Assembly: GCA_021325235.1 (NCBI GenBank)
Contig: JAJPHN010000015.1
Coordinates: 124,001 to 188,000, forward strand
Source of the DNA: Terriglobia bacterium
GTDB lineage: Bacteria > Acidobacteriota > Terriglobia > Bryobacterales > Bryobacteraceae
Length of the DNA: 64,000 nt
Reading direction: 5' to 3'
Shown here one piece after another: positions 1-64,000 of this stretch; position 1 is the stretch's first letter; every line of letters starts with the position of its first letter. The notes beneath the pieces were generated by a model, which saw only the letters and a program-made list of their open reading frames with translations, had not been told where the DNA came from and made no database searches. The position numbers and the translations under genes are program-made.

Positions 1-1
1 T

Positions 2-274
2 GTGCCGCAGATGACCAACATGTTCGAAGGCGATAACGAGACACCTTGGCTCACTCCGAGAGAGTTGGGCAAGCTCGGCTTCTCGATGATTCTCTATCCG
101 ACGACGCTGCTGTTTCAGGTTGTCCGCTGCCTGGAGGAAGCGCTCAAGAATCTGCAGGCTGGTAAAGAGGCTCCTGCAAAGGCTCGGGTCGACATGAAGC
201 AATACGAAGAAATCGTAGGGCTGCCGTACTGGGCCGAAATTGAAAACCGGTTTCAGCATGGGCAGCAACAGTAA
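2..274 (+). CDS. Isocitrate lyase/PEP mutase family protein, C-terminal part
   Basis: The 3' end of a gene that begins left of the window; the first in-frame GTG at base 2 is only where the window cuts in. The 90 visible residues contain the late part of the PEP mutase/isocitrate lyase barrel, including NMFEGDNETPWLTPRELGKLGF, followed by the helix ending in LFQVVRCLEEALKNL and a tail with MKQYEEIVGLPYW. This tail resembles the methylisocitrate lyase and oxaloacetate decarboxylase-like branches. The active-site half lies outside, so the reaction cannot be assigned. A second, clearly different family member lies at 13855-14673. Confidence 0.8.
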   Translation: MPQMTNMFEGDNETPWLTPRELGKLGFSMILYPTTLLFQVVRCLEEALKNLQAGKEAPAKARVDMKQYEEIVGLPYWAEIENRFQHGQQQ

Positions 275-353
275 GTCTCATTCAGTACTCATCTGCCCTT
301 GCGAATGGCGCTGCGATCATGTTACTCTGCCAGAGCGTCACTGATTACTGAGG

Positions 354-361
354 AAAGGAGG
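354..361 (+). promoter_or_regulatory. Near-perfect Shine-Dalgarno sequence
   Basis: AAAGGAGG is almost fully complementary to the 3' end of 16S rRNA and lies six bases before a TTG at 368. Few genes in this window have a ribosome binding site this strong. It sits in a gap where no long ORF is present. Confidence 0.4.
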
Positions 362-367
362 CACTCT

Positions 368-457
368 TTGCGGTTCACTAACTATCAAAAATCCAGTTAC
401 TCGAATACCCAGCGGATGTCGCGGTGCCTTCATTCCGGTCCCGCCTTTCCGCTTTAA
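368..457 (+). CDS. Candidate 29-residue small ORF
   Basis: A TTG-started frame of 29 codons ends in TAA, placed at ideal spacing behind AAAGGAGG. The predicted peptide begins MRFTNYQKSSYSNTQ and has no recognisable domain. The surrounding gap (275-533) is less GC-rich than the flanking genes and holds no other ORF. It could be a small protein, a leader peptide for the AAA ATPase gene at 534, or a chance ORF. The only support is the ribosome binding site, so confidence is low. Confidence 0.28.
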   Translation: MRFTNYQKSSYSNTQRMSRCLHSGPAFPL

Positions 458-533
458 CCAAAAGCTCTTTTAATCCGCAACAACTCTGCTCTCCGTGCGT
501 TCGTGCACGGTGGTGTAATTACTCGTCCGTCTT

Positions 534-2090
534 ATGGCACTTACTGCTTGTAGGTCAACAACTCTAAACTCCGACCGCCCCGGCGCGAGGATACTCCAGC
601 TCACGCCCGCTCAGGACAAAGCGGCCGGCGAACTGCGCGATGCAATCGCCGCGGTCGATGTGTGCCTGCTGAGCGGTGATACCGGAACCGGCAAGACCAC
701 CGTATTGCGCCGTCTCGCGTGTGAGCTGGACGGCTCGTACGTCGCGATCGGTGCGTTTCTTCCCCGGCTGCGCACGCGTTCACCTTTTGCGATCGAGGAG
801 AGCGTGCTGGAGACCCTGGAGACGGCGCTCGCCGATAATTCATTGCTGCTCGTGGACGACCTGCAGTTTCTCTCCGCCATCCTGCGCAGATATGAACATC
901 CGCGCGCGTATCTTATCGACATTGTTTTAGAAACACTGATAGAAGCAGCCCGGCAGCACGGAACCAAACTCGTGTTTTCAAATGAAGAAGAGGACGTTCC
1001 GCCGAGTGTCAAAGCCGTTGCACTCACAACCGAACTGGATGGCTTCACCGAACAGGACTTCGGCTGTATCTGCCGCCATTACTTAGGAAGGGCCGCCGAT
1101 CTGCTCGATTTCGATAAGTTGTTTCGCTTCGCTCCAGCCTTGAACGGACATCAGTTACGAAACGCCTGCCTGTGGTTGAGCCGCAGGAACAATGTGGTCA
1201 CAACCGACGATTTCGTTGAATACCTGCGTACGCGCAATCTCGTGAGCAATGTCGATCTGGAAGAAGTCGAGCCGGTAACCTGGAGCGATCTGAAGGGAAT
1301 GGAGGAGGTCGTCGAAGAGTTGGAGGCAAAAATAGCGTTGCCGTTTGAAAACGAGGCCCGCGCTCTTCAACTCGATCTCAAGCCGAAGCGCGGCGTTCTG
1401 CTGGCCGGCCCTCCAGGAACAGGCAAAACGACGATCGGCAGAGCATTGGCGCACCGGCTTCAGGGAAAATTCTTTCTGATCGACGGAACGGTGAACGCAG
1501 CAAGCGGCACTTTTTTCGATGAAGTCGAAAAGGTGTTTGAGGCTGCCAAGAAAAACGCTCCCTCCATCATCTTCATCGACGATGCGGATGTCATCTTCGA
1601 ATCCGGGAATCATGGATTGTTTCGGTACCTGCTGACCATGATGGACGGGCTGGAGAGCGTCAGCTCCGGCCAGGTCTGCGTCATGATCACGGCAATGGAT
1701 ACGACCGCATTGCCGCCAGCGCTGCTCCGCTCGGGTAGGGTCGAACTTTGGCTCTACACGCGACTACCAAATGAGCAGGCACGCGCCGCGATTTTCCGCG
1801 AACGGCTGATCGAGCTGCCTCCCCCCGTCAAGGATGCGGATGTGGACCTGCTCGCGAGAAAGAGCGCCGGCCTCTCGGGTGCAGATCTGAAGGCAGTCAT
1901 CGAAGAAGGCAAACTGCTGTATGCGCACGCTCTCGTGAAGGGTCGGCCAGGCGCGCCCGTCGAGTCGTTCTTCCTGCGCGCAATTCAAAACAGCCTTCGC
2001 AACCGGCGCAGCTATGGCAAACGGGCCGGTTCTGGTGCTGGTCCGAGCCGGTTCGGATTTCCAATCAACGAATCAGGCGGTCCGGCGTAA
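534..2090 (+). CDS. Tandem AAA-type ATPase
   Basis: A 518-residue cytoplasmic ATPase with two P-loop modules. The N-terminal module has Walker A GDTGTGKTT at residues 48-56 and a Walker B-like LLLVDDLQF near 104-112. The C-terminal module is a classical AAA domain of the FtsH/Cdc48 type, with Walker A AGPPGTGKTT at 291-300, Walker B IIFIDDAD at 345-352 and a sensor/arginine region ending ALLRSGRVE near 395-404. No protease or membrane segment follows, so it is not FtsH. It could remodel or unfold a protein partner, but the substrate is unknown. It lies 14 bases before the UPF0182 gene and is probably co-transcribed with it. No good ribosome binding site precedes the ATG. Confidence 0.85.
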   Translation: MALTACRSTTLNSDRPGARILQLTPAQDKAAGELRDAIAAVDVCLLSGDTGTGKTTVLRRLACELDGSYVAIGAFLPRLRTRSPFAIEESVLETLETALADNSLLLVDDLQFLSAILRRYEHPRAYLIDIVLETLIEAARQHGTKLVFSNEEEDVPPSVKAVALTTELDGFTEQDFGCICRHYLGRAADLLDFDKLFRFAPALNGHQLRNACLWLSRRNNVVTTDDFVEYLRTRNLVSNVDLEEVEPVTWSDLKGMEEVVEELEAKIALPFENEARALQLDLKPKRGVLLAGPPGTGKTTIGRALAHRLQGKFFLIDGTVNAASGTFFDEVEKVFEAAKKNAPSIIFIDDADVIFESGNHGLFRYLLTMMDGLESVSSGQVCVMITAMDTTALPPALLRSGRVELWLYTRLPNEQARAAIFRERLIELPPPVKDADVDLLARKSAGLSGADLKAVIEEGKLLYAHALVKGRPGAPVESFFLRAIQNSLRNRRSYGKRAGSGAGPSRFGFPINESGGPA

Positions 2091-2104
2091 TCTTGAAGTA
2101 ATCC

Positions 2105-4858
2105 ATGGCCGAACTCTATATCGGTGAGCGCGCGAGGCGCGGGCGCGCGCTCTACCTTCTGCTGATCGTTCTTGTTCTCCTGCTCTGCTCCCGCTTCATC
2201 GCCGGCACGCTCATCGACTACGAGTGGTGGAACGAAATGCATCAGCTCGACACCTGGTTCAGCCTTCTCCTTTACGGCTGGGCTCCGGCGCTATTGGCCG
2301 CACTGCTGCTTTTCATCGCTTTCTTCGGCGCTTTTCGGGCGGGCATTCGTCACCTGCCGCGCAATACCGTTCTGTTCGGTTTCATCGGTGCCAGGCTGCT
2401 GAATCGAATCGCGCTGCTCGCCTTCGCCCTGCTGGCACTCTTCGTGGCCAACGCCAATGTCGAGAGCTGGACGGTGGTTCGCTACTTTGCAGGGCTGCGC
2501 CTGACTTCAAACGCGGGCGAGTATGCAGATCCGATCTTTCACAAGCCGCTCACTTACTATTTCTTCGGGCTGCCTTTCTACAATTTATTGCTGCAGGTTC
2601 TGCTGGTCGGCACGGTCCTGGCGCTCATCATCTACTGGGCGGCGCGCAATATCCAGAACATTCAGCTTCATATTCCGCAGTTTCCGACCGCGCCCGGCGA
2701 ACCATTCCGCCTGCCCGCACTGCCGCTGCGCGAAAGCTTCAATGCTCAATTTGTGCGGATCGCGATTGCGATTTTTCTATTTGCGTTAGCCGTAAAGATT
2801 TTCCTCGATCGATACGCGCTGCTGCTTGCCGACCATGGCCAGCACCTGGTCGGGATCAGCTGGATCGCTGATCATCTGGTCATTCCGCTGCAGTGGCTGC
2901 TGATTTTTGGCGCGGTCGCGGCGGCTGGGTTGGTCTTGGCGCGGCGCGGAAAACTTGCGCTGTTCCTTTTGATTCTGATCCCGGTTCGCTTCTTCTTGCC
3001 GCCGCTCGTGGAGAGCCTTTACGTTCGGCCGAATGAACTGGCGCTCGAGCGCCCCTACATTCAGCATCACATCGACGCTACGCGCTCCGCCTATGGCCTG
3101 AACCGGCGGGTAAAGGAGATGGCGGAGGAGGCCGAGCCCGAAATCCCGATCGATGTGAACCGGCATCGTGCCGTGCTCGATAACGTGCGCCTCTGGGACT
3201 GGCGCGCTTTTCATGACACGATCTCGCAGATTCAGCCGCTACGGCCGTACGTCTACATGGACACCGACGTGGATCGCTACATCATTGACGGTCAATTGCG
3301 CCAGGTGTTGATCGCACCGCGGGAACTCGATACGCGCCAGCTCGGACCGGCTGGGGGCCGCTGGCTCAACACGCACCTGATGTACACGCACGGCTACGGG
3401 ATCGTTATGGCGGAAGCGAATCGCATTACGCAGGACGGCTTGCCTGTGCTGTTCGTTAAAGATGCGCCTCCGGTAGTCACAACCAAGAGCCTGCGTCTGA
3501 CACAACCCGAGATTTACTACAGCGAAATCGCACACGAGCCGGTGTATGTGAATACGGCGCAGCAGGAATTCAATTATCCGTCTGGTTCCGAGAGCAAGTA
3601 CACGAACTATGCGGGACCGGGCGGCTTCCCGATCTCGTCCCCATTGACTCGGCTGGCCGCCTCAGTACGATATGGCGATCTGAATGTGCTGCTGACTTCA
3701 TACCTGACGCGCGGCAGCCGCATGATGATTCACCGCGCAGTGGAAAACCGGCTCCATCAGCTCGCGGGCTTCCTGACCTGGGACACCGATCCCTATCTCG
3801 TGCTGACCGATGCCGGGCGGTTGGTCTGGATTGTCGATGGATACATGTCATCCGACGCGCATCCCTACTCGCGCGCGCTCAGCATCGGCAGCGACGGCGA
3901 AGAGTTCAATTACATACGCAATTCGGTGAAAGCAACCGTGGATGCGTACTCGGGCGAAATAAACCTGTACGTCTTCGATCCTAGCGATGTATTGATTGCG
4001 GCGTACCAGCGCCTGTTTCCGCAGTTGTTCAAGCCAGAATCGGCGATGCCGGCCGATCTGCGCCGTCACGCACGTTATCCCGAAACGCTGTTCAGCGCGC
4101 AAGCCGAGATTTACCGGACCTTTCATATGCGCGATCCCGAGGCGTTTTACAATCGCGCCGATTTGTGGGATCTCGCCAAGACCGGATCGCGCGGAGCGGA
4201 AGGCGCGGTGTCGGTGTCGCCCACCTACGTGGTGGCCGCGCTGCCCGGAAGCGACACGCCTGAGTTCATGCTGATTACGACCTTCACGCCGGCGAACAAA
4301 GACAATCTGATCGGCGTGATGTACGCGCGCTGCGACGGAGAGCATCTGGGAGAATTGCAATTCGCGCAGCTGGCCAAGCAGAACATCATCTACGGACCGA
4401 TGCAGATCGATGCGCGCGTGAATCAGGATCAGAACATCTCGAAGGATCTGAGCTTGTGGAATCAGCAGGGCTCGCAGGTGCTGCGCGGTCAGACGCTGGT
4501 GCTGCCGATCGACAACAGTTTCCTGTACGTCGAGCCGATTTACATCCAGGCTTCGCAGGCCAGTATGCCGCAATTGAAGAAAGTCGCGCTGGCGATGGGC
4601 AACCGGCTGGCATATGCCGATACCTACGAGCAGGCGTTGTCGCAATTGACGGGCGAGATCGAGCAGGAGGAACAGCCGCAGCAAACAGCGGCGGCGCAAA
4701 ACACTGCACAAACGACGAGTGCGGTCAGAAGCCCGGCCGACGCCACACTGGATCAGATCCGGGCGCACCTGGCGCGCTACCGGGAGCTCAGTGCGCAGGG
4801 GAAATGGTCCGATGCCGGCAAGGAGCTGGATGAGATTCAGCGGCTGCTGACGAAATAG
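2105..4858 (+). CDS. UPF0182 family membrane protein
   Basis: A 917-residue protein matching the UPF0182 (COG1615) family in length and architecture. The first 320 residues carry about seven hydrophobic segments, beginning with LYLLLIVLVLLLCSRFIAG. A long, probably extracytoplasmic domain follows, with family-typical stretches such as RPYVYMDTDVDRY, THGYGIVMAEANRIT and LRGQTLVLPIDNSFLYVEPIY. The last 100 residues contain a Gln/Ala-rich linker and a short helical tail. The family's function is not established. It sits between the AAA ATPase and rsmE, only two bases before the latter. Confidence 0.93.
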   Translation: MAELYIGERARRGRALYLLLIVLVLLLCSRFIAGTLIDYEWWNEMHQLDTWFSLLLYGWAPALLAALLLFIAFFGAFRAGIRHLPRNTVLFGFIGARLLNRIALLAFALLALFVANANVESWTVVRYFAGLRLTSNAGEYADPIFHKPLTYYFFGLPFYNLLLQVLLVGTVLALIIYWAARNIQNIQLHIPQFPTAPGEPFRLPALPLRESFNAQFVRIAIAIFLFALAVKIFLDRYALLLADHGQHLVGISWIADHLVIPLQWLLIFGAVAAAGLVLARRGKLALFLLILIPVRFFLPPLVESLYVRPNELALERPYIQHHIDATRSAYGLNRRVKEMAEEAEPEIPIDVNRHRAVLDNVRLWDWRAFHDTISQIQPLRPYVYMDTDVDRYIIDGQLRQVLIAPRELDTRQLGPAGGRWLNTHLMYTHGYGIVMAEANRITQDGLPVLFVKDAPPVVTTKSLRLTQPEIYYSEIAHEPVYVNTAQQEFNYPSGSESKYTNYAGPGGFPISSPLTRLAASVRYGDLNVLLTSYLTRGSRMMIHRAVENRLHQLAGFLTWDTDPYLVLTDAGRLVWIVDGYMSSDAHPYSRALSIGSDGEEFNYIRNSVKATVDAYSGEINLYVFDPSDVLIAAYQRLFPQLFKPESAMPADLRRHARYPETLFSAQAEIYRTFHMRDPEAFYNRADLWDLAKTGSRGAEGAVSVSPTYVVAALPGSDTPEFMLITTFTPANKDNLIGVMYARCDGEHLGELQFAQLAKQNIIYGPMQIDARVNQDQNISKDLSLWNQQGSQVLRGQTLVLPIDNSFLYVEPIYIQASQASMPQLKKVALAMGNRLAYADTYEQALSQLTGEIEQEEQPQQTAAAQNTAQTTSAVRSPADATLDQIRAHLARYRELSAQGKWSDAGKELDEIQRLLTK

Positions 4859-4860
4859 CG

Positions 4861-5622
4861 ATGTCGAGACGCCGCTTTTTTGTCTCGGAGGTGCGCCGTG
4901 GCACCGCGGAACTCACCGGCGCGGAGGCCGAGCATCTGGTACGAGTTCTGCGCGCCGAAGCGGGCCAGGTTTACGAGCTCTCCGATAATCAGCGCGTCTA
5001 TCTCGCCCAAATCGAGAGTGCGCGTAAGTCGCTCGTGTGCTTCCGTATTCTCGAGGAACTCGCTTTGCCGGCGGCCACGGTGCGCGTCATATTGTTACCT
5101 GCGATCTTCAAGTTCGATCGCTTTGAATGGCTGGTGGAAAAGGCGACTGAGCTGGGCGTAGACGCGATTCAGCCCTGGGAGGCCGTACGAAGCGAAAAGG
5201 GGCTCGCCCAAGCCGCAGCCAAACGGATCGAACGCTGGCGCAAGATCGCAATCGAGGCGAGTCAGCAGGCGCGCCGCGCGCGCTTACCGGAAGTGCGCAG
5301 CGTCAGCTCGCTGCGAGACGCTTTGCAAACCGGCGCACAATACAAATTGCTGCTCGATGAAGATAGTGGTGCGCCTCCGATCGTGAGCTGTCTCCGCGCG
5401 CACGCGGAATCGGTCTCGCTGATCCTCGGTCCCGAAGGCGGCTGGACACCGGCTGAAAAAGAGCAGGCCATCGCGGCAGGCTGGCAGCCTTGCTCGCTGG
5501 GCAACACCATTTTGCGCGCGGAAACGGCCGCCATTGCAGCGCTGGCTGTCGTGCGCGCCTTCGCCGCGGCTAACCCATCCCATTGCAATCCATCCTCTTT
5601 TAATCCAGCCCCTTCACTTTAA
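4861..5622 (+). CDS. rsmE: 16S rRNA (uracil-1498-N3)-methyltransferase RsmE
   Basis: A 253-residue SPOUT-class methyltransferase that would methylate U1498 of 16S rRNA using S-adenosylmethionine. It starts with the N-terminal PUA-like domain (RRFFVSE, then LTGAEAEHLVRVLR). The knotted C-terminal SAM-binding region has LILGPEGGWTPAEKEQA and SLGNTILRAETAAIAAL, both hallmarks of RsmE. The ATG is two bases after the UPF0182 stop. Its last 23 bases overlap the 3' end of the convergent DUF4230 gene, which is unusual but plausible for two short C-terminal tails. Confidence 0.95.
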   Translation: MSRRRFFVSEVRRGTAELTGAEAEHLVRVLRAEAGQVYELSDNQRVYLAQIESARKSLVCFRILEELALPAATVRVILLPAIFKFDRFEWLVEKATELGVDAIQPWEAVRSEKGLAQAAAKRIERWRKIAIEASQQARRARLPEVRSVSSLRDALQTGAQYKLLLDEDSGAPPIVSCLRAHAESVSLILGPEGGWTPAEKEQAIAAGWQPCSLGNTILRAETAAIAALAVVRAFAAANPSHCNPSSFNPAPSL

Positions 5623-6187
5623 CTTTCACTTTCCAGCCGAGTGCTCCAAACAGATCTCCGAGCGCGCTCTGCGCGTTGGCGCGCGCCTGATCAAGCGCAC
5701 CCATCTCAATCGCCGCTTGCCGGATGTCATCCAGCGCTTTCAGCCGTGCTTTGTGCTCGAGATCGGGATCGGGCGCAACCCACGGGGTCCACCAGGTAAT
5801 GTGCCGGTCCCAGACTTTGGTCTTCTTCTCGTCGATCGAGGCGTTCAGAATTTCGGACGGCGGCAGCGTCAGCGTGAGCGCGCCGGTATCGTCCGCGGCC
5901 ACATCGGCGCTGGTCACTTTGTGCAGATCGATGCCGGCCTGCACCTCCCCTTCCACCATCAGCAGAATCGACTCTTCCCCGACCGGCTGCTTTTCTTCCG
6001 TCATTCCCACCACGCGCTGGATGCGGTAGCGCACGGTCACCAGTTGACTCAGCCTCTGCACCTGCAGCACGATGGTGTCCTGCGAAGCGTTCGAGCCCGC
6101 ACGGTGCATCACAAACGTATAACCAAGAAGCGAGAGAAACGCCACCAGCAGCAGGAGCGCAATCAGTTTCCAGGTGCGCGGATTCAT
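5600..6187 (-). CDS. DUF4230 domain protein, membrane-anchored
   Basis: A 195-residue protein with one N-terminal membrane segment (residues 7-27) and an extracytoplasmic domain of the DUF4230 type. The motif around LVTVRYRIQRVVG and the later LTLPPSEILNASIDEKKTKVWD fit this family, in which a helix-rich tail follows a beta domain. Function is unknown. It is transcribed convergently with rsmE and divergently from the acyl-ligase fusion at 6228, leaving about 40 bases for two promoters. Confidence 0.8.
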   Translation of the reverse strand: MNPRTWKLIALLLLVAFLSLLGYTFVMHRAGSNASQDTIVLQVQRLSQLVTVRYRIQRVVGMTEEKQPVGEESILLMVEGEVQAGIDLHKVTSADVAADDTGALTLTLPPSEILNASIDEKKTKVWDRHITWWTPWVAPDPDLEHKARLKALDDIRQAAIEMGALDQARANAQSALGDLFGALGWKVKVKVKGLD

Positions 6188-6227
6188 GCGAGTTTATTGT
6201 CTCTAACTCGCTCAGTATCGTGAAGAG

Positions 6228-8690
6228 GTGGCGGATTCGCGTCAGAACCTGGCATCGCTGGTCGACGACTTCGAGCGGCACCGTTCGGACATTGCGATCC
6301 AGGCACCTCGCGGTTTGCGGCAGACCCGGACGACTTATGCGGAACTCGCTTCGCTTGCCCGCAGGTTCGCGGCCGAGCTCGAATTGCGCCAGATCGGTAA
6401 AGGCGAGCGCGTTCTGCTCTGGGGCGAGAACAGCGCCGAGTGGGTTGCGGCTTTTTTCGGGTGCGTGCTGCGCGGCGTCTTGCCGGTGCCGCTCGATGCC
6501 GCCGGTTCGCGCGAGTTTGCCGCGCGTGTTGTTACGGAAGTTGCGCCGCGGCTTATCGTGGCCGATCGCGAGCGAGCCGAACAGATAAACGCCACGCTGG
6601 TTTTGGAGGAGCTGCCGCGCTCCCTGACCGCACGCAAAGCAACAGCGCTCGAAAATCTCGTTCCCGACGATCCCCTGCAAGTCATTTTCACCTCCGGAAC
6701 TACCGGCGAACCGAAGGGGATCGTTCATACGCACGCGAACGTGCTGGCCAGCATTGCGCCGATCGAGCGCGAGATGCAGAAGTATTTACGATATGAGCGA
6801 TTCTTCCACCCGATCCGTTTCTTGCACACGCTGCCGCTGAGTCACGTCTTCGGCCAGTTCATGGGCCTTTGGATCCCGCCTCTGCTGGCGGCCGAAGTGC
6901 ATTACCAGAACCGGCTGGTTGCCTCCGAGCTCGCGGTTCAGATTCATCGCGACCGTATCTCCGTGTTAGCAACTGTGCCGCGCGTGGTCGAGATGATGCG
7001 CTCTTATCTCCGCGAGCGCTTCGCCGATCTCGATCAGCGGCAGCAGACTGCCGGGCATTTGAAGGCATGGCAGCGCTGGTGGCACTTTCGCGATGTCCAC
7101 CGCCTCCTCGGCTTCAAGTTTTGGGCGTTCATCTCAGGCGGAGCCGCCTTGCCGCCCGAAACGGAGCAATTCTGGAACTCGCTCGGCTTCGTCGTCGTAC
7201 AAGGCTACGGAATGACCGAGACGACCGCGCTGGTCACGCTCAATCATCCGTTCAAGCCCGCTCAGGGCACCATCGGCCAGGTGCTGCCCGGCCGCGAAGT
7301 GAAGCTCAGCGAAGAAGGCGAAGTGCTTGTCAAGGGATCGAGTATTTCGAACATCACCTGGCAGAACGGGCGCGCGCACCGCACCGGCGATGAATGGCTG
7401 CACACGGGCGATCTGGCCGAATTCGACGAGGCCGGCAATCTTCGTTTTCGCGGCAGGAAAAAAGATGTGATCGTTACGGCTGCCGGTCTGAATATCTATC
7501 CCGAAGACCTCGAGCAGGCCCTCGCTCGTCAGCCCGCAATCAAGACCGCAGCCGTGATTGAGAGCGATTCCGGGAACGGTCCTGAACCGGTGGCAGTGAT
7601 CGTTGCGGCTGATCCGGTCCGTATTGACGAAGCAGTCGAAAATGCGAATCGCGAGCTGGCTTCGTTTCAACAGATTCGACGCTGGCTCATCTGGCCCGAC
7701 CCCGATCTGCCGAGAACATCCACCGGCAAAGTGCTGCGGCGCGAAATCGTCCGTCGCATGGCAGCCGGTGACGCCGCGTCGGAGGCGCGCGGAGGCGCCG
7801 ATCTCAATCTCGACAGCCTGGGACGCGTCGAACTGCAGGCAAAGCTGGAACAGCAATACGGGATCGTGTTGGACGACGCCGCATTGCAGGAAGTGAAGAC
7901 GAAAGCCGATCTCGACCAGCTGGTTCGCACGGCGCCGGCGGGCGAGCGCCGCGATCCGCATCTTTATCTGCACTGGCCCTGGCACCCGCTGCAGCAGCTG
8001 ATACGCGCGGCTTTCATAAACGCGATCGCCATGCCGTTTGTCTGGTTCCTGGCCACCCCGCGCGTGCGCTGCAACAGCGAGCCTCTCAGTGGACCGCTGC
8101 TCCTGGCTGCAAACCACCTCACGTCTTATGACGCAGCTTTTGTTCTTTATGCACTTCCCGTTCGCCTGCGCAGCCGCGTTGCCATCGCCATGTCGGGCGA
8201 GATGCTGCTCGACATGCGGCGCGCGCGCAATCAGGGGAACTGGTTTCTCAACCTGCTCGGCCCGGTCGCTTACTTCCTCATTACCGCGCTCTTCAACGTT
8301 TTTCCGCTGCCGCAGAGATCCGGTTTCCGGCGCAGTTTTCAGCACGCCGGCGAGGCCATCGATCGCGGCTACAGCGTGCTCGTATTCCCCGAGGGCCACC
8401 GCTCCGAAGACGGCAATCCGCAACCATTCCGAACCGGTTCGGGACTCCTGTGGAAAGAGCTCGGCGTCACTGCGCTACCTGTGTTCATTGCGGGTCTCGG
8501 TGAGCTCAAAGCGAAAGGCGGGCGTTGGTTCCGTTCCGGTAAAATCGAAGTACGCACCGGCGAGCCGCTCCAACTGGAGCCGCACCGTTCGCCGGAAGAA
8601 CTGACCGAAACGTTGCGCCAGGGCGTATTTGGCCTGCTGGACGAGCGCAGCTCCGCTATACAAACAGCGGAATCTCCGATCAAGGATTAG
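6228..8690 (+). CDS. Acyl-AMP ligase / acyl carrier / PlsC-type acyltransferase fusion
   Basis: An 820-residue three-part enzyme. Residues 1-500 are an AMP-forming acyl ligase with the P-loop FTSGTTGEPKG at 154-164, GYGMTETTA in the middle and the hinge GRKKDVIVTAAGLNIYPED. Residues near 515-570 look like an acyl carrier domain with the phosphopantetheine site NLDSLG (Ser about 530). Residues 585-800 are a PlsC/LPLAT acyltransferase with HX4D in NHLTSYD (629-635) and FPEG near 720. Together these could activate a fatty acid, hold it on the built-in carrier and pass it to a lyso-lipid. The order is opposite to E. coli Aas, which is acyltransferase first and lacks a carrier. The start is a GTG directly behind GAGG, so the exact start is uncertain. 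glgX follows ten bases later. Confidence 0.9.
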   Translation: MADSRQNLASLVDDFERHRSDIAIQAPRGLRQTRTTYAELASLARRFAAELELRQIGKGERVLLWGENSAEWVAAFFGCVLRGVLPVPLDAAGSREFAARVVTEVAPRLIVADRERAEQINATLVLEELPRSLTARKATALENLVPDDPLQVIFTSGTTGEPKGIVHTHANVLASIAPIEREMQKYLRYERFFHPIRFLHTLPLSHVFGQFMGLWIPPLLAAEVHYQNRLVASELAVQIHRDRISVLATVPRVVEMMRSYLRERFADLDQRQQTAGHLKAWQRWWHFRDVHRLLGFKFWAFISGGAALPPETEQFWNSLGFVVVQGYGMTETTALVTLNHPFKPAQGTIGQVLPGREVKLSEEGEVLVKGSSISNITWQNGRAHRTGDEWLHTGDLAEFDEAGNLRFRGRKKDVIVTAAGLNIYPEDLEQALARQPAIKTAAVIESDSGNGPEPVAVIVAADPVRIDEAVENANRELASFQQIRRWLIWPDPDLPRTSTGKVLRREIVRRMAAGDAASEARGGADLNLDSLGRVELQAKLEQQYGIVLDDAALQEVKTKADLDQLVRTAPAGERRDPHLYLHWPWHPLQQLIRAAFINAIAMPFVWFLATPRVRCNSEPLSGPLLLAANHLTSYDAAFVLYALPVRLRSRVAIAMSGEMLLDMRRARNQGNWFLNLLGPVAYFLITALFNVFPLPQRSGFRRSFQHAGEAIDRGYSVLVFPEGHRSEDGNPQPFRTGSGLLWKELGVTALPVFIAGLGELKAKGGRWFRSGKIEVRTGEPLQLEPHRSPEELTETLRQGVFGLLDERSSAIQTAESPIKD

Positions 8691-8700
8691 TAACCAACTA

Positions 8701-10857
<2,157 letters not shown>

Positions 10858-11436
10858 TCAGCGCGGAATCCTGCTCCGGAAGGGCCGTCCTGCCTCGCGC
10901 AGAATGCCCGCAAAGAACGGCTTGCCAAAGACGCCGACGGCGAGCAGTCCACCGAAAAGCGCGAGCGCCTCGTAGCTCTCGCGCCCCTCGCGCTGCCAGT
11001 AGACGTCGCTCAAATTCAGCCAGAGCGCAAATTCATCGAGCGTAAGAGCTGCCGCCACACCATAAAGCATCGCTGTCAGCCGGCCCGCCCAGCGCCAGGA
11101 CTGCGCGGAACCCGTTCCGATCTCGAGCAGCCACGTATAGCCGACCAGCAGTAAGAGCAGAATGCCCCAGACGAGGTGGTGAATGTGGCGCCCGTGCATG
11201 CTCACGTTGTGAAACGGGCCGACGTTATTGTGTATCGCGATCGTGATGCCGCGCACCACCAGCACCGCCGTGAAGAATCCGACCGAGGCAAGAAACAAAC
11301 GCTCCCGCCGCGTCTCGCCGAACTGCCGCCGGTAGATTTCGCGCAGCCCAGTACGCGAAATAATCAGCGCGAATAATCCGAGCAGCGCCGCAATCAACAG
11401 CGGTCCAATCCAGAAACTCCGGTGCATCCAGGGCAT
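10858..11436 (-). CDS. Multi-pass membrane protein of unknown function
   Basis: A 192-residue protein with about five hydrophobic helices. A conserved-looking histidine cluster HGRHIHHLVWGI lies between helices 2 and 3 and could bind a metal or heme, but no family is recognised with certainty. An acidic patch TLDEFALWLNLSDVYW precedes helix 5. Its stop codon directly abuts the convergent glgX stop with no gap. It is divergent from lipA, with about 50 bases between them. Confidence 0.7.
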   Translation of the reverse strand: MPWMHRSFWIGPLLIAALLGLFALIISRTGLREIYRRQFGETRRERLFLASVGFFTAVLVVRGITIAIHNNVGPFHNVSMHGRHIHHLVWGILLLLLVGYTWLLEIGTGSAQSWRWAGRLTAMLYGVAAALTLDEFALWLNLSDVYWQREGRESYEALALFGGLLAVGVFGKPFFAGILREAGRPFRSRIPR

Positions 11437-11488
11437 CGCAATTCAGTTTATGGCGCTTGCTCTGCCAAAATAAAATTTACTTTCGCGG

Positions 11489-12400
11489 ATGAGTACTCTG
11501 GTTACTATTGAGGGCGCTGCGCGTCCCCGGCTGCCCGTCTGGCTTCGTAAGAGCGAAACGCATTTCCCTGCCCTGCACGCTTTGAAAACGGACCTGCGCG
11601 CGCGCCGTCTGCACACCGTCTGCGAATCGGCTCGCTGCCCCAATATCCACGAATGTTTCCATCGCGGCGCTGCCACTTTCATGATCCTCGGCAATCTGTG
11701 CACGCGGGGTTGCACCTTCTGCTCGGTTCCGAAAGGCTCGCCCGCCAAGCGCGAATTCACACTCGATCCCGACGAGCCGGCGCATGTGGCCGAGATGGCA
11801 GCGCAGATGAACCTGCGCTATGTCGTGATTACGTCGGTGAACCGCGACGATCTCGCCGACGGTGGCTCCGAGCATTTCGCTGAAACCGTGCGCCAGGTGC
11901 GCCGCGCCTTGCCCGAAGCTCGAGTGGAAGTGCTCACACCCGATTTCTGCGGTGATCTTTCGGCGGTTGCGCGCGTGCTCGAGGCCGGACCTCACGTCTT
12001 CAACCACAACATGGAAACGGTAAAGCGCCTTTACCGCCGCGTGCGCCCGCAAGCCCATTATGTGGAGTCGTTGCAGGTGCTTCGCTTCGCTAAAGAGTAC
12101 AGCCCCAACACACTCACGAAATCGGGCGCGATGCTCGGACTCGGCGAAACGCCCCAAGAAGTTGAACTGCTCTTGCGCGATATTCACGCGGCCCATACCG
12201 ACGTCGCGACCCTCGGGCAATATCTGCAACCCACGCGCCGCAATCTGCCCGTTGCCGAATACGTCACCCCGGCGCAGTTCAACGCTTATCGCGACTACGG
12301 CCTTTCTCTTGGTTTCAAAATGGTCTTCAGCGGACCGTTCGTGCGCAGTTCCTATATGGCCGACGAGGTGAACCATCGCGCCACGCGTGAGCATGCTTAA
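11489..12400 (+). CDS. lipA: Lipoyl synthase
   Basis: A 303-residue radical SAM enzyme that inserts two sulfurs into octanoyl-lipoyl domains. It carries the auxiliary cluster motif CESARCPNIHEC (Cys 45, 50 and 56), the radical SAM motif CTRGCTFC (Cys 71, 75 and 78) and the C-terminal RSSYMADE, whose serine ligates the auxiliary cluster. Length and motifs are canonical. It overlaps the lnt start by 14 bases, so the two are translationally linked, although lipoylation and lipoprotein acylation are different pathways. Confidence 0.97.
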   Translation: MSTLVTIEGAARPRLPVWLRKSETHFPALHALKTDLRARRLHTVCESARCPNIHECFHRGAATFMILGNLCTRGCTFCSVPKGSPAKREFTLDPDEPAHVAEMAAQMNLRYVVITSVNRDDLADGGSEHFAETVRQVRRALPEARVEVLTPDFCGDLSAVARVLEAGPHVFNHNMETVKRLYRRVRPQAHYVESLQVLRFAKEYSPNTLTKSGAMLGLGETPQEVELLLRDIHAAHTDVATLGQYLQPTRRNLPVAEYVTPAQFNAYRDYGLSLGFKMVFSGPFVRSSYMADEVNHRATREHA

Positions 12401-13854
12401 CGCCTACTATCGCGGCGTTCTGCTTCACACACTGCTCTCTCTCTTAACTGCCGGCCTGCTTTTGCTCGCCATGCCGCGCTTCGATCAGCGCTGGCTTGCC
12501 CCTATCGCACTCACGCCCCTGCTCATCGCGCTCGCACGCACACGCCATGCCGCTCAGCGTTTCTTCTACGGCTGGGCCGCGGGCATCTTCTACTGGGCCA
12601 TGCTTTGTACCTGGATCCAGTTTGTGCTCGCGGTGCACGGCGGTCTCGGCGAAGCTGGCGGCTGGGCCTGCTTTGTGCTCTTCGCGCTATACAAAGGTCT
12701 TCATCTCGGTGTGTTCAGCGCGCTCGCTGGTCCGCTCATGAATCGGGCCTACGCGATCCCCGCTGTGGCTGCTCTATGGACCGGCCTCGAGCGCACCCAC
12801 GGCACGTTCGGCTTCGCCTGGCTCGATCTGGGCAACCTCGGCATCGATATGTCCCTGCCGCTGCGGCTCGCTCCCTTTATCGGTGTCTATGGGCTCTCGT
12901 TCGTCTTCGCCATGATCGCCGCCGCGCTGGCCTGTGTTTTCCTGCGCCAATCGCGTCTCAAACTGCTGCCGCTCTGCGCACTTCCGCTGCTCTGGCTGCT
13001 CCCGCGCATTCCCGAAAACATCCCCGCTACACAGTCCGCGCTGGTTGTTCAGCCGAACATCGATCCGTCCATCGATTGGAACAGCCTGCTGCAGGATGAA
13101 ACCGAGCGAAGACTCGTTTTTCTCTCGAATGCTCTCCCGGCCCCGCTCATCATCTGGCCCGAGTTGCCCGCGCCCCTTTACTATTACGACGACCCAACCT
13201 TTCGGCGCCTCGCCACCGGCATCGCCGAACGCCACGGCTGGTTTCTTTTCGGCACGGTCGCGTACACAGGCGAGCATCAGCCGATGAACACGGCTCTGCT
13301 GCTCGGTCCCGATGGCTCCGTTGCAGGGCGCTACGACAAAATCGATCTCGTTCCGTTCGGCGAATTCGTCCCGCCGTTTTTCTCGTTCGTCAATCGCATC
13401 ACGCGCGAAGCCGGCGATTTTGTTCCCGGTCACGACATTCGCATTCTGAACACCACCCAGGCCCGGCTCGGCGTTTTCATCTGCTACGAATCAGCCTTCC
13501 CGGATCTCGTCCGCCAGTTCTCGCGTTCTGGAGCAAACGTGCTCGTTAATCTCTCGAATGATGCGTATTTCGGTCGCTCGGAAGCGCATCAGCAGCATCT
13601 ACTCGTGGCGCGCATGCGCGCGGTCGAAAACCGCCGTTATCTCATCCGCTCCACCAACGATGGCATCAGCGCCGTAATTGATCCGGCTGGACGTGTAACC
13701 AGGCGTCTGCCCCCGTACGAGCAAGCCGCTGCGCCCATCCGTTTCGGACTGGTCACCGCGACGACGTTTTATGCGCGTCACGGCGACTGGTTCGCCTGGA
13801 GCTGCCTCGTTTTCTCGCTCGCGCTTTGCGGCTGGCCTGTTGTCGCGAAGCGAT

Positions 13855-15988
<2,134 letters not shown>

Positions 15989-16168
15989 CACCCGCGCCTG
16001 GGCTCGCGAACAGAACGTGCGGTATGATCTGGCATAAATCCTCGCGTTTAGGAGTCCAACACGCCAGCTTCGCAGCGCCCGTACGGTCCCGATCCGCGCA
16101 GTCTAGCCGCCGTCGAGCGCTATATCTGCCAAAACATTTCCGCCTGGTTCCCGTTTCTAGATAGCCCG

Positions 16169-17206
16169 GTGACGATCTCTCACGAGAGCGTCGCGCGCCC
16201 GGCAACAAACTTGCTCGTGCGTTTCGTCGCTTCAGATGGCGTGCGGGAAACACGGGTAATCGCGAAATGGGCCCCCGTGTATCCGGAAAACAATGAGGGA
16301 CTGACGGAGTTCCATCATTACCGGCGTTTTCACCGGGCGCTTGGCCATCGTGCATGCGTCCGGTGCCCTCTTCCCCTTGCATTTCTCCGAGACGAAAACG
16401 TCCTGCTGACCAGGGAAGATCCCGGCGTGCCGTTCCGCGATGTTCTGCGTTCAGTAGGACCCAGGTCAGCCCCCATCGATATTCTGCGCACCTGCGTGCT
16501 TTGCGCACGCTGGTTGCGACAGTTTCATCATCTGATGCCTTTGTCACGCGTTCCCGTATCGTCAGCGATCGTAAACCTCAAACGGCTCTGGCCGGATCTC
16601 AGTGATGCCAACCGGATCGGCGACAAGCTCAATCTGATCCTGACTGGCGATCTGCGGCGACGCATTCAGTCGAACTACGAACGGCTATGCGAGTGTACGT
16701 CTCTTTGTAGTTCTGGCAGCATTCATAGAGATTTCGGTCCGGGCAACATTCTGTGCACAGAACACAACATAACGGTTCTTGACGCGGCTTCCAACCAGAT
16801 CGGTCCGCAGCTTATCGATGTCGCAGAGTTTGTAGCGTATCTTTATCTGCTGCCGGTAACAACCCTCCACACGCGGCAAGCGTGCCGAAAGTTTGCGAGG
16901 ACCTTTCTGGATAGTTATCTGACGTCGAGCGTATGGAATCCGGGCGAAGAAATGCTTTTCAGACTGCTCGCGATCGTTTCCGCAATTCGCACGGTCGAGC
17001 GCCAGATCAGACGTCTGGAACATCTGCCTCGTCCTGCGCGTTCGATAGCGTGGCGCTACTTGGCCCTTCGTTACAGCAATGCGCTAAACTGCTTGATCGA
17101 CGACAATGTGGAATCCCTCGGCCTGTTTTCGAAAATCTCCAACCCACGCGCAATTCGTGGATTTCCAAGTCCAGGCGGTTCCTTCACGTTAGTGCCTCAG
17201 AAATGA
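16169..17206 (+). CDS. APH/choline kinase-like phosphotransferase family protein
   Basis: A 345-residue protein of the aminoglycoside/choline phosphotransferase fold. The catalytic loop is IHRDFGPGNIL, followed by ITVLDAASNQIGPQLIDVAEFVAYL, the DFG-like metal site. The usual WE after the metal Asp is absent. The substrate is unknown and antibiotic resistance should not be assumed. The first standard start is GTG 16169, but the frame stays open to 16052 and the upstream codons read like protein. TAGGAG at 16049-16054 sits six bases before an in-frame ACG at 16061, so the true protein may have 36 more residues. It overlaps the convergent SecA-like gene by 18 bases. Confidence 0.7.
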   Translation: MTISHESVARPATNLLVRFVASDGVRETRVIAKWAPVYPENNEGLTEFHHYRRFHRALGHRACVRCPLPLAFLRDENVLLTREDPGVPFRDVLRSVGPRSAPIDILRTCVLCARWLRQFHHLMPLSRVPVSSAIVNLKRLWPDLSDANRIGDKLNLILTGDLRRRIQSNYERLCECTSLCSSGSIHRDFGPGNILCTEHNITVLDAASNQIGPQLIDVAEFVAYLYLLPVTTLHTRQACRKFARTFLDSYLTSSVWNPGEEMLFRLLAIVSAIRTVERQIRRLEHLPRPARSIAWRYLALRYSNALNCLIDDNVESLGLFSKISNPRAIRGFPSPGGSFTLVPQK

Positions 17207-19420
17207 GCGCATTCGGCGGCGTAGCCCCTTTATGATCCGCTCGCCGAGCCTGCCAAACGGCTCGTCGGTGGTCAGATACGTCCAGGTTGCGCCGCGCTCA
17301 AAGCGCTGTTCGCTTGCGAATTTGAGTTCGCCGTTCTCGATTTCAGCCGTCTCAAAAGCGGCTCTTACTTCGAGTGGAACAAGCCGCTCGAACTCCTCAA
17401 AGATCGCGCGCTCGCCTTTCAGAAACTCGTAGAGCGGATCGCGCCCGCCCCACGAAACCCAGTGAATGCCGCCCTTTAGTTCGGCAACGTTCGCCAGATA
17501 ATCCGCCCACAGATCATCCAGAATCAGCAGCGCGATGCGCCGTCCCGCACGCTCGAGTAAGTCTTCCCCGACTTGCCCCGCGAGTTCGCTATAGAGCTCC
17601 GCACCGGTCATCGAGCGTACGCTCCAGTCCGGCGCGTCCAGAATCTCCTGCCGCCACGCGCGCATTTCGCGGCGATGCTGCTCGACAACCGTCTCGTATT
17701 TCCAGAGCAGTTGACGAATCTCGATGTTCTGGCTCTCTGCCGTGCGCTGTACGCTTTCGATATCTGGATTGTTCCCGATCCCGAAACGCACCAGCAGATC
17801 GTCTTCGAGGCTGATGAAAAATCGCGACTGTCCCGGATCACCCTGACGGCCGGCGCGACCGCGTAGCTGATGATCGATTCGCCGCGCTTCGTGACGAGTG
17901 GTGCCAATCACGTATAAGCCGCCGAGTTCTATTACGCGCTCGCGCTCCTGCGGCGGATTGCCGCCGAGCAAAATGTCCGTACCGCGGCCGGCCATATTGG
18001 TCGAGATCGTGAGGGCACCGAGCGCCCCGGCTTGTGCAATGATCTGCGCCTCCGCCTCGTCGTTGCGCGCGTTCAGCACGGAATGCGGAATACCGGCAGC
18101 GCGAAGACGGCTGCTGAGCCGCTCAGACTCCTCCACACTGGCTGTTCCAACGAGCACGGGCCGCTCAGTCGCATGTGTCCGCCTGATCTCTTCTACGACC
18201 GCTTCGTCGCGCACCGACCGCGTCGGGAAGACCACGTCAGGCAGATCGTGCCGGATCATGGGCCGGTTCGTGGGAATCACGCAGACAGGAAGCTTATACA
18301 CCCGCCAGAATTCATCGGCCTGCGTTGCCGCGGTTCCCGTCATGCCACAGATGCCTTCATACAACCCGGCGAGCGCCTGCACGGTGATCGAGCCGAGAAT
18401 ACGCCCTTGCGTTTTCAACGCCACCTGCTCTTTGGCCTCGATGGCGGATTGCAGTCCGGCCGGCCAGCGGCGATTCTGCGCGATGCGGCCTTTGAACTCG
18501 TCCACCAGCTCCACCGCGTTCTGCTTGACGATGTAATCAACGTCGCGGCGCAGAAGCACACGCGCATGCAGCGCATCCTGAATCGCCGTGAGTACGCGCA
18601 GGTTTTGGGGATCGAATAGGCTACCGGTTCCCAGAGACGCTTCCAGACGCCGTATACCCGCATCCGTCAACTGAACGTTCCGCGCAAAATTATCCACGAA
18701 GTAGTGGATGCGCGGATGAAGCGCGGCGACCAGACGATCGACGCGGCAGGCGAGCGCCGGATCATCCGCCAAACCGCCCGCAATCACCAGCGGGATACGC
18801 GCTTCGTCAATCAGAATGGAGTCCGCTTCGTCGATCACTGCGAACGCAAACGGCCGTTGAACCACTTCTTCACGAGCGAGCGCCAGGCCATCACGCAGGG
18901 AATCGAAACCGACCTCGTTGGCGGTTGCATGCGTGATGTCGCAGGCATACGCAGCGCGCCGCTGGCTGGCGCTCATGTCCTGCCCGATATGCGCTACTGT
19001 CAGTCCGAACCATTCGTAGATGCCGCGCATCCATTCCGCATCGCGCCGCGCCAGATAATCGTTGGCGGTCAACACATGAACACCGCGCCGTTTGTGCGCG
19101 TACCAGACGATCGCGGGAACAGCAGCTAACGTCTTGCCCTCGCCCGTCTGCATCTCGGCAATCTCGCCGCGCGCAAGCGCTAGTGCGCCGAGCAGCTGCA
19201 CATCGAACATACTCAGTCCGAGCACACGTTGCGCAATCACCGCAGCCGCGGCACAAACAAACGCGATGTCGGGCGAACGATGGACATCGCGGACTCGATT
19301 CTTCAGCTCGCGATCCGATAAGGCTCCGAGCAGCTCGCGCTGCTGATGGATCGCACGCAGTTGCTCTTCAGGCTCGCGATCGCGCAGCCTCAAAAAACGC
19401 AGTACGGCTTCAAAGGACAC
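17189..19420 (-). CDS. Short SecA-like translocase ATPase (SecA paralogue)
   Basis: A 743-residue DEAD-type motor related to the preprotein translocase SecA. The N terminus has FDVQLLGALALARGEIAEM, then Walker A MQTGEGKT (90-97), DEAD (197-200), and near residue 470 TNMAGRGTDILLGGNPP and RGRAGRQGDPGQSRFFISLEDD. E. coli SecA has about 900 residues. This protein is about 150 shorter, with no C-terminal zinc-binding tail and a reduced helical wing/scaffold region. It is most likely an accessory SecA2-type motor rather than the housekeeping one. A small signal-peptide ORF lies just upstream on the same strand, and a membrane protein gene is divergent. Confidence 0.87.
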   Translation of the reverse strand: MSFEAVLRFLRLRDREPEEQLRAIHQQRELLGALSDRELKNRVRDVHRSPDIAFVCAAAAVIAQRVLGLSMFDVQLLGALALARGEIAEMQTGEGKTLAAVPAIVWYAHKRRGVHVLTANDYLARRDAEWMRGIYEWFGLTVAHIGQDMSASQRRAAYACDITHATANEVGFDSLRDGLALAREEVVQRPFAFAVIDEADSILIDEARIPLVIAGGLADDPALACRVDRLVAALHPRIHYFVDNFARNVQLTDAGIRRLEASLGTGSLFDPQNLRVLTAIQDALHARVLLRRDVDYIVKQNAVELVDEFKGRIAQNRRWPAGLQSAIEAKEQVALKTQGRILGSITVQALAGLYEGICGMTGTAATQADEFWRVYKLPVCVIPTNRPMIRHDLPDVVFPTRSVRDEAVVEEIRRTHATERPVLVGTASVEESERLSSRLRAAGIPHSVLNARNDEAEAQIIAQAGALGALTISTNMAGRGTDILLGGNPPQERERVIELGGLYVIGTTRHEARRIDHQLRGRAGRQGDPGQSRFFISLEDDLLVRFGIGNNPDIESVQRTAESQNIEIRQLLWKYETVVEQHRREMRAWRQEILDAPDWSVRSMTGAELYSELAGQVGEDLLERAGRRIALLILDDLWADYLANVAELKGGIHWVSWGGRDPLYEFLKGERAIFEEFERLVPLEVRAAFETAEIENGELKFASEQRFERGATWTYLTTDEPFGRLGERIIKGLRRRMRSFLRH

Positions 19421-19451
19421 GTTTGCTCTCCTGATTTCGACAAAGAACGGT

Positions 19452-19727
19452 TTAAACGAAATCGGAGGTAAGCGGCGGAGGGCGCTGGAAACGGGCGGCG
19501 AGCTGGGGCTGCGGCTTCGGACGAGACGTGAAATCCGTCAAGCTCGAGGAAAACCGTTGCACGCGCCGCCGCGGAGCTCTGGCGGGAAACTGCTGCTCCG
19601 CTCGACAGATCCAGACAACCTGCGTTTCCGCGTCGAGAGCAACAGAGGGCACGGTCGCCTGCGTTGCCACCAACGCGAGCAGTGCGGCTACAACATACCT
19701 GGCGAGCGCGCGTGCCACTTGCCTCAA
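19452..19727 (-). CDS. Small predicted exported protein upstream of the SecA paralogue
   Basis: A 91-residue ORF with a TTG start. The N terminus looks like a signal peptide: basic residues, then YVVAALLALVATQATVPSVALDA. The mature part is short, Arg/Pro-rich and contains SSSLTDFTSRPKPQPQ. No family is recognised. It ends 31 bases before the SecA-like gene, so the two could be one operon and this protein a client or helper. The AGTGT-CTC-ACACT inverted repeat at 19728-19740 lies directly before the start. The ORF lies antisense to the upstream extension of the DUF697-like frame, which does not look coding there. Confidence 0.42.
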   Translation of the reverse strand: MRQVARALARYVVAALLALVATQATVPSVALDAETQVVWICRAEQQFPARAPRRRVQRFSSSLTDFTSRPKPQPQLAARFQRPPPLTSDFV

Positions 19728-19766
19728 AGTGTCTCACACTCAGCACGCATTCGAGACAATAAAAGC

Positions 19767-21050
19767 ATGTCGAGCACCGCCCAGGCTGCTGCTGCCGATT
19801 CCGCCGTGCTCGAAGGGCTGCGCCGCCGCGGTCAGTTCCTGATCTCGGGGATGTTGTGGGCCGCAGCCGCCGGACTGCTCTTTGTATTTACAGGTTGGGC
19901 GATTTTCGTCTACCACTACACTCTCGCCTTCGCCGAGCGCGTTCGCACCAGCCTGGGATTCGCTCGGCCCGGTTCTGGTCCCGATTGGTTTCTGCTGGCG
20001 ATTCTGGCGGCCGGCCCGATCCTGACGGTCATTGCCGCCATACTCCTCGCGTCCTGGTATCGGCGAATCTGGAGCCGCCGTCTACGCGCGGTTTGGCCCG
20101 AGCGCCGATCCCGTGCGCGTCATTCGCGTTGGGAGATGCTTCCTCATCGCGCCAGCCAGCCGCATCGCGCGCGGCGCACCGAATATCTCACGGCTCTGCT
20201 CGCCTCCGACGCCTGGTGCGGCGTTTCGTGTTCCGCGCCCGCTGACAATTATGAGGCCTGCGCCAACGCACTGCTGCTCGAGATGGAGCGCGACGTCGCC
20301 GAACGCGCGCTCACCACCGGCTTAACGGTCGGTCTAAGCCGCAATCGGTATCTCGATCTGTTCACCATCTTTGCCGCCGCGCTCGAACTTCAGCTGCACG
20401 TACTTTCTCGCTTGGGTAAACGGCCGTCCTGGCACGCCTGGCGTCTGCTCATCCAGCGCTGCGGGGCGAGTCTCTTTCTGAACAGCTATCTCAACCGGCA
20501 GGATGCGCTTTCCCTCAATCTCATGATCAAGAAAGCCGGCATGGGCCTCTATGCCTCGGGCGATCTTATGGAAAACGCCGCGCACCATCTCTCGGAAAGC
20601 GATTTCGATCTCGATGAAGCCCTGAATCTGCAGCATGGCGGTCTGCTCGGTATGGCCACCAAGGGCATCGAGCTGGGCGCAACCATGGCGCTCACCGTGG
20701 GCCAGGTCGGATTGCACGTGCTGGGCAGTCTGATCGAGTCTGTCGGCGATGAACTTGCCCAGGGCGCTCTTGCCGCAGGCATCATCTATTACCACGGCAT
20801 GGCGCTTGCGGCCGACACGCTCGCCCTCGACCGCGTGCATCGCGCCTCTCCCGAAATGACGCGCAGTTTTCGCGAGGCGATATGGAAAATGGGCGAGATC
20901 GCCGGTTCCATTCTGCGCGACGTCGTTCGCCAGCGCCGCTCAGCCTTCCGCGAAAGGCGCCGGCAGATGGTACGCTCGCTGCCTAAGAGCGCCTACCTGC
21001 GCATCCAGAATCTATTCGGGAAAAAAGCAGAAACGGCGCAGCCTGGCTGA
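19767..21050 (+). CDS. DUF697-like (YcjF-type) membrane protein
   Basis: A 427-residue protein from ATG 19767; the frame is open 210 bases further upstream, but that part reads as noise and runs through the promoter region. It has two N-terminal membrane helices (FLISGMLWAAAAGLLFVF and WFLLAILAAGPILTVIAAILL). A later domain resembles the DUF697/YcjF helix pair: AERALTTGLTVGLSRNRYLDLFTIFAAALELQLHVLSRLG. The segments between residues 290 and 350 are rich in Gly/Ala and may also be membrane-inserted. It is divergent from the SecA paralogue, a context that hints at an envelope role. Function is unknown. Confidence 0.72.
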   Translation: MSSTAQAAAADSAVLEGLRRRGQFLISGMLWAAAAGLLFVFTGWAIFVYHYTLAFAERVRTSLGFARPGSGPDWFLLAILAAGPILTVIAAILLASWYRRIWSRRLRAVWPERRSRARHSRWEMLPHRASQPHRARRTEYLTALLASDAWCGVSCSAPADNYEACANALLLEMERDVAERALTTGLTVGLSRNRYLDLFTIFAAALELQLHVLSRLGKRPSWHAWRLLIQRCGASLFLNSYLNRQDALSLNLMIKKAGMGLYASGDLMENAAHHLSESDFDLDEALNLQHGGLLGMATKGIELGATMALTVGQVGLHVLGSLIESVGDELAQGALAAGIIYYHGMALAADTLALDRVHRASPEMTRSFREAIWKMGEIAGSILRDVVRQRRSAFRERRRQMVRSLPKSAYLRIQNLFGKKAETAQPG

Positions 21051-21068
21051 GCGCTCCGCAAGCGCGCT

Positions 21069-23570
21069 TCAGCGAAACGTACTGTACTCGATCCGATTTC
21101 CGTCGGTGCGGAAGCTGATCAGACCGCGCTGATCCGTGCGCAGGATCACCACGTGATGCTCGTTCAACCGCTCGAGCACTGTCGGATGCGGATGATGGAA
21201 GAGATTCTGGTAGCCGTCTGAAATCATGGCAAAACGCGGCTGCAGCACCGAGAGGAAATCCTCCGAAGTCGAGGTCTTGCTGCCGTGGTGGCCGACCTTG
21301 AGCAGCGTCACCGGACGGAGCATACCGCTCTGCAGCATGTCGTTTTCCGCTAGTGCCTCGGCGTCGCCCGTCAGCAACACGCGATGTTTCCCATACGAAA
21401 TTTCGAGTACCAGCGAATCGTTGTTACCGGCGGTTTCAGCAGGCTCATAGTCGGGCGATGGCGCAAGTATCCGAATCTGCGCGCCCCCGATCGTGAAAGC
21501 GTTGGGTGATCGCCGGAGTGAGCGAATGGCCACCTGATCCGCCTTTGCATGTTGCCGCACATTTTCCCAGGCGGGGCTATCGGGTTCGGCTCCGATCCAG
21601 AGCTGGCGAGGATGAAAATCGTCGAGAATCGCGGGCAACCCGCCCATGTGATCCGAGTGTCCGTGTGTCAGCACGGCGTAGTCCAGGCGTCGAATGCGGC
21701 GGCTCCAGAGATACGGTGCGACTACATCTTCGCCCATGTCGATTTGCGGCTTGCGCGTCATGCGTTCCGCGCCGGGAAATCCTCCGGCATCGACCAGCAT
21801 CGTTTCGCCATCCGGAAAAGCAACGAAAAGGCTATCGCCCTGGCTGACGTCGATGGCTGAAATTTCCAGAAACCGCGGCGCGATCTCCGGCTTCCAGGGC
21901 TGCCAGCAGATCACACCGAACAGCGCGAGCGAAGCGGCCAGCGCGGGCGCGATCCAGAGCGGTTTCTGCCTGCGAATCGTGTAACCGAGCAGAATCAGCG
22001 AGCCCGCGAACGCGATGGCCACCGTGATTGGAAGCGCGGCCAGACGCCAGCTGGGCTCAAATCCGGCGTGCCAGGTGGCGATTCGTTCGGCAAAAACGAG
22101 CAGGGCCTTCGTTAGCAGCGCGAGCAGATGCGAACCCGTAGCAATCGAGGCGAAGCCCAGCGGAACCACCAGCGAAAGCAGCGGGATGATGACGATATTC
22201 GCCGAGAGCCCGGTAATCGACAGCCGGTGGAAGTAGGCGATCATCGGCAGCGCGAGGCCAAACTGGACGCAGGCGGAGACGATCACCGTATCGGCGACAA
22301 AAACGCCCAGGCGAACGCCCCAGACCACCAGAAAATCGGCCGCCTTCGCGCTGAGTCCGCAGAGGCGAAGCGTGCGCGAAACGAGCCGCAGTTCCACCCG
22401 CCACTGCCCGGCGCGTTCGGCCAGTTGCGGATCGTAGCGGAGCTGGTCGAAGCGCGTAACCGCCGCGCGCAGAGGCTTCGTAAAGCGCTCCATAACCGGA
22501 ATGGCGAAGGCAGCGATCGCGGCGGCAGACAGGAACGAGAGCTGGAAACTCGGATCAAAGAGCTGATCCGGCGCGAAGGCCAGGTAAATCAAACCCACCG
22601 CCGCCAGCGCATTCAGAATTCTGAGCCGCCGGAAGAAGTAGCTGGCGATCAGAAATAGAGTGAAGCCACCGGCGGCCCGAACCACCGGCGAACTGAATCC
22701 GGTGATAAAGGCATACAACCAGCTCACAGTGGCTGCCACCGCCATGGCCTGAATCCGCCGCACCCGCAGCACTCGCAGGAGCAGCAGGATCGTGAATGCC
22801 AGCACCGAGACATGCTGGCCGGAGATGACGAGCGCGTGGTAGGTCCCGGTTGTACGGAAATCGGCCGTCCAGCGCCGCTCCACACCGCCGGTTTCGCCCA
22901 GCAGGGTTGCCTGTAGCAGGCCGGCCGTATGCGGATCGTCGGGGTAAAGCGCCCGAATGCGGTCGAGCGCCCAGGTCCGAACAGCGTACAGCAAACCGAC
23001 CGCACGGGAGCCGCAAGCGCCCGGCTGCAGGTGGATGTCGCCGGGACTCGAGATCGAGCCGGTCCAGTAGATATGCTGCGCCGCCAGGTACCCGGCATAG
23101 TCGAAGGCGTCCGGGTTCTGGAAATTGCGCGGAGAGCGGACTTTCGCCGCAGCTTCGATCTTCTGGCCGTAGGGTAGCTGCAGGCCGCCGCCGTTCTTCA
23201 GGTTCACCGTCAGCCGGATGTTGGCCGCTGGGCCGAGCGCAAGCGTAAACTGTTCGCGTTCCGGCGAAAACACCGACGGATTCACCACGCAGCCGCTGAG
23301 TAGTACTGTTTCGCCATCTTCGGCGTTCAGCCGGGGCGTTTTCCCGGGCCGGTGCAGCACCTGGGTTGCAATTCCGGCCACGAAACAGGCCGCGAGAAGG
23401 GCAGCAAGTTTCGCGCCTGGGCGATTTTGCCAAACGAAGCCAAGCAACAGGCAGCCGCCTGCGAAGGCAACCGGGAATACTAAGTCACTGAAAGTAAAGT
23501 AGATGAAGTGTGCGAGCAGGATGCCGAGCGCCATGGCGCCGGCCGGGAGCAGTAAGGGTTCGCGCCGCAA
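21069..23570 (-). CDS. comEC: ComEC/Rec2 family DNA uptake channel
   Basis: An 833-residue inner-membrane protein expected to form the channel for single-stranded DNA during natural transformation. The order is an N-terminal DUF4131 region with an OB-like soluble part, the multi-helix competence domain (about 225-520) and a C-terminal metallo-beta-lactamase domain. The latter carries ISAIDVSQGDSLFVAFPDG, THGHSDHMGG near 634-642, LLTGDAEA and LKVGHHGSKTSTSE. Length and order match full ComEC. The start is TTG 23570 or ATG 23534. No other competence gene is in the window, so function as a transformation channel is inferred from family. Confidence 0.92.
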   Translation of the reverse strand: MRREPLLLPAGAMALGILLAHFIYFTFSDLVFPVAFAGGCLLLGFVWQNRPGAKLAALLAACFVAGIATQVLHRPGKTPRLNAEDGETVLLSGCVVNPSVFSPEREQFTLALGPAANIRLTVNLKNGGGLQLPYGQKIEAAAKVRSPRNFQNPDAFDYAGYLAAQHIYWTGSISSPGDIHLQPGACGSRAVGLLYAVRTWALDRIRALYPDDPHTAGLLQATLLGETGGVERRWTADFRTTGTYHALVISGQHVSVLAFTILLLLRVLRVRRIQAMAVAATVSWLYAFITGFSSPVVRAAGGFTLFLIASYFFRRLRILNALAAVGLIYLAFAPDQLFDPSFQLSFLSAAAIAAFAIPVMERFTKPLRAAVTRFDQLRYDPQLAERAGQWRVELRLVSRTLRLCGLSAKAADFLVVWGVRLGVFVADTVIVSACVQFGLALPMIAYFHRLSITGLSANIVIIPLLSLVVPLGFASIATGSHLLALLTKALLVFAERIATWHAGFEPSWRLAALPITVAIAFAGSLILLGYTIRRQKPLWIAPALAASLALFGVICWQPWKPEIAPRFLEISAIDVSQGDSLFVAFPDGETMLVDAGGFPGAERMTRKPQIDMGEDVVAPYLWSRRIRRLDYAVLTHGHSDHMGGLPAILDDFHPRQLWIGAEPDSPAWENVRQHAKADQVAIRSLRRSPNAFTIGGAQIRILAPSPDYEPAETAGNNDSLVLEISYGKHRVLLTGDAEALAENDMLQSGMLRPVTLLKVGHHGSKTSTSEDFLSVLQPRFAMISDGYQNLFHHPHPTVLERLNEHHVVILRTDQRGLISFRTDGNRIEYSTFR

Positions 23571-23644
23571 GCAAAGTAGTGGGCCCTGGCGCGAAAAGCT
23601 CTTTCGGGTCCATACCCCGGTAAACCGAAAGGACTAACAGGTAC

Positions 23645-23674
23645 TTGACATATAAATGAAACTAGCTTCATACT
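23645..23674 (+). promoter_or_regulatory. Sigma-70-type promoter in front of an ORF-free transcript
   Basis: A perfect -35 box TTGACA at 23645-23650 is followed after 18 bases by CATACT (23669-23674), which matches the -10 consensus at four of six positions. The surrounding DNA is much more AT-rich than the rest of the window. It points toward the terminator at 23776-23812, with no ORF in between. A TTGACA this good is rare here. Confidence 0.5.
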
Positions 23675-23679
23675 AAAGG

Positions 23680-23812
23680 AGAATTAATCGTTCAGCTTCG
23701 TTCTAGTACTTTCGTTTAGCTCTGGCGAGCCGGTAGCGCGCGAGAATCGCGATTTTTCTCCTCCAACTCAAACCGGGCTGATCGGGGAAGCTCCCCGATC
23801 AGCCATTTTTTT
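23680..23812 (+). ncRNA. Candidate orphan structured RNA, about 130 nt
   Basis: The stretch from the predicted start site to the terminator has no convincing ORF but clear folding potential. AGGAGAA (23677-23683) can pair with TTCTCCT (23756-23762), closing a loop that contains a CGCGA-GAA-TCGCG hairpin (23739-23751) and a weaker CTGG-CGAG-CCGG stem. A perfect 13-bp terminator hairpin follows. Flanking genes are both on the minus strand, and the next plus-strand gene is 2.4 kb away, so this is not a leader of a coding gene. It may be a trans-acting small RNA or a relative of a known bacterial RNA family. Without a covariance search the family is unknown. Confidence 0.5.
23776..23812 (+). terminator. 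Strong intrinsic terminator
   Basis: GGCTGATCGGGGA (23776-23788) and its exact reverse complement (23792-23804) form a 13-bp stem with a three-base loop, followed by A and seven T residues. The T-tract is on the plus strand only. Read from the minus strand the hairpin is followed by CGGTTTGAG, so it poorly fits the 3D-domain gene that ends at 23816. It therefore marks the end of a plus-strand transcript. Confidence 0.9.
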
Positions 23813-23815
23813 GGG

Positions 23816-24334
23816 TCAATGCGGCGTGGTATCGGTCGGCTGAGTTGGGTTCGTTCCTGACTTTTTCTTAGCCGCCCAGTCCGCTTCGGTGGCCGCCCGG
23901 CCGACAGTTCCCTGCTGTACGTCGTGCGCAACGTCTTTTTTGACCGTCTGATCGGCCTGCTGAGCCGAAGCCTTGGTTCCGTTCCCAACCTCCAGCACCG
24001 TCAGCCGCACCCTCTTCTTCCCAAACCTTTTGCATTCGGCCGTGCTCGGGATATAAATGTCGATCTTGCGGCCGACGATTTTTTCTCCGGTATCGGCCAC
24101 CACGTATTCGCCCGAATAACGACCGGCGCGTCGGATGCGTACGCGGCTTCCGATCGGCAGGATATCCGGATCGGCGGCAAGCACGTGGCGATGCGTGTAG
24201 GTGCCGGCTGTGGTGGTGCCGGTAACCGAGTAGGCGGTCGCTATGTACGTCCCGTCCGCCGGATTGCGCGCCAGGGCAGCGAGCGCAAGAGCTGGCAATA
24301 GGCAGATCGCGCGGATCGCGCCGCTTTTGGTCAC
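23816..24334 (-). CDS. Exported 3D-domain protein (MltA/RlpA-type double-psi barrel)
   Basis: A predicted 172-residue secreted protein. From the GTG at 24334 the sequence starts with a plausible signal peptide (SGAIRAICLLPALALAALA). The 3D domain follows: IATAYSVTG, HVLAADPDILPIGSRVRI, then YVVADTGEKIVGRKIDIYI, which supplies the conserved aspartates. Such domains occur in lytic transglycosylases and resuscitation-type cell-wall enzymes. The C-terminal 50 residues are polar and Ala/Gln/Thr-rich. The frame is open up to a TTG at 24418, but those 28 residues are not signal-like and overlap the tandem repeat, so I prefer the inner start. Confidence 0.82.
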   Translation of the reverse strand: MTKSGAIRAICLLPALALAALARNPADGTYIATAYSVTGTTTAGTYTHRHVLAADPDILPIGSRVRIRRAGRYSGEYVVADTGEKIVGRKIDIYIPSTAECKRFGKKRVRLTVLEVGNGTKASAQQADQTVKKDVAHDVQQGTVGRAATEADWAAKKKSGTNPTQPTDTTPH

Positions 24335-24405
24335 GGAAGTGAGACGATCACTCGGCCCAAAGTGCAGCGTGCAGAAAAGTTGTGCGGGTACCAGAGCGCG
24401 TCTCG

Positions 24406-24441
24406 TTGAGAGATTCAAAACACTTTGAGAGATTCAAAACA
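24406..24441. repeat. 17-bp tandem direct repeat
   Basis: TTGAGAGATTCAAAACA occurs perfectly at 24406-24422 and 24425-24441 with a two-base spacer. The second copy contains the stop codon of the DUF4337 gene (24434), and the first copy duplicates that stop. It probably arose by slippage or a short duplication at the gene end. The core TTGA-GAGAT-TCAA is itself partly palindromic. Confidence 0.85.
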
Positions 24442-24952
24442 AATGTGCCGCAGCCGCGATGATGACGCCAGCCGCTGCCGACACGATTCCGCCGATGAAG
24501 AACACACGACGCTTCGTCAAAATTGCCAGGGACGAGAAAACAATTCCGATTTCAAGCAGCACCTCGCCGAAGTGGAAATGAAGAGCCAGCCGGCCCGTTT
24601 TGTCGCGCTCGGCTTCGAACTCACGCGCTTTTTCCTGAATCGCGTCGGCCTGCTTGCGGTACTTCGCCGATTCGTCCGCATAGTGCGAGACCAGTGCCTG
24701 GTCGCCCTTGAGCGCGGTCAGGCTATCGTGGGTGGTCTGCGCAACATAGCGCCGGATGTCTTTGGCCTGATAGTACGACCATTGATCGGAGGCGAACTGC
24801 TGATTCAGGACCGTCTCGGTGTTGTAATGCTGCGCGGCCATAGCGACAACGGCCAGCAGCGCGGCGATGATGGCCATAGTGCCGGCGACAATCTTGTCGA
24901 ACGGATCCTGTGCGTGGTGAACGTGCTCTTCTACTTCTTCGTGGACGGACAT
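24434..24952 (-). CDS. DUF4337 membrane protein
   Basis: A 172-residue protein with three hydrophobic segments: residues 21-40 (IVAGTMAIIAALLAVVAMAA), and two near the C terminus (HFGEVLLEIGIVFSSLAIL and FFIGGIVSAAAGVIIAAAA). Between them is a soluble, probably coiled, stretch with the DUF4337 signature NTETVLNQQFASDQWSYYQAK. Function is unknown. Its start overlaps the end of the UvrC-like gene by 22 bases, so the two are probably translated from one message. Confidence 0.85.
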   Translation of the reverse strand: MSVHEEVEEHVHHAQDPFDKIVAGTMAIIAALLAVVAMAAQHYNTETVLNQQFASDQWSYYQAKDIRRYVAQTTHDSLTALKGDQALVSHYADESAKYRKQADAIQEKAREFEAERDKTGRLALHFHFGEVLLEIGIVFSSLAILTKRRVFFIGGIVSAAAGVIIAAAAHLF

Positions 24953-26049
24953 GCGCTCTGCCTGAGTTTCGAAACTTCTCGGATCAGTTTACGATAGTTC
25001 AGGTTCGAAAGCTCGCCGAACGGGAACCACTCGCCGTCGCGCCAGCTCGAGTAGAACCAGCGGGCGAAGACAGCGAGTTCCTCCACGCAGTCGCCTTCTG
25101 CGCGCGGGTGCGCCAGCTGGAGCGAGAGAAGCTCGCGAATTTCGGTGTCGAGCGACTTGGCTTCCGCGCTTTCCTCGGGCAACTGCCAGCGAAGCGGCTC
25201 CTGCCAGAGGCCGCTCAGCATGGGCCAGAAGACAACTTCCCCGGGGGCACTCGAGGTAGTGAGCGCAATGCCGTTGAACTGCGAGATTTCCTCGATCACC
25301 GGTTCGCGCCAGCTCGCGGCATTCTTCAGCCGCTCGATCCGCTTGTGAATCTGCGAGGCCTGTTCGAAATCGAATTCCTGGCTGGCACGGTCGCGAGCGG
25401 AGATAAGCGCCGCCATGCGGGTCCGTCCATTCGTGCGGAGGAAGTCGCGGGTGCGAGCCGTTTCTTCTGCATATTCGGCAGCGCTGACGGCCAGCTGGCA
25501 GGGGCGCAGACACTGGTTCATCTCGCCATAGATGCAACCCGGATGATCGGAAGCTGGCGCAAGAGGCTCGGAACAGCGGCGCATCTGAAAAAGCCCGAGC
25601 ACTTCCTGCTCATACTGCTCGGCGGCGGCACGCGAGCGGAACGGACCCCAGAGCGCCTCGTGCCGGTCGCGCACTTTGTTTGCGGTTTCCAATCTCGCAT
25701 AAGGCTCGTTTGTGAGCGCCACGAACCAGGGTGCGCGGAGCTTGAGAATTTTGTTGTAGCTTTCGGGATAGTACCTGCGGGCGATGCTATAAAGCAGCAG
25801 CTGTTGCTCGAGCTTTGAGCCGGCAGGCCAGCATTCCACGGTTTCCAGTTTTTCGGCCAGCAGGGCTCCGCGATGCGAAGTGAGCAGCAGTCGGCGCAGC
25901 CGTCTCTCGAGATCGCGCGACCAGCTCAAATGCACAGCAGCGCCGCTATCATGCAGCAGGTAAACACCGGATTTCCGGCGCAGATCGCTCAGTTCCCGCT
26001 CGAACGATTCAGAAGTTGGATTGAGGCGAATTGGTTCGGAAATGTGCAC
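24931..26049 (-). CDS. UvrC-like protein with degenerate GIY-YIG domain
   Basis: About 372 residues resembling the N-terminal half of UvrC. The GIY-YIG region is present as SGVYLLHDSGAAVHLSWSRDLERRLRRLL, but the YIG part and much of the nuclease core are replaced. The cysteine-rich segment CIYGEMNQCLRPCQ and the UVR motif (ASQEFDFEQASQIHKRIERL) are clear. There is no C-terminal RNase H-like nuclease or HhH domain, so it cannot replace UvrC (about 600 residues). It may be a UvrB-binding or regulatory relative of Cho/UvrC. The start could be GTG 26049 or TTG 26082. Confidence 0.75.
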   Translation of the reverse strand: MHISEPIRLNPTSESFERELSDLRRKSGVYLLHDSGAAVHLSWSRDLERRLRRLLLTSHRGALLAEKLETVECWPAGSKLEQQLLLYSIARRYYPESYNKILKLRAPWFVALTNEPYARLETANKVRDRHEALWGPFRSRAAAEQYEQEVLGLFQMRRCSEPLAPASDHPGCIYGEMNQCLRPCQLAVSAAEYAEETARTRDFLRTNGRTRMAALISARDRASQEFDFEQASQIHKRIERLKNAASWREPVIEEISQFNGIALTTSSAPGEVVFWPMLSGLWQEPLRWQLPEESAEAKSLDTEIRELLSLQLAHPRAEGDCVEELAVFARWFYSSWRDGEWFPFGELSNLNYRKLIREVSKLRQSACPSTKK

Positions 26050-26134
26050 GGAGCCGTGGTGAAATACACTCGAATTGTACAAGCGAATCGGGGGACAAGC
26101 GCTTTCACTCGCGCCGAATTAAACCGTGCGGCAC

Positions 26135-26162
26135 TTGACAGATATCGGCGTCATTCTAGAAT
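26135..26162 (+). promoter_or_regulatory. Strong sigma-70-type promoter
   Basis: A perfect TTGACA at 26135-26140 and TAGAAT (five of six) at 26157-26162 are separated by 16 bases. The predicted start site is near 26169, only about nine bases before the ATG at 26178, so the message for the 52-residue protein would be almost leaderless. It may also drive yvcK-glmU downstream. Confidence 0.65.
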
Positions 26163-26177
26163 AGGTGTTACTTCGCT

Positions 26178-26336
26178 ATGCAGGGATGTCAGCACGAGCG
26201 AACCGAGTTTTTATACCGGCGGGATGGTGTCGATTACGTTCGCTGTCTCGATTGCGGCCAGGTGTTTGAGGCCGAGGATCTGGATTCGGTTCCGGTTTAC
26301 GAGGACGAAGAGGAAAAGCCCAAAAAACGGCGCTGA
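26178..26336 (+). CDS. 52-residue zinc-ribbon-like protein
   Basis: A short gene beginning MQGCQHERTEFLYRRDGVDY and ending KPKKRR. Cys 4 and His 6 near the start plus CLDC (Cys 23 and 26) are spaced like a small zinc ribbon, and the following residues give GQVFEAEDL. The last third is acidic and then basic. It has its own strong promoter and a nearly leaderless ATG. No family is recognised with confidence, but the ordered cysteines, the promoter and the position just before yvcK favour a real gene. A nucleic-acid or protein-binding role is possible. Confidence 0.68.
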   Translation: MQGCQHERTEFLYRRDGVDYVRCLDCGQVFEAEDLDSVPVYEDEEEKPKKRR

Positions 26337-26428
26337 CCGGCTCGCCCTTCCGTGCGCTGCCTGCAACCTTTGCGGGAAGTTGTGCTCGTTCTGGGCGCCT
26401 GTGCCTGTCCGTCGCGCTGTTCTGAATC

Positions 26429-27550
26429 ATGCCTAGCGCTTCGCGAAACTCGAAATCGGGCCAGGTACGCCCGAAACAGCTCAAGGGAGCGCTGCAGATC
26501 GTCTCTATCGGGGGCGGGACCGGTCTCTCGACGCTCCTCAGCGGGCTGAAGCAGTACTCGCGCGACGCGCACGGCGGCGCTCACAAGACGCCCGAAGTTG
26601 AGATTACGGCGGTGGTCACGGTAAGCGACGACGGCGGCAGTTCGGGACGGCTGCGGCGGGATTTCGATATCCTGCCGCCGGGCGACATACGGAACTGCAT
26701 GACCGCGCTCTCGGAAGACGAGCATCTGCTCAGCCAGCTTTTCCGTCACCGTTTTGCGGGCGGCCGCGGACTCAAAGGGCACAGCTTCGGCAATCTGTTT
26801 CTGACCGCGATGCACCAGATCACCGGCGATTTCGCGCAGGCCGTAAAGCTATCGTCCGAAATTCTTGCGATTCGGGGACGGATCTTCCCGGCAACTTCGG
26901 CCAATGTATCGCTCGAGGCAGTTCTCAGCGATGGCTCGCTCGTCCGCGGCGAAAGCAAAATTAGCAAGAGCCGATCACCGATCCGGGCGGTACGGCTGCG
27001 CCCTGATTCCTGCGAGCCACTGGAAGAGACGCTGGAGGCAATTGCGGCGGCCGACCTGATTACGCTCGGTCCGGGTTCGCTCTACACCAGCGTGATTCCC
27101 AATCTGCTGGTGAAAGGGCTCGCCGAATCGATTCATCGCTCGCGAGCGCTCAAGGTTTATTTCGGCAACCTCATGTGGCAGCCGGGCGAGACAGTGAATT
27201 TCTCCGCCTCGCAGCACGTCGAAGCCATCCATGCGCACGCGCGCTGCAAGCTGCTCGACTGCGTTGTCGTCAACACGGCGCCCATTCCCTTGAAGCTGCA
27301 GAAGCGGTATGCGAAGGCGCATGTGAAGCCGGTGGAGAACGATTTCGCGCAGCTTTCGAAGATGGGCGTGCGAGTGGTCACCGCGGAGCTGATCGGCGAC
27401 GTTGCGGCGGAACAGAAGAAGATTCGCCACGATCCGGACGCGCTGGCCGAAGTCGTGATCGACCTCGCGAGCCGTTCCCGGTCCCTGCAGTTGAAGAGAC
27501 ATATGCTCACCGAGCATCGAAAACAGGAAGAACGCAGGCCAGTTCAATGA
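26429..27550 (+). CDS. yvcK: YvcK/CofD-like UDP-GlcNAc-binding regulator
   Basis: A 373-residue protein of the YvcK branch of the CofD fold. It has the nucleotide-binding opening IVSIGGGTGLSTLLSGLK, then VVTVSDDGGSSGRLRRDFDILPPGDIRNCM, GHSFGNLFLTA and LGPGSLYTSVIPNLLV. Known homologues bind UDP-sugars and help match cell-wall precursor flow to carbon supply. Its stop overlaps the glmU ATG in an ATGA, placing a UDP-GlcNAc sensor and a UDP-GlcNAc producer in one message. About 15 extra residues at the N terminus are basic and probably unstructured. Confidence 0.93.
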   Translation: MPSASRNSKSGQVRPKQLKGALQIVSIGGGTGLSTLLSGLKQYSRDAHGGAHKTPEVEITAVVTVSDDGGSSGRLRRDFDILPPGDIRNCMTALSEDEHLLSQLFRHRFAGGRGLKGHSFGNLFLTAMHQITGDFAQAVKLSSEILAIRGRIFPATSANVSLEAVLSDGSLVRGESKISKSRSPIRAVRLRPDSCEPLEETLEAIAAADLITLGPGSLYTSVIPNLLVKGLAESIHRSRALKVYFGNLMWQPGETVNFSASQHVEAIHAHARCKLLDCVVVNTAPIPLKLQKRYAKAHVKPVENDFAQLSKMGVRVVTAELIGDVAAEQKKIRHDPDALAEVVIDLASRSRSLQLKRHMLTEHRKQEERRPVQ

Positions 27551-28947
27551 AAGAACACGTACGAGTAGTGATTCTGGCGGCCGGCCTCGGCACGCGCATG
27601 AAATCGAGCATTGCCAAAGTGCTCCACCAGGCAGCGGGGGATACGATTCTGAACCATGTGCTGCGTGCGGCACTGGCTGTCGCGGCCCCTGAAAACATAA
27701 CCGTGGTAGTTGGCCACCAGGCAGAGCAGGTTCGCAAGAGCGTGCGCTTTACCGGCATTCAATTCGCCGAGCAGAAAGAGCAGAAGGGCACGGCGCACGC
27801 GGTAGTCTGTGCGCGCGACCAGGCCGCTTCGGATGAAGGATTGCTGCTCATACTGAACGGCGATGGCCCGCTGCTCAAGGCGGAAACACTAAAGAGACTG
27901 CTCCAATCCGCAGGCGACGCGAAAACCGGCGGCACGCTCGTTACGACCGTCGTGCAGGATGCCTCGGGCTACGGCCGCATCATTCGCAGCCAGGACGGGA
28001 TGATTGCGGCCATTCGCGAGCAGAAGGCCGCCTCACCGGAAGAGCTGCAGATTCGTGAGATCAACCCTGGCGTTTACTGTTTCCGTGCGCAGCCTTTCTG
28101 GAAATACATCGAGGAAGTGCGGCCGGATAATCCAGCGCGCGAGTACTACCTGACCGACATGGTGGAAATTCTCCGCGCCCACGGTTTCGCGATTGCGCCG
28201 TTACTGGTCGAGGACGAAACCGAGTTGCTGGGCATCAACACACGGGTGGAACTTGCGGTGGCCGATCGCATTCTTCGCGCGCGCAAAGCCGAAGAGCTGA
28301 TGCTCTCGGGCGTGACGATCGAAGCGCCGGAATCGGTGCGGATCGATGCCGAGGTCGAAATCGGTCCCGACACGGTACTCGAGCCGGGAGTGCAGCTCCG
28401 CGGCAAGACGCGCATTGGCGAGCGCTGCCATGTTGGTACCGGCGCGATCCTGCGAGACTGCCAGATCGAAAGCGATGTGACCGTGTATCCGTATGTGATC
28501 GCCGAAGGAGCCGTTATCCGGAGCCAGGCCGCTATCGGGCCGTTCGCTCGCGTGCGCATCCGCGCCGATATCGGCAGGGACGCTCGCATCGGTAACTTCG
28601 TAGAGCTCAAGAATACCGATTTCGGAGCGGGCTCAAAAGCGCAGCATCTGGCCTATCTGGGCGACTCTTCTATCGGAGCTGACGCGAACATCGGAGCGGG
28701 CACCATCACCTGTAACTACGACGGCCAGCACAAGAACCGCACCGAAATCGCCGATGAGGTCTTCGTGGGCAGCAATTCGACGCTGGTCGCGCCGCTAAAG
28801 ATTGCAGAAGGCGCCTACATTGCTGCCGGGTCCGTGATCACGAAACCGGTGGAAGCCGATGCGCTGGCTATCGGGCGCGCCTACCAAGTGGATAAGCCCG
28901 GCTGGGCACGGCGCCGCCGCGAAAAAGTCTCTGCTCCCGCTAAGTAG
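27547..28947 (+). CDS. glmU: Bifunctional GlmU: GlcNAc-1-P uridyltransferase / GlcN-1-P acetyltransferase
   Basis: A 466-residue enzyme making UDP-GlcNAc from glucosamine-1-phosphate, acetyl-CoA and UTP. The pyrophosphorylase domain has LAAGLGTRMKS (10-20), with the catalytic Lys in KVLH, and NGDGPLL. The C-terminal left-handed beta helix consists of hexapeptide repeats, with NFVELKNTDFG, CNYDGQHKNRTEI and FVGSNSTLVAPL. The frame is open 372 bases upstream inside yvcK, but the conserved N terminus and the ATGA overlap fix the start at 27547. Confidence 0.96.
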   Translation: MKEHVRVVILAAGLGTRMKSSIAKVLHQAAGDTILNHVLRAALAVAAPENITVVVGHQAEQVRKSVRFTGIQFAEQKEQKGTAHAVVCARDQAASDEGLLLILNGDGPLLKAETLKRLLQSAGDAKTGGTLVTTVVQDASGYGRIIRSQDGMIAAIREQKAASPEELQIREINPGVYCFRAQPFWKYIEEVRPDNPAREYYLTDMVEILRAHGFAIAPLLVEDETELLGINTRVELAVADRILRARKAEELMLSGVTIEAPESVRIDAEVEIGPDTVLEPGVQLRGKTRIGERCHVGTGAILRDCQIESDVTVYPYVIAEGAVIRSQAAIGPFARVRIRADIGRDARIGNFVELKNTDFGAGSKAQHLAYLGDSSIGADANIGAGTITCNYDGQHKNRTEIADEVFVGSNSTLVAPLKIAEGAYIAAGSVITKPVEADALAIGRAYQVDKPGWARRRREKVSAPAK

Positions 28948-29100
28948 TAGGCTTTTTTGGCACTCCGCGCACTTCTGAGCACAAAATAGACTGAAGATTC
29001 CCGCCCCTTTCGCCGACTAGATTACTGTAGGCGCTTACTGAGACCACTTCGTACCCACGTACGGAGCCTTCGGAAAGCACCGCACAGGGGCAGAATCACT

Positions 29101-30309
29101 TTGAACTTGATCTCACGCGCACTTGGTGTGCTTATTCTCGCCTGCGCCGGCTCAGGGCTGGCCACGGCGCAATGGAACGAACTCACCGTCGGCGGCAAAA
29201 CCATCGACGTACATGGCTTTTTCTCGCAGGGCTTTGCGGTCTCCGATCAGAACAACTTTCTGACCATGCCGACCAGCAGCGGAAGTTTCGCGTTCACCGA
29301 TTTCGGCTTGAATGCGTCCACGCAGCTGACCAACAATTTTCGCATCGGCGCGCAGATTTACGATCGCAACATTGGGAAGCTGGGCGAATGGCGGCCGGAG
29401 ATCGACTGGGCTTACGGGGACTACAAGTTCGCGGACTGGCTCGGAGTGCGCGCCGGAAAAGTGAAAACCGTTATGGGACTGTACAACGATACGCAGGACC
29501 TGGATTTTCTGCACACCTTTGCCCTGCTGCCGCAATCGGTCTACCCCACCGATCTGCGCGGCCAGAATATCGCGCATACGGGAGCTGACGTGTACGGCAC
29601 CTTCGGCACCGAAGGCCACGGCGAGATCGCCTATACGGGTTATGTCGGCGAACTCCCTCTCGATCGCTTCGGCGGCTACGTTTACGGCGCAGAGAGCGCG
29701 GGCGTGAATCTCAAAAATGGCGGCGCACTGCAAAGCGGAGGCGACCTGCGCTGGAACAATCTGCTTCCCGGATTCACGGCTGGCGTTTCTTTCCTGAATC
29801 AGGCCTACAACGCAAACGGAGTCGTGAATTTAGAGCAGGTGCTCGGGGTTCCCGGCAGCGCACCGTACAGCATGAAATCGATTGGCGATCATCGTACGCA
29901 GTTCTACACCGAATATCGAAAGGGACCGCTGCTGCTCCAGGGTGAATATTTCCGCCGAACCTGGTCGATCGACACGATTGGCCTCGAGAAGTTCAGCTCC
30001 GACGAGCGTGGCTGGTACGGAGCGGGGACGTATCGCATCTCTCCGCGGCTGGAATTTGGCGCTTATCACTCGCGCTACTATCCGAGCTGGAAAGAAACGG
30101 ATTTCTCGCAGCCCTCGAATCACATCTACGATCAGGCCATCACAGCCAACATCAACCTGACAAGCTTCTGGTATGTGAAACTCGAAGGGCATTTTATGGA
30201 CGGCTACGGGGTGGGTTACTCTTTCCGCGGATTTTATCCGCAGGACAATCCGCAGGGTCTGAAGTCGCGCACGGATCTGTTTGTGATTCGCACCGGATTC
30301 AATTTCTAA
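29101..30309 (+). CDS. Outer-membrane porin-like beta-barrel protein
   Basis: A 402-residue protein starting at TTG with a signal peptide (SRALGVLILACAGSGLATAQ). The mature chain has many alternating aromatic/polar strands (for example LTNNFRIGAQIYDRNIG and SFWYVKLEGHFMDGYG) and ends in a C-terminal phenylalanine, NF, as expected for an outer-membrane barrel. A phosphate-selective or general porin is possible. A PstS-like binding protein follows 17 bases later, suggesting the two work together on an anion such as phosphate, although this is inference. Confidence 0.75.
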   Translation: MNLISRALGVLILACAGSGLATAQWNELTVGGKTIDVHGFFSQGFAVSDQNNFLTMPTSSGSFAFTDFGLNASTQLTNNFRIGAQIYDRNIGKLGEWRPEIDWAYGDYKFADWLGVRAGKVKTVMGLYNDTQDLDFLHTFALLPQSVYPTDLRGQNIAHTGADVYGTFGTEGHGEIAYTGYVGELPLDRFGGYVYGAESAGVNLKNGGALQSGGDLRWNNLLPGFTAGVSFLNQAYNANGVVNLEQVLGVPGSAPYSMKSIGDHRTQFYTEYRKGPLLLQGEYFRRTWSIDTIGLEKFSSDERGWYGAGTYRISPRLEFGAYHSRYYPSWKETDFSQPSNHIYDQAITANINLTSFWYVKLEGHFMDGYGVGYSFRGFYPQDNPQGLKSRTDLFVIRTGFNF

Positions 30310-30326
30310 TAAGGCAGCCGACTCGC

Positions 30327-30752
30327 ATGAGACTTCTGAAATTTGCGTGTGCGCTCGCCTTCGCGACAATCTGCGCGGCCTCCGATACGGCTGAAATCGG
30401 AATAAAGATCATCGCGAACCCGAGCGTGCGAACTTCGAGCCTCTCGCGCGATGATCTCAGCCGCATTTTTCTGATGACCAAGGCGTCGCTCGAGGGAACG
30501 GGCCATGTCGAACCGGTTCTCGAACGAAGTAGTCCCGCCAGCCACGCGTTCCTGCGAGCGTACATTGGCAGAACAGAAGCGGCGCTGATGGCGTACTACC
30601 GTAGCCTGGTTTTCACCGGTAAAGGAACGATTCCGAAGACGTTCGCGTCCGATTCCGCGACTGCGGCTTACGTGGCGCGGACCAAAGGCGCGATTGGCTT
30701 CGTGAGCGCCGATACCGCGGCGCCGGGCGTCAAGACGCTCCAGATCCAGTAA
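30327..30752 (+). CDS. Small PstS-like periplasmic binding protein
   Basis: A 141-residue exported protein with a signal peptide (LKFACALAFATICAAS). The mature part resembles short phosphate-binding-like proteins: IKIIANPSV, LSRDDLSRIFLMTK, HAFLRAYIG and VARTKGAIGFVSADTA. It is about half the length of a normal PstS and likely comprises only one or two lobe segments. It lies directly behind the porin and probably shares its operon. The ligand is unknown. No PstC/A/B transporter genes follow, and the next gene, truB, is convergent. Confidence 0.75.
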   Translation: MRLLKFACALAFATICAASDTAEIGIKIIANPSVRTSSLSRDDLSRIFLMTKASLEGTGHVEPVLERSSPASHAFLRAYIGRTEAALMAYYRSLVFTGKGTIPKTFASDSATAAYVARTKGAIGFVSADTAAPGVKTLQIQ

Positions 30753-30753
30753 T

Positions 30754-31641
30754 TCACTCGGGCTGAAAAACCGTGCTCGGCTGGTACAGATTGGGGATCA
30801 CCAGCTTACCGATGGCGACCAGCTCGCCGGAGCGGGATAGCGCCCGAACCAGCGGAGCACCCGGAGGCACAACAAACGGCGACGTGCGAAACTGCCTTCC
30901 CTGACGAATCTGCGTTTCGACGCTTTCCGAAACTCGTTCGCTGGGGAGATGGGCGAGCAGATCGGCGGCCGGGATGAGAGCCTCAGCTAACCGATTCGCC
31001 TCGGCCAGTTTCGCCAGCTCTTCGAGGGTGTGCGCCTGGCAGATGCTGAAATTGCCGGCCCGGGTCCGGCGCAGCGACGATAAAATCGCCCCACAGCCGA
31101 GCTTTTGTCCCAGGTCGTGAGCCAGACTCCGGATATACGTCCCGGCTGAGCAGGTGACCTCGATTTCGAGTTTGTCGGGCGAGAGCGCAAGAATTTCGAG
31201 CCTGCGTATTTCTACTTCGACGGGCGCTAAATCGACCGCAATTTTCTTTCTCGCGAGCTTGTAGGCCGGGATTCCACCGATTTTCTTCGCCGAGACCGGC
31301 GGCGGCTTCTGCAGAAAACGTCCTTTTAGCGATTCGACCGCGCTCCGGATTTCGGCTTCGGGCACAGTGGCCACGCTGGTCGGCTGCACCTCTCCGGCGG
31401 CGTCGTACGTATCGGAAACGAAGCCCAAGCGGATCTCGGCACGGTAAACTTTTTCGTCTTTTTCGAAAAACGAAGCCAATCGGGTCGCCGGACCGGTCAG
31501 CAGGGCAAGCACGCCGGTCGCCATGGGGTCGAGTGTGCCGAGATGGCCGACTCGCTTCGTTCCCGCAATTTTGCGCCAGCGGTTGACCACGTCGTGGCTG
31601 GTCGGGCCGGCTGGTTTATCAATGACGACAAGTCCGTTCAT
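30754..31641 (-). CDS. truB: tRNA pseudouridine-55 synthase TruB
   Basis: A 295-residue enzyme that converts U55 of tRNA to pseudouridine in the T loop. The catalytic Asp 38 is in VGHLGTLDPMATGVL. LVVIDKPAGPTSHDVV, RFLQKPPPVSAKKIGG and SAGTYIRSLAHDLG are family signatures. The C-terminal part is a PUA-like domain. It converges on the PstS-like gene with a one-base gap and is divergent from the ABC exporter, with 79 bases between starts. Confidence 0.96.
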   Translation of the reverse strand: MNGLVVIDKPAGPTSHDVVNRWRKIAGTKRVGHLGTLDPMATGVLALLTGPATRLASFFEKDEKVYRAEIRLGFVSDTYDAAGEVQPTSVATVPEAEIRSAVESLKGRFLQKPPPVSAKKIGGIPAYKLARKKIAVDLAPVEVEIRRLEILALSPDKLEIEVTCSAGTYIRSLAHDLGQKLGCGAILSSLRRTRAGNFSICQAHTLEELAKLAEANRLAEALIPAADLLAHLPSERVSESVETQIRQGRQFRTSPFVVPPGAPLVRALSRSGELVAIGKLVIPNLYQPSTVFQPE

Positions 31642-31720
31642 GACAGATTCTGATGAGCTTCCCGGGCGATGGCTAGGCTAGTCTGGTGAAAGAGAACGAC
31701 CTGCCGGCCCGAGACACCCC

Positions 31721-33577
31721 GTGGAAGAAGAAGCGCTAGGCAAAGCGTACGATTCGCGCCTGATGCGGAGGCTGCTCCGTTACATGCGGCCCTACCGCGC
31801 CGTGGTCACGGCCTCGCTGGCTTTACTTCTGGTCGATTCTCTCCTCCAGATTATCGGACCGCTGCTGACCAAGCTGGCGGTGGACCGCTACCTGGTGCCG
31901 GCGCATCACGCTCATACGTTTCCCTTTCTGGACCACTGGCTTTCCGCCGACCGCTGGACCGGGCTTTCGCAGGTTGCGCTGCTGTATCTGGCGGTGGTGG
32001 TGCTTGGCTTCGTTTTTGATTTCGGCCAGGCGTACCTGATGCAGTGGACCGGCCAGCGCGCCATGTTCGATCTGCGGCGCGAGCTGATGACGCACCTGCA
32101 GCGGCTGGATATCGCGTTTTTCGACCACAACCCGGTGGGGCGGCTGGTGACGCGTGTCACAACCGACGTAGACGTATTGAATGATCTTTTCGCTTCCGGC
32201 CTGGTAACAATCATCGGCGATATTTTGATGCTTTCGTTCGTGGTGCTGGCAATGTTCCGGCTGAGCCCCGGGATGACCCTGCTGATGTTGGCGGTGATGC
32301 CGGTGGTGGTTCTGGTGACGATGCAGTTCCGGCGAACGGCGTCGCAGAGCTACCGGCGCATTCGGGTGGCGATTGCGCGCATCAACGCGTACCTGCAGGA
32401 GCACGTGGCGGGAATTGCGGTGCTCCAGCTTTTCAATCGTGAAGAGCGCAGCAAAGCGGAATTCGAGGCGATCAACCGCGATCACATGCTGGCCTTCAAG
32501 GACTCCATCACCGCATATGGCTGGTTCTACCCGGTGGTTGAGTTTCTGGGCATGCTGGCGCTCGCGCTGCTGCTGGCCTATGGCGGCTTCCGCATCCGGC
32601 AGGGCGCACTGACGCTCGGCGTGCTGGTGGCGTTTTTTCAATACGGGCTGCGCTTTTTCCGCCCGATTCAGGACCTGAGCGAGAAATACAACATCCTGCA
32701 GGGAGCGATGGCGGCTTCCGAGCGCATTTTCAAGCTGCTCGACACGGAAGCGCGGATCGTCTCGCCGCCGGATGCTGCGCCCTTTCCAGCCGGCGAGGCG
32801 GATATCGAGTTTGACCACGTGTGGTTCGCGTATAACGGCGAAGATTGGGTGCTGCGCGATGTGACTTTTCGCATACGCGAAGGCGAGACGGTGGCGATCG
32901 TCGGACATACGGGCGCCGGGAAGACGACGCTCACCAGTCTGCTGCTCCGCTTCTACGATGTGCAGCGCGGCGCAATCCGCATCGGAGGCGTCGATATCCG
33001 CTCGTTCGATATCGCCGATCTGCGGCGCAGGTTCGGGGTCGTGCTGCAGGATCCCTATCTTTTCACAGGCACGGTGGCGAGCAACATCCGGCTCGGAACA
33101 GAGCAGATCAGCGACGAACAGATTCGCGAGGCGGCGGCGCAGGTCAATCTGCTCGAATTCATCGACGAGCGCCCGGAAGGTTTTGCGGCGCCCGTGCGGG
33201 AACGCGGGGTCGGTTTCTCGACCGGACAGAAGCAGTTGATCAGTTTTGCGCGCGCGCTTGCGCATAATCCGCGCATTCTGATTCTCGATGAAGCTACATC
33301 GAGCGTCGATACGGACACCGAATTGCGGATACGAGAGGCGCTGAACCGGCTGGTGGAGAATCGGACGTCGCTGATCATTGCGCACCGGCTTTCGACCATC
33401 CAGCGAGCCGACCGCATTCTGGTGATGCACAAAACGCAACTGCGGGAGATGGGCACGCACCAGGAGCTGCTCGGGCGGCGGGGTATTTACTGGAAGCTGT
33501 ACCAGTTGCAGTACAAGGAGCAGGAGATTGGGCAACGAGACGCGGACCTCGCGCCTGAACAGCTACAGGGCCGCTAA
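31721..33577 (+). CDS. ABC exporter, fused permease-ATPase (MsbA/LmrA type)
   Basis: A 618-residue half-transporter from a GTG start. Six membrane helices (about residues 20-320) precede an ATPase domain with Walker A GHTGAGKTT (395-403), signature FSTGQKQ (near 499, in place of LSGGQ) and Walker B ILILDEATSS, then the H-loop IIAHRL. It likely acts as a homodimer exporting a lipid or hydrophobic compound; the substrate is unknown. Its end overlaps the histidine kinase start by 50 bases, coupling transport to a signalling pair. Confidence 0.92.
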   Translation: MEEEALGKAYDSRLMRRLLRYMRPYRAVVTASLALLLVDSLLQIIGPLLTKLAVDRYLVPAHHAHTFPFLDHWLSADRWTGLSQVALLYLAVVVLGFVFDFGQAYLMQWTGQRAMFDLRRELMTHLQRLDIAFFDHNPVGRLVTRVTTDVDVLNDLFASGLVTIIGDILMLSFVVLAMFRLSPGMTLLMLAVMPVVVLVTMQFRRTASQSYRRIRVAIARINAYLQEHVAGIAVLQLFNREERSKAEFEAINRDHMLAFKDSITAYGWFYPVVEFLGMLALALLLAYGGFRIRQGALTLGVLVAFFQYGLRFFRPIQDLSEKYNILQGAMAASERIFKLLDTEARIVSPPDAAPFPAGEADIEFDHVWFAYNGEDWVLRDVTFRIREGETVAIVGHTGAGKTTLTSLLLRFYDVQRGAIRIGGVDIRSFDIADLRRRFGVVLQDPYLFTGTVASNIRLGTEQISDEQIREAAAQVNLLEFIDERPEGFAAPVRERGVGFSTGQKQLISFARALAHNPRILILDEATSSVDTDTELRIREALNRLVENRTSLIIAHRLSTIQRADRILVMHKTQLREMGTHQELLGRRGIYWKLYQLQYKEQEIGQRDADLAPEQLQGR

Positions 33578-34922
33578 ACCGCCGAGTTCGTTTTTCCGTC
33601 CGTTCACCGGCTGGCGCGTGCGCAAGAAGCTCGCGCTGCTGCACAATCTCTTCTTTATCGTTCTTTCGATCGCGGTTTATCTGTCGGTCATTCCGATTTT
33701 CGCGCAGCATCAGGATCTCGCGCTGTACGACTTTCAGGAAGGCACGGCCGAGCAGCTGAATCTACCGGCGGAAGGACAACAGTTCCTGCGCGCGCATCCG
33801 AGCGGCACCTGGCAGGACGATCAGAATCGAATGTTTCGCGTAGGGCACGCGGCCGAGATGTACCGGCGGGTGAGCCTGTCGCCGGCCTTCTATAAGTCCG
33901 CGCTGCGGCACGCGCGCATCAGCCTGTTCATTGTGCTGGGAACTCTCTATCTGCTCACGATCATCGTGATGGAGTTCATCATCATGCCGCAATTTGTGTA
34001 TCATCCGCTGCGGTTGATGCTCGAAGCGGATGAGGCCACTCAGCAGGGCGATCGTGAGCATGAGCTGATCGACGGGCGCTATCTTTCGAACGACGAAATC
34101 GGGCAGATCATGCGCTCGCGCAACGCGACCGTGGCACAGCTGCGGCAACAGGAAGATAGTCTCGCCAATGCGCTGCGCAAGCTCGAGGAGCAGGATCGGT
34201 TAGTGAGCCTCGGTCTGTTGAGCACGAGCGTGGCGCACGAGCTGAATACGCCGCTGGCAGTGCTGCAGGGCTCGATCGAAAAGCTACTCGAGAGCACCAG
34301 CGACACCCACGCGCTCGAGCGGCTGAACCGGATGCTGCGCGTGACCCAGCGGCTGCGGAAGATCAGCGAAGGGCTCGTCGATTTCGCCCGCGTGCGGAAG
34401 CAGGAATCGGAAGCGGTCGCTTTACGCGCGCTGATTGAGGAAAGCTGGAATCTGGTCGCAATCGACGAGAAGGCTTCGGCGATTCAGTTTCTGAATAATG
34501 TCAGAGAAAGCGACACTGTTCTCGGCAATGCCGACCGGCTGGTGCAAGTCTTTGTGAATCTGCTGCGCAATGCGCTGCTGGCGGTAGCGCCCGGCGGGCT
34601 GATCACGGTCGAGTCGAAGGCGCTGCAGCGCGCGGGGCAGAATTGGATCAGCTGCGCGGTGCTCGATAATGGCCCGGGCATTCCGGCGCACATGCTGCCG
34701 AATCTGTTTGAGGCATTTGTCACAACGCGGCTCGATGCGCGCGGCACCGGTCTCGGATTGACAGTAGCGGAAGGGATCGTATCGCAGCACGGCGGTACGA
34801 TCACGGCATCCAACCGGCCCGAGGGTGGCGCGTGCCTGGAAGTGCTGCTGCCGCCGGCTCTGCTGGCGCGTGAGAACGGGCCGGCTGACGCAATCCGGTC
34901 CCGAGGGGCAGGGCCTGCATGA
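33528..34922 (+). CDS. Membrane sensor histidine kinase
   Basis: A 464-residue kinase. A TTG start with AAGGAG seven bases before it lies inside the exporter gene. Two membrane helices (LLHNLFFIVLSIAVYLSV and LFIVLGTLYLLTIIVMEFI) flank an extracytoplasmic sensor of about 100 residues. A HAMP-like linker leads to the H box VAHELNTPLAVLQGS (His 237) and an HATPase domain with NLLRNAL, DNGPGIP and GTGLGLTVAEGIV. The partner is the regulator overlapping its 3' end by four bases (ATGA). The sensed signal is not evident. Confidence 0.9.
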   Translation: MGNETRTSRLNSYRAAKPPSSFFRPFTGWRVRKKLALLHNLFFIVLSIAVYLSVIPIFAQHQDLALYDFQEGTAEQLNLPAEGQQFLRAHPSGTWQDDQNRMFRVGHAAEMYRRVSLSPAFYKSALRHARISLFIVLGTLYLLTIIVMEFIIMPQFVYHPLRLMLEADEATQQGDREHELIDGRYLSNDEIGQIMRSRNATVAQLRQQEDSLANALRKLEEQDRLVSLGLLSTSVAHELNTPLAVLQGSIEKLLESTSDTHALERLNRMLRVTQRLRKISEGLVDFARVRKQESEAVALRALIEESWNLVAIDEKASAIQFLNNVRESDTVLGNADRLVQVFVNLLRNALLAVAPGGLITVESKALQRAGQNWISCAVLDNGPGIPAHMLPNLFEAFVTTRLDARGTGLGLTVAEGIVSQHGGTITASNRPEGGACLEVLLPPALLARENGPADAIRSRGAGPA

Positions 34923-35548
34923 GCGATGCCGCGGTTTCACCCGCAGCGTTGATCGACATCGCCGTGCTCGACGACGATGCGGACTTTCTCACTTACATCG
35001 AAGACCTCCTGCGCGACGAAGGCAGCTACAGCGTTCGCACCTTCAAAGAGCCCGGCGAATTGTTTCAATCCGCGGAAGCCCATGTGCCCGATATCGTTCT
35101 GCTCGACATGAAAATGGGCCCGGCAAGCGGGGAGCAAGTCCTGGAACAGCTGCTTACGCGCTGGCCGGAGCTGTGCATCATCATCGTCACGGGATACCCG
35201 TCGCTCGAGAGTATGCGGGCGACTTTCAAGATGCGGGTATTCGATTACCTGGCAAAGCCGTTTTCGATTGCGCAGCTGCGGCAAACGCTCGCCAACGCAA
35301 TAGAGAAATTCAGCCTGGGCCGGGCGGCGCACGACCGTCTGCGGGAACGCCTGGGACACAGAATCAAACTTCTGCGAGCAGAGCGCGACTGGTCGCTGAA
35401 AGATCTGGCTGCGATGACGCATCTGAGCGTATCGCAGATCAGCTCGATCGAGCGCGGCACGAACCTTCCGAGCATCGAAAGCCTGCTGGCTTTGTCACAC
35501 GCCTTTGGCCGGAAGCCGTCGGAACTGCTATCTTCGATCGACTTCTGA
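34919..35548 (+). CDS. Response regulator with XRE-type helix-turn-helix output
   Basis: A 209-residue regulator. The receiver domain spans residues 12-130, with phospho-acceptor Asp 63 in IVLLDMKMG, the acidic cluster LDDDAD near 18-23, and Lys in LAKPF. Instead of an OmpR, NarL or Fis output it ends in a Cro/XRE-type HTH (IKLLRAERDWSLKDLAAMT to SIESLLALSHAFG), giving a single-HTH repressor-like output. It overlaps the kinase gene by ATGA and is almost certainly its partner. Target genes could include the upstream exporter, which is inference. Confidence 0.88.
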   Translation: MSDAAVSPAALIDIAVLDDDADFLTYIEDLLRDEGSYSVRTFKEPGELFQSAEAHVPDIVLLDMKMGPASGEQVLEQLLTRWPELCIIIVTGYPSLESMRATFKMRVFDYLAKPFSIAQLRQTLANAIEKFSLGRAAHDRLRERLGHRIKLLRAERDWSLKDLAAMTHLSVSQISSIERGTNLPSIESLLALSHAFGRKPSELLSSIDF

Positions 35549-35610
35549 GCATCGCTCCAGAGAAAAATTTCGGATCGGTTACTTTGAGAGAGGCGCTCGT
35601 CCTTTCCTGA

Positions 35611-36351
35611 ATGAAAAAGGCTTTACTACTACTCTTGTGCTACGCCTCGTTCGCGTTATCGCAGGCGCAAGCGCCAGGCTTTCCTTGTCCGGAGAAGCTG
35701 ACGTATCAAGTGGAATGGCGCTTTGTGAACGCCGGCACCGCCACGGTGCAACTGGTGCGAGAGGCCGCTCCAAATGGCTGGAATTTCAACCTGAATATCG
35801 TGAGCGCCGGGCTGGTTTCGCGCCTGTATCCCGTGCTCGACAACTACAAAATATCGACAACGGATCGGTTCTGCCTGGTCAACGCGACTCTCGACGCGCA
35901 GGAAGGAAAGAAGCACTCTGTTTCGAAGCTGAATGTGGATCGCACGCATAACCGGCTCACATTTGACGAGCACGATCTGCTGCACAATCGCAGCGAAACA
36001 AAGAATCTCGATATTGCTCCGTGCACCTACGAAATTGCCGGCGCACTTGCTTCCGTTCGCACGTCAAATCTTGAGCCAGGGCGCAGCATCACGTTGCCGG
36101 TGACGGATGGAAAGAAATTTGTACAAGCGAAGCTGACCGCTCAGGCGCGCGAGCCGCTCACGGTAGCCGGGAAAACGTACCAGACCACGAGATACGAGGC
36201 TTTTCTCTTTGACAACGTTCTGTATCGGCGGCATGGAAGGCTGCTGATGTGGGTTAGTAACGACGCGGACCGGCTTCCGGTGCAGTTTCGCATGATGCTC
36301 GGCTTTCCGATCGGAACGGTTACGGTCTCGCTGATCAAGCAGGAACATTGA
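35611..36351 (+). CDS. DUF3108 exported protein
   Basis: A 246-residue protein with a signal peptide (MKKALLLLLCYASFALSQAQA). The mature sequence has the DUF3108 features: PEKLTYQVEWRFVNAGTATV, RLYPVLDNYKISTTDRFC, and a later basic motif around RYEAFLFDNVLYRRHGR. Members are secreted or outer-membrane associated in Gram-negative bacteria, with no proven reaction. The promoter would lie in the 62-base gap after the regulator gene. The next gene is also an exported protein, 42 bases on, so the two may be co-transcribed. Confidence 0.82.
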   Translation: MKKALLLLLCYASFALSQAQAPGFPCPEKLTYQVEWRFVNAGTATVQLVREAAPNGWNFNLNIVSAGLVSRLYPVLDNYKISTTDRFCLVNATLDAQEGKKHSVSKLNVDRTHNRLTFDEHDLLHNRSETKNLDIAPCTYEIAGALASVRTSNLEPGRSITLPVTDGKKFVQAKLTAQAREPLTVAGKTYQTTRYEAFLFDNVLYRRHGRLLMWVSNDADRLPVQFRMMLGFPIGTVTVSLIKQEH

Positions 36352-36393
36352 CGCGGGGCCCGCAACCTCGGACTCCACAGATACGTCATCATA

Positions 36394-37698
36394 ATGAATA
36401 TGAAGTTGCGGTTCGGCTTTTGCGTGCTTGCATTTGCTCTGATTTTGCAGGCCCAAACGACACAGATGAATGTCGAGCAGCTGGCCGAGTTCGTCCGCTC
36501 CGAGCTGGCGCTGAAACAGCATACGGACAAGCAGATTGCCGCGGCTCTCAAGAAAATTCAGCTCACCGAACGCCTGACGGATAAGACCATCACGGATCTG
36601 CAGGCGCAGGGCGCCGAGCCGAAAACGCTCGAAGCACTCCGCAAGCTGCGGGACGAGACCGCCAATCTGAAAAACAGCGCGCCGGCCGATGTAACGAGCT
36701 CACCGGCTACGGCTCCCGATAACACGCTCACGGCCGGCCCGCAGACCGCAACCGTAGCACCCAAACCGGCCGCGCCGCCTCCGCCCGATTCGGTACAGCA
36801 GCAGCAGATTATCGATCAGATGCGCCAGTACGCATTGACGTACACGCAGAGCATTCCGAATTATGTCTGCGTGCGTGTCGACCGCCGCTACGTTGATCCT
36901 CACGGCGGCGACGATTTTCGCAGTCTGGGAACGATACTCGCGAAAGTCAGCTACAACGACGGTCAGGAGCGTAACGACATCTATTCGGTTGGCGGAAAAA
37001 TCGTTGACGCGGGCATGGGCGGCATCGGAGTCCGCGGCGGCGCTCGTTCCTCGGGCGAATTCGCCGAGATGATGAAAGATCTCTTCGAGCCGAAGAGCCA
37101 GACCGAATTCGGCTGGGATCACTGGGCGAAGCTGCGCGGCCGCGTCATGGCGGTCTTCAACTACTTCATCGATAGCGGGCACTCGAGCATCAGCATCAGT
37201 TACGGCGAGGGGCGCGAGGACGATCAGCGCATCATCACGGCATACAAGGGCCTGGTCTACACCGATCCCAACACCGGCGAGATCGATCGCATTACCTTCA
37301 ATGCGGTCGATATTCCCGCTTCGTTTCCGATCCGTAGCGCCAGCGAGCGCATCGACTACGACCTGGTGAAGATCGGCGATCAGGAGTCGATTCTGCCTTT
37401 ACAGGCGCTGCTGCGGATGACCACTCTGCACGACGGCTCATCGCGCAACGAGATCGAATTCCGCAACTATCGCAAATTCGGTACGGAAATCAAGATTCAG
37501 TACGACATGGCCAATACGCCTCTGCCGTCGAGCAAGACAGAGGAACAACCGCTTACTGGCCCGGCGAATTCGGGCGCGGAAAACGAGCCGAAACAGCCGG
37601 CCCAACCCGCGCAGCCCGCTCAGAAGCAGAGCAGTTCGGGGCAGGATACGTCTAACCCATGGACGCTCCCGACGCCGCCACCTCCGCCTCCGAAATAG
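36394..37698 (+). CDS. Exported protein of unknown function with Pro-rich linkers
   Basis: A 434-residue protein with a signal peptide (FGFCVLAFALILQAQ). Residues 20-95 are helical and charged (IQLTERLTDKTITDLQAQG). Then comes a Pro/Ala linker, a globular middle domain (about 125-365) with ALTYTQSIPNYVCVRVDRRYV and YGEGREDDQRIITAYKGL, and a C-terminal low-complexity tail with QPAQPAQPAQ and a run of prolines. I recognise the layout as common in acidobacterial genomes but know no function. Its end overlaps the convergent GT9-like gene by 47 bases, all in the low-complexity tail. Confidence 0.7.
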   Translation: MNMKLRFGFCVLAFALILQAQTTQMNVEQLAEFVRSELALKQHTDKQIAAALKKIQLTERLTDKTITDLQAQGAEPKTLEALRKLRDETANLKNSAPADVTSSPATAPDNTLTAGPQTATVAPKPAAPPPPDSVQQQQIIDQMRQYALTYTQSIPNYVCVRVDRRYVDPHGGDDFRSLGTILAKVSYNDGQERNDIYSVGGKIVDAGMGGIGVRGGARSSGEFAEMMKDLFEPKSQTEFGWDHWAKLRGRVMAVFNYFIDSGHSSISISYGEGREDDQRIITAYKGLVYTDPNTGEIDRITFNAVDIPASFPIRSASERIDYDLVKIGDQESILPLQALLRMTTLHDGSSRNEIEFRNYRKFGTEIKIQYDMANTPLPSSKTEEQPLTGPANSGAENEPKQPAQPAQPAQKQSSSGQDTSNPWTLPTPPPPPPK

Positions 37699-38914
37699 CC
37701 TGCAGAGTCCGCTCAAGAATTGCGTCCGGCTGGTCCTGATCTTCCACGACGATGACGCGAGCCTGCGTCGAATCGGGCTTCCAGCGCGACAGCATACGCG
37801 GGCAGGCGTAGCCTTTGAACACGGAAATCAGAGGCACGTTCGCGGCTGCGGCGACATGCTGGCCCGCTGAGTCGTATCCTACATAGAGTCGGCTCTGGGC
37901 GATGTGGCTGGCAAATGAACCATACGATCCTTCATGCACATGAAGATGAGCGGGAGCGCCAAGCCGGCGCACCAGTCGATCCACTCGCTCGGCTTCTTCG
38001 CCGCCCGCGCCTCGATCGAGCAGCACCGGGCGTCCTTTACCAAGCAGAGCCGACAGCACATTGTGCTCGAAGTCACCGTCCACTCGCTTCTGCCCGTTAT
38101 CTCCGACACCCCAGCTTACGGTCACGTCCGCGATGCGGGGCTGCAGCGGCGGCGCTACATAGGGCTTTGCATCCGTGACGTCGAAGACTTCTTCGAGCCA
38201 TTGCGCGGTAAGGCGCGGAAGCGACACCTCTAACTCACCCCCATAGGCGCGGCTTTCGAAAAAGTAATAACGCGCATCGTCGCCGACCGGAAGAAGGCCG
38301 AGCTGGGTCAGGCGCGAATCGGGATCGATCACGATCGAGTTCGGCTCGTCCACCGCGACCAGGAGTTCGGCGGCAGCCAGCAGACGTTCGCGCAGCAGGC
38401 TGGCACGGCCGTAGTAGAGCGAAACCGGAACAATGCGCGGGTCGGCGGAAAACAGCTCCGCATTTTTCTCCGGCCCGACCAGGCAGATTTCAGCATCCGG
38501 GAAGCGTTCCTTCGCGGCAGATAGAGCGACGCTGGTGACAGCAACGTCGGCACCCAGCGTGACACGCGAAAGTACGAAGACACGAAGCACTTCCCCGCCC
38601 TGAAATTTGCGCACCTGTCGTACCTGGCGGTAGCGGTTGACGAGCGCTTTGGGATCATGCTCGGGAAGCGCACGCGAAATGACATGCGCAAACAGGCGCG
38701 CATAGACGTCGCAGAGATCAGGCTCGAACAGATCGCCGAGCCGTTCGATTACGATCGCAAACAAGGCTCGAGTGGCCGCGGTTGCGAGAAACGGATCGTC
38801 TTCGTCGAGGGCGCGCTCGATCAGATCGTCGAGCACGCGCGCCGGCCATGTGCCTTCTTCCAGGCAGGCGTCAAGCACTTCGTGCGCTAGTTCACTCGCC
38901 GGTATACTTGCCAA
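37652..38914 (-). CDS. Glycosyltransferase family 9-like (heptosyltransferase fold) protein
   Basis: A 420-residue protein. The first 110 residues are helical. The rest fits a two-lobed glycosyltransferase: RVFVLSRVTLGADVAVTSVALSAAKERFPDAEICLVGPEKN and, at the C terminus, SYGSFASHIAQSRLYVGYDSAGQHVAAAANVPLISVFKG, which matches the ADP-heptose:LPS transferase nucleotide-binding pattern. The substrate is unknown. It is the last gene of the acyl-CoA/MTA operon and overlaps mtnP by 23 bases. Confidence 0.72.
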   Translation of the reverse strand: MASIPASELAHEVLDACLEEGTWPARVLDDLIERALDEDDPFLATAATRALFAIVIERLGDLFEPDLCDVYARLFAHVISRALPEHDPKALVNRYRQVRQVRKFQGGEVLRVFVLSRVTLGADVAVTSVALSAAKERFPDAEICLVGPEKNAELFSADPRIVPVSLYYGRASLLRERLLAAAELLVAVDEPNSIVIDPDSRLTQLGLLPVGDDARYYFFESRAYGGELEVSLPRLTAQWLEEVFDVTDAKPYVAPPLQPRIADVTVSWGVGDNGQKRVDGDFEHNVLSALLGKGRPVLLDRGAGGEEAERVDRLVRRLGAPAHLHVHEGSYGSFASHIAQSRLYVGYDSAGQHVAAAANVPLISVFKGYACPRMLSRWKPDSTQARVIVVEDQDQPDAILERTLQAISEAEVAASGASMG

Positions 38915-39761
38915 TCAGCAAACCTAACCTTCTCTGGGCTTCTGCGGGAATGGCGGCTCGGTCGGTGAGAATTGCATGCTTCAACGCGGAACCGCACTTA
39001 CAATTTCGCTCCTTCGGCAGCGTCCGGATCACTTCCGGAACCAGCTTGCGCGCGTTCTCGGTGTTCTGCTTGAGCGTGGTGATGATCTGTTCGACTGTAA
39101 CAGCATCGTGCGCCTCGTGCCAGCAGTCGTAGTCGGTGACCATGGCGACCGTGGTGTAGCAGATTTCGGCCTCGCGCGCGAGCTTGGCTTCCTGCAGATT
39201 GGTCATGCCGATGACGTCCATGCCCCAGCTGCGATACACATTCGATTCGGCGCGAGTGGAAAAGGCCGGCCCCTCCATGCAAAGATAGGTCCCGCCGAGT
39301 TTGCTGTTGATGCCGGAATTGCGAGCCGCCTCGTGCGCGACCTGCGCCAGCTGCGGGCAGACCGGATCGGCGAAGCTGATATGAGCGACCACGCCACCGG
39401 TAAAAAAGGTCGAAATACGGCCGCGAGTCCGGTCGAAAAACTGGTCGGGGATGACAAAATCGAGCGGAGCATGTTCCTCCTTCATCGAGCCGACTGCGCT
39501 CAGCGAGAGGATGCGCTCCACTCCCAGCATTTTCATGCCGTAGATATTGGCGCGAAAATTCAGCTCCGACGGTGAGATCTTGTGTCCACGTCCATGACGC
39601 GCGAGAAAAGCGACTTTGCGCCCGGCGATCTGGCCGATCACATAGGCATCCGATGGTTCACCGAAAGGCGTCTCGAGCCGCACCTCCTCAGCCTGTTCCA
39701 CATTGAGCAGCGAATAAAAGCCGCTGCCGCCGATCACTCCAATTTCCGCTTGCTGACTCAA
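38892..39761 (-). CDS. mtnP: S-methyl-5'-thioadenosine phosphorylase
   Basis: A 289-residue PNP-family enzyme that splits methylthioadenosine into adenine and methylthioribose-1-phosphate. Signatures are IGVIGGSGFY, ARHGRGHKISPSELNFRANIYG, LSAVGSMKEEHAPLDFVIPDQFFDRT, GGTYLCMEGPAFSTRAES and MTNLQEAKLAREAEICY. It lies ten bases behind the epimerase gene. In this operon it is the only clear sulfur/adenine salvage gene, and adenosine deaminase lies 7 kb away. Confidence 0.94.
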   Translation of the reverse strand: MSQQAEIGVIGGSGFYSLLNVEQAEEVRLETPFGEPSDAYVIGQIAGRKVAFLARHGRGHKISPSELNFRANIYGMKMLGVERILSLSAVGSMKEEHAPLDFVIPDQFFDRTRGRISTFFTGGVVAHISFADPVCPQLAQVAHEAARNSGINSKLGGTYLCMEGPAFSTRAESNVYRSWGMDVIGMTNLQEAKLAREAEICYTTVAMVTDYDCWHEAHDAVTVEQIITTLKQNTENARKLVPEVIRTLPKERNCKCGSALKHAILTDRAAIPAEAQRRLGLLIGKYTGE

Positions 39762-39771
39762 TCCGATCCTT

Positions 39772-40164
39772 TCATTTTTGAATTAATTCGAGCAGGACAC
39801 CGCCCGCCGATGCGGGATGCACAAAAACGTAGGTATGGCCGCCTGCACCGGGCCGCGGTTCGTTCAAGATGCGCGCTCCCTGTTCACGCAGGCGCTGAAC
39901 GGTCGAGGCGAGATCGTCGACCGACAAGGCGACATGATGCAGACCGGGCCCTCGCTTGTCAATAAATTTCGCGATAGGCGATTCCGCATCGGCAGCTTCG
40001 AGCAGTTCAATGCGCGAACCAGCCGGCAGCATGGCAACGCGGACACGCTCGCTCTCGACGGTTTCTGTGTGGGCTACGCCGAGGCCGAGTGCATCGCGGT
40101 AAAAGCGCAGAGCTTCCGCCAGGTCGCGAACCGCAATTCCCAGATGATCGATTTCGACAGCCAT
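39772..40164 (-). CDS. mce: Methylmalonyl-CoA epimerase
   Basis: A 130-residue VOC-fold metalloenzyme that interconverts the R and S forms of methylmalonyl-CoA. It has the family opening IDHLGIAVRDLAEALRFYRDALGL, RIELLEA, GPGLHHVALSVDD and the end HPASAGGVLLELIQK. Metal ligands expected from the family (His 7, the His pair near 75-76, a late Glu) are present. The neighbour meaB encodes the chaperone of methylmalonyl-CoA mutase, which supports this assignment. The mutase itself is not in the window. Confidence 0.93.
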   Translation of the reverse strand: MAVEIDHLGIAVRDLAEALRFYRDALGLGVAHTETVESERVRVAMLPAGSRIELLEAADAESPIAKFIDKRGPGLHHVALSVDDLASTVQRLREQGARILNEPRPGAGGHTYVFVHPASAGGVLLELIQK

Positions 40165-40170
40165 GCAGAT

Positions 40171-41094
40171 CTATTTGAGTAACCCGGCGAGAATCGCATC
40201 AACCGCCGTGTACGGATCTTCTATTTTCGCAGCTATCCGCATCGCATGTTCATTCAGTTCCGATTCGGGGAGCGCCGCGGCCAGCCGGTCCTGGAGTATT
40301 TCGCGAAGCCGAAAACGCCAGGCCTCTGTGCGCATCTGCTCGCGAGACCGCTTTGCGAAAACGTGTTCGATGACTTGAAGGAGCTCATCGATTCCCTGCC
40401 CTTCGCTGGCGACGACGCGGCGCAGCGGAGCGGCTTCCCGCCTGCCTTCTTCGCTCGCCAGGCTTTGCATGTTTCGAATCTCGTCTTCCAGACGATTGGC
40501 GCCCGGTAGATCGGCTTTGTTTACCGCGAAGACGTCCGCGATCTCCATGGTGCCCGCTTTAATCGCCTGCACATCATCGCCCATGCCGGGCACGAGCACA
40601 AGCACGGTGACATCGGCCAGGCGCGCGATTTCGATCTCGTCCTGGCCCACGCCGACCGTTTCGATCAGGACGAAGTTGAATCCGGCAGCATCGAGCAGCA
40701 AGGCGAGTTCGAGAGTGGCCGCCGCCAGCCCTCCCATCTTTCCGCGCGTCGCCATGGAACGGATGAAGACGTCGGGATCCGCGTGATGGTCCTGCATGCG
40801 GATGCGATCGCCGAGGATAGCTCCGCGCGTGAACGGGCTGCTTGGATCCGCGGCCACAATACCGACGCGCTCGCCTCGCGCGCGAATTGTCTTTGTCAGT
40901 TGATCAACCAGCGTACTCTTGCCTGCGCCCGGCGGTCCGGTGATCCCGATGAGCCTGGCGCGGCCAGTCTGCGGAAACACTGCCTTGAGCAGCTCACGTC
41001 CTGCGGCCGTTTGCGCTTCGATCCAGCTGGCGGCACGTGCCAGGGCGCGGCGGTCGCCATCGACAATGCGCACTGCAGCTTGCTGCGCGGTCAA
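40171..41094 (-). CDS. meaB: Methylmalonyl-CoA mutase-associated GTPase MeaB
   Basis: A 307-residue G3E-type GTPase that loads and protects the B12-dependent methylmalonyl-CoA mutase. It has P-loop GPPGAGKST (53-61), VGIVAADPSSPFTRGAILGDRIRM, VLIETVGVGQDEIEIA and VNKADLPGA. The start is TTG 41094 or a later GTG (codon 8). It lies two bases behind the acyl-CoA dehydrogenase and seven before mce, so the order dehydrogenase-meaB-epimerase makes a propionyl/branched-chain acyl-CoA unit. Confidence 0.95.
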   Translation of the reverse strand: MTAQQAAVRIVDGDRRALARAASWIEAQTAAGRELLKAVFPQTGRARLIGITGPPGAGKSTLVDQLTKTIRARGERVGIVAADPSSPFTRGAILGDRIRMQDHHADPDVFIRSMATRGKMGGLAAATLELALLLDAAGFNFVLIETVGVGQDEIEIARLADVTVLVLVPGMGDDVQAIKAGTMEIADVFAVNKADLPGANRLEDEIRNMQSLASEEGRREAAPLRRVVASEGQGIDELLQVIEHVFAKRSREQMRTEAWRFRLREILQDRLAAALPESELNEHAMRIAAKIEDPYTAVDAILAGLLK

Positions 41095-41095
41095 G

Positions 41096-42238
41096 CTATT
41101 CCTTCAACAACTGACGCGCGATCACAAGGCGCTGAATCTCGCTCGTGCCTTCGCCAATGGTGCAGAGCTTGACGTCGCGATAGAACTTTTCGACCGGGTA
41201 GTCCTTGATGAAGCCGTAGCCGCCGTGAATCTGCAGCGCCTGGTCGGCCACACGCACCGCAATTTCAGACGCAAACAATTTCGCCATGGCGGATTCGCGC
41301 GTCACTCGTTTGCCGGCGTCTTTGCGCGCTCCGGCGCTGTAGATCAGCCAGCGCGCCGCTTCAATTTCGGTTGCCATATCGGCCAGCTTGTGCTGAATGG
41401 CCTGAAATTCGGAGATGGATCGTCCAAACTGCTTGCGATGCTTCGAATACTTGAGAGCGGCTTCATAGGCCCCCTGCGCTAGTCCCAGCGCGAGTGCCGC
41501 GATGGAGATACGTCCGCCGTCGAGAATTCGCAGGCTGTCGACAAAGCCTTCGCCGGGTTTGCCGAGAAGCTGTGATTGCGGGACGCGGCAATCGTGAAAC
41601 AAGACTTCACCGGTGGCGCTGGCGCGCATGCCCAGCTTGTTTTCTTTCTTGCCGACGCGAAAGCCGGGCGTGCCCTTTTCGAGAACGAAGGCAGAAATTC
41701 CGTGCTGCGAAGCGGCCCGATCGGTGACCGCCATGGCGACGCAGACATCGGCGTACTGGGCATTGGTGGTGAACGTTTTCCCGCCGTTGATGACCCACTC
41801 GCCGTCTTTGAGAGCGGCCGTGGTGCGCGTACCCGCGGCATCCGAACCGGCCTCGGGCTCGGTTAACGACCAGCAGCCGATCCATTCGCCCGTAGCGAGC
41901 TTCGGAATGTATTTCTTCCGCTGCCCCTCGTTGCCCGCGAGATAAATGTGATTCGTGCAGAGCGAATTGTGCGCGGCGACAATCAGCGCCACGCTGGGAT
42001 CCACCCGCGCGAGTTCCTCGATGATGATCGAGTATTCGATGTACCCGAATCCGGCGCCGCCCAGCTCTTCCGGGAAAATTGCGCCTAGTAATCCAAGTTC
42101 GCCCGCTTTCTTGATGGTCTCGAGCGGGAACGTCTGGTTCTCGTCCCATTCGAGCACATGCGGCGCGATCTCAGCTTCGGCAAAGTCGCGTACCGACTTG
42201 CGTAGCTGCACCTGCTCAGCTGTGTATTCAAAGTCCAT
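41096..42238 (-). CDS. Acyl-CoA dehydrogenase
   Basis: A 380-residue FAD enzyme oxidising an acyl-CoA to the 2-enoyl-CoA. Signatures are [75 protein letters not shown] and the active-site loop [10 protein letters not shown] (Glu 363). The frame extends 24 codons upstream, but the family start is MDFEYTAEQ at 42238. Chain-length preference (butyryl, isobutyryl or other) cannot be read here. The operon context suggests short or branched chains leading to propionyl-CoA. Confidence 0.93.
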
Positions 42239-42343
42239 AGTGACGTGTGATGGATGGTTCGCCTCGGTTGAGCGCGAACGTATCACATCTACGATACCGC
42301 GGGCGCGCACGGCGGCAACCTAAACTGAAAAGGAATTGAACCC

Positions 42344-43717
42344 ATGAGCAGCGCGCGGATTCTGGTGGTCGAAGACGAAGACAAGCTGCGCAGAGTTGTG
42401 CAGCTCGAGCTCGAATCGCAAGGTTATGAGGTAGACGGCGCAACTTCGGCCGAACAGGGGCTTCCGCTGGCCACCGTGGCGGATCTGATTTTAACGGATC
42501 TGCGGCTTCCGGGCATCGACGGTATTCAGTTCCTGAATGAACTGCACGCGCGCGGCATCGGAGCGCCGGTGGTGATGATGACCGCTCATGGTTCGGTGGA
42601 AACAGCCGTGGAAGCGATGAAGCTGGGCGCTGCCGATTTTCTGCAGAAGCCCTTTTCACTCGATCATCTGACCACGGTTGTGCAAAGGGTGCTGGCCGTG
42701 CAGTCGTTGCGCTCGGAAAACCAGCGCATGCGCGAAGAGCTCGACCAGCGATATCAATTCGACAACATCGTTGGACGAAGCGCCGCCATGCGCGAAATTT
42801 TCCACACGGTCGAGCGTGTGGCTCCTACCCGCGCGACGGTTTTGCTGGCCGGTGAGAGCGGCGTGGGTAAGGACATGATTGCCCGCGCCATTCACCAGCA
42901 CTCGCCGCGCAAAAATCACGCTTTCGTAAAAATCAATTGCACGGCGCTGCCCGAAAACCTGATGGAGAGCGAGCTTTTCGGCTACGAGAAAGGCGCGTTC
43001 ACGGGTGCGAACACGAGTAAACCCGGGCGCTTTGAGCAGGCCGATAAGGGAACCGTGTTTCTCGATGAGATCGGCGACGTGCCGCCCAATATCCAGGTCA
43101 AACTGCTGCGTATTCTGCAGGAGAAGCAGTTTGAACGGCTCGGGTCCAATATGACGCGAACTGTGGACGTGCGCGTTGTGGCTGCCACCAATGTTGATCT
43201 GCGCGCTGCACTCGAACAAGGCCGTTTTCGGGAAGATCTTTACTACCGGCTGAATGTTGTGCCGATCAATGTTCCGCCGTTACGCGAGCGTAAAGAGGAT
43301 ATTCCGTTCCTCGCCATGCACTTTGTGCGGAAGCTTGCGCCGGAGCTGGGCGCGAGGGCGAAAGACATCAGTCCGGCCGCGATGGACCGGCTCGTTGCTC
43401 ATTCCTGGCCCGGGAATGTGCGCGAACTGGAGAATACGATCGAACGCAGCCTGGTCCTTGCTTCGGGTGACGTGCTGCAGCCTGCCGATATACGTATCGA
43501 AGCGCCCCGGAACGGTTCAACCATTGCGCTGAATCCGCAACAGCCGCTGCTTCCGGAAGGCGAGACACTGGAGCACTGGGAGCAGATGATGATTCGCGAA
43601 GCGCTGCGGCGCGCGAACGGCAACAAGAGCCAGGCCGCGCGGATGCTGGGGCTAACGAGAAACGCACTGCGCTACCGGCTTTCGCAGATGGGTCTGGAGG
43701 ATAACGAAGCGCAATAG
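42344..43717 (+). CDS. NtrC-type sigma-54-dependent response regulator
   Basis: A 457-residue regulator. The receiver has Asp 52 in [10 protein letters not shown] and Lys in LQKPFSLD. The AAA core has GESGVGKD, the sigma-54 contact loop GAFTGA (217-222), and [11 protein letters not shown] Fis-type HTH closes the protein ([22 protein letters not shown]). GAAAAGGAATTG precedes the ATG. No kinase gene adjoins, so it is an orphan here. It is divergent from the acyl-CoA operon across 105 bases and may control it, but no sigma-54 -24/-12 promoter was identified. Confidence 0.94.
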
Positions 43718-43731
43718 CGTTTCGAAGGCAT

Positions 43732-43752
43732 TGACATAGAATATCTATGTCA
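43732..43752. promoter_or_regulatory. Palindromic PadR operator
   Basis: TGACATAG (43732-43739), five bases, and CTATGTCA (43745-43752) form a perfect 8+8 inverted repeat that ends on the A of the padR start codon. TAGAAT at 43737-43742 inside it matches the -10 box at five of six positions, giving a start site near the ATG and thus a leaderless or almost leaderless message. Binding here would block the promoter, which suggests autoregulation by PadR. Confidence 0.7.
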
Positions 43753-44093
43753 TGCCTTTTCGTCCGGCGCGCGACCCGATTCCGCAGGGGACGCTCGATA
43801 TGCTCATTCTGCAAACGCTCGCCCAGCGCGAGGAGATGCACGGTTTCGAGATCGCGAGCTATATTCAGGAACACACCGAAGACGTGCTGCAGGTAGAAGA
43901 GGGCTCGCTGTATCCGGCTTTGCAGCGGCTGCTCTTGGATGGCGCGATCACGGGCGAATGGGGCCGCACGGAAGGCAATCGCCGCGCGCGCTACTATCGC
44001 CTGACGGCGCGCGGGCGCAAACAACTTGCGCGCGAGGTTGAGCAATATCAGCGCGTCGCGCGGGCAATCGGCCGCTTACTGCAGCCGGCGTAG
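43752..44093 (+). CDS. PadR family transcriptional regulator
   Basis: A 113-residue winged-helix regulator: IPQGTLDMLILQTLAQREEMHGFEIASYI, VEEGSLYPALQRLLLDGAITGEW, and the wing RRARYYRLTARGRKQLAREVEQYQRVARAI. It lacks the long C-terminal extension of subfamily 1, as is normal for acidobacterial permease-linked PadR proteins. The permease gene follows ten bases later behind AGGGGGAAC, so the two are an operon. The ligand is unknown. Confidence 0.92.
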   Translation: MPFRPARDPIPQGTLDMLILQTLAQREEMHGFEIASYIQEHTEDVLQVEEGSLYPALQRLLLDGAITGEWGRTEGNRRARYYRLTARGRKQLAREVEQYQRVARAIGRLLQPA

Positions 44094-44103
44094 GGGGAAC
44101 AGC

Positions 44104-46734
44104 GTGCGGCGATTCTGGCAGAAAATTCGCGCGCAATTCGGCGAGCGCCAGAGGTTTCGGGAGCTTCGAGAAGAGATGCACCTGCACCAGCAGCTCCGTG
44201 CGTCGCAGTTCGAGCAGCTGGGTTCTTCGAGTGAATCGGCGGCTTACGCGGCCGACCGGCAATTTGGAAATTCAACTCTCTTGCTCGAGTCTGCTCGCGA
44301 AAGCTGGCGCTGGGCGTGGCTGGACGAGCTGACCGCCAACCTCCGCTTCGCCGCGCGCGCCTGGCGTAAGCGTCCCGGACTCGCCGGGGTTGCCGTCCTC
44401 ACGCTCGCTCTTGTGATCGGTGCCAATACAGCGGTTTTCAGCATTTTTCACGCAGTCCTGTTGCAGCCGCTGCCGTATCGCGATCCGCAGCAGTTGGTTG
44501 TGATCTGGGACTTGCTGCCGAAGTCTAAGAGCCCGGCGCCAGTATTCGCCAGTCTCGCGGATTTCGAGCAACTACGCCGCTACGCTCACAGCTTCAGCCA
44601 CATCTCCGCCGCGACCTGGGCCTGGGGCGGACGAGTGTGGAAAGATCGCGGGGTCTCGAAAACCGTGCTGATCACACCGGCCACCGGCGACTTCTTTCGC
44701 ACCCTGGGAGTGCAGGCCGAAATTGGCCGTATCTTCACGCCCCAGGATGAAGCGGCCGGCTGCGCGCTGGTTCTCTCGCACGGCTTTTGGCGCGACAAAC
44801 TGGGCGCCCGCAGCGACATCATCGGTCGTGCACTCACGCTCGATAACGAGAGCTGCCCCGTGCTCGGTGTAATGCCGGCAGACTTTCAGTTCTATCCGCG
44901 CCAGGCGCAGATGTGGATGCTCATCGCGGCGCATCCCAGGGAACAGCTGATGGTCGGAATCTTCGCGCGGTTGAAGCCCCATGTCACTCTCGCGCAGGCG
45001 CGGGCCGAAATAGAATCGCTGCATCGCTCTTTGCATCTGGCCGATAAAGAGGAACGCGATACTCAGCCGGTCATCTATCCGCTGCAGCAGCAGTTTCGCT
45101 TTCTGGCCGGCCGCACGCTTGAAACAACGATATGGCTGCTGTCGGCCGCGGTCGTTTTCGTCCTGCTGATTGGCTGTCTCAACGTCGCGAATCTACTGCT
45201 CGGTCATTCGCTCGTACGCCAACGCGAGCTGGCAGTTCGTGCGGCGCTGGGTTCCGGCCGCGCACGCCTCGTTCGACAACTCCTCACCGAGTCATTTCTG
45301 CTTTCTGCGCTTGGGTGCGCGGCAGGAGTGATGGTCGCGTCAACGGCTATTCGCTTCTTCGATCATGTGAATCCGATTGAACTTCCGGTTGGCGCAGATG
45401 TGCGAATGAACTTGGCCGTGCTGCTGTTCAGTGTGGGCCTGTCGATCGGCGCAACTCTCCTGTTCGGTCTGCTTCCGGCCATACGCGCATCCCAAATCGA
45501 TCTGAATGTTTCTCTTGCCGCCATCGGCCGTAGTCCCGGCCAGTTTGTGCCGCGGTCAGCGCTTCCGTCCGCCGTCATTGCCGCACAGGTTGGCTTATCC
45601 GTCGCACTGCTTATTGCCGCAGCATTCGTCATTCTGAGTTTGATGCGGATGCGCTCCGAGCCGCTCGGTTACGATCCGCAGGGACTTGTGTTCACCGGCG
45701 CTCATTTGCGCGGATCGGAGTACGTAACCGAAACCGGCCGCGCACATTTCTACAATCTGCTATTGGAACGGCTTCGTTCCTCGCCTTTTCCCTCCGCCGC
45801 GCTCGCCTCGAATTTGCCTATGTACACGGGCGGAATGGATGCGATTGATATTGAGGGCGAGCCATCGACGCACACCCATCTGACACGGGACACCGGTTTC
45901 GAGCAGGTGAGTGCAGGTTACTTCGCTGTGATGAAAACCCAGCTGCTGAACGGCCGCGATTTCAATATGCACGATCAGGCTGGTTCCGAGCCGGTCGCTA
46001 TCGTGAATCGAGCACTGGCGCAGGAGTACTTTCACGGTCAAAATGCGCTTGGGCGTCGCCTTCGGCTCGGCGGCGCAACGTCAGCGCGATGGCTCACGAT
46101 TATCGGTGTTGTCGAAAACGAAAAACATTCCGAGCTGATGCATGAGATGAGCTGGGTGGCCACACCGGCCGTGTATGAATCGGTGCTGCAGCATCCACCG
46201 GAGAACGTTTATCTGCTGAGCCGAACGGCTCCACCTGATTCCGGGCGGAAATTGCAGCAGCTCCTTTCCGGAACCGACCCGAACCTCGCAGTATTTGAGC
46301 CCCAATCGCTCGCTTCCGATCTCACCCTGCAGCTACAATTTCCACGCTTTCGCGCGATCTTATTTGGTACGTTCGCGCTGGCCTCGGTTCTGCTGGCCGC
46401 AATTGGCATTCACGGAGTACTCGCCCAGTTCGTCGCGCAACGCAGAACAGAATTCGGGGTTCGAATCGCGGTCGGAGCACAGCAGCGAGATCTGGTCTTG
46501 CTCATTGCACGGCGCGGTGGAATTCCCGTACTGGCGGGCCTTGTGCTGGGTACAACGTCAGCGTTCGCGATCCTGCGCCTGCTTTCAACTGTGCTGTACG
46601 CCGTGGGAGCGGACCGTTTCGCCATCATAGCTGGAGTGATACTGACGATCGCCATGATTGCGGCGGGCGCGATGTTCATTCCGGCGCGCCGGGCGGCTAC
46701 AATCGATCCTGCTGAGACGCTTCGCGGCGACTAA
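44104..46734 (+). CDS. MacB-like ABC permease, acidobacterial duplicated type
   Basis: An 876-residue permease. The cytoplasmic start has RRFWQKIRAQFGERQRFRELREEMHLH. Helix LAGVAVLTLALVIGANTAVFSI opens a MacB-type periplasmic domain. A FtsX-like block of three helices sits near 375-470, and the same periplasmic-plus-FtsX pattern is repeated up to the final VGADRFAIIAGVILTIAMIAAGAMFIPARRAA. The start is GTG 44104 with AGGGGGAAC before it, although the frame is open further upstream. No ATPase gene adjoins, typical of these orphan permeases. Substrate unknown. Confidence 0.9.
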   Translation: MRRFWQKIRAQFGERQRFRELREEMHLHQQLRASQFEQLGSSSESAAYAADRQFGNSTLLLESARESWRWAWLDELTANLRFAARAWRKRPGLAGVAVLTLALVIGANTAVFSIFHAVLLQPLPYRDPQQLVVIWDLLPKSKSPAPVFASLADFEQLRRYAHSFSHISAATWAWGGRVWKDRGVSKTVLITPATGDFFRTLGVQAEIGRIFTPQDEAAGCALVLSHGFWRDKLGARSDIIGRALTLDNESCPVLGVMPADFQFYPRQAQMWMLIAAHPREQLMVGIFARLKPHVTLAQARAEIESLHRSLHLADKEERDTQPVIYPLQQQFRFLAGRTLETTIWLLSAAVVFVLLIGCLNVANLLLGHSLVRQRELAVRAALGSGRARLVRQLLTESFLLSALGCAAGVMVASTAIRFFDHVNPIELPVGADVRMNLAVLLFSVGLSIGATLLFGLLPAIRASQIDLNVSLAAIGRSPGQFVPRSALPSAVIAAQVGLSVALLIAAAFVILSLMRMRSEPLGYDPQGLVFTGAHLRGSEYVTETGRAHFYNLLLERLRSSPFPSAALASNLPMYTGGMDAIDIEGEPSTHTHLTRDTGFEQVSAGYFAVMKTQLLNGRDFNMHDQAGSEPVAIVNRALAQEYFHGQNALGRRLRLGGATSARWLTIIGVVENEKHSELMHEMSWVATPAVYESVLQHPPENVYLLSRTAPPDSGRKLQQLLSGTDPNLAVFEPQSLASDLTLQLQFPRFRAILFGTFALASVLLAAIGIHGVLAQFVAQRRTEFGVRIAVGAQQRDLVLLIARRGGIPVLAGLVLGTTSAFAILRLLSTVLYAVGADRFAIIAGVILTIAMIAAGAMFIPARRAATIDPAETLRGD

Positions 46735-46738
46735 AACG

Positions 46739-47671
46739 CTACCCGCGCGCGAATGCAAGTTCAAGGCTGTTCCGCGCGAGCTGTTCGAGCTCCGGACGGC
46801 TGAAACCAAAACTGTGAGCGGCGATCTCGTATTCGCGTATGATACTCGTCGAGAAGAGCGCTGGATCGTCGCTCCCGAGCACAATGGGCACGCCCGCATC
46901 ATAGAGCCGGCGCAGCGGGTGCGCGTCGAGACTGGGAACAGCGCCCGTGCACAGATTGCTCGAGGGACAAACTTCTAGCGGAATGCGGCGCTGGCGAAGA
47001 ACTTCGAGGAGCGCGGGATCTTCAATGGAACGAATGCCGTGGCCGATGCGTTCGCTGCCAATCGCAATGGCATCGCGTACGCTTTCTGGGCCGCAGGTCT
47101 CGCCCGCATGAGCGGTAAGCCGCAGCCCGTGGCGCCGCGCTCGTTCATAAAGATCGCGGAACCAGAGCGCAGGCCCGCGCGCTTCGTCGCCGCCAATGCC
47201 GATTGCGACCACGCCCTCCTCGCGCAGTTCGCGAGCGATAGCAAAAACTCGCTCTGCGGGTTCGGGCCCGAACTGGCGGACGGCGTCGAAGATCCATTTT
47301 GTCTGAACCTTCTCAAACCGCTGCGCTTCGCTGTGGATCGCCTCGAAGATCGGCTCGAGCGGCTGCTGTTTCCAAAGAATGACACCGGCCGAAAGGGTAA
47401 TCTCGGCGTAGCAGACGTTTTGAGCGGCGAGTGCTTCGAGCAGACGGCGTGTGGCCAGAGCGTAAGCAGCAGGCGAATCGAGCTTCCTTGTGACCCAGAT
47501 GTAGGCTTGAATGAAGCCGGCGAAATCGGAATAGGTTGTCGCGGCGCGGATCTCGTCAAGGGAAAGCGATGGATCGAGTTCGCGCAGCGTTTCCGGCTGA
47601 ATGCTGCCTTCGAGATGCAGGTGGAGTTCGGCTTTGGGAAGCGCGCGGATGAATTCTGCGAGAGTGTCCAA
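46739..47671 (-). CDS. Adenosine deaminase family protein
   Basis: A 310-residue amidohydrolase that would deaminate adenosine or a related aminopurine. Metal ligands are in AELHLHLEG (His 17 and 19), catalytic residues in LTAHAGET, the late His in RIGHGIRS, and GSDDPALF near the end. The open frame reaches 47734, but that part is the 3' end of tmRNA on the same strand, so I take TTG 47671 ([17 protein letters not shown]). Its end lies five bases from the stop of the convergent permease. Confidence 0.9.
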
Positions 47672-47683
47672 GGAAGATGGATT

Positions 47684-48045
47684 TGGTGGAGGCGGCGGGA
47701 GTCGAACCCGCGTCCGAAAAAGCCCGCCGTGCAAAGCCTACGTGTGTATCCGGTTCTGTGCGTTTCGGCAGCTTCCTAAAAAACCGGCAAGAGCGAAAGC
47801 CGCCTAGTCCGATTGATCTCGGCCCTTAGCTCCGGACCGAAGCCAGGTGCCCAGCTTGCAAAGATGACACCCAGCGGCTGACGCGCAAGCTCATCAGCCC
47901 GGGCGCGCTGTCCTAGGTTTTAATTAGGCAGCGTAAGCAAACTGCGTGTTATTGGCAGTTATGTTTTTCCGATCGTTTTACGGGAGCTCGGAACCCGACA
48001 CGCCTTCACACAACGATTCAATCCCGTCGAATCCGTTGCGCCCCC
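47684..48045 (-). ncRNA. ssrA: tmRNA (SsrA)
   Basis: A 362-base transfer-messenger RNA that rescues stalled ribosomes. The 5' end GGGGGCGCAACGGATTCGAC (from 48045) pairs as an acceptor stem with CGCCTCC before ACCA (47684-47693), including the G3-U pair that marks alanine charging. The T arm contains GGGTTCGACTCCCG. The tag frame runs from 47956 to 47924: a resume Ala codon, then NNTQFAYAA and TAA. The CCA is encoded. Several pseudoknot-like stems fill the middle. The tag is close to those known from Solibacter-type acidobacteria, by memory only. Confidence 0.96.
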
Positions 48046-48054
48046 ATACGGGAG

Positions 48055-48060
48055 ATTACA
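48055..48060 (-). promoter_or_regulatory. -10 box of the tmRNA promoter
   Basis: On the minus strand TGTAAT (five of six to TATAAT) ends nine bases before the tmRNA 5' G at 48045, which is the correct spacing. No good -35 hexamer is seen 17 bases further upstream; the nearest is CGCAAA. Confidence 0.5.
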
Positions 48061-48098
48061 TGCTTATGTTAGCAGTTTTGCGGCGTTTTTTGGCCGAC

Positions 48099-49064
48099 TC
48101 AGGCGGTTGCGGCAGAGGCCTCGAAATGGGAGAGCTGATCCGTTTCTTCCGGGCTGAGGCGAAACTCGAGCGCGCCCGCAACGCCCGCCACCTGATCGGC
48201 GCGCCGCAGCCCGACGATCGCGCCCGTTACAGCCGGATTGGCGAGCGTCCAGGCAATGGCGACTTCGCCTGGGGTGCGGCCGTGCTCCTCGCCGATCTTC
48301 TTCAGCAGTTCCACCAGACGCAGATTGCGGCTGAGCTGCGGTTCCTGAAAATCCTTGTCGCGGCTGCGCCAGTCGTCGGCCGGAAGGCTCTGGGCGCGCT
48401 CTTTGGTCATCTTGCCGGTAAGTAATCCGGCGCGCATGGGCGAATACACAATGACGCCAATATCGTTCTGGCGCGTAAACGGCAAAATCTCCGGTTCCGC
48501 TTTGCGCACGAGCAGCGAATAGGGTGGCTGCAGCGAGGTAATGGGAGCGATCTTCTGCGCACGCTTCATCTGGTCCACATTGAAATTGGAGACGCCGATC
48601 CAGCGCACCTTACCTTCTTCCTGGAGGCGCGCCATCTCTGTCCAGCCTTCTTCGATATCGGCATCGGGTTCGGGCCAGTGAACCTGGTACAGATCGATAA
48701 CGTCCACCCCGAGGCGCCGCAGGCTGTTCTCACATTCACTTCGTATGGAAGCCGCTTTGAGGCTTGGCACGATCTTGCGATTTTCGTCCCAGGTGCGCTC
48801 GCATTTGGTGAAGATGTAAGGCTTGCGGGAAAGTCCCTTGACCGCTCGGCCAACGATCTCTTCCGAATGACCAAGTCCATAGACGGCTGCCGTGTCGATC
48901 CAGTTGAAGCCTGCGTCGATGGCTGCTCGTATGGCCGCGATGGAATCGTTGTCGTCCTGTGCACCCCAGCTGAATTGCCAGCCCGCACCGCCCATGGCCC
49001 AGGCACCCACGCCGAGTGCCGTAATCTCGAGATCGCTGTTACCCAATTTTCTGGTCGATGGCAT
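48099..49064 (-). CDS. Aldo/keto reductase
   Basis: A 321-residue NADPH-dependent oxidoreductase. Signatures are RKLGNSDLEITALGVGAWAMGG, GFNWIDTAAVYGLGHSEEIVGRA (Asp and Tyr of the tetrad), KPYIFTKCE, DVIDLYQVHWPEPD, GVSNF and the cofactor region AIVGLRRADQV. The frame extends 48 codons upstream, but the family start is the ATG at 49064. Substrate unknown. It is the last gene before the tmRNA promoter region on this strand. Confidence 0.93.
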   Translation of the reverse strand: MPSTRKLGNSDLEITALGVGAWAMGGAGWQFSWGAQDDNDSIAAIRAAIDAGFNWIDTAAVYGLGHSEEIVGRAVKGLSRKPYIFTKCERTWDENRKIVPSLKAASIRSECENSLRRLGVDVIDLYQVHWPEPDADIEEGWTEMARLQEEGKVRWIGVSNFNVDQMKRAQKIAPITSLQPPYSLLVRKAEPEILPFTRQNDIGVIVYSPMRAGLLTGKMTKERAQSLPADDWRSRDKDFQEPQLSRNLRLVELLKKIGEEHGRTPGEVAIAWTLANPAVTGAIVGLRRADQVAGVAGALEFRLSPEETDQLSHFEASAATA

Positions 49065-49137
49065 AAGTATTCGCTGCCCCGATTTTCGCAAACGCACGAA
49101 GTGGGACCGATTCGACTTCCTGCGTCTTCCCCGCAAG

Positions 49138-49566
49138 TCATCCGTTTTCCACGCGCGCTTTGACGTGCGCGTACGCCGCCTCGACCAGTCTTCGGAGCGC
49201 GCCTTCATCCATCTGCTTACCCGGTCGCAGCTTCACATGCCGCATGAACCGGCCCGTGCCAACCAGCAAGCGATTCGGATCGGGCAACACAGCGCCATGG
49301 AAGAACCCGACATTTACGTGCGAAGTGAAAACATTGACGTAGCCGAAAGGCGCGTCTCCCAGGCAGGCGACGGGACAGCCGTCATGCAGTAGTTCGCGCA
49401 CCTCATCCCCGCAGTGCCGCATGACTGCAAACCAGTAGCGCGCAAGCGATCCCAATTCACCGGCATGCGTTCTCATCCAGGCTTCAATGGCCGGATCGCG
49501 CTCTGCGGCACCATGGAAACGCAGCAGCTCTGTTCGCGACTCCTCCAAGGTCTTGCGGTGTTTCAA
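49138..49566 (-). CDS. DUF1801 (YdhG-like) family protein
   Basis: A 142-residue protein whose core matches the DUF1801/YdhG fold: HCGDEVRELLHDGCPVACLGDAPFGYVNVFTSHVNVGFFHGAVLPDP and RFMRHVKLRPGKQMDEGALRRLVEAAY. The frame is open far upstream, but the earlier part lies inside the AraC-DinB gene and looks random. I place the start at TTG 49566, which overlaps the preceding stop as TTGA. Function is unknown; such proteins often sit next to DinB and AraC regulators, as here. Confidence 0.8.
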   Translation of the reverse strand: MKHRKTLEESRTELLRFHGAAERDPAIEAWMRTHAGELGSLARYWFAVMRHCGDEVRELLHDGCPVACLGDAPFGYVNVFTSHVNVGFFHGAVLPDPNRLLVGTGRFMRHVKLRPGKQMDEGALRRLVEAAYAHVKARVENG

Positions 49567-50609
49567 GCAGTCACTAAGCTCGCCAGATACTCTTCGGGGC
49601 AGCCGAAACCTTCCACCTTCACCCCGAGCCGTTTCAGCGCATCGATGGCGAGCATGCGCCGATAAAAGTTGAATGTGATCACATGGGCGAACATACCTCC
49701 AAATGTAAAGGTCTCGGGCGGCTCGCAAAGGGCATCGACAAAGGTATCGTCCCAGGCACTGCGATTGCGTATGTCGGTCAGCACGGAATGAAACGCTGCA
49801 TCCGCCTTTTCCATCCGGGCCAGCATGGCCGAGGGAGTGCGATGCTCGGCGGGTGCATTGTCCATCGGCGGCATGCTGCTGCCGGTGAGCGCGGCTGCCC
49901 ATACTTCCTTGGTCAGCACCATGCGGTCCAGAATCTGGCGAAGATTCTGATCCGCGCTGTCCCATGGAAAGACTTTGAACGGGTTGTTCAGCGGACGATC
50001 CAGTTGTTCCTCGTTCAAGGTCGCCGCGAGGCTGAGAAGACGCCGCGTGTGCCACGACTCCTGGCCCGAGAAAATATCAAAGAGATCCATAGATGGACCG
50101 ACTCCTTTCGTGTGATTACTGCCGGAATGGTGATGGATTCCGTTACTCGCGTGCAGCTGTGTGTAGGTTGCGCCCAGGCGCCGGTAGAGACTTGGCGAGA
50201 CGCCGAACGCTTTGCGAAAAGCACGGGTAAAGGCCTCGAGGGATGCGTATCCCGCATCGAAGGCGATGTCTGTCACCGGCGCGAATGTTCGGGACAACTG
50301 CCAGGCGGCTCGCTCAAGCAATAGCCGGCGGCGCATGGCAACCGGCGTCTCCTCGAGCATGGCCCGAAACAAGCGATAGAACTGCGTGCGGCTTCGATAG
50401 GCCCGGCGCGCGAGGCTGCTGGCATCCTGCTCCGCATCGAGTGATTCGAGCACTACTTCGCGCAGCTGCCGCGCCTCATCCACACAGGGAACATACCATT
50501 TCAGAGCTTGCTCGCGCCTGACCGGAAATCCCAAAGTTTGGTGGTTTTGGATAACCCCAACGAGAACGGGCGCAAACTCACCGACGCGCTCGTTTCTTTT
50601 CCGGGCCAA
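49563..50609 (-). CDS. AraC-type regulator fused to a DinB-like domain
   Basis: A protein of up to 348 residues. After an uncertain N terminus (TTG 50609, or TTG 50534, or a later GTG) comes a helical AraC DNA-binding domain with EQDASSLARRAYRSRTQFYRLFRAML and ITDIAFDAGYASLEAFTRAFRKAFGVSPSLYRR-type helices. From about residue 175 there is a DinB/DUF664-like four-helix bundle: MDLFDIFSGQESWHTRRLLSLAATL, with His residues that could bind metal. The combination may sense a small thiol or stress compound, but this is inferred. It is coupled to DUF1801 by a four-base overlap. Confidence 0.85.
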   Translation of the reverse strand: MARKRNERVGEFAPVLVGVIQNHQTLGFPVRREQALKWYVPCVDEARQLREVVLESLDAEQDASSLARRAYRSRTQFYRLFRAMLEETPVAMRRRLLLERAAWQLSRTFAPVTDIAFDAGYASLEAFTRAFRKAFGVSPSLYRRLGATYTQLHASNGIHHHSGSNHTKGVGPSMDLFDIFSGQESWHTRRLLSLAATLNEEQLDRPLNNPFKVFPWDSADQNLRQILDRMVLTKEVWAAALTGSSMPPMDNAPAEHRTPSAMLARMEKADAAFHSVLTDIRNRSAWDDTFVDALCEPPETFTFGGMFAHVITFNFYRRMLAIDALKRLGVKVEGFGCPEEYLASLVTA

Positions 50610-50640
50610 GGATGCGTTTGGTGTACTAGTTTGAGGAATT

Positions 50641-51549
50641 ATGAGACAGCTTTGTGTGCTTCACGCGTTCCTGTTCGCTTCCAGTATGGCGCTCAGTGCG
50701 CAGGCGCAGATTTCCCGCCCGCCCATCACCGGAATCGCGCACGTTGGATTCTACGTGAGCGATCAAGCGAAAGCCGATGAATTCTACGGCCATGTGCTGG
50801 GTTATGCGCACTGGACGGTGGACAAGCCCGACCTGAAATTCAATTGCTACAAAGTGAGTGACCGCCAGTACATCAAAATCTATCCGGGGCTCAAGGGAGA
50901 CGAACAGGACCGCCTCGCTCACGTCGCTTTCGAGACAACCGATGCGCATGCCATGCGCGATTATCTGGCGAGCAAAGGCGTCTCGGTGCCCGCAACGCTA
51001 CAGCCCGACCTGGAGGGCAATCTGAGCTTCAAGGTTATCGATCCGGAGGGCCGTCATATCGAATTCGTGCAGTATGTGAAGGGCGAAAAGCCCAACAGTG
51101 CCTACGACGCGCCACTTTCTCCTGCGCGCATCTCCGATCACATTATTCATGCCGGTTTCATCGTCCACGACCGGGCCACGGAAGATCGCTTTTATCGCGA
51201 CATCCTTGGCTTTGAAGTGATGTGGTACGGAGGAATGACCGATACCGAAGTGAAATGGGTCGACATGCGCGTGCCGGATGGAACGGACTGGCTCGAATAT
51301 ATGCTGGCCGTCAAGAATCCGAGCGTGCGCTCGCGCGGCGTGAACAATCACTTCGCTCTCGGTGTGGAGAAAATTCAGCCGGCGTATCAAGCGGTGCTCG
51401 AGCGGGGCTATAAACCGCCTGAGCCGCCGAAAATTGGCCGGGATGGTAAATGGCAGCTAAACATCTACGATCCCGACCAGACCAGAGTGGAATTTATGGA
51501 GTTCAAGCCAACCCAAACGCCGTGCTGCTCGCCGATGAAGATGAAGTAG
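50641..51549 (+). CDS. Exported double-VOC (glyoxalase-like) protein
   Basis: A 302-residue protein with a signal peptide (LHAFLFASSMALSAQAQ) and two VOC modules. The first starts ITGIAHVGFYVSDQAKADEFYGHVLGY and the second IIHAGFIVHDRATEDRFYRDILGFEVMW. Each has a His/Glu pattern compatible with metal binding, ending RHIEFVQY and TRVEFMEF. A secreted VOC tandem is unusual, since most are cytoplasmic. The reaction is unknown. The C terminus has PCCSPMKMK, a vicinal Cys pair. It is divergent from the AraC-DinB gene, with about 30 bases between. Confidence 0.82.
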   Translation: MRQLCVLHAFLFASSMALSAQAQISRPPITGIAHVGFYVSDQAKADEFYGHVLGYAHWTVDKPDLKFNCYKVSDRQYIKIYPGLKGDEQDRLAHVAFETTDAHAMRDYLASKGVSVPATLQPDLEGNLSFKVIDPEGRHIEFVQYVKGEKPNSAYDAPLSPARISDHIIHAGFIVHDRATEDRFYRDILGFEVMWYGGMTDTEVKWVDMRVPDGTDWLEYMLAVKNPSVRSRGVNNHFALGVEKIQPAYQAVLERGYKPPEPPKIGRDGKWQLNIYDPDQTRVEFMEFKPTQTPCCSPMKMK

Positions 51550-51554
51550 CGCGG

Positions 51555-52112
51555 CTAAAACGTGAAGCCGACCAGGAACTGCGCCTGGTTCTGGTTGGAC
51601 TTGCGTCCGCTGTCGACAAAGTAGTTCGTATCGGCGATGCGGACGTAGCGAAACTCGGGTGTCACATGCAGCAGCAGGAAATGAAAATCCAGACCGCCGC
51701 CCACCGCAAAGCCCGGCGAGTTCTGATTCTGAGTGAAAAAAGGGATATCAGAAACGTGATTAAATACCGGGCCCGCATCGACGAACGGCCGTACCAGCGG
51801 AACGCCTTTGAAGCGGTATTTCAGCAGTAACGGAAACTGCCATTCACTGCCGCTCTGGCCAAGAAATCGATAGTGGCGATACAGCGCGTCGAATTCGATA
51901 CCTAGGTGAAACGGTAGGTTCACGCCTACTTCGGGACCAATGATGTATGGGTTGGTAACCGTGTTTGTGGCAAAGTCCTTATACGGAGTGATATTGAAGC
52001 CGTCATTCAGCGGCACACCGGCTTTCACACCGACATTCAGGAACTGCGCACTCGCCGGGAGCGAGGCGAGGCCCAAAGCAAACACAAAAATACTGACAAA
52101 GCGAAATCTCAT
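51555..52112 (-). CDS. Outer-membrane beta-barrel protein
   Basis: A 185-residue protein with a signal peptide (FVSIFVFALGLASLPASAQ). The mature part looks like an eight-stranded OmpA/OmpX-like barrel: FLNVGVKAGVPLND, LGIEFDALYRHYRFLG, FPLLLKYRFKG, HVTPEFRYVRIAD, and the C terminus AQFLVGFTF ending in Phe. It converges on the VOC gene with five bases between stops. Function is unknown. Confidence 0.78.
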   Translation of the reverse strand: MRFRFVSIFVFALGLASLPASAQFLNVGVKAGVPLNDGFNITPYKDFATNTVTNPYIIGPEVGVNLPFHLGIEFDALYRHYRFLGQSGSEWQFPLLLKYRFKGVPLVRPFVDAGPVFNHVSDIPFFTQNQNSPGFAVGGGLDFHFLLLHVTPEFRYVRIADTNYFVDSGRKSNQNQAQFLVGFTF

Positions 52113-52190
52113 ATCTATGCTTGTGACGTGATGCGGATGCGAGACGTTCCGCGCTGCTGCAGAGTACAGTAAATTGGCTAGCGAGGCTCA

Positions 52191-53888
52191 ATGAAATCAC
52201 TACTCGTCTTTGTTCTTGCGCTCGCCCCGGGTTTTGCGCAGCAATTCGCCTCTACGCCGGATCAGGGACGCTCGATGGTTGTCACGAAATACGGCATTGT
52301 GGCGGCGCCGCAGTTTCTCGCATCGCAGGCAGGCTCCAAGGTTCTCGAAGCCGGCGGCAACGCAGTGGATGCGGCCATCGCGGCCAATGCCGTGATGGGA
52401 GTCACTGAGCCTTACGTGAACGGCATCGGCGGCGATCTCTTCGCGATTTACTACGAAGCGAAATCGGGCAAGCTGTACGGTCTGAATGCGAGCGGCTGGG
52501 CGCCCAAAGCGCTCACGATCGAGTATCTGAAATCGCACGGTGTCGAAAAGATCGATCCCATCAGCGTCTACACCATCACGGTGCCGGGATGCGTGGCGGG
52601 CTGGGATGCGCTGCAAAAACGTTTCGGTACACAGCCCTTCAGCAAACTGCTGGAGTCCGCCATTTTCTACGCCAGTCACGGCTTTCCGCTAGCGGAGAAG
52701 AATGCAAGGTACTGGGCCAGCAAGACGTTCCTCAACCAGCCGGGCTGGCGCGAGACGTATGAACCGGGTGGAGTGCGGCCGGGTGTGGGAGATACTTTCA
52801 AGAATCCAGCGCTCGCCGAATCGCTGCAGCAGATCGCCGCGCATGGCCGCGATGCGTTCTACAACGGGAAACTCACCGAAACGATGGTGAAGTTTCTGCG
52901 CGCGCACGGCGGCGTGCACACCGTCGAGGATTTCGCCGATTTCCAACCGGAATGGGTCGAGCCGATCTCGACCACCTATCGCGGCTGGACAGTTTTTGAA
53001 TTACCGCCAAACGGCCAGGGTGTTGCGGCGCTCTCGATGCTCAACATCATGGAAAATTTTCCCCTTGCCCAATACGGGCACAACTCGGCGGACGCGCTGC
53101 ATGTGATGATCGAGGCGAAGAAGCTGGCCTATGCCGATATGATTCGATACGACGGCGATCCGCGCTTCACACCGGTGCCGGTTCAGCAGATGCTTTCGAA
53201 GGATCTCGCCGCGCAGCGCGCCAGGCTCATACGCATGGATCGGGCCGCGTGCCAGACGCTGCCGTCCGACCTGAGCGCGAAGCTGAATGCGCGCGGAAGC
53301 GAAACAATTTTCCTCTCGACCATCGACAAAGACGGCAACATCGTCTCGCTGATTCAGAGCAACTACGGCGGCTATGGCACGGGCATGGTCGCGCCGGGCA
53401 CTGGATTTTCCTTCCAGAATCGCGGCGCGGGATTCGAGCTCACACCCGGCAAGCCGAACTCGCTCGCCGGACACAAGCGGCCGCTGCACACCATCATTCC
53501 GGCATTCATGCAGAAGGGCGAACTGCACATCGGTTTCGGGATCATGGGCGGATGGAACCAGGCACAGGCGCATGCGCAATTCGTCGCCAATGTGGTGGAC
53601 TTCGGCATGAATCTGCAGGCCGCGCTCGAAGCGGCACGCTTTACCAAGCAGACCTTTGAAGGCTGTGACGTGCAGATGGAATCGCGGATCCCTCAACCCG
53701 TGCGCGACGCGCTTTCCGCACGCGGTCACGTCATTCAGTTGCTCGAGCCGTTTTCCTATACCGTGGGCCAGGGCGAGGCGGTGATGCACGACGATCGACG
53801 CGCAGTGAATTTCGCCGGATCGGACCCCAGGTGCGATGGCGAAGCGATACCCGAGAGCCCGGTGGTCCTGGTCGGCGCAGGCCGCTGA
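52191..53888 (+). CDS. ggt: Gamma-glutamyltransferase family protein
   Basis: A 565-residue exported Ntn-hydrolase with a signal peptide (LLVFVLALAPGFAQQ). The large-subunit start VVTKYGIVAAPQFLASQAGSKVLEAGGNAVDAAIAANAVMGVTEPYVNGIGGDLF and the cleavage site GSETIFLSTIDKDGNIVSLIQSNY, with catalytic Thr 372, are clear. A GMG-type oxyanion region (FGIMGGWNQAQAHAQFVAN) follows. It would hydrolyse or transfer gamma-glutamyl groups from glutathione or similar, in the periplasm. The family also includes acylases, so substrate is not certain. It converges on the kinase gene with one base between. Confidence 0.9.
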   Translation: MKSLLVFVLALAPGFAQQFASTPDQGRSMVVTKYGIVAAPQFLASQAGSKVLEAGGNAVDAAIAANAVMGVTEPYVNGIGGDLFAIYYEAKSGKLYGLNASGWAPKALTIEYLKSHGVEKIDPISVYTITVPGCVAGWDALQKRFGTQPFSKLLESAIFYASHGFPLAEKNARYWASKTFLNQPGWRETYEPGGVRPGVGDTFKNPALAESLQQIAAHGRDAFYNGKLTETMVKFLRAHGGVHTVEDFADFQPEWVEPISTTYRGWTVFELPPNGQGVAALSMLNIMENFPLAQYGHNSADALHVMIEAKKLAYADMIRYDGDPRFTPVPVQQMLSKDLAAQRARLIRMDRAACQTLPSDLSAKLNARGSETIFLSTIDKDGNIVSLIQSNYGGYGTGMVAPGTGFSFQNRGAGFELTPGKPNSLAGHKRPLHTIIPAFMQKGELHIGFGIMGGWNQAQAHAQFVANVVDFGMNLQAALEAARFTKQTFEGCDVQMESRIPQPVRDALSARGHVIQLLEPFSYTVGQGEAVMHDDRRAVNFAGSDPRCDGEAIPESPVVLVGAGR

Positions 53889-53889
53889 A

Positions 53890-56800
53890 CTACTGCGCCG
53901 CCCTAGCGACGTGAACGTCGCGCACGTGAACGATCTGGTCTGGTTCGACCTGAAAGCCGAACAGCGCTTTGCCGGCTGTAAGATCCGGGCCCACCGGCTG
54001 TAATGGGCTGCCGTTCAGTGTCAGGCGCACTCCGTTTGCACGCACGTCGGCGACGATGTTGGCCGGATTCTTACCGAGATTCACGCTGAACTTGCCGTCC
54101 TTCCGATCGCCGCTATCCAGCGCGCTCCAGGAGACGTTGTGCTCGTTGATATGGAACGTCACCGAACGGTTTCCGTCTGCGCTGCGGAACACCACGATCA
54201 GCGAACCGCCGAACCAGTGCATGAGCGATTTTTGGCGCTGCCATCTTGCCTGGAAGGAAACGCGAGCACCGTCCTGCGGGATGGAACGCAGGATCGGGCC
54301 GGGCTTATCGCGAACCATCCAGCCATCCTGCGAATCCCAACCGGGCCAGGTGTCGAGCACAACCGGAGCGGCCGTCTTGGCCAGGTGCAGCGCAACGTTT
54401 TTGGACTCACCAGCAGCCAGCGTGACCGCCGTACTATCGGATGTGTGCCCGGGCGCGGAAGCTTCGAAGCGATAGCTTCCGGCGGGAAGATCGAGCGCTG
54501 TGCCGGAGATGCTGTGAGATGTCGAATCACCGTCAGCTGTATAGCTGATTACCGCATCCGGCGGATCAACGCTCACCGTCACGTGCGCCGGAAGCGGCTG
54601 GAGCGGCATGTTGCGCGTATTATCGCCTGCCGTGAGCGTAGTCGATTGATGCGCGTCGCCGAATCCTTTCTTGCGAACCCGCAGGTCAACGTTTCCGGCC
54701 GAAATCTTCTTGAGTTCGAGAATTCCGCTATCCGGCACCGTGCCGGCGGGATTGCCATTCAGGCTCACCTCCGCACCCGGCTGTGAATGCAGCCGAAGCG
54801 TCGCAAGCACCGGAACCGGAACGAATGAGATCTGCTGCTTGGCATCCGCGTTGGCCTTCACGGTTAGCGTGAACGTCTCGGGGGTGGCGGTAAAACCGGG
54901 CTTGCTGACCGTTACTTTGTAGTCGCCGGGTTTGAAGAGCCGCCGCCAGTGCCCGCTTTCGGCAGGCCGCTGATACGAGTAACCGTTGACGCTCACCTGG
55001 AACCCGTCCTGATTCGCTTCGAGCACGAGTCCGCCCATCTGCGCACCGGTAATCACCAAAGCGCTCAGCAGCGGAGCGCCCTGATAGCTGATTGTGCGCT
55101 CGCCGATGCTGCGCGTTCCGTCGCTGAATGCCAGTTTGTGATCGCCCGGTGCGAGAGCGGGCAGATCGAGGGCGGTTCGCGTGCACGGAGCGGGCGCCGC
55201 ATTGTCGAGAGCGACCGCGAGTCCCGGCCGCCCACAGACGATGTGCGCGCCGGCGCTCGCTAATGTTGCCACTACAGGCGTGCCATAGGCGGCCGTTCGG
55301 GGTGCTTCCACAGCAAACACGCCATTGCCATCGAGCGTGAAGGGGAAGAAATAGCGCGCGCCGCCCGGATCCGCCACACCGAGGACATGCGAGCCTTGCG
55401 GAGCATCGAGCGAGAATTGCCCGCCTTCCACCGTACCCGCCGGTTTATCGTCTACCAGCACCGATCCGGAAGGAAAATCCGTTTCGATGCGGATGGCCGG
55501 GGCAAGCGGCGAAAGTGTGATCGCGAGCGGTGCGTTCTGGCCAGCCGCAACGGAAACGCTCTGGCTGAATGTCTTATAGCCGGGCAGCCGCGCTTCGATC
55601 TGGTGCGGCCCGGCCGGAAGCTGCAAAGCTCCGCCGTTCAGAGCCGCTCTTGCGCCATCCACCTGTAGCTCGGCCTGCGCAGGGGTGACGTGAACCTCCA
55701 GACGAGCGCTGCTCGATGTGGCCGGCGCTTGTCCGACTACGATATGGGTGCGGGGTCTCTGCCGCGCCACCAGGGCCAGAATCACGGCCGTGATGACCAT
55801 GGCGCCGAGGAAGATGACGAGCGGCAGCTTGATGCGACGGGGCGCCGAAGTGCCTGCCGTTGCGGCGGAGGGCGACATAGCGGCGGGCGCTCCCAGTTCT
55901 CCGCTGCTCGTGGCGGGCTTATCGGTCAGGACAACTCCGCCATTGCCTTCTGCGACGGTCTGCAGGCGGTCGCGGCGGCCCAGACCGGAAGCTCGCTCCC
56001 AGGCCCCGGCGAAAAAGCCACGGCTCTCGCTCGGCACTGGAGAGGCTGGCGGCGCTTCGGCAGGGGCATCAAAGGGAAGCGCTTCTGAGGCCGTCCGCGG
56101 CGCGTCGCTCAACCGGTTGCGGTGAAGCCGTAGTCGGCCTACTGTGTCCCGCAGCTCGTGGTTGCCCGGATCCTGCTCGAGCGCTTCCTCGGCAGCCTGC
56201 AATGCGCCGTTATAATCCTGCAGCGTTTCCAGCCGGCGGATGCGGTCGCCGACCGCCGTGGTGCGTTCCTTCCGATTGCGCTCGCGCGCTTTTTGCAGAA
56301 GCTTCTGCGTTGTCTGATTGCGTGGCGCAAGTTCAAGCGCTTCTTCAAGCACTTCCTGCGCCTTACGCGTGTCTTTTTCGAGCAGCGAGCGGCCCTTTTC
56401 GAGCAGAACGCGGTGCCGCGCGGCGGCCAGCTCTTTCACGCGAACGTCGAGCCGGCGTGCTTTATCGAGCAATTCCAGTGCTTCGTCGTACTGGCGGGAC
56501 TTGGTCAGTCGTTCGACCTGCTCGAGATACTTGCCGGTGCGCCGGTCCCACTCGACGCCGCTCTCGGCAGCAATGCGGAGCTCGGAAAACTCACGGTCAG
56601 CGGCGAAGTCCCGGGCAGCCGTATTCAGTAAGTGCAAGGCGCCTTCGAATTCGCTGGCCTGCAGTGCTTGTCTGATCTGCTGCAGAAGACTTTCGCGCAG
56701 TTCGCGGTCCGCCTGCATGCCCTTCTGCTGCTCGAGGCGTGCGATCTCGGAAGCAAGCTGCGGATGCTCGGGATAGACCGACTGCACGATCTTCCATTCG

Positions 56801-58680
56801 GCAACCGCATCTGCGATGCGTCCCTCTTTTTCGGCCAGCCGTGCGCGCTCGATTAACGATTCGACGAACTGATGCTTCTGCAGCGCAGCCTGATGGCGCG
56901 ACTTGAACAGTGGAACGTCGGGATACTGCTCGGCTGCCTCGCGCAGAATCTCGACCTGCCGCCCGAGATCGCTTTCGGCTGCAAGCCGGCGTTCGGTCTG
57001 AGCAATCAGTTGCGCTGTACGCTGGCGATCCGCGTTCTCAATATCGAGCTTGAGTGCGCGGAAAAGAGCATGCCCGGGGAAGCGAACGAGCATCTGGTCG
57101 CATCGCTCGAGAGCTCCACGGAAGTCGCCCGACTCGTAGAGCGCACGGGCTTCCGTCAGAGCTTTCGAGGCGCTCCCGGCAGCTTCGCGAATGCGCTCGT
57201 CCAGTCTACGCAATTCGGCAGCGTTCGCTTCGGTATCGGGCGCACGCTCCTCCAGTTCCATGGCTCGTCCGATCAGCTCCAGGGCGCGATCCGGGGCACT
57301 ATTCTGCAACGCCTGCTGCGCCTGTCGAGTGAGGCGCCGCTTTTCATCAACCAGCCGGTTGTACTCGTGTTCGCGGCGCTGGATCTCCGATCGCAGCTGA
57401 ATCGCATCCGGCTCGTTTGGCCGGATGGCGAGCGCTTCCTCGATTAACTGCTTGGCGCGTTCAAACTCGCGTTCGGAGAGGCAGCCGCGCGCCTCGTCCG
57501 TCAGCTGGCGAGCGCTGAACTCGGTACGCTTGCGTTCGATCTCATCGCGCAAAGCTTCTGCCTGCGCATTGCGCGGGTCGATGCGAAACACTTCTTCGAT
57601 CTTTTCGGCAGCCAGCCCGTATTCGTAGGCGTCGATACGCGTGCGCGCGCTGGCCAGCAGAGACGTGATCGAGCGCTGATCGCGCATTCGCTCGAATTCC
57701 TGCCGCGCCGAAGCAATGCGGTCGTCCAGATAACCCTGCTGTTCGAGTTGCTTGAGGATGTCGCCGGCCAGGTCGAAATCCTCGCGCGCGGTGGCGTTCC
57801 GGGCCTGCTCCAAACGTTCCTCAATCCGCACCGGATCGAAAAGTGTGATCGGCTGATTCATGGCCGCCTTGCGCAGCGTATCGGCCAATTCGCGGGCCGA
57901 TTGGAAACGCGCTTCCGGCAGTTTCGCCAGCGCTTTCTGCAGCGTCTGATCGATCGCCGTGTTCAGATGCGGATTGAAGCGCGACGCGGGCGGCGGATTG
58001 CGATGGAGTATGGTGTCCACCAGCTCTTTTTCCGTCTTGCCTTCGAAGGGACGGCGGCCGGAGAGCGTTTCATACGCCACGACGCCCAGCGAGAAAATGT
58101 CGGAGAGCGGCGATATTCCCCGCATGGTCACCTGCTCGGGCGCCATGTACATCAGCGTTCCCTTGCGGGTCAGCGTCAGCAGGTTCTCGGCGTAGTGCGC
58201 CACGCCGAAATCGATCAGTTTCACCGAGTCGTCTTCGAGCACGAAGATGTTGCTCGGCTTAATGTCGCGATGAATCAGGCCGGCATCGTGCGTGGCCTGC
58301 AAGCCGCGGCAGGCCTGTACCAGTATTTCGATCGCGCGGTCCAGAGGCAGGCCCCCGGGCGATTCCAGAATGAGCGTATCGAGCGTCCGGCCGCGCAGGA
58401 ACGGCATGACCAGGTACGGTTTGCGAGTGCCGCCATCCTCAATTTCACCCACGTCCCGAATTTCGACGACATTGGGATGCACGATTTTGGCCAATTTGTC
58501 GCATTCCTCACGGAACAGGCGGAGCGCCACCGGATCTGTGATGTCGTGCAGTGTTTTCAGCGCCACATCGGCGTTTATGACGGAGTCGAACGCTCGATAG
58601 ACCACGCCCATGCCGCCCGTGCCGAGTTTTTCTTTGAGCACATAGCGGCTTTTGTCCTTATTGGAAGACAGAAAGGGCAT
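53890..58680 (-). CDS. Giant membrane Ser/Thr protein kinase with TPR-like and PEGA repeats
   Basis: A 1596-residue Hanks-type kinase. The kinase domain (about 12-280) has the glycine loop LGTGGMGVVYRAF, Lys 42, HRDIKPSN (137-144), DFGVAHY and MYMAPEQ. Residues 290-880 form long helical, TPR-like repeats (for example FERAKQLIEEALAIRPNEPDAI). A Pro/Ala-rich linker leads to a single helix near 951-970 (LPLVIFLGAMVITAVILALV). The outside part has at least four PEGA-like beta modules (LEVHVTPAQAELQVDG, IRIETDFPSGSVLVDDKPAG) and a final jelly-roll-like domain of about 150 residues. The start is ATG 58680, one codon inside a TTG. Substrates and the outside ligand are unknown. Confidence 0.9.
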   Translation of the reverse strand: MPFLSSNKDKSRYVLKEKLGTGGMGVVYRAFDSVINADVALKTLHDITDPVALRLFREECDKLAKIVHPNVVEIRDVGEIEDGGTRKPYLVMPFLRGRTLDTLILESPGGLPLDRAIEILVQACRGLQATHDAGLIHRDIKPSNIFVLEDDSVKLIDFGVAHYAENLLTLTRKGTLMYMAPEQVTMRGISPLSDIFSLGVVAYETLSGRRPFEGKTEKELVDTILHRNPPPASRFNPHLNTAIDQTLQKALAKLPEARFQSARELADTLRKAAMNQPITLFDPVRIEERLEQARNATAREDFDLAGDILKQLEQQGYLDDRIASARQEFERMRDQRSITSLLASARTRIDAYEYGLAAEKIEEVFRIDPRNAQAEALRDEIERKRTEFSARQLTDEARGCLSEREFERAKQLIEEALAIRPNEPDAIQLRSEIQRREHEYNRLVDEKRRLTRQAQQALQNSAPDRALELIGRAMELEERAPDTEANAAELRRLDERIREAAGSASKALTEARALYESGDFRGALERCDQMLVRFPGHALFRALKLDIENADRQRTAQLIAQTERRLAAESDLGRQVEILREAAEQYPDVPLFKSRHQAALQKHQFVESLIERARLAEKEGRIADAVAEWKIVQSVYPEHPQLASEIARLEQQKGMQADRELRESLLQQIRQALQASEFEGALHLLNTAARDFAADREFSELRIAAESGVEWDRRTGKYLEQVERLTKSRQYDEALELLDKARRLDVRVKELAAARHRVLLEKGRSLLEKDTRKAQEVLEEALELAPRNQTTQKLLQKARERNRKERTTAVGDRIRRLETLQDYNGALQAAEEALEQDPGNHELRDTVGRLRLHRNRLSDAPRTASEALPFDAPAEAPPASPVPSESRGFFAGAWERASGLGRRDRLQTVAEGNGGVVLTDKPATSSGELGAPAAMSPSAATAGTSAPRRIKLPLVIFLGAMVITAVILALVARQRPRTHIVVGQAPATSSSARLEVHVTPAQAELQVDGARAALNGGALQLPAGPHQIEARLPGYKTFSQSVSVAAGQNAPLAITLSPLAPAIRIETDFPSGSVLVDDKPAGTVEGGQFSLDAPQGSHVLGVADPGGARYFFPFTLDGNGVFAVEAPRTAAYGTPVVATLASAGAHIVCGRPGLAVALDNAAPAPCTRTALDLPALAPGDHKLAFSDGTRSIGERTISYQGAPLLSALVITGAQMGGLVLEANQDGFQVSVNGYSYQRPAESGHWRRLFKPGDYKVTVSKPGFTATPETFTLTVKANADAKQQISFVPVPVLATLRLHSQPGAEVSLNGNPAGTVPDSGILELKKISAGNVDLRVRKKGFGDAHQSTTLTAGDNTRNMPLQPLPAHVTVSVDPPDAVISYTADGDSTSHSISGTALDLPAGSYRFEASAPGHTSDSTAVTLAAGESKNVALHLAKTAAPVVLDTWPGWDSQDGWMVRDKPGPILRSIPQDGARVSFQARWQRQKSLMHWFGGSLIVVFRSADGNRSVTFHINEHNVSWSALDSGDRKDGKFSVNLGKNPANIVADVRANGVRLTLNGSPLQPVGPDLTAGKALFGFQVEPDQIVHVRDVHVARAAQ

Positions 58681-58970
58681 CAAGCGTCTTGTTTCGGGAG
58701 CACGTAGCGCGCCAAAATCAGCCTACTTGCATTTCAGCACGACTGGTTTCGATCAGCAATGAACCGGTGTACTGGCCGCGGGCTATACGGGATAGCGATT
58801 GGCGCCCGGAGCACGGACCCGTTTTGCGGCCGGAATTCAACGATCGGCGGCGTGGCTTCACAGCCCCAGTAGTACGCCGATTCACGGAGCCGGCCAGCAC
58901 TGCTCTGGCCTGCCCCGCAAACGCCCCCGCTGGTCTGAAAAGAAGACGCTCGATATGAGAGCATACTCGA
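58681..58970. other. Divergent intergenic region, 290 bases
   Basis: The gap between the kinase and amidohydrolase genes must hold two promoters. CATACT at 58962-58967 and similar weak -10-like hexamers occur, but no good -35 pairs with them. An 89-codon plus-strand ORF (58689-58958) has no signal, motif or ribosome binding site and I do not call it. No RNA structure or repeat stands out. Confidence 0.5.
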
Positions 58971-60302
58971 ATGGCCTGGTTGCGTTCCGCAGTATTGGCT
59001 TCCCTGTGCACCGCTCTTGCTGCAGTTGCGATGGCGCAGACTGCGGCGCCTTCGCTCGAGTACATACGCGCCGGCAAACTGTTCGACAGCCGCTCCGGCA
59101 CCTACACCGAGAACGCGGTGCTGGTGGTCGAAGGCCAGCGCATCCGCAGCGTCGAAAAATCCGGCTTCGCGATTCCTGCCGGCGCCAAGATTGTCGATCT
59201 GAGCCAATCCTATGTTCTCCCCGGCCTCATCGATTGCCACACGCACCTGACCGGGCGCGCCGACCAGTACGACGAAATCGAAATCTTCAAATGGACGCCC
59301 TTCGTTGCCGCGATCAACGGCGTGGCAAATGCGAAGCGCACACTGGATGCCGGTTTCACCACCGTGCGCGATGTCGGTTCTCCTCCTTTCGCCGCCGTCG
59401 ATCTGCGCAACAACATCGATTCCGGATTCATTCCCGGGCCGCGCATCGTAGCCTCCGGTCCGGCCATCTCGATCACCGGCGGACACGGCGATCTCAACAA
59501 TTTCTCGCCCGTGATCGGCAGGCCGATGATGTATCCGGCCGAACGCGATTATGAGATCGCGGACGGCGTCGACCAGGTGCAGCAGACCGTGCGCGCGCAG
59601 GTCAAGTACGGCGTCGATGTCATCAAAATCCTGGCCAGCGGCGGCGTGCTCAGCAAGGGTGATCAGCCCGGAGCCCCGCAGTACACGCTGGCGGAGTTGA
59701 AAGTGGCCGCCGATACGGCGCATCAGGCCGGACGCAAAATCGCCGCCCACGCACACGGCAACCAGAGCATCAAATGGGCAATCGAAGCCGGTATCGACTC
59801 AATCGAACATGCTTCGCTGGCTGATGACGAAGCCATCCGTCTCGCCAAAGAGCACGGCACGTTCTTCGTCATGGATATCTACAACGACGATTACATCCTG
59901 CAGCAGGCTCCGAAATTTGGCCTTCCCAAAGAGCAGATCGAAAAAGAACGCGGCGTCGGCCAGAAACAGCGCGATACCTTCCGGCGCGCCTGGAAAGCCG
60001 GAGTCAAAATGGCGTTCGGCACCGATGCGGGCGTCTATCCGCACGGCGATAACGCCAACCAGTTTCACTATATGGTGCTCTACGGCATGACACCAGCCCA
60101 GGCGATTCAGGCCGCAACCATCCGAGCGGCGGAACTCGTTGGGCGATCGGCGGATATCGGCGAATTAAGCGGCGGCCACTACGCCGATCTAATCGCTGTG
60201 AATGAGGATCCGCTCCAGCACGTCGAAGCGCTCGAGCACGTCGCGTTTGTCATGAAGGGCGGCGCAATCGCAAAGGACGAGCGCGCCACCGTGCATCCTT
60301 AA
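58971..60302 (+). CDS. Exported metal-dependent amidohydrolase (imidazolonepropionase-like)
   Basis: A 443-residue enzyme with a signal peptide (LRSAVLASLCTALAAVAMAQ). The amidohydrolase fold has the first metal pair in LIDCHTHLTG (His 90 and 92), a bridging Lys in VDVIKILASGG, the His pairs in KIAAHAHGN and SIEHASLADD, and the Asp in FGTDAGVYPHG. It resembles secreted prolidase/organophosphate acid hydrolase-like enzymes common in acidobacteria. The substrate may be a Xaa-Pro or aryl dipeptide or another amide. It is followed five bases later by an MBL-fold gene. Confidence 0.87.
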   Translation: MAWLRSAVLASLCTALAAVAMAQTAAPSLEYIRAGKLFDSRSGTYTENAVLVVEGQRIRSVEKSGFAIPAGAKIVDLSQSYVLPGLIDCHTHLTGRADQYDEIEIFKWTPFVAAINGVANAKRTLDAGFTTVRDVGSPPFAAVDLRNNIDSGFIPGPRIVASGPAISITGGHGDLNNFSPVIGRPMMYPAERDYEIADGVDQVQQTVRAQVKYGVDVIKILASGGVLSKGDQPGAPQYTLAELKVAADTAHQAGRKIAAHAHGNQSIKWAIEAGIDSIEHASLADDEAIRLAKEHGTFFVMDIYNDDYILQQAPKFGLPKEQIEKERGVGQKQRDTFRRAWKAGVKMAFGTDAGVYPHGDNANQFHYMVLYGMTPAQAIQAATIRAAELVGRSADIGELSGGHYADLIAVNEDPLQHVEALEHVAFVMKGGAIAKDERATVHP

Positions 60303-60307
60303 ACAAG

Positions 60308-61132
60308 ATGCCGGCTGAACACTGGATCTGCTTCACCTGCGGGACACAATACGCCGCTTCCGAAAAGCCACCCGATTCCTGCGCGATCTGCACCGATCCG
60401 CGCCAGTTCGTGGGGTTCGACGGGCAGCAGTGGACCACGCTCGCGGAATTGCGCAAGAGTTACCGAAACGAATTCGTCGCAGAAGAGCCGGGCGTGCACT
60501 CCTTTCACACGCAACCGGATTTCGCCATTGGCCAGCGCGCATTTCTGATCCAAACCGAACAGGGCAACATCCTCTGGGACTGCCTTTCGCTGCTCGATGA
60601 GCGCACGGAAGAGCGCATTCGTCAACTCGGCGGCATCCATCACATCGCCATTTCGCATCCGCATTACTACACGACCATGCTTGAATGGAGCACGGCGTTC
60701 GATCGTGCGCCGATTCATCTGCACGAAGCCGACCGGCGCTGGGCGATGCGGACCGATGGCAACGTCGATTTCTGGCGGGGAGAAACGCTCGCGCTCGGCG
60801 ATAGCGTCACGCTGCTGCATACGCCGGGGCATTTCGCTGGCTTCCAGGTACTGCACTGGAGCGATGGAGCAGATCGTAAAGGCGCGCTGTTTTGTGGCGA
60901 TCAGCCGCAGGTCTGCATGGATCGCCGCTGGGTTTCGTTCCTGTACAGCTATCCCAACTACATTCCGCTCGGCGCGCGCGAGGTCGACGACATCGTTCGC
61001 CGCCTCGACCCGTGGGCCTTCGACCGCATCTACGGCGCATTTCCGAAACGCACCGTCGCGAGCGATGCACACGCATGTCTGCACGCCTCGGCCGAACGAT
61101 ACCGCAACGCGCTTCTTGGAGTACACGCTTGA
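60308..61132 (+). CDS. Metallo-beta-lactamase fold protein with N-terminal zinc ribbon
   Basis: A 274-residue protein. The first 30 residues carry two CX2C pairs (Cys 8 and 11, Cys 25 and 28) like a rubredoxin or zinc ribbon. The MBL part has HIAISHPHYYTTMLEW in place of HxHxDH, then LHTPGHFAGFQVLHW, LFCGDQPQVCMDRRWVSF and the end FPKRTVASDAHACL. The Asp-His of the usual motif are missing, so metal binding and activity may be altered. A hydrolase role is likely but the substrate is unknown. Its stop overlaps the next start as TTGA. Confidence 0.82.
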   Translation: MPAEHWICFTCGTQYAASEKPPDSCAICTDPRQFVGFDGQQWTTLAELRKSYRNEFVAEEPGVHSFHTQPDFAIGQRAFLIQTEQGNILWDCLSLLDERTEERIRQLGGIHHIAISHPHYYTTMLEWSTAFDRAPIHLHEADRRWAMRTDGNVDFWRGETLALGDSVTLLHTPGHFAGFQVLHWSDGADRKGALFCGDQPQVCMDRRWVSFLYSYPNYIPLGAREVDDIVRRLDPWAFDRIYGAFPKRTVASDAHACLHASAERYRNALLGVHA

Positions 61133-62277
61133 AGAAAGTCATCCTTCTTTTCGCCTTACCGTTAGTGAGCCTTCCTCAGGGAGTGCAGAACGCCACGTTT
61201 GAAGGGCAGCCCGCCATCCGGCTGACCAACGGAAAGCTGGAGCTGACCGTCACCGAGCAAGGCAGCACGCTCGCCGAATTGTGGCTGGCCGACGATCCGG
61301 AAAAATTCAATCCGTTCTGGAACCCGGTGCGCATGGCGCGCGAACTCGGACATCCGGCTCACTTCGACGGCGGCGCCGGCGTCTTTGTCTGCGTGGACGG
61401 CTTCGGGCCTCCTTCGAAAGAAGAGCACGCCGCCGGTTTGCCGATGCACGGCGAGGCACATAGCCAGATGTTTCGCATTCGATCGGGGCGCAATGGCGCG
61501 AGCACATTTGCCACACTCTCCGCGCACCTGCCGATCGTAGACGAAAACTTCACGCGCACCATCCGCATGAATGACGGCGAGAATGTGATCCATGTCGAGA
61601 GCGAGCTCGAGAGCGAACTCGGCTTCGATCGTCCGGTGAACTGGGCCGAGCACGCGACGCTGGGCTCGCCTTTTCTGGCATCGGGCGAAACGGTTGTCGA
61701 TATCTCGGGATCGCGCTCGCAGACCAGGCCGTACGAGCAGGTGCAGTACGGCGAGGTCCATCGCCGGCTCGCCTCGGGCAAGGATTTCAATTGGCCGATG
61801 GCGCCCGGCTTGGATGGCACTCCGATCAACATTCGCGAGACGCCGGGCGATCCGCATTACGTGGACCACGCGACCACGCTGCTCGATCCCGCACGCGAGC
61901 TCGAATGGGCCACGGCGATCAATCTGAAGCACCATCTGCTGATCGGGTATCTGTTTCGGCGCGCCGAATATCCGTGGCTGCAGTACTGGGGCTGGTATCC
62001 GGCTTCGGGCAAATTCGCACGCGGCATGGAGTTTGCTACTCAGCCCTACGATGTGCCGCGGCGCGAGGTCATCACGATGGGAAAAATGTTCGACACCCCG
62101 GCGTTTCGCTGGCTGCCGGCGAAATCGAAAATCGGCACGCATTTCCTCGTCTTCTACACGCGGGTTCCGGATGATTTTCGCAAGGTTGACGACGTGCGGC
62201 TCGAAAACGGGCACATCGTAATCGAAGACCGCGCGGCCGCGAAACAGGTAACGCTCGCGAGCCGTTCGGGTTTGTAA
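61129..62277 (+). CDS. Secreted galactose mutarotase-like protein
   Basis: A 382-residue protein from TTG 61129, overlapping the previous stop by four bases. It begins with a signal peptide (KKVILLFALPLVSLPQG). The mature chain is mostly beta, with RLTNGKLELTVTEQGSTLAELWLAD, MNDGENVIHVESELESELGFDRPVNWAEHATLG and QYWGWYPASGKFARGMEFATQPYD, a pattern of the mutarotase/aldose epimerase superfold. His 200-region residues could be catalytic, but the exact family and substrate are not known. It may act on sugars outside the cytoplasm. The frame upstream of the TTG lies in the MBL gene and looks random. Confidence 0.72.
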   Translation: MKKVILLFALPLVSLPQGVQNATFEGQPAIRLTNGKLELTVTEQGSTLAELWLADDPEKFNPFWNPVRMARELGHPAHFDGGAGVFVCVDGFGPPSKEEHAAGLPMHGEAHSQMFRIRSGRNGASTFATLSAHLPIVDENFTRTIRMNDGENVIHVESELESELGFDRPVNWAEHATLGSPFLASGETVVDISGSRSQTRPYEQVQYGEVHRRLASGKDFNWPMAPGLDGTPINIRETPGDPHYVDHATTLLDPARELEWATAINLKHHLLIGYLFRRAEYPWLQYWGWYPASGKFARGMEFATQPYDVPRREVITMGKMFDTPAFRWLPAKSKIGTHFLVFYTRVPDDFRKVDDVRLENGHIVIEDRAAAKQVTLASRSGL

Positions 62278-62319
62278 ACGCCGCGAACGGCGCTGCGCGA
62301 AATTGCGTAGACTTGATCG

Positions 62320-64000
62320 ATGAGCCCGCGTTCTCTCAGCGAGGCGAAGGATAAGACACTCGGTATGCTCTGGCGCGAACTCTGCTATGCCTTCCGGCAG
62401 CTTCAAAAGAGCCCCGGTTTCACGATTCTGGCGGTTCTCACGCTCGCCTTCGGCATTGGGGCCAGCACGGCTGTTTTCACGCTGGTCGATTCCGTCATTC
62501 TGCAGCCCCTCAGCTATCGGGACAGCGGTCGCCTGAGCGTGGTTTGGGAGCGCGTGAGGTTCCTCGGCATTCCGTATGTGGGTGCAAATCCGCGCCACGT
62601 CGACGTATGGCAGAAGCGCGCCACGGCGTTCGAAAATCTGACGCTGGTACAGGAACGCACCAGCGGCGTGTCGATCGGTATGGAGCATCCGCAGGTCATG
62701 GGCACGGTGCGCGCGTATCCCAACCTGCTCGATGTGCTGCAAGTGAAGCCGATCCTGGGCCGCGGTTTTCGTCCGGAAGACGGCGTACGCGGCCACGAAA
62801 ACGTCGCGATTCTCACGTACGGTCTGTGGCAGACGTTGTTTCACGGCGATCCGAACGCGATTGGCAAGACCCTGCGGGTGGCCGATGTGCCGCGCGTGAT
62901 TGTGGGCGTGCTGCCCAGGTCTTTCCATTTCCCCAATGCCAATGCACTGAGCTCGATGAGCTCGACACAGGCCGCCGACAGTGCGCTGGCGCCCGAGCTG
63001 ATTGTGCCGGTTGCGCTCGATCTGAATCGCTTCGACTGGAACGGCGAATACGGCAACTGGATCGCGCTGGCCCGGCTGAAACCCGGCGTAACTCCGAAAC
63101 AAGCCGAAGCGCAGCTCAACACCCTCGAAGCACAGATTGTCGAGCAGATGCCGGCCGATCAACGCGACAACGAACCGAACGCTCTGCTCTCGTATGTGCA
63201 GCCCATGCAGGAAGCGGTGGTGCACTCGTCGAAGCTTGAATTGTGGCTGCTCATGGCGGCCGTGCTCGGGCTCATGCTGATTGCGTGCGTAAACCTGGCC
63301 AACGCACAATTGGGCCGCGCACTGACACGCGAACGGGAAGCGGCGGTACGCAGCGCGCTCGGCGCATCGGGCTGGCAGCTGCTCGCCTGTTCTCTTCTTG
63401 AGAGCGTTCTGCTGGCGCTGGCGGGCGGCGTGGGCGGCATTCTGCTCGCATCGGAAGCGCTCGACCTGTTCCGGCGCTACACACCCATTGATTTGCCGCG
63501 GCTGGCGGAGGTGCATCCGAATGCGGCGGTGCTGGTTTTTGCCTTGGTGCTGATGTGCGGCTGCGCTCTGCTGTTCGGAGTCTTGCCGGCGGCTCATTTT
63601 GTGCGCGCGAATCCGCAGCAAGCTCTCCAGCAGAACAGCGCGCGCACCGCGGGCAGCCGCGAAAATCGCAATCTGCGCCGCTGGCTGATCGGGCTCGAAG
63701 TATTCGGCTCTGCGGCGCTGCTGCTGATTATGGGACTGTTCGCGCGCAGCCTGTTTCATCTGCTCCAAAGCGACAAGGGTTTTGATTCGGCGCAGATTGT
63801 GGCGGCCGAGGTCGATCTGTCGGGAGCAGCCTATCGTGCGGACCAGACCAAGCGCAATTTCGACGATGGCGTGCTGCGCTCGCTGCGCGCGATTCCGGGC
63901 GTCGAATCGTCGGCACTGGTGAGCGCGATGCCGCTGGAGGGCGAGACCTGGATCGACGGCATCACACGCAGCGATAAACCGATGGCGAAACCGCCGCTCG
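62320..64000 (+). CDS. MacB-like ABC permease, acidobacterial type (3' end outside)
   Basis: At least 560 residues, running off the window. After a short cytoplasmic part (MLWRELCYAFRQLQKSPGF; an inner ATG lies at 62365) comes the helix FTILAVLTLAFGIGASTAVFTLVDSVIL and a MacB-like periplasmic domain. A FtsX block (LWLLMAAVLGLMLIACVNLANAQLGR to LVFALVLMCGCALLFGVL) follows. The second copy starts at LIGLEVFGSAALLLIMGLFARSLFHLL. It lacks the long helical N-terminal extension of the permease at 44104 and has no PadR gene in front. Confidence 0.88.
   Translation, partial: MSPRSLSEAKDKTLGMLWRELCYAFRQLQKSPGFTILAVLTLAFGIGASTAVFTLVDSVILQPLSYRDSGRLSVVWERVRFLGIPYVGANPRHVDVWQKRATAFENLTLVQERTSGVSIGMEHPQVMGTVRAYPNLLDVLQVKPILGRGFRPEDGVRGHENVAILTYGLWQTLFHGDPNAIGKTLRVADVPRVIVGVLPRSFHFPNANALSSMSSTQAADSALAPELIVPVALDLNRFDWNGEYGNWIALARLKPGVTPKQAEAQLNTLEAQIVEQMPADQRDNEPNALLSYVQPMQEAVVHSSKLELWLLMAAVLGLMLIACVNLANAQLGRALTREREAAVRSALGASGWQLLACSLLESVLLALAGGVGGILLASEALDLFRRYTPIDLPRLAEVHPNAAVLVFALVLMCGCALLFGVLPAAHFVRANPQQALQQNSARTAGSRENRNLRRWLIGLEVFGSAALLLIMGLFARSLFHLLQSDKGFDSAQIVAAEVDLSGAAYRADQTKRNFDDGVLRSLRAIPGVESSALVSAMPLEGETWIDGITRSDKPMAKPPL

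Follow-up and report, generated by a model that had tools for sequence, protein, structure and literature searches.

In the Firmicutes, RsaE/RoxS and FsrA direct an unpaired C-rich seed against Shine-Dalgarno (SD) sequences and end in an intrinsic terminator, and C-rich motifs resembling the anti-SD are also carried by the cuckoo/CcsR small RNAs (sRNAs). The CcsR RNAs arise by processing of a longer transcript that also contains a DUF1127 gene (PMC10253847). Members of the rhizobial alpha-r14/NfeR1 family (SmelA075) have three hairpins, all with CCUCCUCCC in the loop (PMC10746234, PMC3927594), and NfeR1, with its CCUCCUCCC seeds, is reported to silence ntrB by occlusion of the ribosome-binding site (PMC10746234). 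For Acidobacteria, a table in a 2022 review contains only four distinct annotated sRNAs (PMC9029176); among the papers returned by our literature search, which took in Bryobacteraceae small RNAs and acidobacterial comEC-linked sRNAs, none was recognised as dealing with the RNA described here.

The locus lies in a stretch of 64,000 nucleotides (hereafter the window), of which positions 23681-23812 on the plus strand appear, from sequence matches to a promoter and a terminator, to form a stand-alone sRNA gene (Table 1). An earlier sequence-only reading had pointed to TTGACA and CATACT separated by an 18-nt spacer, a perfect 13-bp hairpin followed by seven Ts, about 130 bases without a convincing open reading frame (ORF), and two flanking genes on the minus strand, all of which are present. 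The hairpin occupies 23776-23804, with a loop of 3, and the seven Ts follow at 23806-23812; no ORF of at least 10 codons, starting from ATG, GTG or TTG, is complete within the predicted transcript. The next gene-like ORFs downstream on the plus strand are 26178-26336 (52 aa, a judged call), 2.4 kb away as had been stated, and a CofD-family gene at 26429. No other sigma-70-like match occurs between 22800 and 24800, but as shuffled sequences average 0.4 such matches the promoter is not significant by itself; terminator-like sites in the same interval number 11, as against 2.4 in shuffles, that at 23776-23804 having the longest stem. The start of the RNA was placed 7 nt past the -10 element, by the same rule in all copies, and the 5' element covers the discriminator, the probable start and the first bases of the RNA. 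The genome to which the window belongs holds a single copy of the whole RNA, the other match being the hairpin read on the opposite strand.

Table 1. Coordinates of the predicted sRNA gene, its signals and its neighbours (positions in the window).
Feature	Position	Strand	Basis or remark
-35 element TTGACA	23645..23650	+	kept in 12/12 copies with complete upstream sequence
-10 element CATACT	23669..23674	+	spacer 18 here; 17 or 18 in other copies
5' element, here AAAGGAGAATTAAT (consensus RAAGAAAATTTAAT)	23675..23688	+	identity among 12 copies
Predicted sRNA, ~132 nt	23681..23812	+	inferred from promoter and terminator
Variable body	23689..23755	+	neither sequence nor fold conserved
Presumed seed UUCUCCUCCAAC, anti-SD-like	23756..23767	+	identical in 13/13 copies
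Intrinsic terminator, 13-bp stem, A, T7	23776..23812	+	sequence match and compensatory changes
comEC, divergent neighbour	21069..23570	-	PF03772, 1.8e-42
3D-domain protein, convergent neighbour	23816..24418	-	PF06725, 5e-12

The window comes from an uncultured acidobacterial genus, and a pattern search with the 3' module located copies in 12 of its 17 genomes, that of the window (G000) included; a covariance model of this module yielded a thirteenth (59 bits) in G107, which belongs to a different genus of the same family. Among 60 relatives searched with blastn, eight genomes of the genus matched the 3' part weakly (E 0.0017-0.057), and all eight have the seed and hairpin; the copies in G007, G008 and G011 rest on the pattern search. 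Since the main blastn alignments span query positions 116-175 only, and the pattern and covariance model the 3' module, conservation of the promoter and 5' element constitutes the more independent evidence. A further match in G007 (C178), with neither promoter nor terminator, was taken as chance.

Among 237 genomes of the family the 3' pattern matched 15 (reversed pattern, 3), namely 11 of the genus, G107, and three that are chance-like (G030, G093 and G165); G007, with only five Ts, falls outside these matches. Across 399 genomes of the class it matched six (G000, G001, G002, G011, G107 and G165), and none outside the family (control, 1). The covariance model, applied to 150 family genomes, matched 11 at E<=0.1, comprising G000, G001, G002, G107 and seven weaker genomes, of which G182 (34.9 bits) and G163 (29.3 bits) lack the combination of promoter and 5' element that the copies share, and G076, G109, G117, G136 and G170 (22.6-25.5 bits) look like chance. 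At 1501-1568 of the G182 locus (L081), TTTCTCCTCCTCCAAATTAAAC stands before a different terminator, with no shared promoter, and may represent either a distant relative or convergence. The distribution thus appears narrow, with nothing convincing beyond two genera in the 237 family and 399 class genomes, by searches that require a near-exact seed or a similar module and so could miss more diverged relatives. In the five remaining genomes of the genus (G003, G012, G013, G014 and G015) the pattern found no copy and the model gave weak matches in G012 and G014 only; this does not amount to absence, because the comEC contigs of these genomes end upstream, inside or at most 70 nt from comEC. The comEC genes of copy-bearing genomes are only 58-68% identical, and six Acidobacteriota metagenome-assembled genomes, labelled by their submitters as Bryobacteraceae (two), Bryobacterales (one), Terriglobia (one) and Acidobacteriaceae (two), encode close comEC relatives that are 62-73% identical, so that a placement in the Bryobacterales is likely.

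Upstream sequence is complete in 12 copies (that of G004 is cut by a contig end), and in all 12 TTGACA stands 17 or 18 nt before a -10 element that reads CATACT in ten, AATACT in G010 and GATAAT in G007; these elements were located by pattern, and by eye in G007 and G107. The first 15 nt past the -10 element have a mean pairwise identity of 0.73 in the 12 copies. The consensus 5' element is exact in G001, G002, G006, G009 and G011, has one mismatch in G005 and G107, two in G010, three in the window and G008, and more in G016, where it is weak, and is not recognisable in G007. When the element alone was sought in the 17 genus genomes with up to three mismatches, 23 matches were obtained, as against 4 for the reversed pattern; nine fall at the RNA locus (in 9 of the 17 genomes) and 14 elsewhere, and none of the ten off-locus matches viewed by eye has a rightly spaced TTGACA, or a seed within 170 nt. 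Beyond it, the body is 27-105 nt long and its sequence is random between relatives, with pairwise identities of 0.23-0.29 in six body windows, some of which run into the anchors in G007 and G016, where the copy is shortest. Predicted transcripts are accordingly of variable length (96-175 nt in the 12 complete copies, under the same start rule).

TTCTCCTCCAAC is identical across copies, and the 12-nt seed has a pairwise identity of 1.0, a value that is partly circular since the seed was included in the search pattern and model, whereas that of the next 12 nt is 0.51. Within the terminator, 5 of 11 consensus pairs have changed on both sides among the 12 genus copies, giving 13 compensatory cells as against a mean of 3.3 in shuffles, a count reached in 0 of 500. 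The joint recurrence of promoter, 5' element, seed and terminator, though the bodies are randomised, suggests that this is a real sRNA gene, and the earlier proposal of a small RNA that is independently transcribed, between signals of its own, gains support from this conservation in relatives.

The proposal that the RNA is structured fared less well. The 7-bp pairing on which it drew, between AGGAGAA (23677-23683) and TTCTCCT (23756-23762), exists on paper, but the predicted start leaves four of the seven bases in the 5' arm untranscribed, and TTCTCCT lies within the conserved, mostly unpaired seed. Across relatives the helix is 56% paired, and sliding it by -3 columns gives 70% paired cells, more than the helix itself; compensatory changes, suggested earlier as a check, are present in the terminator stem, whereas the 7-bp helix is without covariation. 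The segment 23675-23812 folds better than 200 of 200 shuffles (z -4.44), a signal attributable to the terminator together with bases that are probably not transcribed; for 23681-23775, which excludes the terminator, z is +0.72, its fold being equalled or bettered by 144 of 200 shuffles. As the 7-bp pairing is not conserved and the RNA without its terminator folds no better than shuffles, with a random body and predicted folds that differ among copies, the structured-RNA interpretation was rejected. The conserved part is instead a CU-rich sequence that models predict to be mostly unpaired, the mean unpaired probability of the seed being 0.80 in the window and 0.64 or higher in 10 of 12 copies, with 0.55 in G007 (half paired) and 0.33 in G005 (largely paired); in 9 of 12 copies the accessibility of the seed is reached by at most 7% of upstream 12-mers. 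Where a terminator drives the z-score, folding statistics can therefore mislead, selection here apparently keeping a mostly unpaired sequence.

Our preferred interpretation, to which we assign a probability of roughly 0.6, is a trans-acting sRNA whose seed UUCUCCUCCAAC pairs with SD stretches and blocks 30S binding, perhaps with the assistance of Hfq. Transcription would start at the sigma-70-type promoter and stop at the strong intrinsic terminator, leaving a seed that is computed to be largely unpaired a few bases before the terminator hairpin. This sequence is complementary to GUUGGAGGAGAA, which includes a strong SD sequence, and would pair with GGAGGAGAA-type SD stretches of several mRNAs; engagement of its CUCCUCC, complementary to GGAGGAG, would prevent 30S binding and so turn translation off. 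Hfq, encoded in 17 of 17 genus genomes (93-97 bits), would probably be held by the U-tail and terminator, and the body between the two anchors may be a freely evolving spacer. By analogy with NfeR1, occlusion of the ribosome-binding site in trans is the most likely action. The locus combines sequence matches to a promoter of its own and to a terminator with U-tail, no conserved coding, a seed predicted to be unpaired in most copies, and Hfq in the genome, as would be expected of a base-pairing sRNA. Counting against this interpretation are the narrow distribution, the predicted pairing of the seed in G005 and G007, and a site search that yielded no convincing target.

Candidate sites, defined as TTGGAGGAG followed after 2-12 nt by ATG, occur twice in the genome of the window (once for the reversed pattern) and 118 times in the 17 genus genomes (50 for the reversed pattern), an excess that SD sequences alone could explain. 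Thirty of the 118 were viewed as loci; an ORF of at least 60 aa follows the site in 14, ten of which were judged plausible starts. Seven of these ten look exported or envelope-linked by eye or Pfam (L125, L127, L130, L132, L135, L145 and L149), a proportion that has no control for SD strength and that strong SD sequences could produce by themselves. The remaining three do not: L129 encodes a poly-A polymerase head, L143 a glycosyltransferase and L150, which alone among the ten comes from the window's own genome, a helix-turn-helix protein. L125 and L132 (in G001 and G002) form an orthologous pair, 68-69% identical and exported-looking, with TTGGAGGAG before the start; neither these nor L135 (G016), which is also exported-looking with TTGGAGGAG before its start, contains a convincing Pfam domain. 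As targets, the exported or envelope-linked set is only a lead.

An invariant 12-mer would likewise be expected of a protein site or a processing site, and the RNA might act as a decoy or platform that titrates an RNA-binding or translation protein by binding it through UUCUCCUCCAAC or through the invariant GGCUGA/UCAGCC base of the terminator stem. In 12 sequences the six lowest pairs of this stem are without variation, which exceeds what a terminator needs, and no target set emerged from the site search. Part of this invariance is, however, derived from the search, as GGCTGA sat in the genus pattern, although the motif is also present in the eight copies matched by blastn and in G107, found by the model; an anti-SD sequence is, moreover, most simply read as a pairing seed, and we consider a decoy unlikely, if worth keeping in view. 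A long shot is a broad, lineage-specific anti-SD mimic that would copy the 16S anti-SD tail, compete for the SD sequences of many mRNAs and tune initiation globally, with comEC and the ribosomal str operon (rpsL-rpsG-fusA), between which the RNA lies in G001 and G007, marking its ancestral place. If this were true, two fixed ends and a freely evolving body would amount to a minimal sRNA plan, in a phylum otherwise with very few known sRNAs. Although a short RNA may serve two functions, it is extremely improbable that this one encodes a very small protein, as the G016 transcript, like that of the window, is without a complete ORF of at least 10 codons, and ORFs in the other ten copies differ in place and sequence, sharing only residues encoded by the seed.

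Genomic context bears on the two other explanations. With comEC as divergent neighbour in 9 of 13 copies (G000, G001, G005, G006, G007, G008, G011, G016 and, in another genus, G107), the locus could be a divergent promoter-terminator unit whose sole effect is on transcription of comEC, its RNA being a functionless by-product. We regard this as improbable, given that in G002, G009 and G010 the RNA and comEC are on different contigs yet promoter, 5' element and seed are intact (with the two mismatches in the 5' element of G010), and that transcription alone needs no invariant 12-mer before the terminator; the G004 contig begins at the RNA and shows no neighbour on that side. A leader or attenuator of the str operon, or of another downstream gene, is very unlikely. 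Of the 11 genus genomes (out of 17) with an rpsL match, four (G001, G002, G007 and G010) have an rpsL that starts 443-614 nt past the seed and in the same orientation, but in G006, G008, G009, G014 and G016 the 1,467 nt that precede rpsL contain no seed, nor do the ~690 nt that precede it in G011, and the RNA is therefore not tied to this operon. The eleventh, G005, counts for neither side, its contigs extending only 459 nt before rpsL and 296 nt after the RNA. The RNA is followed by something else in 8 of 13 copies (G000, G004, G006, G008, G009, G011, G016 and G107), the next gene in the window is on the opposite strand, and a complete terminator is found in every copy; this variation in the downstream gene indicates that the RNA is not a leader, as the sequence-only reading had argued. 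No relative of the 3D-domain protein was seen adjoining the RNA in other copies. The metagenome-assembled genome of the window, rated 95.7% complete, has no rpsL match, perhaps owing to an assembly gap.

The trans-acting sRNA that we favour thus provides a comparatively well-supported candidate sRNA family for Acidobacteria, together with a sharp prediction as to which 12 bases matter. The earlier suggestion was of an Rfam member or a new RNA, and the search favours the latter: no Rfam 15 family reaches the gathering threshold for 23645-23812, and a permissive threshold gives only chance-level matches to SorY (11.8 bits) and DUF3800-XI (10.4 bits), each of which falls on the terminator hairpin. 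The sole gathering-threshold match in the window is a tmRNA gene at 47684-48045 on the minus strand (175.5 bits). RsaE/RoxS and FsrA share a general likeness with the RNA, which is set apart from them by the lack of any Rfam 15 match. Unlike the cuckoo/CcsR RNAs, the window RNA has its own promoter, and no DUF1127 protein was found among the six window proteins scanned with Pfam. Like alpha-r14/NfeR1, it is a stand-alone sRNA with conserved CCUCC anti-SD sequence in unpaired regions and a remainder that has diverged; here, however, a single UUCUCCUCCAAC lies in the linker before the terminator, the host is an acidobacterium, there is no Rfam match, and the window is without the CCUCCUCCC that occupies the three hairpin loops. 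The RNA seems to resemble the anti-SD sRNAs of Alphaproteobacteria but to fall outside their families, and a new sRNA family, of a kind already known, is the most fitting classification.
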